Source: a virus
DNA: 24,250 nucleotides
Strand: one strand, 5' to 3'
IMG/VR virus record: IMGVR_UViG_3300037225_000135
Span: 1 to 24,250 of that record
Below the pieces are notes generated by a model that did not search any database, was not told the origin of the DNA, and saw only the letters and a program-made list of their open reading frames with translations. The position numbers were made by a program, and so were the translations under genes. This document shows positions 1 to 24,250 of the stretch, piece after piece (the stretch's first letter is position 1; each line of letters opens with the position of its first letter).

Positions 1-25
1 CCAAAAACTTTTGCACAACTAGTTA

Positions 26-880
26 TTATATCCCTAATTTATTCGTATAATTCTCTTTTGCTAAGAGGTCCGTACTTTCTCCTAATGTCTTTTCACTTAA
101 ATGAACATATGGTAATGTGCTTTTCAAGCTCCCGTGACCCATCCACTGCTGAACCTTGAATACGTTTTGACCGCTCGTTATTTGACATGTTGCATAGCTG
201 TGTCTTAACATATGGGGATGAACGTTTTCCCCTTTTCGGTGCCCTGCTTGCGCTACCACGTTTTCAAGAGACTTTTTACTGATATGACCTATTCCTCCCT
301 GCCCCTTAAAAACAAATTCTTCCGGCTTCATGCTTTTTGTGAATTCTCCAAGTTGTTGCCGCAAAGATTCGGGAACAGGAACGTATCTTTCTCGCCCGCC
401 TTTTGTGTGGTCGAGTCGCAATCTCCAAGGAATGCTAGTTGTGATGATATTATCCCGCCTCAAATAGGCCACTTCCGATAAACGCAATCCACACCCAAAC
501 ATAAGGGACATTTCAATTCGGTGCTTTATGTTATTCGTCGCTTCAATCATCCCTTGTATTGTTTCTCTGTCAATTATTTTGGGCAATGTCTTTGGCTGTC
601 TTTTTCTAGGAACATCACGCACTGTTAGATTTATACCCAACACCATTTCAAAAAACTTAACTACTGCCGCCCTGTGCAAGTTTATACTTTTAGGGGCATA
701 GTTTTCGAGCGTTCCAACCATGTAGTTTTGTAAAAGTGTTTCCGGTTTATCCTTTTTCCCTTTGCAAAAATCCAAAAACCTTCTTACTGCCGGAACATAA
801 TTCCTTACCGTGTCGTTACTGTTTGTTTCACAGCGCAATTTCAATTCAAACTGTTTCAGGTATTCTTCTCGTTTTTCCAT
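26..880 (-). CDS. int: Tyrosine recombinase (phage integrase, XerC/D-like)
   Basis: 284 aa. It is expected to catalyse site-specific recombination between phage and host attachment sites. The N-terminal half (about 1-90) resembles a SAM-like core-binding domain, and the C-terminal half carries the full catalytic set: R133 (in GCGLRLSEV), K160 (HTKGGRERYVP), H223 and R226 (HMLRHSYAT), H249 (MGHGS) and the nucleophile Y258 (YVHLS). The frame is open further upstream to an ATG at 919, but that stretch is the promoter (TTGACA 916-911, TATATT 893-888), so I start at ATG 880. The predicted transcription start is 881 or 880, so the mRNA would be leaderless; no Shine-Dalgarno sequence is present. It is the last gene of the minus-strand series. 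An att site could lie just left of the window, but I cannot identify one. Family call certain; start likely. Confidence 0.96.
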   Translation of the reverse strand: MEKREEYLKQFELKLRCETNSNDTVRNYVPAVRRFLDFCKGKKDKPETLLQNYMVGTLENYAPKSINLHRAAVVKFFEMVLGINLTVRDVPRKRQPKTLPKIIDRETIQGMIEATNNIKHRIEMSLMFGCGLRLSEVAYLRRDNIITTSIPWRLRLDHTKGGRERYVPVPESLRQQLGEFTKSMKPEEFVFKGQGGIGHISKKSLENVVAQAGHRKGENVHPHMLRHSYATCQITSGQNVFKVQQWMGHGSLKSTLPYVHLSEKTLGESTDLLAKENYTNKLGI

Positions 881-887
881 AGTATCT

Positions 888-929
888 AATATAACGGATT
901 GTTTACTCGCTGTCAACAACTTTGTTACA
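888..929 (-). promoter_or_regulatory. Promoter/operator copy 1 (integrase)
   Basis: Reading the minus strand, TTGACA (916-911), a 17-nt spacer and TATATT (893-888) form a near-consensus sigma70-type promoter. Around the -35 lie GTAACAA, AG and TTGTTGAC, an imperfect palindrome, followed by GTAAACAA in the spacer, a third half-site in inverted orientation. The same 42-bp block recurs at 4187-4228 and 9944-9985. The predicted +1 coincides with the integrase ATG. Confidence 0.85.
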
Positions 930-934
930 TTTTT

Positions 935-1279
935 TTATTTTGTCAGTTTAAGCGATGTTTTACTCTCGCCGGTGAAATCAAGTATCTCGGCTATCATCTC
1001 CTCGCTTACCGGGGTTTGCGTGTGTATAGTGTCGTCCACGATCTGGCCCTGGTCGCCTATCATCTGCGGCGGAAGCTTCGTGTCCACAGAGCAAAGTATC
1101 TTTATGACGCTGTGGTCGTCCTTGTCGATGATAAGCTTGATCTCAGCCTTCACGCTGGTTGTGGAAACGTGCTTTATACACTCCTGCGCTGCCTTGTTAA
1201 ACGCAGATTGGAGCGTCTTCAGGAAGTTCCCCTGCGCTATGTCCACTATCCGGTACTGTTCCAGGTCTTTCATCGACAT
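935..1279 (-). CDS. Small phage protein resembling 'replication terminator protein' family
   Basis: 114 aa. The pattern 'DIAQGNFLKTLQSAFNKAAQ', then a beta-strand-rich 'VKAEIKLIIDKD...' segment and 'DTKLPP', resembles the short proteins annotated 'replication terminator protein' in many Firmicutes phages (I/L-x-x-L-A-x-G ... K-I-x-I/V-x-I ... K-L-A/P-P). This is recalled family similarity, not a search result, and the biochemical role of that family is itself poorly established. Ribosome site GGAGG lies 5 nt before ATG 1279. It is the last gene of the helicase operon. Its TAA lies just ahead of promoter copy 1, and its start overlaps the previous ORF by 83 bp. Confidence 0.7.
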   Translation of the reverse strand: MSMKDLEQYRIVDIAQGNFLKTLQSAFNKAAQECIKHVSTTSVKAEIKLIIDKDDHSVIKILCSVDTKLPPQMIGDQGQIVDDTIHTQTPVSEEMIAEILDFTGESKTSLKLTK

Positions 1280-1541
1280 TGTTCCCTCCGAAATTTAGGT
1301 TTAATATCTCCTGCTTCGTGTTGACTTCAAGGCGCTCTATCAGGGCTTCAATCTGTTCGGCCATTCTCAGGCTCAAAGCTCCGTATTCCCGCGCTATGTG
1401 ATCGGCAAGCTGCTCGTCGTCCGGGACGTGAACAAGTATCACCTTCTTGTAAAATATGTTGTGATATTCCCCGGACTTGTGAATGAAAAAGTTTTCTGTT
1501 CGCAATTCATCTGCAAGCTTCTTCAGTCTTTTGATCTTCAC
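1197..1541 (-). CDS. Hypothetical protein (GTG start)
   Basis: 114 aa. Starts with GTG at 1541, preceded by GGAGG with 5-nt spacing. Residues 1-85 are Lys/Glu-rich and probably alpha-helical ('AEQIEALIERLEVNTKQEIL'). The last 28 residues are encoded in the overlap with the next gene and look compositionally different (Gly/Pro/Glu-rich), as expected for a tail whose sequence is constrained by the other frame. No family recognised. The 83-bp overlap is long for this otherwise tightly coupled phage, so a frameshift or an eroded C-terminus is possible. Confidence 0.65.
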   Translation of the reverse strand: MKIKRLKKLADELRTENFFIHKSGEYHNIFYKKVILVHVPDDEQLADHIAREYGALSLRMAEQIEALIERLEVNTKQEILNLNFGGNNVDERPGTVPDSGHSAGELPEDAPICV

Positions 1542-1641
1542 TTTTCCTCCAGCGGTATTTTTTACCGTTAAGTCCGGTTTTGTGTGTGTACTTGTCCTTG
1601 CTTTTATTGGCTAGTATTGTGGCTATTTCCTTGTCGGTCAT
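1507..1641 (-). CDS. Small ORF, possible DNA-binding micro-protein
   Basis: 44 aa: starts MTDKEIATILANKSKDKY and ends EACR; very Lys-rich. I accept it because its ATG (1641) overlaps the stop of the preceding gene as ATGA and because GGAG lies 6 nt upstream. The N-terminus 'TDKEIATIL' resembles the first helix of a helix-turn-helix, but it is too short to assign. It overlaps the following GTG-start gene by 35 bp and contains that gene's ribosome site. Function unknown. Confidence 0.55.
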   Translation of the reverse strand: MTDKEIATILANKSKDKYTHKTGLNGKKYRWRKSEDQKTEEACR

Positions 1642-1802
1642 TCCACGCTCCGGCAAGTAGGGTAATTTATTTCCTCGTCGGGGTTGTCTTTCATAAAGAC
1701 TTTATAGTCTGTTATCCTTATTCTCTCAACCTTGCAATTATGAAAGCCATCATGATGCTTGCAAGAGGTGTTTTCGCATTCTATGATTACTTTAGGTTCC
1801 AT
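1638..1802 (-). CDS. Small cysteine-rich protein
   Basis: 54 aa from ATG 1802. An upstream in-frame TTG at 1823 has no ribosome site and is less likely. Cysteines in the pattern 'CENTSCKHH...HNC...' plus a late Cys near the C-terminus suggest a small zinc- or metal-binding fold. No family recognised. Its TGA overlaps the next ATG (ATGA), and it lies 24 nt after the zinc-finger gene upstream. The AAGG before its ATG is very close (2 nt), so the start is uncertain. Confidence 0.6.
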   Translation of the reverse strand: MEPKVIIECENTSCKHHDGFHNCKVERIRITDYKVFMKDNPDEEINYPTCRSVE

Positions 1803-1826
1803 TACCTTAATTCCCTTGTACAAATA

Positions 1827-2102
1827 TCAATTGTTTTTACGCAACTTGCCAGGCTGAATTTTCCAATATGACACTCTCCGAAGCACATCAAAAACAGAAT
1901 GCGCGTTTACCCTCGCAGTTCTCAGTTCCTTGTTTGCCGGATCGCCAAGCGCTCTCTCGGTCCCTGGATGACATCCTACATACGCTCCACAAGGCTTACA
2001 CTGGTAATAGATTTTTTCGTGTAGCCTCGGAAGGTGTGGATAAATTTCTTTCCCCGTTACCTTTTTTGATACTTTACTGCAATAGGGACAAATAGGATTC
2101 AT
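1827..2102 (-). CDS. Zinc-finger-containing protein, DUF3268-like
   Basis: 91 aa. Two CxxC motifs ('CPYCSK' near residue 5 and 'CKPCGAYVGCH' near residues 35-45) plus 'GDPANKELRTARVNAHSVFD' match the DUF3268 zinc-finger family common in phages beside helicases. The family function is unknown; a zinc-binding nucleic-acid accessory role is inference. Its ATG overlaps the helicase stop (ATGA), so it is probably translated by coupling to the helicase. Confidence 0.8.
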   Translation of the reverse strand: MNPICPYCSKVSKKVTGKEIYPHLPRLHEKIYYQCKPCGAYVGCHPGTERALGDPANKELRTARVNAHSVFDVLRRVSYWKIQPGKLRKNN

Positions 2103-3787
2103 GCTGACTTATGCCCGTCTATTGCCAGCGTCGCTATTTCTTTCTTCTCAGCCATGGTATTCGCCATTTTTGCGTCTATCGACCCTGCCCATACAAGGGC
2201 GTGAATCACCACGCTTTTAGTCTGCCCGATACGCTTAGACCTCTTATAGCACTGCTCAATCGTGGCGGCAAGCCAATCAAATTCAGCGAAAACAACATGA
2301 TTGCTCGCGGTTAGCGTTAAAAGCTCGCCAGAAGCCCGTATAGACCCGTTAAATATCCGGCACGTAGGATCGCTTTGAAACCGGTCCTCTGCCGCCTGCT
2401 TCTTGTCTGGGCCTGCCGTTCGGCCTGTAAGGGTAACCTGCTCGTCTTTGTATTTTCCAATGATCGCGTCCTGCACTTCGTGATGATGCGAAAAAACAAT
2501 AATCTTTTCGGTTTCTTCAAGTAAATTCTCTATGTATTCCATCACATATGGGATCTTGGCTACTGCTGTTTCGTGACGTATCCTTGCAATGTCGGTAAAT
2601 CCTATTTCCTGGTTGAATTCCATTGAACTATCAAGAGAAAGTACACTCACGTCGGACTTGGTGCGTAGTTTATTCTTGAATTCCGCTTCGTTGTCGATCA
2701 GTCGTTTTATCTTTCCGTCTACCTCAAATTCTGTCACAATCCAGCGCTCGGGGGGCAATTCCAGCCCCACGTCCTCCTCGGTTCTCCTGATAAGAAGTTC
2801 GGCACGAAGTTTTTCATTCAGTTCTTGTAGGTGTTCTTTGCATGGTTTTCCCACTTCAAGGCCGTACCTCCCGAATTCCGCGCCACAATACCGCCGAATG
2901 AAGAAATAGTAGTTCTTTTTCCAGTAAGGTGAAAGCCATGCCAGCGCTGCGTAAAGCTGAATCAATTTATTGTATACCGGCGTTCCGGTGATTCCAATTT
3001 TCTTTTTTGCCTTCAAGCCGTAAAGCGCCTTGGCTTTTATTGTGTCCTTGTTACGGCAGTGGTGTATTTCGTCTGCTATGATAACATCCCAATCAATTTG
3101 ATCTATGGGATGAAAATATTCTATGCTCTTTTTTTCTTTTCCGTTTTCAAAAATCACTTTCCCCTTGGCAAGAGAATCATAATTTGTAATCGCTATTTCA
3201 AAACCATTTTCAGGGTAAGGAAATGTTTTTCTATCACCTATTCCTGTTTTCCTTGGGACTACCAACCATTCCTTTGTTTTCCGATACCACATCACCTTGC
3301 CATTGGCTGGACAAATAATAAGAATCTTTTTTAATTCACTCCAACAGTTCAAAAGTCCGATGGCCTGCATTGTTTTTCCAAGCCCGCAGTCGTCGCTTAA
3401 TAAAGTACTATCCCTTTGTAAACCGTATTTTATTCCAACCTTCTGATACCCTAAGTAAGCGTGGCCTTCGGGGCAAGGATAAACATCCGGTACTTCTGCG
3501 GCCTTACTCAGTGTTATTTGTTCAAAGTTCTTTTTCCTTACCGCGTCAAGTTCTGCGGCACAAGTAGGATCGGCCCAGTCGGAAAGTTTTGCTGAAATAT
3601 TAATATCCGCTGTCCACCAACACTTTTTGTCAGGATTCCATTTAAACCCTGCTCCTCCTTGTTTCGCTGCAAGCATGCTGTTTTCTGAAAAAATAGATTT
3701 GGCTACATATATACGGGTTCCTGGTTTCAGCCAACTACCAACTGAAAGAGTCCATGATGTGTCTGTTATTCTTGTGGTTATTTGCAT
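2099..3787 (-). CDS. SNF2-family DNA helicase/translocase
   Basis: 562 aa. An ATP-dependent double-strand DNA translocase of superfamily 2, probably a remodelling factor for phage replication or recombination intermediates. Visible motifs: Q-motif region near Q115, Walker A 'DDCGLGKT' (132-139), DExH box 'DEIHH' (239-243), motif III 'TGTP' (267-270), and motif VI 'QCYKRSKRIGQ' (512-522) with the arginine-finger region. Residues 1-95 ('GGAGFKWNPDKKCWW...') resemble the short N-terminal domain of phage SMARCAL1-like helicases. There is no Shine-Dalgarno sequence before ATG 3787. A 10-codon ORF with a strong ribosome site ends 8 nt upstream, which suggests translational coupling. Confidence 0.93.
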   Translation of the reverse strand: MQITTRITDTSWTLSVGSWLKPGTRIYVAKSIFSENSMLAAKQGGAGFKWNPDKKCWWTADINISAKLSDWADPTCAAELDAVRKKNFEQITLSKAAEVPDVYPCPEGHAYLGYQKVGIKYGLQRDSTLLSDDCGLGKTMQAIGLLNCWSELKKILIICPANGKVMWYRKTKEWLVVPRKTGIGDRKTFPYPENGFEIAITNYDSLAKGKVIFENGKEKKSIEYFHPIDQIDWDVIIADEIHHCRNKDTIKAKALYGLKAKKKIGITGTPVYNKLIQLYAALAWLSPYWKKNYYFFIRRYCGAEFGRYGLEVGKPCKEHLQELNEKLRAELLIRRTEEDVGLELPPERWIVTEFEVDGKIKRLIDNEAEFKNKLRTKSDVSVLSLDSSMEFNQEIGFTDIARIRHETAVAKIPYVMEYIENLLEETEKIIVFSHHHEVQDAIIGKYKDEQVTLTGRTAGPDKKQAAEDRFQSDPTCRIFNGSIRASGELLTLTASNHVVFAEFDWLAATIEQCYKRSKRIGQTKSVVIHALVWAGSIDAKMANTMAEKKEIATLAIDGHKSA

Positions 3788-3795
3788 GGTATTTT

Positions 3796-3828
3796 CTAAT
3801 TTATGGAAACAAAATGAAATATATGCAT
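3796..3828 (-). CDS. Ten-residue leader ORF upstream of the helicase
   Basis: Encodes MHIFHFVSIN and then TAG. AAGGAG with 5-nt spacing precedes its ATG, which is the best ribosome site in this intergenic region; the helicase ATG, 8 nt after the TAG, has none. The arrangement suggests termination-reinitiation coupling or a regulatory leader peptide. It is too short to judge by composition, so the evidence is the ribosome site and spacing only. Confidence 0.45.
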   Translation of the reverse strand: MHIFHFVSIN

Positions 3829-3849
3829 TGTATCTCCTTTTATTGGACA

Positions 3850-3895
3850 GGGGAAGGGCGCGGGAACACCCTTGTCGGCAGCGCTGCCTATCCCC
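3850..3895 (-). promoter_or_regulatory. Predicted three-way-junction RNA structure in the helicase leader
   Basis: Closing stem GGGG/CCCC (3850-3853 with 3892-3895) encloses a stem AAGGG/CCCTT (3854-3858 with 3869-3873) and a second hairpin inside the perfect palindrome GGCAGCGCTGCC (3877-3888). It is GC-rich compared with its flanks and lies between the zinc-ribbon gene and the leader ORF. No U-run follows, so it is not a typical intrinsic terminator. RNA processing, mRNA stabilisation or protein binding are possible. Confidence 0.45.
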
Positions 3896-3906
3896 TTAAT
3901 TCGTGT

Positions 3907-4140
3907 TTATATCAACCTACTTTTGCAAACTGCGTTCTCGCATACTCCGTGACTCGTCAACCCGCCACATTCTGGACAAAAATCAATATCGTCGTCCTCG
4001 TCAAATTCGTTAGCGTCGCTTTCCAGTGTGTTCAATTCCTGCTCTGCTATGGTCTCTGTCGTGGCTGTCTCGACCATGCCGGGGTAAAGTTGTGCAAGTG
4101 TCCTTTGCATAATCGGCGCTATGTGTTCCATTGTGCTCAT
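3907..4140 (-). CDS. Small acidic protein with C-terminal zinc ribbon
   Basis: 77 aa from ATG 4140, preceded by GGGAGG with 5-nt spacing. The frame is open up to 4218, but that stretch runs through promoter copy 2 and its leader, so the longer form is rejected. The middle is very acidic ('NEFDEDDDIDF') and the C-terminus carries 'CPECGG' and 'CENAVCKS', a plausible four-cysteine zinc site. It is the first gene of the helicase operon. A regulatory or protein-interaction role is only inference. Confidence 0.75.
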   Translation of the reverse strand: MSTMEHIAPIMQRTLAQLYPGMVETATTETIAEQELNTLESDANEFDEDDDIDFCPECGGLTSHGVCENAVCKSRLI

Positions 4141-4159
4141 AAAAACCTCCCGCTTGATT

Positions 4160-4185
4160 GTGAATAGTTCTTTCCCGCTATTCAC
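4160..4185 (-). promoter_or_regulatory. Inverted repeat at the transcription start of promoter copy 2
   Basis: Perfect 8-bp arms GTGAATAG (4185-4178 on the minus strand) and CTATTCAC (4167-4160) with a 10-nt loop. The repeat begins at about -5 relative to the predicted +1 (4180). It may be an extra operator or a 5'-UTR hairpin. Copies 1 and 3 of the promoter lack it. Confidence 0.55.
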
Positions 4186-4186
4186 T

Positions 4187-4228
4187 AATATAGCACCTTG
4201 TTTACGTGCTGTCAACAACTTTGTTACA
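4187..4228 (-). promoter_or_regulatory. Promoter/operator copy 2 (helicase operon)
   Basis: TTGACA (4215-4210), a 17-nt spacer, TATATT (4192-4187). It shares the flanking half-sites GTAACAA, TTGTTGAC and GTAAACAA with copies 1 and 3. The predicted start at 4180 gives a 40-nt leader before ATG 4140. The TAA stop of the upstream nuclease gene (4226-4224) lies inside the GTAACAA half-site, so coding and regulatory sequence share bases. Confidence 0.85.
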
Positions 4229-4712
4229 TTTTTTCAGATAATATTTTAGCTACCTTGTCCTGCCAGTTTTCAACGGTGAGAAGGTTTCTTAATATCACCG
4301 AGTCACATTCCGCTTTTTCCGTCGCTTCCATGATCTGTTCCTGGTTTCGCGCTATGATCCAATTCTGTTCCTCGGCGTTGTGTTTTTGTTTTCCGTGAAG
4401 CTTTCCAACTGCTCTACCTTTGGCGTCCTGCGTCTTCAGCTCAATAGGTACTGCAAGCATGTATTTACCAATAGGAAGTAAAAGAAGATTGTCGGGGTAG
4501 CCGCCGAACATGCCGCAAAAAAATTTCCTCACTCCTATAGGTGCCTTTACATTCATCCATCGAAAAAAGAAATCAGGTATGCGGATAAACCGTATCCTTT
4601 TTATGGTGTAATATTCGTCGGCAAAAATCTGTAGGCTCTCTTCCGGTATCTCTGCTTTCATGGTGGGAGATTCTTTGGGCTGTGACCATTTCTTTTTGGG
4701 AAAGCTCATCAT
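4224..4712 (-). CDS. VRR-NUC-type nuclease (PD-(D/E)XK fold)
   Basis: 162 aa from ATG 4712, preceded by GGAG with about 8-nt spacing. Catalytic signature: 'GGYPDN' with D74, then 'PIELKT' with E91 and K93, then 'GKLHGKQKH' with Q109. This is the order expected of VRR-NUC endonucleases, which in phages are thought to process replication or recombination junctions. The frame is open to 4856, overlapping the DnaB gene. ATG 4796 is an alternative start that would add a basic N-terminus, but it has poor ribosome-site spacing. It is the last gene of the replication block. Confidence 0.85.
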   Translation of the reverse strand: MMSFPKKKWSQPKESPTMKAEIPEESLQIFADEYYTIKRIRFIRIPDFFFRWMNVKAPIGVRKFFCGMFGGYPDNLLLLPIGKYMLAVPIELKTQDAKGRAVGKLHGKQKHNAEEQNWIIARNQEQIMEATEKAECDSVILRNLLTVENWQDKVAKILSEKM

Positions 4713-4785
4713 ATTCTTTTCTCCGGTTCTATCCATCGTGTTTCTATTTTGCTTTGTCTGCTTGTGTCGGTAGGGTGTGTGGGCT

Positions 4786-6174
4786 TTAAAAATCATACTG
4801 CGTACTCTCTTCCTCTTTGGGGTCATAGAACCTGGCAAAGTGTTTCTCGAATCCAAAAATATTGCTTCCGGTCGGTCCGTTGCGGTGCTTGCTTATTATC
4901 ACTTCCGCTTTGCCAACATACTTTTCTTTCCATTCCGCTTCTTGCTCTTCCGCTGTTTTCGTTTTCGTACTCTTGAAAATAGGTGGATAGAATTCTTCCC
5001 GGTGTGTCATAATTACAAGGTCCGCATCCTGTTCCCCTGCGTCCCGAAGGTCGGAAAGGTTCGGCCTATGGCTCTTCAAGTTGTGCCGGTCGGATTCGCG
5101 CGAAAGCTGTGCAAGCGGCACTATCGGAATATTAAAATCTCCCGCCATTACCTTTACCTTTCGGCTTATTGCGGTGATGATTTCATGTCCTCGCAGATAC
5201 TTCATCTCGGCATCTTTATCTATCAAGTGCCAGTGATCGATGTACGCAATCCTTATTCCGTAGTCGGCAATCATCTTGCGTATCTTCCCGCGCATACGGC
5301 TCATTGTCAAGAACCGTGAGTCATCTATGTAAATAGGTAGTGCTGAAATAGTACTGGCTGCAAGTTTTATTCTCGCGTGTTCCTCGGCGTCCAAAATCGA
5401 AAGTTGCATACTCATCATGTCTACCTTGGCCTCAAGGCAGATAAGGCGCTTCGATAAAGACCTGTCTCCCATTTCCATAGAAAAGCCAAGTACGGGATAG
5501 CCCATCTTTGCCTGCCGAAGCATTATAGCGCATTCTAAGGCCGTTTTTCCGCTGCCAGGTCGTCCCGCCACTAAAACCATGTCGCCGGGCTGAAACCCTG
5601 CTGTTTTGGCGTCCAGCCACTTAAATCCAGTGGAAATTCCACTTATCTCACCATGCTTACGGGAAGATATTTCAGTCAATGCTTCACTAATAGGGCGGCT
5701 TATATGGGTTTCCTTTCCGCTTCCTTGGCTGTTTATTCGGTATACACGGTCCTGCGCTGTTTCAAGGGTCTTTCCAGCGTCTCCGTCGCACTCGAAGGCG
5801 TCCTGCACCATTGTCGATCCTTCAGCTATCATCTGCCGGAGAATTAGCTTATCCTTAAGGATTTTGCAGTGGTGCTCGATATTTGCGGATGTCGCAACGC
5901 TTGAAGAAAGCTCGGAAATATATGGTTCCGCCCCTACTGATTCAAGCCACTTTCTGCCTGCAAGCTCATCTTTTAAGGTTAGAACGTCGATAGGTTGGTT
6001 TTTTTCGTAAAGCGCCATCATCGCCGTAAAGACTCTCTGATTCTGTGTGCTATAGAAACACTGGTAGGTTAAGATACTAACCGCTGTATTTACCGCATTA
6101 GCGTCGATAAGCATGGACCCGAGTACGGTACGTTCAACGTCGAGTGCTTGCGGGGGAATCTTCTCAAAGGTCAT
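4786..6174 (-). CDS. dnaB: Replicative DNA helicase, DnaB-like
   Basis: 462 aa, the usual length for DnaB. It is expected to act as a hexameric 5'-3' helicase at the phage fork. The N-terminal domain (about 5-105) begins 'PPQALDVERTVLGSMLIDA'; the RecA-type C-terminal domain has Walker A 'GRPGSGKT' (204-211), 'LAQLSR' (354-359), 'DLRDAGEQDADLV' (about 375-387) and 'SKHRNGPTG'. The Walker B region reads 'IDHWHLI' (313-319) rather than the common 'IDYLQL', a divergent but hydrophobic-D variant. The ATG overlaps the initiator gene by 11 bp and has only a weak ribosome site, so translation is probably coupled. Together with the upstream HTH protein it forms an initiator/helicase pair. Confidence 0.95.
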   Translation of the reverse strand: MTFEKIPPQALDVERTVLGSMLIDANAVNTAVSILTYQCFYSTQNQRVFTAMMALYEKNQPIDVLTLKDELAGRKWLESVGAEPYISELSSSVATSANIEHHCKILKDKLILRQMIAEGSTMVQDAFECDGDAGKTLETAQDRVYRINSQGSGKETHISRPISEALTEISSRKHGEISGISTGFKWLDAKTAGFQPGDMVLVAGRPGSGKTALECAIMLRQAKMGYPVLGFSMEMGDRSLSKRLICLEAKVDMMSMQLSILDAEEHARIKLAASTISALPIYIDDSRFLTMSRMRGKIRKMIADYGIRIAYIDHWHLIDKDAEMKYLRGHEIITAISRKVKVMAGDFNIPIVPLAQLSRESDRHNLKSHRPNLSDLRDAGEQDADLVIMTHREEFYPPIFKSTKTKTAEEQEAEWKEKYVGKAEVIISKHRNGPTGSNIFGFEKHFARFYDPKEEESTQYDF

Positions 6175-6847
6175 AGGGCTTCAATTCTATTTCATGAGGC
6201 TCTTCTTCTTCCCTGATTTGAACAATATTTAAGTGTGATAGTTTTCCTTCATTCCACCGTAAGCGAAGCTTAGACGCGGATCGAATATTTCGGCACCAAA
6301 ACTCGTCGGTAAAAACCGCGTCAATTTTTTCTCTTATCTGTTGCTCTGTCCTCTCGTCTGTTTCAACCATTAATCTGAAATCGTTACACCAATCCTTTAG
6401 TTGGCTCTCTTTTATGATAGCATCCGGTGCTGTATGCGTTATTGCTTTCTTAAGAGTCTCACTTAAGGGAAGGTATTTAAGATTGTCCACGTTCTCTTTC
6501 TTTTTATTCTTCTCTATAATATGTAAGGACGATGAAATATCTTTCACCCCTTGCGGTGAAATATCTTTCATGGGGGATGAAATATCTTTCACCCCTACCC
6601 AAAGAATCCTTTTTCCATCACTCTCTTCTGAATTAACAAGTCCAAGAGTCTTTAGGTGTTGAAGCATTTGTTGTATTCTTCGCTCTGATACTTGAAAAAC
6701 GTCAGCAAGATATCTATTGGTTGCATAACAACCCTCTATTTTATCAAGAGCATCTATTTCTCCGTAAAGCATTTTTTCTAAAGGGCAAACGTCTTTTGAT
6801 TCCCATATTTCTGCCGGAATAAATACACCCGTAAAGCGATGATTCAT
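6164..6847 (-). CDS. HTH replication-initiator-like protein
   Basis: 227 aa. Residues about 1-80 form a winged-helix/HTH_36-like domain ('MLYGEIDALDKIEGCYATNRYLADVFQVSERRIQQMLQHLKTLGLV', read as separate helices). It is followed by a short linker with three V/M-K-D-I-S repeats (about 84-107) and a C-terminal helical domain with a Trp/Arg-rich end. Position directly before dnaB, with overlapping genes, matches phage initiator or loader genes (lambda O analogues by context). The repeats in the linker are encoded by three near-identical 14-bp palindromic units, which may be the binding sites themselves. AGAGG precedes ATG 6847, which overlaps the upstream stop as ATGA. Role inferred from context. 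Confidence 0.8.
   Translation of the reverse strand: MNHRFTGVFIPAEIWESKDVCPLEKMLYGEIDALDKIEGCYATNRYLADVFQVSERRIQQMLQHLKTLGLVNSEESDGKRILWVGVKDISSPMKDISPQGVKDISSSLHIIEKNKKKENVDNLKYLPLSETLKKAITHTAPDAIIKESQLKDWCNDFRLMVETDERTEQQIREKIDAVFTDEFWCRNIRSASKLRLRWNEGKLSHLNIVQIREEEEPHEIELKPYDL
6531..6595. repeat. Three iteron-like repeats, candidate replication origin
   Basis: The core TGAAATATCTTTCA occurs exactly three times (6533-6546, 6557-6570, 6578-6591), at 24- and 21-bp steps. The core is an imperfect palindrome (TGAAA/TTTCA). The flanks GATG...CCCC repeat in copies 1 and 3. A pyrimidine- and AT-rich stretch (about 6490-6528) lies beside them, as a DNA unwinding element would. Iterons inside an initiator gene next to a helicase gene is the lambda O/ori arrangement. 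Origin function is inference. Confidence 0.55.
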
Positions 6848-7050
6848 TTTATGCCTCTTTCCGGGATTTTATCAATTTTTATTTTTCCCTCATAATCACC
6901 ACACCAATCGTTAAATTTTACTTGCGGCCAAGAACCAAATTTTATGCAAGAGTCTCCGAATTTCATTTCTATCGGAGCGTGCTTTCTGCAATCACCCCAA
7001 TTTCCGACACCCTTAAAAAATCTACACATATGGCAATCTACATTCACCAC
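6844..7050 (-). CDS. Small cysteine-rich protein (CxxC...WCG type)
   Basis: 68 aa from GTG 7050, preceded by GGAGG with about 5-nt spacing; an earlier in-frame GTG (7062) would overlap that ribosome site. Pattern: 'CHMCRFF', 'DCRKHAP', a lone Cys in 'GDSCIKFG', then 'WPQVKFNDWCGDYE'. Short proteins with C..C..CRxHxP..WP....DWCG recur in phages and proteobacteria, and the cysteines suggest metal or Fe-S binding, but no function is known to me. Its stop overlaps the initiator start. It is the first gene after the structured RNA/terminator at 7067-7187. Confidence 0.75.
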   Translation of the reverse strand: MVNVDCHMCRFFKGVGNWGDCRKHAPIEMKFGDSCIKFGSWPQVKFNDWCGDYEGKIKIDKIPERGIK

Positions 7051-7066
7051 AAAACCCTCCACAAAT

Positions 7067-7093
7067 AAAAAAGCCTCAGTATCGCTGGTAGGC
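7067..7093 (-). terminator. Intrinsic terminator at the end of the structured RNA
   Basis: On the minus strand GCCT-(AC)-CAG, loop CGATA, then CTG-AGGC (7093-7073), followed by TTTTTT (7072-7067). The stem has a 2-nt bulge. It lies immediately before the ribosome site of the Cys-rich gene, so read-through would be needed for upstream transcripts to reach the replication genes. Confidence 0.65.
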
Positions 7094-7187
7094 CCGTGCA
7101 GAAGGCTTTGTACGACACCAAGGCTTGTAATCCCTTTTCAGGGAGTATTTTCGGTTTCATCTGCACTCCAACGCCCTACCAAGGCGC
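7067..7187 (-). ncRNA. Candidate structured small RNA or attenuator leader
   Basis: About 120 nt with no ORF, bounded by a promoter (7194-7222) whose predicted +1 is 7187 and by a terminator hairpin plus U-run at 7093-7067. Nested pairings: P1 GGTAGG/CCTACC (7180-7175 with 7092-7087), P2 GTGCAGA/TCTGCAC (7166-7160 with 7102-7096), and a TCCC/GGGA hairpin (7144-7141 with 7134-7131). GCCTT recurs three times in predicted unpaired parts. P1 shares bases with the terminator stem (7093-7073), so the two folds exclude each other. It could be a stand-alone sRNA or a riboswitch-like attenuator for the replication genes. I do not recognise a known class. Confidence 0.65.
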
Positions 7188-7193
7188 ACTATC

Positions 7194-7222
7194 AATATAA
7201 TAAAAGTTTTTCTAAAAATCAA
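7194..7222 (-). promoter_or_regulatory. Promoter for the structured RNA
   Basis: TTGATT (7222-7217), a 17-nt AT-rich spacer, TATATT (7199-7194). The -35 lies inside the last codons of the upstream gene. It lacks the GTAACAA/TTGTTGAC half-sites of the three shared promoters, so it would be controlled differently, perhaps constitutively. Confidence 0.6.
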
Positions 7223-7622
7223 TCTCATTCGGCAAAGGTATCACCAAGTTTAAAAATTGCAAAGCCCACGCCCGTATTTCATCCATCTTACTTTCCCACT
7301 CCACCGTGGTCCATTCTCCAAGCTCTGTAGACCGGATGTACTTCCTTCCAAGGGTGTCCTCGTACTCGAAGAACTGCGCCTGTATGATCTCGTGCGCTCG
7401 CTTCTCATCCTCGCCGATCTCTGCCGCTATCATCTTCACGACAACACCACGGTAATACCTCATCTGCGGCTTCGTGTTGCTTCGAGCCTTCCGCGTGACC
7501 GTGACCTCGATCTCCTGCCCGTCCAGTTTCCAGATAGCGGCGTGGTACGGCTGCTTGTATTCCTGGTGTAGCTCAAGTTTCCCCTTCTTGGCTACCCCGA
7601 AATATTTAACTTTGTACGACAT
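7212..7622 (-). CDS. Conserved small phage protein near Erf
   Basis: 136 aa. The C-terminal half follows a pattern I know from hypothetical proteins of many phage recombination/replication clusters: 'YYRGVVVKMIAAEIG', 'RSTELGEWTTVEWESKMDEI', 'RAWA', and a terminal 'IPLPNE'. The N-terminal 45 residues form a small, probably beta-rich domain ending 'EIEVTVTRKARS'. The neighbourhood and the recurrence beside annealing proteins suggest a NinB- or recombination-mediator-like role, which is inference. Its ATG shares the A of the erf TGA (TGATG). Confidence 0.75.
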   Translation of the reverse strand: MSYKVKYFGVAKKGKLELHQEYKQPYHAAIWKLDGQEIEVTVTRKARSNTKPQMRYYRGVVVKMIAAEIGEDEKRAHEIIQAQFFEYEDTLGRKYIRSTELGEWTTVEWESKMDEIRAWALQFLNLVIPLPNEIDF

Positions 7623-8461
7623 CAGTGTGCCACATCGTCGCTTGTTTCAAACTGCCGGATTTCGTCTACATTTGTTTCCAGTGTAAATTTCACCCCGTCA
7701 AAGTCCGTGGCCTTCAGGTTCCACATGGTGTCAATGCCGTAGTTCTTCACCAACCAGGCTTTCCACTTGAAGTTTTCCACCTTATGCTTGATTGCTAGGG
7801 CTTTTAGGATTAACACCTGGGCCGCTATGATAAGGCCCTTGGCGCTCTGTTCTGCGTCCGTGGGGTCTTTGCTCGTCACCGGTGCTTTGGGTGGCTCTAC
7901 GGGCTTCTGCGGGGCCTTCTCGGCTTGTTTTGGTGGTTGCGCGGGTGGTGGTGTCGGTTTCGATGCCTTCTTCGGCTCATCAGCATCATGAGAGTCAACT
8001 TCCGGGTCGTCGGTCGTCGGAATGTTGAAAGCGTTGGCAAGCAGGTACTTCTTACAGCCTGTAATAGCCTTGTAGATGGCCTTGTCGCCGCGATCCTGAC
8101 CTTCGCCCCAACCTACCACATCCATACATTCACCCGATGAGTGCATTATTGTTGCGGTTAGCTTAACCCTGACAACATACTCCTTCTTGCCGGTCGATGT
8201 CTCTCTGACACCCTTCTCTTGGATCTCGTCCTCATTGAAAAATACCGCCAGTTCTGCCGCTACCATTGCAGGCTTAAGCTGCTTGCAGTAGTCCTCAAGG
8301 GTGGAATAATTGTAATGGTCGAATTTATTTTCACCGCTCTTGCCCACCGCGTTGATAAGGCTTTGGCATTTCACCATTGCTGCCGAAAGAAGGGATTTCT
8401 TTTTGGCTGGCAGGATTTTTTTGGGCTGTTCTTCCTGTTTTGTTTCCGTAGTGTTTTCCAT
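7622..8461 (-). CDS. erf: Erf-superfamily single-strand annealing protein
   Basis: 279 aa from ATG 8461 (GGAG 8 nt upstream, TAATG overlap with the nuclease gene). A longer frame to 8521 lies inside the nuclease gene and is rejected. The Erf core is visible at about 40-160: 'GKSGENKFDHYNYSTLEDY', 'TIMHSSGECMDVVGWGEG', 'DRGDKAIYKAITGCKKYLLA', 'FNIPTTDDPE'. A Pro/Ala/Lys-rich linker (about 165-205) then leads to a small C-terminal helical domain. Erf proteins anneal complementary single strands, which can promote genome circularisation or recombination. It pairs with the PD-(D/E)XK nuclease encoded just upstream, which could supply resected ends. Confidence 0.93.
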   Translation of the reverse strand: MENTTETKQEEQPKKILPAKKKSLLSAAMVKCQSLINAVGKSGENKFDHYNYSTLEDYCKQLKPAMVAAELAVFFNEDEIQEKGVRETSTGKKEYVVRVKLTATIMHSSGECMDVVGWGEGQDRGDKAIYKAITGCKKYLLANAFNIPTTDDPEVDSHDADEPKKASKPTPPPAQPPKQAEKAPQKPVEPPKAPVTSKDPTDAEQSAKGLIIAAQVLILKALAIKHKVENFKWKAWLVKNYGIDTMWNLKATDFDGVKFTLETNVDEIRQFETSDDVAH

Positions 8462-9429
8462 TAATTTGCTCCATTTCCATAGGTATTTTTGTAATATGAA
8501 CAATAAGGGGCCGCGCTGCAATAATCATGGCACCGCATGTCTCCGCCCTTGCGTTCCTGTATTGAAAGTGTCGGGTCGGTCTTCGCGTGGATTTCTGCCT
8601 GTTCAAGCGTGTCATGAAGGCGTAAAGCACGTTCTTTTCCCTTCTTCATCACCGCATACTTTGTGGGCTTGCTCCACCGCTCTTCCGGCGTGCATTCGGG
8701 TATAGCGTCGTCGTCCTTCTCCCTTGCTAGAACGTGTAGCCTGACGCGCTCCATGATGAATTCCTTGGCGTATTCGTCGCTCCACATCGGTACTTTGACT
8801 TCCTTCACGTTCACCGGCAAAAGGCATTCCCCGGTAAGCTTGTCGTTGTACTCACCCTTGCGCATTGCCGATTTGGACCAATCCTTAAAAAGCATAACGA
8901 TTGCCGCGTTGTCCACCGGAAAACCCAACATGCGAATTGCGAAAGAATTCATGTTCGTCTGGGCGATATGCTCCGGCTTTGCCTCTCGGTCAAACATCCA
9001 TGACCATATCGAGGTAAACTTGTAATCTTCAATGCGGCGCTTTTCGTGGTCGTAAATATCCAACTTGCCGGAAAGATAGATGTGATCTTTGTTATACCAA
9101 TCGCACTGCTCAGCCTTCACTCCTACCGGAGCCGTGTGGATCGTCCAGTCAACCACGTCGAGATACCAGCGCTCTTCTGAAAGTCTCTCACCCTTCGCTG
9201 CAAGCTCGACAACGTAATGGCAGGCCGTCCCCATCATTCTCCACAAAAGCTCGGAAACATCAGCCTCAAGCTCGTTCCAATGCCGCCATTCAAGGGTCTT
9301 GAGCTTCGGTGGCGCAATACTGGTCGTTACCGATATGATGTTCCTTGGCGCGTTCGTAAGGTCGTAATCGTCATTCGTGAGGGCATCTACAAGAGACTGC
9401 GGCAAACCGTATTTATTTGTGTACTTCAT
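8461..9429 (-). CDS. PD-(D/E)XK exonuclease, Cas4/AddB-like with Fe-S-type cysteines
   Basis: 322 aa from ATG 9429 (GGGGTG 6 nt upstream). RecB-type nuclease motifs: H71 ('GTACHYVVE'), D124 ('SGKLDIYD'), 'EDYKFTS' with D135 and K137, and Q157 ('HIAQTNMNSFA'). Four cysteines, one upstream (C246) and three at the C-terminus (C300, C304, C310 in 'RCHDYCSAAPYCSYY'), are arranged as in Cas4/AddB nucleases that hold a 4Fe-4S cluster. Its likely task is end resection of phage DNA before Erf annealing. No cas genes or CRISPR repeats are nearby, so a CRISPR role is unlikely. Confidence 0.88.
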   Translation of the reverse strand: MKYTNKYGLPQSLVDALTNDDYDLTNAPRNIISVTTSIAPPKLKTLEWRHWNELEADVSELLWRMMGTACHYVVELAAKGERLSEERWYLDVVDWTIHTAPVGVKAEQCDWYNKDHIYLSGKLDIYDHEKRRIEDYKFTSIWSWMFDREAKPEHIAQTNMNSFAIRMLGFPVDNAAIVMLFKDWSKSAMRKGEYNDKLTGECLLPVNVKEVKVPMWSDEYAKEFIMERVRLHVLAREKDDDAIPECTPEERWSKPTKYAVMKKGKERALRLHDTLEQAEIHAKTDPTLSIQERKGGDMRCHDYCSAAPYCSYYKNTYGNGAN

Positions 9430-9541
9430 CCTGCACCCCGCTTTGTTTGTTGTTTTCCTCGTCGCGTATTTTCTTGGCAATACCCTTCAAAATGTCGATA
9501 AGCCGTAGCTTCCCCTTTGCCGCGTACACCTGCTTTCTCAT
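9413..9541 (-). CDS. Small basic protein
   Basis: 42 aa from ATG 9541, which overlaps the previous stop as ATGA, with GAGGG 4-5 nt upstream. A longer frame to 9637 lies inside the membrane-protein gene and is rejected. Sequence 'KGKLRLIDILKGIAKKIRDE' suggests a single amphipathic helix. It overlaps the nuclease start by 17 bp. Function unknown. Confidence 0.6.
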   Translation of the reverse strand: MRKQVYAAKGKLRLIDILKGIAKKIRDEENNKQSGVQDEVHK

Positions 9542-9756
9542 AGCGCCCTCTTCATCTTGGTAAGCAGGGTGATCGCATAGGAATACTTTCCAAGGCTTGT
9601 GTCGTCGCTCTTCTTGCCCTTCATCATGTCGGAACAATCCTGCTGTACCTTATCCTCTGCCTTCTCGATGAGGTACTTGCAATGCGCGGCGGAAAGGCAT
9701 ACGCCGACAAAGAAGCCGACAATAAGAGAAATAGCGATATAGTACAATGGGTTCAT
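9538..9756 (-). CDS. Small single-pass membrane protein
   Basis: 72 aa. One N-terminal hydrophobic segment (about 5-25, 'YYIAISLIVGFFVGVCLSAA') followed by a charged soluble tail of about 45 residues with two cysteines. GGGAGG lies 4 nt before ATG 9756, which overlaps the preceding stop (ATGA). The context is early/recombination genes rather than lysis genes, so a host-takeover or superinfection role is possible but unsupported. Confidence 0.7.
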   Translation of the reverse strand: MNPLYYIAISLIVGFFVGVCLSAAHCKYLIEKAEDKVQQDCSDMMKGKKSDDTSLGKYSYAITLLTKMKRAL

Positions 9757-9926
9757 TTTCCCTCCCGTACTGTGTTCTGATACACCATAATCGCGTTATG
9801 AATCACTGTCGCGGTGCTGGCCTTTACCGGGGAATAGCTGTTCTTCGCCGCCTTGTTCTCCGCTTCGGCCATTCTCTTCGCCCACTTCGCATCATCCACG
9901 AAAATCCGCTCTGTCTTTGTTTTCAT
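9753..9926 (-). CDS. Small hypothetical protein, first gene of the recombination operon
   Basis: 57 aa from ATG 9926. AGGAGG sits directly at the predicted transcript 5' end, so the leader is only about 11 nt. The longer frame starting at 9953 runs into the -10 box and is rejected. Charged N-terminus 'MKTKTERIFVDDAKWAKRM', then a central helix; possibly a ribbon-helix-helix-like or helical protein, but I do not recognise it. Confidence 0.7.
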   Translation of the reverse strand: MKTKTERIFVDDAKWAKRMAEAENKAAKNSYSPVKASTATVIHNAIMVYQNTVREGK

Positions 9927-9943
9927 GATTACCTCCTGCCTTA

Positions 9944-9985
9944 AATATAACACCTTGTTTACTCGCTGTCAACAACTTTGTTACA
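9944..9985 (-). promoter_or_regulatory. Promoter/operator copy 3 (recombination operon)
   Basis: TTGACA (9972-9967), a 17-nt spacer, TATATT (9949-9944), with the shared GTAACAA, TTGTTGAC and GTAAACAA half-sites. The predicted +1 is 9937, at the first base of AGGAGG. It abuts the terminator that ends the late operon, so it starts a new transcription unit. Confidence 0.85.
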
Positions 9986-10023
9986 AAATAAAAAAGGTCT
10001 ACCATGATGGGTGATAGACCTTT
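9986..10023 (-). terminator. Intrinsic terminator of the late/lysis operon
   Basis: Perfect 9-bp stem on the minus strand, AAAGGTCTA (10023-10015) with TAGACCTTT (10001-9993), 13-nt loop, followed by a T-rich run TTTTATTTT to 9986. It lies 22 nt after the last lysis-region gene and just before promoter copy 3. Confidence 0.9.
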
Positions 10024-10045
10024 CACTTTTCCGCTATGAAAACTA

Positions 10046-10675
10046 CTATTTATGCAATGATCTCCACATTCCTAAAACAATCGCTTTCTGTTGATCTTCT
10101 TTTGTCGTCGGTAATTCTTTTGCAAGACCGCCGCCATAGTTTTTTGATACCGAGAACGTCGCACCAAGGCAAATATTACCGCTCTGATACGAGAACGTCC
10201 AGCCGATACTTCCAAGGTTGCCTATGCCGTAATTACTGGACAGGTTGCTTATCAGATCGTCGGACAACGCGCCCTTGACGGCGTTCAAAAGCTGATTCTC
10301 GGTCATGTTCGCAAACTTGACAGAATCAATATTAGCACAGACCGTACATCCGCCCGTGTTGCAACTACCGGACCATTTCACGGACTTCCACGCCGCGCAA
10401 CTGGCAAGAGTGGATACAAGTATGGCAAGGATAAGCAGAGTAGCCGCCGTTCCACTTCCGGTAGTGGGAGGAGTTGGGCTGTTGGAGCTGCCCATAAACA
10501 GCACCTTAAGAAGATACATACCTCCTGCAAGAAGTCCAGCCACTCCGGCCGTCTGAAGCTGCGTCGAAGTGGGTACTGCGCCTGAAGAAATTGATTGTGT
10601 TACCGCCGTGGTGAACGCTGTCCCAGCCGCAATTATCGCACCGTGAAAGTATACTTTGACCTTTTTCCAATCCAT
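10046..10675 (-). CDS. Holin-like membrane protein with internal lipobox domain
   Basis: 209 aa; GAGGAGG 4 nt before ATG 10675. Two Ala/Gly-rich hydrophobic helices (about 12-30 and 41-61) resemble small class II holins. A Ser/Thr/Pro linker follows, then a third hydrophobic stretch (78-92) ending in the lipobox 'LASC' (C93). The remaining 115 residues are Cys- and Gly-containing and predicted extracytoplasmic. An in-frame ATG (M61, 10495) with AAGGTG upstream could start a separate 149-aa lipoprotein form. It follows the NlpC/P60 gene and ends the operon, consistent with a lysis role (holin or spanin-like). Function inferred from position and topology. Confidence 0.65.
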   Translation of the reverse strand: MDWKKVKVYFHGAIIAAGTAFTTAVTQSISSGAVPTSTQLQTAGVAGLLAGGMYLLKVLFMGSSNSPTPPTTGSGTAATLLILAILVSTLASCAAWKSVKWSGSCNTGGCTVCANIDSVKFANMTENQLLNAVKGALSDDLISNLSSNYGIGNLGSIGWTFSYQSGNICLGATFSVSKNYGGGLAKELPTTKEDQQKAIVLGMWRSLHK

Positions 10676-10687
10676 ACCGCCTCCTCG

Positions 10688-11110
10688 TTAAGTGTTAAAT
10701 GGATCAACTGCATACTGAAAATGACTCTGCCAATACCCTTGCGGTTGTGTCAGTACCGCTGCGCCTTGGACCTTGGCGACATCGTCGTTTATTGTGGTCG
10801 AGTCACCGTGGCACGCTCCAGCCAGAATCATATAGGAATTGTTCCAATGAGCAAGAACCGACATTACATGATTTATATGGTCCTTGTCAGGCCCGTAGAA
10901 ATAGAGACTTCCTGGAGCCGCCTGTGCCGGTAAAATAGCCTGCGCCTGGAAGTCGTGCCACAGTTCCGCCGCGTCCCGCTTTGCAGGCAGTCCGAGGCAG
11001 TAGGATACTAGGCCGCTACAATCTACTACATCCGGCCCCCAAGCACCCCAGCGATAGGGAGCGCCGATCATCGACCGCAACAAAGCAAGGTACTGTTCAC
11101 GAGTGTTCAT
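10688..11110 (-). CDS. NlpC/P60-family cysteine peptidase (putative endolysin)
   Basis: 140 aa. 'GAPYRWGAWGPDVVDCSGLVSY' gives the catalytic cysteine C31; H81 ('DHINHVMSVL') and a later His near 101 ('GACHGDS') complete a plausible Cys-His-polar set. NlpC/P60 enzymes cleave peptide bonds in the peptidoglycan stem, here probably for host lysis. The length is a bare catalytic domain with no wall-binding module and no signal peptide, so release would depend on a holin. GGAGG lies 8 nt before the ATG. It is followed by the holin/lipoprotein-like gene. A virion-associated entry role is an alternative. Confidence 0.88.
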   Translation of the reverse strand: MNTREQYLALLRSMIGAPYRWGAWGPDVVDCSGLVSYCLGLPAKRDAAELWHDFQAQAILPAQAAPGSLYFYGPDKDHINHVMSVLAHWNNSYMILAGACHGDSTTINDDVAKVQGAAVLTQPQGYWQSHFQYAVDPFNT

Positions 11111-11125
11111 CCGCTCTACCTCCTT

Positions 11126-11425
11126 TTATTCCATCGGCCAGCCAAGCATAAGCGTACAATCTGTTCCTGTTTTGTGGACCCCTACAATATTCACGCAAGG
11201 CAAATCTGGGGGAATAGGCACATTTGTGGCAACCCCATCACTCGCGGCTATATCAACGTAAATAACCGTTCCCGTGCATGCTGTAATCATCCGGCACGGG
11301 GTGGATGGAAAGCTTGCGTCTGTGCTGCTAATGTCGATTGTGATAGGCTTCTTTGATCCTACAGGCATGCTGAAACGCCCAAGCCGCTGTAGATTGTTTT
11401 CTGAAACTAAGTTGATTCCGGCCAT
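11126..11425 (-). CDS. Small structural protein, spike-base-like
   Basis: 99 aa; GGAGG 5 nt before ATG 11425. The sequence alternates short strands: 'PITIDISS', 'PCRMITACTGTVIYVDIAA', 'NVPIPPDLPCVNIVGVHKTG'. The layout (position-specific value, 'G-T-V/I', a P-G-like turn, then a threshold T-G-T) recalls small phage proteins annotated as spike base or head/tail decoration proteins. That resemblance is from memory and moderate only. It lies between the surface esterase and the lysin. Confidence 0.6.
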   Translation of the reverse strand: MAGINLVSENNLQRLGRFSMPVGSKKPITIDISSTDASFPSTPCRMITACTGTVIYVDIAASDGVATNVPIPPDLPCVNIVGVHKTGTDCTLMLGWPME

Positions 11426-11437
11426 AATAGCCTCCTT

Positions 11438-13588
11438 TTATGATGTAGGTGGTTTTCTTCTTCCAAATAGAAACCAAGCTCCAACTCCAAATAATCCAAA
11501 GGTCAAAAGCGCTGCACCTCCCAGCCCACCGCCGCCGCTGGATGCAATTGTAAACTGTCCACTGTCCGCCGTATTCGTCGCATCGGCAGGATCGCTCACC
11601 CGTAAATAGCATTGCGTCGCTGCATCTCCGGTAATTGTCCATGAGTAAGTTCCACCCGTAGCGGTCGAAGTCAGCGTTGTCCATGTTGATTTATTATCGC
11701 GGGATAGTTCTATTTTTGCATTGGTGAGGGACGCACCGGAATACAGATCAATGAGATTGCTGTATGTCAGTGTGATTGTCTGCCCGATTTTTGCGCCTGT
11801 CGGTGCAGTGATTATTGGCACCGGGATTGCGGTTCTGAGTGCCATGCCCGTATTGTCGGGTGAGGCGTACCCGTAAAGGTTCAGGTTATTCGGAAGGGCG
11901 GCGAGAGCGGTGATGCGCTCCTGTGAAATCGCGTCGTTGAAAAACGCGCACCAATAGCATTGCATGGCTGAATAGCTAAAAAGATTTAACCCGGTCCACG
12001 TTTGATTTTCTCCCGAATAATCCGTTCGCGCTCCGTAGGACACTTCTATGCCATTTAAAAATATTTTCATCGTCACGCCGTCGATCTGATAAATGAGCGA
12101 TATATCGGATTCGGACGCTGGCAACGTTCCTGCCGCAGCATTCGCGTATCCTTTTCCAACGCCCCCGACATATGTACGAAACTCAATTGCCCGTGTACCA
12201 TTTATTGCTCGCAAATATGTATCGCAAAGTGTCCCTCCGCTCTGAAATGTAAATAGAGTAACATAGTCCCCTGTTGTGATTCCATACCGTATTTTAAATG
12301 CAAATGTAAATTTGCTCGTTGCGGTTTTTACAAGGGATTTTGTCGGAATTGATATTTGAGCCCCGGTTGTTGATCTGAAATAATGCGATGCACCGGCATT
12401 GTAAATATACCCCTCATTAGCGCCTGTGTTGTCCATGGATGCCGGGTATGCGGCAGCGGGATAAATACCCCACGCTCCGCTATTTCTGTCCGCTGTTTTT
12501 TTTGGGACGCGGGCGAAATATGCCATGAAATCTAAATCAGTATCATCAAAAGTTAATGCACTCACAATGCTACCTCCATAAGCGTTTACGTTTTGCCAAT
12601 CGTGTATAGGTTCAAGCGGGCGACCAATCACGTCGGCAGGCACATTGGTTATTACAGGATTTTTTCCATAAGCATACCGAACCGTTCCGTTTTGAGAAAA
12701 ATCTGAATTGAGTGAAATATTTAAATCACCGCCAGCGGCAATTGGAACAAGCGGATACGGGCCTGTAAAAACCTCAAATCCGCTTTTACCCTGTGTTACC
12801 GTTGCCAAACTCGTGGTAATGTTTATTTGTTTTCGCACAGTTGCCGCATACGCTGTCGCTCTGTATCGGTATCCTGTTGCAAGCGTGCCGTCGAGATATT
12901 TAATAATTGTGGCAGCGCATCGAGCGCCAATTATATCCAATGCGGCATAATCAAAATGGGAATTATCTCCCTGCAATGGCTGATCGTAAGAACATGCGGC
13001 AAGTAATATTGTTGATCCGTTGTCAAGCTCTTCCTGAGCGGTTTGTATGTTTGCCGTTCCCGCGTCGCTACCAGTCGGACGTCGGCCAATCTGGATAATA
13101 AAAACCGGAACGGTGTACCCCAAATCCTCCCGAAACCAACCAATCATATTTGTAAATGCTGTTTTGTAATTAGCTTTTGTTGCTACCGAGTCCGCGTCAC
13201 TCTCCCCTTGTAACCAGATAATCCCGCACTGATTCGCACCAAAAAACGCATTTATCCGCAGCAACGCCTCACCGTACAGAGTGTTTATGTCATCGTGGTC
13301 TGCCTCGTTGCGGTATCCCCATACTGTACCATCTGTTCCAATCAGACTGGTCCCGGATACGCCGAGGTTTGCAATCCGTTGTTGTGTTCCGTACCGAGTG
13401 ACCAGCGCGTTTCCGATAGAAGGCGCAATAGAAGAACCAGCACCGCCGCGATTGCTCGACGGATCAACAAGAGATAGTCCGGTCCACTCGTTAATAACTA
13501 ACGCATTGGCCGTATCTCTCGCATGGCCGAGTGTTCCGCTGCCCATAGCATTGGACTGTCCAATTATTGCCCACCGTGAGATTGTCAT
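11438..13588 (-). CDS. SGNH/sialate-O-acetylesterase-like surface protein with LamG and C-terminal anchor
   Basis: 716 aa. Residues 1-235 form an SGNH-type esterase: nucleophile S12 in 'IIGQSNAMG', 'WLQGESD' (125-131), and 'DNSHF' with D208 and H211. Carbohydrate esterases of this kind remove O-acetyl groups from glycans, which would fit a tail spike that trims host surface polysaccharide. Residues about 360-560 look like a LamG/concanavalin fold, 590-680 like an Ig-like domain. The C-terminus is 'SGGGGLGG', a hydrophobic segment and 'GRRKPPTS', resembling a cell-surface GlyGly-CTERM-type sorting tail, which is unusual in a virion protein. The ATG overlaps the stop of a 16-codon signal-peptide-like ORF, and no independent ribosome site is evident. 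Confidence 0.82.
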   Translation of the reverse strand: MTISRWAIIGQSNAMGSGTLGHARDTANALVINEWTGLSLVDPSSNRGGAGSSIAPSIGNALVTRYGTQQRIANLGVSGTSLIGTDGTVWGYRNEADHDDINTLYGEALLRINAFFGANQCGIIWLQGESDADSVATKANYKTAFTNMIGWFREDLGYTVPVFIIQIGRRPTGSDAGTANIQTAQEELDNGSTILLAACSYDQPLQGDNSHFDYAALDIIGARCAATIIKYLDGTLATGYRYRATAYAATVRKQINITTSLATVTQGKSGFEVFTGPYPLVPIAAGGDLNISLNSDFSQNGTVRYAYGKNPVITNVPADVIGRPLEPIHDWQNVNAYGGSIVSALTFDDTDLDFMAYFARVPKKTADRNSGAWGIYPAAAYPASMDNTGANEGYIYNAGASHYFRSTTGAQISIPTKSLVKTATSKFTFAFKIRYGITTGDYVTLFTFQSGGTLCDTYLRAINGTRAIEFRTYVGGVGKGYANAAAGTLPASESDISLIYQIDGVTMKIFLNGIEVSYGARTDYSGENQTWTGLNLFSYSAMQCYWCAFFNDAISQERITALAALPNNLNLYGYASPDNTGMALRTAIPVPIITAPTGAKIGQTITLTYSNLIDLYSGASLTNAKIELSRDNKSTWTTLTSTATGGTYSWTITGDAATQCYLRVSDPADATNTADSGQFTIASSGGGGLGGAALLTFGLFGVGAWFLFGRRKPPTS

Positions 13589-13635
13589 TCCGCCAGCCCC
13601 AGGATCACCGCAAATAGTAGGATAAAGCGTTTCAT
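13585..13635 (-). CDS. 16-residue signal-peptide-like ORF coupled to the esterase
   Basis: Encodes MKRFILLFAVILGLAE: basic start, hydrophobic core, small residues at the end, i.e. a textbook signal peptide without a mature protein. Its ATG overlaps the stop of the 52-aa gene (ATGA), and its TGA overlaps the esterase ATG (ATGA). GGGG lies 5 nt upstream. A -1 shift at the GAA codon would fuse it in frame to the esterase. So it is a real micro-ORF, a site of frameshifting, or the remnant of a once-continuous secretion signal. Confidence 0.6.
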   Translation of the reverse strand: MKRFILLFAVILGLAE

Positions 13636-13790
13636 CGTTGCCCCTTTTCTATCGTTTGTTCAATATGCTGTTTGTCGTTCCCGTGGTACTTGTGGTGATG
13701 CCATGCCATAGCGCTTCCGCCTGACAGGGCGATAAGCGTGCTGACTACCCACATCACCACCTCCGGGTGATCCTTAAGGTACTGTTTCAT
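13632..13790 (-). CDS. Small single-pass membrane protein
   Basis: 52 aa: 'MKQYLKDHPEVVMWVVSTLI', then 'ALSGGSAMAWHHHKYH' and a polar tail. One transmembrane segment (about 11-30) followed by a His-rich patch. The start (ATG 13790) overlaps the previous stop (ATGA), and the stop overlaps the 16-codon ORF. With its two membrane-protein neighbours it may belong to a lysis or spanin-like set. Function unknown. Confidence 0.65.
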   Translation of the reverse strand: MKQYLKDHPEVVMWVVSTLIALSGGSAMAWHHHKYHGNDKQHIEQTIEKGQR

Positions 13791-14047
13791 TGTCCCGCCC
13801 TTACGTTAAATGCTTCACGCTGGTCGCACGCCTTTTTCCACCATTCAAGCTCTTGAGCGCTATTCAATAGTCGTGCATTTGTCGCCTTTTGGTCAATATT
13901 GATTTCGTTCTGGCCTTCCCATTTCTGGTCATTAGCGCCAATCCATTTACCAATCAATACCGCCGTTGTAATCACAGCAATGAGCGTTCCGACGTTCACT
14001 GCGTCTCGGAATATTTCATGCATGGTTAGCTTGCGGCGTTCTGGCAT
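13787..14047 (-). CDS. Small membrane protein with C-terminal polar helix
   Basis: 86 aa from ATG 14047, which overlaps the previous stop (TAATG); the longer frame to 14158 lies inside the upstream gene and is rejected. Topology: basic cytoplasmic N-terminus 'MPERRKLTMHEIF', transmembrane helix about 18-36 ('VGTLIAVITTAVLIGKWIG'), then about 45 residues of Gln/Asn/Glu-rich helix. This is the general layout of an inner-membrane spanin (Rz-like), although no sequence match is recognised. Confidence 0.65.
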   Translation of the reverse strand: MPERRKLTMHEIFRDAVNVGTLIAVITTAVLIGKWIGANDQKWEGQNEINIDQKATNARLLNSAQELEWWKKACDQREAFNVRAGQ

Positions 14048-14307
14048 TATCGCACCCTCTCCAAAGTCGCATGCACCATAACCGGCGCTCGCTTCATCCC
14101 CTCCGCACCGAAAATAAGGCCGTACATCAGAACGCAGAGACCAATCAACAGCACGCACTGAATAGCACTTGTGATTGTCAATATCAACAGGCGACTCATT
14201 ATGCGTTTTACATTATGCGTTAGTGCCTCTATGACAACATCGCGCTTTCCGTGGTAAGGGCAAACGCCGTCTAGAAGCCCGTAGTCAATCGCGTCTTTGT
14301 CAGCCAT
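14047..14307 (-). CDS. Small membrane protein, possible holin
   Basis: 86 aa from ATG 14307 (AGGTG 5 nt upstream; a GTG at 14313 is an alternative). The N-terminus has a 'CPYHGKRDVVIEALTHNVKR' helix and is followed by one long hydrophobic segment (about 41-67, 'LLILTITSAIQCVLLIGLCV...'). The CPxH followed by a helix and a transmembrane segment is reminiscent of XhlA/holin-like proteins of phage lysis cassettes, a weak similarity. Stop and next start overlap (TAATG). Confidence 0.62.
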   Translation of the reverse strand: MADKDAIDYGLLDGVCPYHGKRDVVIEALTHNVKRIMSRLLILTITSAIQCVLLIGLCVLMYGLIFGAEGMKRAPVMVHATLERVR

Positions 14308-14315
14308 GCTCACAC

Positions 14316-14510
14316 CTATTTCTGTTCAGGTTCGACCTTCTGCTGTGCTGCCAGTGCTGCTTTTGTTGTTTCAAGCTCCTGCTGCAACTTCACGGCCTGA
14401 TTGTAGACACTATTAAATGTATCTGTGGCTACCGTCATAGCCTTCTGCATAAGCGCCAAAGCTTCTGCGTGGACAAGGCGTATGTCCTGTTGCTGCTGTT
14501 CCTGTGCCAT
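14316..14510 (-). CDS. Small coiled-coil protein
   Basis: 64 aa from ATG 14510 (GGAG about 8 nt upstream; the longer frame from 14525 overlaps the previous gene). Gln/Ala/Glu-rich throughout ('QEQQQQDIRLVHAEALALMQ', 'VKLQQELETTKAALAAQQ'), predicted as one continuous helix or coiled coil. Its ribosome site lies within the duplicated junction at the end of the preceding gene. Function unknown; possibly a chaperone or structural accessory. Confidence 0.65.
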   Translation of the reverse strand: MAQEQQQQDIRLVHAEALALMQKAMTVATDTFNSVYNQAVKLQQELETTKAALAAQQKVEPEQK

Positions 14511-14529
14511 AATCACATCTCCCATATTC
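14507..14529 (-). repeat. Duplicated gene-junction element, copy B
   Basis: Encodes the RIWE end of the 58-aa protein together with ATATGGGAG, the stop TGA and the next ATG (14510). The same layout is found at 14686-14708. The GGGAG in the Trp-Glu codons serves as ribosome site for the following gene. Confidence 0.6.
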
Positions 14530-14689
14530 TGTTGAGGTTGTCGATGTTCACAAAATTTGTCGTTGCTACGTCGTCTATTTTAACCGCAAGCGTCGTGTCA
14601 ATTTTCTTGACTTTGTTAGCCGACATTTCTGCAATGTCAAGCTCCTCCTCTGTCGGCTCTATTGGCGTTCCGTCCAGTAATTTAGGCAT
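14513..14689 (-). CDS. Small acidic protein sharing a C-terminal motif with its neighbour
   Basis: 58 aa from ATG 14689, GGGAG about 8 nt upstream. Starts 'MPKLLDGTPIEPTEEELDIA' and ends 'NIDNLNRIWEM'. The C-terminal DNLxRIWE motif also ends the glycosyltransferase-like protein just upstream. The N-terminal 'LLDGTPIEPTEEE' style occurs in small phage tail-fibre accessory proteins. No function recognised. Confidence 0.65.
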   Translation of the reverse strand: MPKLLDGTPIEPTEEELDIAEMSANKVKKIDTTLAVKIDDVATTNFVNIDNLNRIWEM

Positions 14690-14708
14690 AGTCAATGCTC
14701 CCATATCC
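14686..14708 (-). repeat. Duplicated gene-junction element, copy A
   Basis: Encodes RIWEH plus stop of the glycosyltransferase-like gene, ATATGGGAG and the next ATG (14689). Together with the codons just upstream (DNLxRIWE) it matches copy B, differing mostly at wobble positions. Confidence 0.6.
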
Positions 14709-15210
14709 GTTTAAGGTTATCAAGTTTGTCAAATGTATAGCCTGTGGCCTCGACCGCCTCCCGCACTTCTTCGCACATGCACGACCCGTATTTATTCACC
14801 GGTACCGGGATGTCCATTTTCTGCACCATTTCAACACGGTATATGGCAAAGCCAATGTCAGGGTGTTTTGGCCCTTTCCAGTGCAACGCAACTGCCCCGC
14901 ATTTGTCATGCTCGTCCATGTGTTTTATCAGGTCTGCAATATTGGTTGTCAGTAAATGGTCATTGTCGTTGTCGCTCATACAGGCGTATTTATCAGGTAA
15001 TATCGACATTGCGGTAAAAATCAACCTGCGGCATTCCGCTTCCGATTGCTGGCGCGCAAGTGAGTACGTACGGTGCGTGTTCTCGCTACCACCCTGCGTC
15101 TTAACCTCTATAGGATTACAAGGCACAGTCTGTCGCTTGAGGCTGTCCAGCACACCCTTGTATTGGGAAGCAGAATGATCATGGCGTAGACAGAAAAAAA
15201 CAGGTATCAT
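14692..15210 (-). CDS. Small glycosyltransferase-like protein
   Basis: 172 aa from ATG 15210; the frame open to 15267 overlaps the fibre gene and is rejected. It begins 'IPVFFCLRHDHSASQYKGV', a typical first strand of a GT-A fold, and has a DxD-type motif in 'SDNDNDH' (79-85) preceded by 'LPDKYAC'. The fold is short and lacks a membrane anchor. It may glycosylate fibre proteins or host surface glycans; it sits just after the fibre gene. It ends in DNLKRIWEH, shared with the next small protein. The ribosome site is poor. Assignment is by motif and length, moderate. Confidence 0.6.
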   Translation of the reverse strand: MIPVFFCLRHDHSASQYKGVLDSLKRQTVPCNPIEVKTQGGSENTHRTYSLARQQSEAECRRLIFTAMSILPDKYACMSDNDNDHLLTTNIADLIKHMDEHDKCGAVALHWKGPKHPDIGFAIYRVEMVQKMDIPVPVNKYGSCMCEEVREAVEATGYTFDKLDNLKRIWEH

Positions 15211-15215
15211 ATTGG

Positions 15216-17453
15216 TTAATAATTCCCCAGATCGTACCAATGGCCGGAACTGCCTTTTATCATCCAAAATCCGCCGTTGTGAATTGCTTTTGCGCCTTGA
15301 TAATAGGTGACAACTAATGGTGTTGATCCGTCAACATTGTAAACTGCAACAATTGTTCCTACTGGTAGAGAGCCGTCCGCCGGCGTCCAGGTGTGATCTC
15401 CGCCCAACTCAATGCGCGAGCAGGTGGGAGCTGTCGTGGCGTCGCCCGTCATGGTGATTGTTTGTATATCCGCAATTCCAATGGAGGCGGTGGCGTTTCC
15501 GGCAGTGCCGAGAGTGAGGAGGTTTCCCGGCGCTGTCGTCCCGATGCCGATGGAGCCCGAATAATTAATTGTCATCGCGTCAATCAGTGTTTCGTTTGTA
15601 TTGTTAACTTGAAATTTGAAACCGCTTTGAAATGCGTTACCCGTGTTGCCATTATATAGAACTGTTTTAATTCCGCCGACCAAATCAGGCCCATCCAAAA
15701 ACCTCATAATCTGAAAATCTGATTCAGTGTGAGTCGATTTGGCAATATCTAATATTGACCCAGGACTCGTTGTGCCGATACCGACACTTGTCCCATTATC
15801 GAAAATCAAACTATTTCCAACAACGTTTGCAGCAGTGAATTTTGCCAGGTAATTAGTCGTCCCGGCCACCGCGGCACTGCATTCCGCAGCCGTCAGGGCG
15901 GAGGAGGTCAATTCGCCACTTGCTGAACAATGTAGTATTCCTGTCCCGTATTGAGGAAAATAAATGTTAGGGTAGGCATCACTATAAACAGTAGGGATTT
16001 TAAATATTTCTCCTATATCTGCCGAATGACATCCCCTTGTTGATTTAATGGTAAATGTTCCAGAGCTTCCGAAACCATCATTTTGCACTAAAAACAAATG
16101 ATTGAATGCGCTGTAGTTCATTGCTGTTCCGGACACAGTATACTTTATAAAATTATTGCTATCATAAAACTTGAGTGGAACATCCGCAGGTACTGTAACG
16201 TATGTGCTGCCGTCTGAGGTGAGAGGGGTATCGGCCAGCCCTGTTGCGCCGAACATTGCAAGATGAGTATTGGTTCCTAGGTTTCCTAAGTCTGAATTAA
16301 CAATAGGACTGCTTGATAATGTACCTGAAACATCAAAATGCCCAATCCCCGTAGACATTGCCTGGAAAATCACATCTGACCCTGATTTTCCTATAATTAA
16401 CTTCCCGCCATTTCCCTGAATTAGCAAATTTCTAGGGTCAGACGTTGGGCCATAAGCAGACTGAATCCAACTAAAACTTGTTGATATGTGCGTGTACGTT
16501 CCAATGTTTAAAACCACGCTTGATGTAGCGTTCTGAACAATTAGACCGCTGGTAATATTGCCCGATGTTGTGTAAAATGCATTCGGGACCATAACTGTTA
16601 GAGCGTTATTAATCCTCGAAGCATCAGTAATGTATGCCGTCCCTCCAATGGTAAGAAAGTTTGATGATTCGGACGCTCCGATCCGGGCGGATGCCCCGTT
16701 GTCCCAGAAGAGGCTATCCGCTAAACCGGTTGCTGCGAATTTGGCGAGCTGGTTTTCTGTCCCTATATTTCCGAAATCAGTGTTTAAGATAGCGGAAGAT
16801 GTTAGATTGCCGGAAGAATCAAAATGCCCAATTCCCGCAGATAACGCACTAATTTTAAGCGCTACTCCTGCCGCCATTGTTATTAGAGTTCTGTCAATTA
16901 TAAGTGGCGTTGTTATTAACGAAAAAGGAGAATGCGATTGTGCGTATTTAAAACTGTATGCACTATTATACGATGTAAAATTAAATGAACTGCCCGGAGT
17001 TACAGTTATGTCGCTTTCGTGATTGGTTGTTGAAATTGGATAAGCAGAAGCCCAAAAAATTCCCTGTCCGCTATATCCTAATATTCCACCTGTCATTTCG
17101 ATACTACCAGCAATCTCCAATAATCCACGATGATGCAGAGTTGTCGTCCCTATCCCGGTGTATACCCCATCTGTCCACAACGGAGAATTTTCCCACGAAT
17201 GATCCGTATTTGCATACGGAAGGTAGGTAGGTGTCACGCCGTGGAGGTAGGGCGCGTAATTGCTGTCATCATCTCCGCTTGCGACTAATTTAAGCTGATT
17301 ATTTATGCCAGCTACACTTCCGAAAAGTTGATCGTGGCTAGACTGTAACTTGTTTAAAAGCAAGTACGCGTCATCCATGCTTCCCTTAAGCTGCTTTACT
17401 GCAAGCTTTGGGTCTGTAGCATCTGTGTATCGTGGTTGGTGCTGCGTTGTCAT
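15216..17453 (-). CDS. Tail-fibre-like protein with internal repeats
   Basis: 745 aa. An N-terminal coiled-coil-like segment (about 15-60, 'LAVKQLKGSMDDAYLLLNKL') is followed by beta-rich Gly/Ser/Thr repeats typical of trimeric fibre shafts. A roughly 47-residue module occurs three times ('GIGHFDSSGNLTSSAILNTD', and the related 'GIGHFDVSGTLSSS' and 'GILHCSASGELTSSAL') near 207, 369 and 505, followed by 'NGTSVGIGTTSPGS' type units. The C-terminus (about 660-745) is a compact beta domain ending 'GHWYDLGNY', possibly receptor-binding. No chaperone (S74) domain is seen. Start overlaps the previous stop (ATGA). Confidence 0.8.
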   Translation of the reverse strand: MTTQHQPRYTDATDPKLAVKQLKGSMDDAYLLLNKLQSSHDQLFGSVAGINNQLKLVASGDDDSNYAPYLHGVTPTYLPYANTDHSWENSPLWTDGVYTGIGTTTLHHRGLLEIAGSIEMTGGILGYSGQGIFWASAYPISTTNHESDITVTPGSSFNFTSYNSAYSFKYAQSHSPFSLITTPLIIDRTLITMAAGVALKISALSAGIGHFDSSGNLTSSAILNTDFGNIGTENQLAKFAATGLADSLFWDNGASARIGASESSNFLTIGGTAYITDASRINNALTVMVPNAFYTTSGNITSGLIVQNATSSVVLNIGTYTHISTSFSWIQSAYGPTSDPRNLLIQGNGGKLIIGKSGSDVIFQAMSTGIGHFDVSGTLSSSPIVNSDLGNLGTNTHLAMFGATGLADTPLTSDGSTYVTVPADVPLKFYDSNNFIKYTVSGTAMNYSAFNHLFLVQNDGFGSSGTFTIKSTRGCHSADIGEIFKIPTVYSDAYPNIYFPQYGTGILHCSASGELTSSALTAAECSAAVAGTTNYLAKFTAANVVGNSLIFDNGTSVGIGTTSPGSILDIAKSTHTESDFQIMRFLDGPDLVGGIKTVLYNGNTGNAFQSGFKFQVNNTNETLIDAMTINYSGSIGIGTTAPGNLLTLGTAGNATASIGIADIQTITMTGDATTAPTCSRIELGGDHTWTPADGSLPVGTIVAVYNVDGSTPLVVTYYQGAKAIHNGGFWMIKGSSGHWYDLGNY
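15774..16835 (-). repeat. Triplicated ~47-residue module in the fibre gene
   Basis: Copies at about residues 207-253 (16835-16695), 369-415 (16349-16209) and 505-560 (15941-15774). The third is the most divergent. The pattern is 'GIGHFD.SG.L(T/S)SS', then 'N(L/I)GT..(Q/H)LA.F.ATGLAD'. Between the copies are unrelated insertions of about 115 and 90 residues, so this looks like an expanded modular fibre. Confidence 0.7.
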
Positions 17454-20400
17454 ACTGTCGGCAATGTCCTTTTTCCACCTGTCAAAACATCATTGTAATA
17501 ATATACCAAATCAGCATCGTTTTTGTATGCGTTAAAAAGCCTTAAATCAAATATTGAAAATCCATCTGGAATCATTATCGTTGGTATAGAAAACAATCCA
17601 TTTGCTACTGGCATGGTTCCAAATGCGTCACTTATCAAATCAACGCTAGATGCCACTACTGAATAAGCTATCTCACATGTTATTCTGTAAAAATGCCAAT
17701 TTGTATCAGTAATATGAAACATTGGAATAGAATAATCTAGGCTGCTTCCATTCCATTTTGAAAATCTCATTTGAAAATAGTTTCCACCTATAATTTCCAT
17801 ATTCAGATTATTCACGGGGTGACCGTTTTGACTTATTCCGAAAAGAACGCTTGCGTTTGGTGTCCCTAATGTCGCTTTTGCCCAAAATGTCAACACCCAT
17901 TGGTCTGTTCCAAAAGTAATTGCCGGAATAAAAAAACCGGTGTTCCCAAAACTTCCAAAAGCGTATGCCGATCCTACTACACCGTCTGGCCCTGTTACTC
18001 TGGTATAATCTGGTGCCGTTGGTGTTCCTAAGCTATTTACGGTTGTCAAAACCGTTCCTGTTGCAATATTCATCGGCGAAACATATCTGCTCAACCCCAA
18101 AATAATATTCGATTGCACGGCAAGCTGCCCTGCAACATCTAAATCCCCTGAATTCGCATAGGTCTTTTTATCCTGCGCTCGGTAATAGTTGACTATTCCA
18201 GTCATCAACCAGCCTGCTGTGTTAAATGCAAGCTTGTAGCGCAAACGATTCCCTACAACGTCAAGGTCGTAGTTGATATCATCGTTACTACTTACACTGC
18301 TTGCGGCCGTTACAGGCGTTCCTATGTCGTTCTCAGCGGTTATAGCAAGCTTGAATCCAGAACGATAGGCTACGTCAGGATCGGTGTATACGTGACCCTC
18401 AAGATGTTTCAAATAGAAATGTTGGCTTGTTCCTGTGTCGTCGCTGGTTGTCTGGCTTGATACTATTTCTGCGTCTACTCCGTCATGAAAGCAAGGAATA
18501 GCGGCAAAATCATCGGTCTGTTGGTCATACATCCAATTGAAAATGTTTCCTAAAATGCTTATCATTGTATAGGCGGTTCTCGTTGTTCCGCTGAAAAACA
18601 TTTCCATCGAAGGCATGTATGTTGTTTCGTTATTTTTTATGAAATGTACAAAGAAAGACAGTATCGGAACACTCTGAAATTCTCCCTGCCCAACTATGAT
18701 ACTTGTTTCTGTTGCCGCGTAGTACATCTTTGGCTTAAAGCTCGCGTCAAGTCCTCGAATAAGGAACCCATATCTATCATCAAGGTCAATTGTTCTCTTT
18801 GTAAGTTCTTTTACTAATAGCCTTATTTTGTTATTGAGGTAGCTTTCTCCGTAGGTTGTCCCGTTGAAAACATAAACATCCCCGGTATTCACTATAACCC
18901 CGTAGTTTCCCCCGCTCATGTGGCAAATCTCAGCCATTCCGGTATTCTGTCGATAAACATATTCCGAGGAGTGGCTTCCAATATGACCCCAAATATTCCA
19001 CCCTATAGAGCCGTTTATAGCTACGTCGTTTCCGGTTCCGAAACGCTCATCTACAATGTTAGGTGGCGGCAACGATCTCACGGTATAGTTGTTCGCTACG
19101 TCCGTGAAATCAAGTTGTAAATTCGTAGTTACTTGGGCGGTCTTTATCGCCGTGAAAAGTGCGAAACAATCCGGGTGTTTCGATATTGCGGTAATCTTTC
19201 CCTGCATTGTATCTTTTTGATGAAATGGATTGTAATTTCCGCCAATATAATACAAGTCATTCGGCGTTTCGCTGTAGTAATAATTCACTCCATTTACGAT
19301 TACAAGAAACCCCGGTATAACCTCACCGACATTGCAATTCAAATCACTCTTGGGAAGCCCCATCATGAAGCGCGTCAATATCGCTTTTGTCCCTATCCTC
19401 GGGCTTATTTCTTCGCTGGTCATTGAATCGGAATACGAAAACCCTTTATTGTTTATCGCTGCAACTGTCGATGTTCCTTTATCTGTCGCAACAATCAAAT
19501 CGTAGATATTGTACAAAGCGGAATAAGTGTCTTTTACTACCCCAATGTTTCCGTTGGATAGAAAAACCTGCCTACCGTTTGAAAACTGTCCATTTACCGC
19601 CGAAGTGTTTTCAGGTGTTATTGGTGTCGGGTATATCGTTGTTTCGGTATATTTGTAAAGTGAATTGACATACAAAGATGAACTAAACCCATTAAGAATT
19701 GCGAGGTAATTTGCATCTATGGAATAAAATGCCTGGTTAACTGTTATCCCTATTGTTGATGGATTCGAGAAAGTATAAAGCTGTGCGGTGTTCGCGTTCA
19801 CTATTCCGGTTATTCTCGTTGCAAGTGCGTAACTTACTCCCGAGACAACATACACTACAAAAATAGTTCTGTACAAATCAAGGTTGCTAAATGTTCCTTC
19901 TCCGTCGTTTGTTCCCGGCGTGTTGTAAATCGTAAGCACACCGCCAATGTTCGCTATTATTCCTCTCCCGGCCTTCATTAAGGGAATATCGTTTAGCCAT
20001 GCAAAAGAGTTTGGGTCACCACCCGAGAAGTTATTATTAACATCTTTTTTGTAATCTTCAGTAGAATATATCGAAACGTGGGTAAATGGATCTTTTTCGT
20101 TTGTCGCGCTATTAAAAGCCTTATTTGCCTGCACAACCTGAATACTTGTTGTTCCTGTGGTTAGATAGCTCGCTGTCGAACAGTCGGTATATCCGCTTCC
20201 TACTGGCGTTGAAAGCTGATAAGATGTTCCGGTAAGGTAAGTAAAAATTATATACGCCGTATTATAGGTTACCCTTACGTCTGGAAAAATTTTATTGAAT
20301 GGCGTAAGCAGGCTATTATACACATCTGAAATCTGATTTCCTGCGTCCGTGCTTGTTTTGTTAAAATTAAAAATTACATTCCGTGTTGCTCCTGACCCGT

Positions 20401-21481
20401 CCGTGAATCCAAACCAATAGCTCGTTCCCTGAACGAAGTTTGCAAGATTGGCAACTATACTGCAAACTAATGTCTGATACTGCGAAGCTACCCCTGTGGC
20501 GTTCGCTGAACCTTCTTCTAGGTAGTCTAATCCACTTGTTCCGTTCTGTGGCGCTGCGGTCTCCTGCTGAAGCGTAAGGCTTGTTCTGTCGTTGTTAATC
20601 GGAGCTGTGCCGCTTTGCCGCGTCAAGGTGTACATGTACCGTCTACGGATTCCTACGGTGTTTAGTTGATAAAATGCCGGAAGATCATAAAGGTGTGATC
20701 CGAGTGCCATTACATTAACGTCGGGGTCATAGTTGAATTTGTAGTAAACTGTCGATACGTTGTTGCTGTCGAAATTGATCTTATAACAATCCCCGGCGAT
20801 AATTGCCACATCCTGCCCATAGTCTCGAATTATCGAATAGATATTCCTAACCAAATTCGAACCGACAACGTAAATCTCGTTCCATTGGAAAGTCCCGCCC
20901 GGCTTGTAATAGTAAAGATGCGTTCCAAGGTGAATGATATAACAGTCGTGAAGCGAGTTGTACCATAGCCCGTTCAATTTGTCGTGAACAAAAGCAACAT
21001 TGCTTGCTACAAGCTGCGGGCATTCCGAGTCAAGAAGGAAATAATTCCCTGAACATGTTTCCTCATAAGCCACTATCAAAACATTCTGATATGTGGTATC
21101 CGTCATGAAATACACTTCTCGGCCTATATCGTCCGTTGTGAGAGTGTATACTGCCGGTGAATCGCTGGTAAGCACCACACCTGCGTTTTGTGGTGTGCCT
21201 ACCTGTCCATTGCTCTGCGTGAAGTAGTATTGTCCTGCGGTTGATCCGTTAAGTGGCAGGGGCGGCAAAACCTTATCGAAATCGCTCGTTACGTTTGTTA
21301 TTCCGCCACGTGTCTTTATGTAGGAATCATAGCAGATTTGGTTTATTAATTGGACTTGGTAATTAAGCCCTATCTTGTTTGCCGGAAGGTCCGATACCTG
21401 CCCGAGAAACCTGTCACGCACTCTGACAATCTCGTTTTGATTTTGGGCACGACTTTTCGACTCGAATGTTCTGCGCGACAT
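17450..21481 (-). CDS. Large tail/virion protein with C-terminal LamG-like domain
   Basis: 1343 aa; AAGGA about 8 nt before ATG 21481. The N-terminus 'MSRRTFESKSRAQNQNEIVR' is basic; the rest is beta-rich with Tyr/Asn/Gly-rich strands and repeated '...YYFT..', '...IYSIIRDYGQDVAIIAGDCY' segments, compatible with a propeller-like tail hub or tail tubular protein of podovirus type. The last 180 residues ('AYAFGSFGNTGFFIP', 'WVLTFWAKATLG', 'FDLRLFNAYKND') look like a LamG/laminin-G-type carbohydrate-binding domain. No enzymatic motif is seen. It overlaps the fibre gene (ATGA). Structural role likely; specific name uncertain. Confidence 0.72.
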   Translation of the reverse strand: MSRRTFESKSRAQNQNEIVRVRDRFLGQVSDLPANKIGLNYQVQLINQICYDSYIKTRGGITNVTSDFDKVLPPLPLNGSTAGQYYFTQSNGQVGTPQNAGVVLTSDSPAVYTLTTDDIGREVYFMTDTTYQNVLIVAYEETCSGNYFLLDSECPQLVASNVAFVHDKLNGLWYNSLHDCYIIHLGTHLYYYKPGGTFQWNEIYVVGSNLVRNIYSIIRDYGQDVAIIAGDCYKINFDSNNVSTVYYKFNYDPDVNVMALGSHLYDLPAFYQLNTVGIRRRYMYTLTRQSGTAPINNDRTSLTLQQETAAPQNGTSGLDYLEEGSANATGVASQYQTLVCSIVANLANFVQGTSYWFGFTDGSGATRNVIFNFNKTSTDAGNQISDVYNSLLTPFNKIFPDVRVTYNTAYIIFTYLTGTSYQLSTPVGSGYTDCSTASYLTTGTTSIQVVQANKAFNSATNEKDPFTHVSIYSTEDYKKDVNNNFSGGDPNSFAWLNDIPLMKAGRGIIANIGGVLTIYNTPGTNDGEGTFSNLDLYRTIFVVYVVSGVSYALATRITGIVNANTAQLYTFSNPSTIGITVNQAFYSIDANYLAILNGFSSSLYVNSLYKYTETTIYPTPITPENTSAVNGQFSNGRQVFLSNGNIGVVKDTYSALYNIYDLIVATDKGTSTVAAINNKGFSYSDSMTSEEISPRIGTKAILTRFMMGLPKSDLNCNVGEVIPGFLVIVNGVNYYYSETPNDLYYIGGNYNPFHQKDTMQGKITAISKHPDCFALFTAIKTAQVTTNLQLDFTDVANNYTVRSLPPPNIVDERFGTGNDVAINGSIGWNIWGHIGSHSSEYVYRQNTGMAEICHMSGGNYGVIVNTGDVYVFNGTTYGESYLNNKIRLLVKELTKRTIDLDDRYGFLIRGLDASFKPKMYYAATETSIIVGQGEFQSVPILSFFVHFIKNNETTYMPSMEMFFSGTTRTAYTMISILGNIFNWMYDQQTDDFAAIPCFHDGVDAEIVSSQTTSDDTGTSQHFYLKHLEGHVYTDPDVAYRSGFKLAITAENDIGTPVTAASSVSSNDDINYDLDVVGNRLRYKLAFNTAGWLMTGIVNYYRAQDKKTYANSGDLDVAGQLAVQSNIILGLSRYVSPMNIATGTVLTTVNSLGTPTAPDYTRVTGPDGVVGSAYAFGSFGNTGFFIPAITFGTDQWVLTFWAKATLGTPNASVLFGISQNGHPVNNLNMEIIGGNYFQMRFSKWNGSSLDYSIPMFHITDTNWHFYRITCEIAYSVVASSVDLISDAFGTMPVANGLFSIPTIMIPDGFSIFDLRLFNAYKNDADLVYYYNDVLTGGKRTLPTV

Positions 21482-21484
21482 TTA

Positions 21485-23227
21485 TTAATCCTTGCAAAGG
21501 AAGTTTTCGAATCCCCAAATATTCTTTTTGTTAGGCTTCAAGTCCGTTCTTTCTGGAAACCATACCGTTTTATCCTTCACGGGTGTCCACTCAAATTCTT
21601 TTGAAATAAATGTCCCCAAATAGGGCTTCGCTATTTCCAGAATGTAGTCAGTGTCAAGATCCTCGGGTCTACATACTCCCATGTCGGGATTTTCAATTGC
21701 CCACATAATAGCCGCTATCAAACCAATAGCCACTTGCGGGGTCGTGCAATTTTGCAGCGGTGCAAGTGTTCTTGCGTCCTCAATATTAAGTATCGTTCCA
21801 CACCAAAAAATGTGAGTATTATCGTATCCACCAATCATAACCCCAAGCGCGTCGCTTCCCGAAACAATTTCATTTTCGTACATGATCCTTTGCCTCGGAA
21901 GTGTTTTATAGTCGTTGCTCCTTACTTCTTGTAAAGAAGCCACTGTCGCGTCACTTGGCTGATAGCAATAGTATACTGTTGGTCGATACTTTCCATCTTT
22001 CGTTGTGAGATAATGACTCATGGTGTATGCCTCCCCATGGCGAATGAGTACGCCCATGATCTGATAGCCATTTTCGGAGCTGCTTATGCTTGCCATTTTT
22101 TCGCTGACTTCATCGTTCTTTTCTTCGATCTCTTTTTCCGTTATCTCAGGTTCAACCTTCGGATCATGCGGGACAAATCCCATAACCCCTACATCGCATC
22201 CCATTATCGAAAGAAAAATCTGATTCTTTGGGCCTTTGTGCGGCACTGTGGCGTGTTCTGGTAGTTCTGTCTCGTGCGTTCCCCATCCAAGCTCTGCGGG
22301 GCTTGTGCCTTCTTCCATGAGGCCTAAAACGCTCCACGTTCCAACGAATTCTCCTGGCTGTCTCGGGCAGTTGCTTATCTGTGTATCTCGCTCAGTGTCC
22401 AGCACAACCCTTACTCCAAGGTCTCGCGCAAGCTCAGAATACCCTTCACTGTCTTCTGATTTCAATTTTTCACCACGCTTCTTTGCTAGGTCTTTTAGTC
22501 CTTGCTTCATGAAGTGGCTTATAAGTCCCGGATTCGCCCCGTGGTCAAGTATGGCCGTGGTTCCGTTGTTGTCGCCCCATTTAGCCATAAGCTCGTCAAG
22601 TTCCTGTTGCCGGGCGTAAAGGCTCTTGTCGTAAGGCGTGCGTTTGTCAAAGCCGTCCGTGTAGTCCCATTCCTCTACCGAAGTGTTCACGTAGAGTATC
22701 TTGTTGTCCCGGCAATATTGGAGAAGTTCCCGGCAATCAATGTCGTATGCAAGATCAATAAGCAAGTCGCCTTCTTCAAGGAATTCTTCCATTGTCTCTT
22801 CAAAGTTTTCTTCTACTATTCGGCGCTGTACAAAAGTAACTCCCTCGTTGATCCAATTTTCAAGCACATCGGACTTATCCAACATGTCGATAATGGTAAT
22901 CTGTTCAATCTCTATTTCAAGGTGCCGTAAGAGGATTGGAAGTACACACTCTGCCACACTACCAAATCCGAAAAAAACAATCTTATTATCGAAAGGAATC
23001 GTTCGCTTTGCCACTGGTGCCGGTTTCGCGGGTAGCTGCGGTTCTTCTTCACCGATCTGGCCGTTAGGAACAAGATTCACATCCTCATTGGATTGGTTTG
23101 GGCTTACACTTTCATCCTGCTTGCTCTCAGGTTCTTTTTCCTTAAGCTGTCCAGTAAGAAAGCCTATCAATTCGTCCGTTTTTGACTTTTTGTCGCCCCT
23201 TATTTTTTCAACCAATTCTTTGTCCAT
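21485..23227 (-). CDS. hss: Homospermidine synthase
   Basis: 580 aa. Makes homospermidine from putrescine (or putrescine plus spermidine) using NAD. Motifs: Rossmann 'IVFFGFGSVAECVLPILLRH' (83-102), 'DHGANPGLISHFMKQGL' (228-244), 'GTWSVLGLMEEGTSPAELGW' (296-315) and 'GTHE' (316-319), then 'WAIENPDMGV'. W298 matches the active-site Trp of the Blastochloris viridis enzyme (about 475 aa) as I recall it. Extras: an N-terminal Glu/Lys-rich extension (1-79), a Lys/Glu-rich insertion (about 355-385) and a C-terminal tail (551-580). It sits among virion genes, one base after a small basic protein and 3 nt before the large tail gene. No polyamine transporter or decarboxylase is near, so it would use host putrescine. 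Family certain; biological use inferred. Confidence 0.96.
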   Translation of the reverse strand: MDKELVEKIRGDKKSKTDELIGFLTGQLKEKEPESKQDESVSPNQSNEDVNLVPNGQIGEEEPQLPAKPAPVAKRTIPFDNKIVFFGFGSVAECVLPILLRHLEIEIEQITIIDMLDKSDVLENWINEGVTFVQRRIVEENFEETMEEFLEEGDLLIDLAYDIDCRELLQYCRDNKILYVNTSVEEWDYTDGFDKRTPYDKSLYARQQELDELMAKWGDNNGTTAILDHGANPGLISHFMKQGLKDLAKKRGEKLKSEDSEGYSELARDLGVRVVLDTERDTQISNCPRQPGEFVGTWSVLGLMEEGTSPAELGWGTHETELPEHATVPHKGPKNQIFLSIMGCDVGVMGFVPHDPKVEPEITEKEIEEKNDEVSEKMASISSSENGYQIMGVLIRHGEAYTMSHYLTTKDGKYRPTVYYCYQPSDATVASLQEVRSNDYKTLPRQRIMYENEIVSGSDALGVMIGGYDNTHIFWCGTILNIEDARTLAPLQNCTTPQVAIGLIAAIMWAIENPDMGVCRPEDLDTDYILEIAKPYLGTFISKEFEWTPVKDKTVWFPERTDLKPNKKNIWGFENFLCKD

Positions 23228-23228
23228 G

Positions 23229-23462
23229 TTAAGCCTTTTTCTTGTAAGAAAGACCTTTCGGGTATCCTGCTTCGCTTGCGATTATTGCCCTCATCTGGGC
23301 TGGATTCTTCACGATATCTCCGCTGCCACTATGTAGGGTTCCCCGCTTGAATTCCTTGGCTATGACGGCTCCCCGCTTCTTTGGTGCCAGTTTGCGGCGC
23401 TTTGCTGCTCCTGCACCAAGGACGTTCTTATGCTTCAATGCTCTTTTCTGTGCCTCATCCAT
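23229..23462 (-). CDS. Small basic protein, DUF6496-like
   Basis: 77 aa; GGGGAGG ahead of ATG 23462 (TAATG overlap). Strongly Lys/Arg-rich at the start ('KRALKHKNVLGAGAAKRRKL', 'APKKRG'), then 'FKRGTLHSGSGDIVKNPAQM' and 'RAIIASEAGYPKG', a pattern I know from DUF6496 proteins of phages and bacteria. A role in DNA binding or virion assembly is inference from composition and place. Stop is one base before the homospermidine synthase ATG. Confidence 0.75.
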   Translation of the reverse strand: MDEAQKRALKHKNVLGAGAAKRRKLAPKKRGAVIAKEFKRGTLHSGSGDIVKNPAQMRAIIASEAGYPKGLSYKKKA

Positions 23463-23662
23463 TACATCCTCCCCTTGAAACCTATTCCCTGCGGCACTCC
23501 GCTTGAATGTACGAATGCCGGGGCTTTGGCAAGTTTCTTCTTACCCTTTTTGACGTGCTTGGGTAGCTTCGCACCTTTCGGGGTGTGCTTGGCAAATTCC
23601 TTGGCAAGTTTCGGGTGCTTGGCAAACAAAAAGGCTCTTTGGGCTTTTGATGCAAACGGCAT
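23462..23662 (-). CDS. Small lysine-rich phage protein
   Basis: 66 aa; GGAGG 5 nt before ATG 23662. 'MPFASKAQRAFLFAKHPKLA', 'KEFAKHTPKG', then a Lys-rich centre 'KHVKKGKKKLAKA' and a Gly/Pro tail. 'SKAQ(R/Q)..(F/M)FA.HP..A..(F/W)AK.TP' small proteins are common in tailed-phage head/tail gene blocks. Nucleic-acid or virion interior binding is plausible, unproven. Confidence 0.78.
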   Translation of the reverse strand: MPFASKAQRAFLFAKHPKLAKEFAKHTPKGAKLPKHVKKGKKKLAKAPAFVHSSGVPQGIGFKGRM

Positions 23663-23694
23663 AAATACCTCCCTGATAATATAAATTATTTTCG

Positions 23695-23826
23695 TTACAC
23701 TGGCTCTTTATCAATTTCCTTGATCTCTCTTTCGTGGTCTTTCATGTCGGTACTGATTTTTGCCCTGAAAGAATCAATGTCGGCGTGAGAATCAATACCC
23801 TTGCTTGGTTCGTAACAGTTTTCCAT
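23695..23826 (-). CDS. Small hypothetical protein (43 aa)
   Basis: Starts MENCYEPSKGIDSHADIDSF and ends KEIDKEPV. AGGAG lies 8 nt upstream of ATG 23826 (the ribosome site overlaps the last codons of the preceding gene), and 5 nt separate the two genes. Charged, probably helical at its C-terminal half. No function recognised. Confidence 0.6.
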   Translation of the reverse strand: MENCYEPSKGIDSHADIDSFRAKISTDMKDHEREIKEIDKEPV

Positions 23827-23831
23827 TCGTA

Positions 23832-24250
23832 CTACTCCTTTGATTTGGATTTCTTATTCTGTATTGCTGCGGCTCCAGTAAGGCCTACTCCACCGGCTAT
23901 TGCAAACATAGCTTGCCCTTCTTCAAGGACTGATTTCTTCATTGCGGGAGTAATAGTCACAGAGTGAACGGTTTCTTCTGGCATTTTTTCACCCATAGAA
24001 ACAAGTGTTCTTCCTTGCACATCGTTTTCAGGTATCTTTAAACCCTCAACCTTCGCACCCCACTTCTTGCCATATTTATTGGCATAGTCTACAAGAATCT
24101 TATCGTAAAAGCCTTTCATTCCCTCGCCGCCAACTTTCAAGTCTACTCCAGACAAGTCCCTTACGTTGCCGCCGCCCTTGCGGGGTGTTCCTTCGCCATT
24201 AACAATCTTAGTGGTCACGTCCTTGCCAACAATTCCTTCAAGGTCATTGG
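23832..24250 (-). CDS. C-terminus of a large polyvalent-type virion/ejection protein (partial)
   Basis: The frame stays open to the right edge, so the start is outside the window; the visible part is 138 codons. 'VGGEGMKGFYDKILVDYANK' followed by 'YGKKWGAKVEGLKIP' and 'VHSVTITPAMKKSV' is a hallmark of the extreme C-terminus of very long phage polyvalent or DarB-like proteins. These often carry protease, methyltransferase, transglycosylase or helicase domains and are packed in the virion for ejection. The last 25 residues ('AMFAIAGGVGLTGAAAIQNK', then KSKSKE) form a hydrophobic, possibly membrane-active segment. A GTG at 24218 is only an internal codon. Confidence 0.8.
   Translation of the reverse strand, partial: NDLEGIVGKDVTTKIVNGEGTPRKGGGNVRDLSGVDLKVGGEGMKGFYDKILVDYANKYGKKWGAKVEGLKIPENDVQGRTLVSMGEKMPEETVHSVTITPAMKKSVLEEGQAMFAIAGGVGLTGAAAIQNKKSKSKE

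Follow-up and report, generated by a model that had tools for sequence, protein, structure and literature searches.

The 24,250-base virus record from IMG/VR that was analysed here (the window) carries a gene, hss, whose predicted product is a homospermidine synthase (HSS). The enzyme very probably works and is made late in infection, and the constant placement of its gene among virion genes in related phages suggests that HSS, or its product, travels with the particle or helps to build it.

Identity and active site of the phage enzyme

The hss ORF is complete, with an ATG start, and its assignment was confirmed by domain, structure and motif matches. An NAD-binding Rossmann domain and an HSS-like C-terminal domain were both detected, by Pfam (Sacchrp_dh_NADP, PF03435, 1e-22; Sacchrp_dh_C, PF16653, 1e-18) and by fold search. 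The only significant PDB matches (phmmer) were homospermidine synthases, the best being the Legionella enzyme (2ph5, E = 2.3e-93), and the AlphaFold model (mean pLDDT 90) aligned with HSS crystal structures at TM-scores of 0.92–0.94 (target length; fold search). In the fold search, HSS structures scored E ~1e-46 while carboxyspermidine dehydrogenase came far behind (4e-13); neither carboxy(nor)spermidine dehydrogenase nor lysine dehydrogenase is as close to the protein as HSS. No HSS family match was returned from PHROGs or NCBIfam. An earlier, sequence-only reading of the window had described a full-length HSS with NAD-binding, GANPG, WSVLG and AELGWGTHE motifs, and all of these were recovered, with the Rossmann G-x-G at residues 87–89 and the other three at 230–234, 298–302 and 311–319, respectively. 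From its identity, the enzyme is predicted to carry out the NAD-dependent conversion of two putrescine molecules to homospermidine.

Catalytic residues were mapped through the P. aeruginosa HSS, for which the published N131, E206, W225 and E233 land on the correct letters with a single offset; numbering and roles in the P. aeruginosa and B. viridis enzymes, including the ionic slide E117, were taken from PMC8489232. Each catalytic residue examined is present in the window protein: E185, N232, E279, W298, E306, H397 and E399 are equivalent to E117, N162, E210, W229, E237, H296 and E298 of B. viridis. The N/E/W/E/H/E set is kept in all 75 near-full-length phage HSS, and the position of E185 is the sole variable catalytic site (Q in 4 of the 75). 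Judged by sequence, the active site is intact.

Table 1. Features of the hss region of the window
Feature	Position	Strand	Basis or remarks
hss, homospermidine synthase (HSS), 580 aa	21485..23227	-	ORF list, Pfam, phmmer vs PDB, fold search, residue mapping
N-terminal extension of HSS, residues 1–80	22988..23227	-	alignment, extension HMM, AlphaFold model
Catalytic residues E185, N232, E279, W298, E306, H397, E399	22031..22675	-	alignment/residue mapping
Clade-specific insert, residues ~354–390	22058..22168	-	alignment
Lys/Arg-rich small protein, 77 aa	23229..23462	-	directly upstream of hss; homologue upstream of hss in L004/L005
Lys-rich small protein, 66 aa	23462..23662	-	weak phrog_1375
C-terminal end of larger protein, 138 aa	23832..24250	-	cut by window edge; 68% identity to 1569-aa protein of L004/L005
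Tail-like protein, 1343 aa	17450..21481	-	homologue directly downstream of hss in L004/L005
Fibre-like protein, 745 aa	15216..17453	-	same operon, 4-nt overlap; homologue of downstream gene in L004/L005

Genomic setting in the window

The hss gene stands among phage genes, the window also encoding an integrase, ERF, DnaB and an NlpC/P60-like protein, and in relatives it is surrounded by terL, portal and head genes. It had been placed by the sequence-only reading between small basic proteins and tail genes, and this holds: the Lys-rich 66-aa and 77-aa proteins are encoded upstream and the tail-like protein downstream (Table 1). The operon is tight, with a 1-nt overlap of the two small genes, 1 nt between the 77-aa gene and hss, and 3 nt between hss and the tail-like gene. 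The truncated protein at the window edge is, by its position, a probable internal/ejection virion protein.

Three near-identical intergenic repeats of ~50 nt, at 887–920, 4186–4219 and 9943–9976 (-), each carry a sigma-70-like promoter (TTGACA, 17 nt, TATATT) and precede early-type gene segments; shuffled sequences are expected to contain none. The repeats are confined to the half of the window that holds the integrase, helicase and recombination genes. A search of the window against Rfam gave no matches. DnaB and the sigma-70-like promoters suggest bacterial hosts, and a tyrosine recombinase (26–919, minus strand; nearest models archaeal XerA and integron-integrase) suggests a temperate or dimer-resolving phage.

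Several other features of the window were recorded. The tail-like protein below hss has 1343 aa in the window and 2067 aa in the related contig L004 (11772–17972), and the extra region of the latter resembles repeated SxDxxTW (BNR/YCF48-like) units. A SASA-type esterase (PF03629; 11438–13588, minus strand) has a Gly-rich, hydrophobic C terminus ending in RRKPPTS that resembles a cell-surface sorting signal, which is unusual for a phage protein. Two adjacent small proteins (14513–14704 and 14692–15267, minus strand) have near-identical C-terminal motifs, DNLNRIWEM and DNLKRIWEH.

Relatives, phylogeny and selection

Alignment-based scans of IMG/VR found close HSS (56–66% identity) in 12 further contigs (L003–L010, L149–L152), and a second, larger group of phage HSS at ~32–37% identity. 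A single-protein pattern scan with the window HSS gave no viral relatives, its patterns being too specific where the alignment scans succeeded. All relatives are metagenomic contigs, some of them short, and absences of relatives weigh little because relatives were located by pattern scans.

Maximum-likelihood analysis of 90 proteins placed the 12 distinct window-type sequences (from 13 contigs, including the window) in one phage-only clade with an SH-aLRT support of 100 and a long stem, so that the absence of a phage clade, which the sequence-only reading had named as a finding that would weaken a stable phage role, does not apply. The clade sits within cellular HSS of methanogens/archaea, Omnitrophota and Verrucomicrobiota, and the nearest cellular proteins among the matches listed in GTDB are those of Methanoregula and Omnitrophota (44–47% identity). 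A separate phage clade contains L153 (putative phiRSL1) and T4-like sequences, with Motura and others elsewhere in the tree. No close integrated copy was seen among the 588 GTDB stretches listed, the best having 47% identity. In the two pairs with measurable dS, dN/dS was 0.040 and 0.047; dS was otherwise saturated. These values and the stable phage clade indicate that window-type hss is under strong purifying selection and is an old, maintained phage enzyme.

Nine records of the clade, several of which are incomplete, were searched for glutathionylspermidine synthetase (GSP_synth), Orn/Arg decarboxylase (ODC/ADC) and AdoMet decarboxylase, and none of these was found. Host putrescine is accordingly the probable substrate of the phage HSS.

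Position of hss across the clade

Three types of assembly module surround hss in these phages. In type A genomes (L003, L006, L007, L008, L149, L151 and L152), terL, portal, MuF-like head protein and hss genes occur together, and in all seven contigs hss is beside the portal and MuF genes. The order in L007 and L149 is terL, portal, MuF-like head protein and hss, followed further on by scaffold and major head protein; the upstream order is the same in the shorter contigs L006, L008, L151 and L152, and in L003 hss lies between the portal and head protein genes. Scaffold-like and major head protein genes are found downstream in the longer contigs (L003, L007, L149). Type C genomes (L009, L010, L150) are those of P22-like podoviruses; L009 encodes a P22-type portal (E = 5e-129) and a head-closure protein, and L010 a DNA-ejection protein (phrog_598). 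Here hss follows two genes in the gp20/gp16 position, with a spike gene in between in L009 and L010, where the DNA-ejection protein gene also precedes hss. In type B (the window, L004, L005) the series is a 1569-aa protein, small basic proteins, hss and a giant tail-like protein. Portals of types B and C share phrog_156; type A differs both in its portal (phrog_145) and in its terminase family.

The hss gene is present in each of the six IMG/VR contigs in which the type A portal was found, and in both of those found with the tail protein of the window. Two portal-bearing contigs without hss (G007, G008) are fragments that break off short of where the gene would be expected, and were not counted as losses. 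The gene is inside the head/ejection block, in the case of the window through synteny with L004 and L005, where the putative ejection role of the neighbour follows from position. The 1569-aa and 493-aa neighbours of hss gave no demonstrated family match to known ejection proteins. The late, virion-linked placement that had been proposed from the window extends to the whole clade: in all its members hss lay in the virion block, in unrelated assembly modules. Because this position is conserved, the operon is tight and the promoters occur only in the integrase/helicase/recombination half, late, virion-coupled expression is likely and well supported.

N-terminal extension and insert

The window HSS begins with an extension of ~80 residues that is absent from solved and cellular HSS. 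Residues 1–40 are modelled as low-confidence helices (block means of pLDDT 47–52) and are missing from the L009 and L010 proteins (first ~40 residues). Residues 43–80 form an arm that is conserved in the phage clade (motif SxxxVxxVxNGQxGExEP...APxA); because the model is confident here (block means 83–95), the arm is probably packed onto the body of the enzyme. The dN/dS analysis shows the extension to be likewise conserved. A second, clade-specific element, an insert of ~37 residues that is also missing from solved and cellular HSS, lies shortly before catalytic H397/E399.

The possibility that the extension is a targeting tag shared with other proteins was examined and rejected for the window clade: an HMM of the extension, run against 1,885 ORFs of phage contigs, matched HSS and no other protein. 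The window HSS carries neither a T4-type capsid targeting sequence (CTS) nor a tag common to other phage proteins.

Observations in other phage lineages

Some T4-like HSS begin with short N-terminal motifs (L025, 3688, MKNFIDFLAE; L027, 9962, MKKFKDFLIE; L024, 6394, MKTFKAFRQQLIE), all of which resemble the CTS of T4. Targeting by that signal is governed by its residues 4 and 7, and its processing by residues 8 and 10 (PMC9026906). The common motif does not represent many independent events, because the T4-like sequences are mutually related. In L024, which is related to the T4-like group, hss is flanked by head-tail adaptor and head-closure genes; in most T4-like relatives it is near replication-type genes (gene names assigned by eye).

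In the jumbo phage L013, HSS (9971–11383) starts with MKINAASRLLAS. An N-terminal tag resembling MKLNAAxRLLAS is common to 14 of 335 jumbo-phage ORFs, HSS included, where the background rate of the pattern predicts fewer than one. Most of the tagged proteins (L013; L180/L181/L188, contig G015) are encoded in a cluster close to a head-tail connector gene, and among the 13 others are proteins with likeness to a protein kinase and a Nudix hydrolase and, more weakly, to an acetyltransferase. The tag looks like a virion-targeting signal.

Possible roles of the enzyme

In the explanation that we prefer, the NAD-dependent phage enzyme would convert pairs of host putrescine molecules to homospermidine. 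It would be made late, translationally coupled with virion proteins, and would become particle-associated, its phage-specific N-terminal extension serving to load it together with, or close to, the capsid-internal proteins. Carried into the cell with the DNA, or acting locally during packaging, it would turn putrescine into homospermidine at the very start of infection or at the assembly step. Taken as a whole (a working, late-made, particle-linked enzyme), this account seems to us evenly poised between right and wrong, and particle association, with loading through the extension, is a guess to which we give slightly less than an even chance. Hints in this direction come from the head-gene position of hss in L024, the CTS-like N-termini of T4-like HSS and the jumbo-phage tag. 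A precedent exists in PBCV-1, whose functional HSS is itself virion-associated (PMC7019647). Against it, the extension is not a shared tag, the model packs its conserved half against HSS itself, L009 and L010 do without its first part, most T4-like hss are near replication-type genes, and the ejection role of the neighbours in the window, L004 and L005 is positional. A wider form of the idea would make HSS a recurrent virion-delivered enzyme of unrelated tailed phages (P22-like, MuF-type, T4-like and phiRSL1-like jumbo), each lineage using its own N-terminal extension or head-gene placement for capsid entry and injection, and the host polyamine pool being rewritten before phage gene expression; this is tentative and, in our judgement, rather unlikely.

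The sequence-only reading proposed that the enzyme reshapes the polyamine pool for DNA packing, or lets the phage avoid or replace host spermidine. In a reading along these lines, HSS would act free in the cytoplasm late in infection, and homospermidine would enter the capsid alongside the DNA as its counter-ion or adjust packaging or ejection pressure. Polyamines act generally as DNA counter-ions, such a role has been proposed also for phage JG004 (PMC3120641), and it fits both the late/virion position conserved in three types of assembly module and the failure to find a protein-targeting tag in the window clade. However, in the HSS-encoding PBCV-1, the one virus for which measurements have been made, just ~0.2% of the DNA phosphates are balanced by virion polyamines (PMC7019647), and a counter-ion role would neither explain the replacement of spermidine, an equally good counter-ion, nor give the conserved N-terminal arm a reason; we consider it unlikely. 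A use in host takeover or counter-defence, with the late operon merely a stable insertion point, appears more doubtful still. HSS would then drain putrescine or shift the polyamine pool, biasing host translation towards the phage or blunting polyamine-dependent antiphage states, and the jumbo-phage HSS does occur among tagged kinase-, Nudix- and (weakly) acetyltransferase-like proteins. Homospermidine escapes spermidine N-acetylation (PMC9992855), and polyamines are linked to phage resistance in Pseudomonas in a passage of PMC10879199 that cites de Mattos 2023, but takeover genes do not typically lie in the late block, except where their product is packaged. Strongly disfavoured, and very improbable, is that hss is neutral cargo (a moron), recently acquired from a cell and lacking a stable role. 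Virion operons often hold morons, and the window-type clade is nested in cellular HSS, yet the long phage-only stem, the saturated dS, dN/dS values of ~0.04, the presence of hss in all informative relatives and its conserved position in unrelated modules all speak against this.

The reason for which viruses encode polyamine enzymes has long been debated, and the common view that they serve to neutralise DNA charge did not hold up in numbers in PBCV-1. The small-phage clade, in which HSS is the only recognised polyamine gene, is encoded in the head/ejection module and has a conserved arm, raises the question of whether the enzyme, or only its product, is in the virion; a packaged HSS would add one more to the small number of metabolic enzymes that phage particles deliver.

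Comparison with known systems

The enzyme itself was already known from viruses, functional HSS having been published for phage phiRSL1 and PBCV-1, with homologues in Motura and Imitervirales (PMC9992855). The podovirus/MuF-phage HSS clade, its N-terminal arm and its position in the head module are new, and no prior report of them was found in the open-access literature searched. The window HSS shares its two-domain fold and catalytic residues with the bacterial enzymes of Legionella (2ph5), Pseudomonas (6y87) and Blastochloris (4plp), at 36–39% identity when aligned, but unlike these it is phage-encoded, lies in a virion operon and carries the extension and insert. The cellular HSS of Methanoregula and Omnitrophota have neither arm nor insert.

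PBCV-1 and the Imitervirales likewise have virus-encoded HSS, although they are eukaryotic viruses and their enzymes belong to a different HSS lineage. A complete putrescine pathway is present in PBCV-1, but ODC/ADC were not found in the window-clade records searched. The HSS of phiRSL1 and Motura are, like that of the window, phage-encoded (Motura HSS shows 27.8% identity to it), but both phages have jumbo genomes and represent separate tree lineages. In Motura (L002, 8022–10847) hss is followed by one small gene and then by a gene for glutathionylspermidine synthase, an arrangement described before; the latter gene was not found in the window-clade records searched. Unlike the packaged enzymes of T4, which have a CTS, the window HSS has no such sequence or shared tag. 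Its gene adjoins genes for putative capsid-internal proteins, a likeness to T4 Alt and internal proteins and to gp7, gp20 and gp16 of P22 that is one of functional analogy only.
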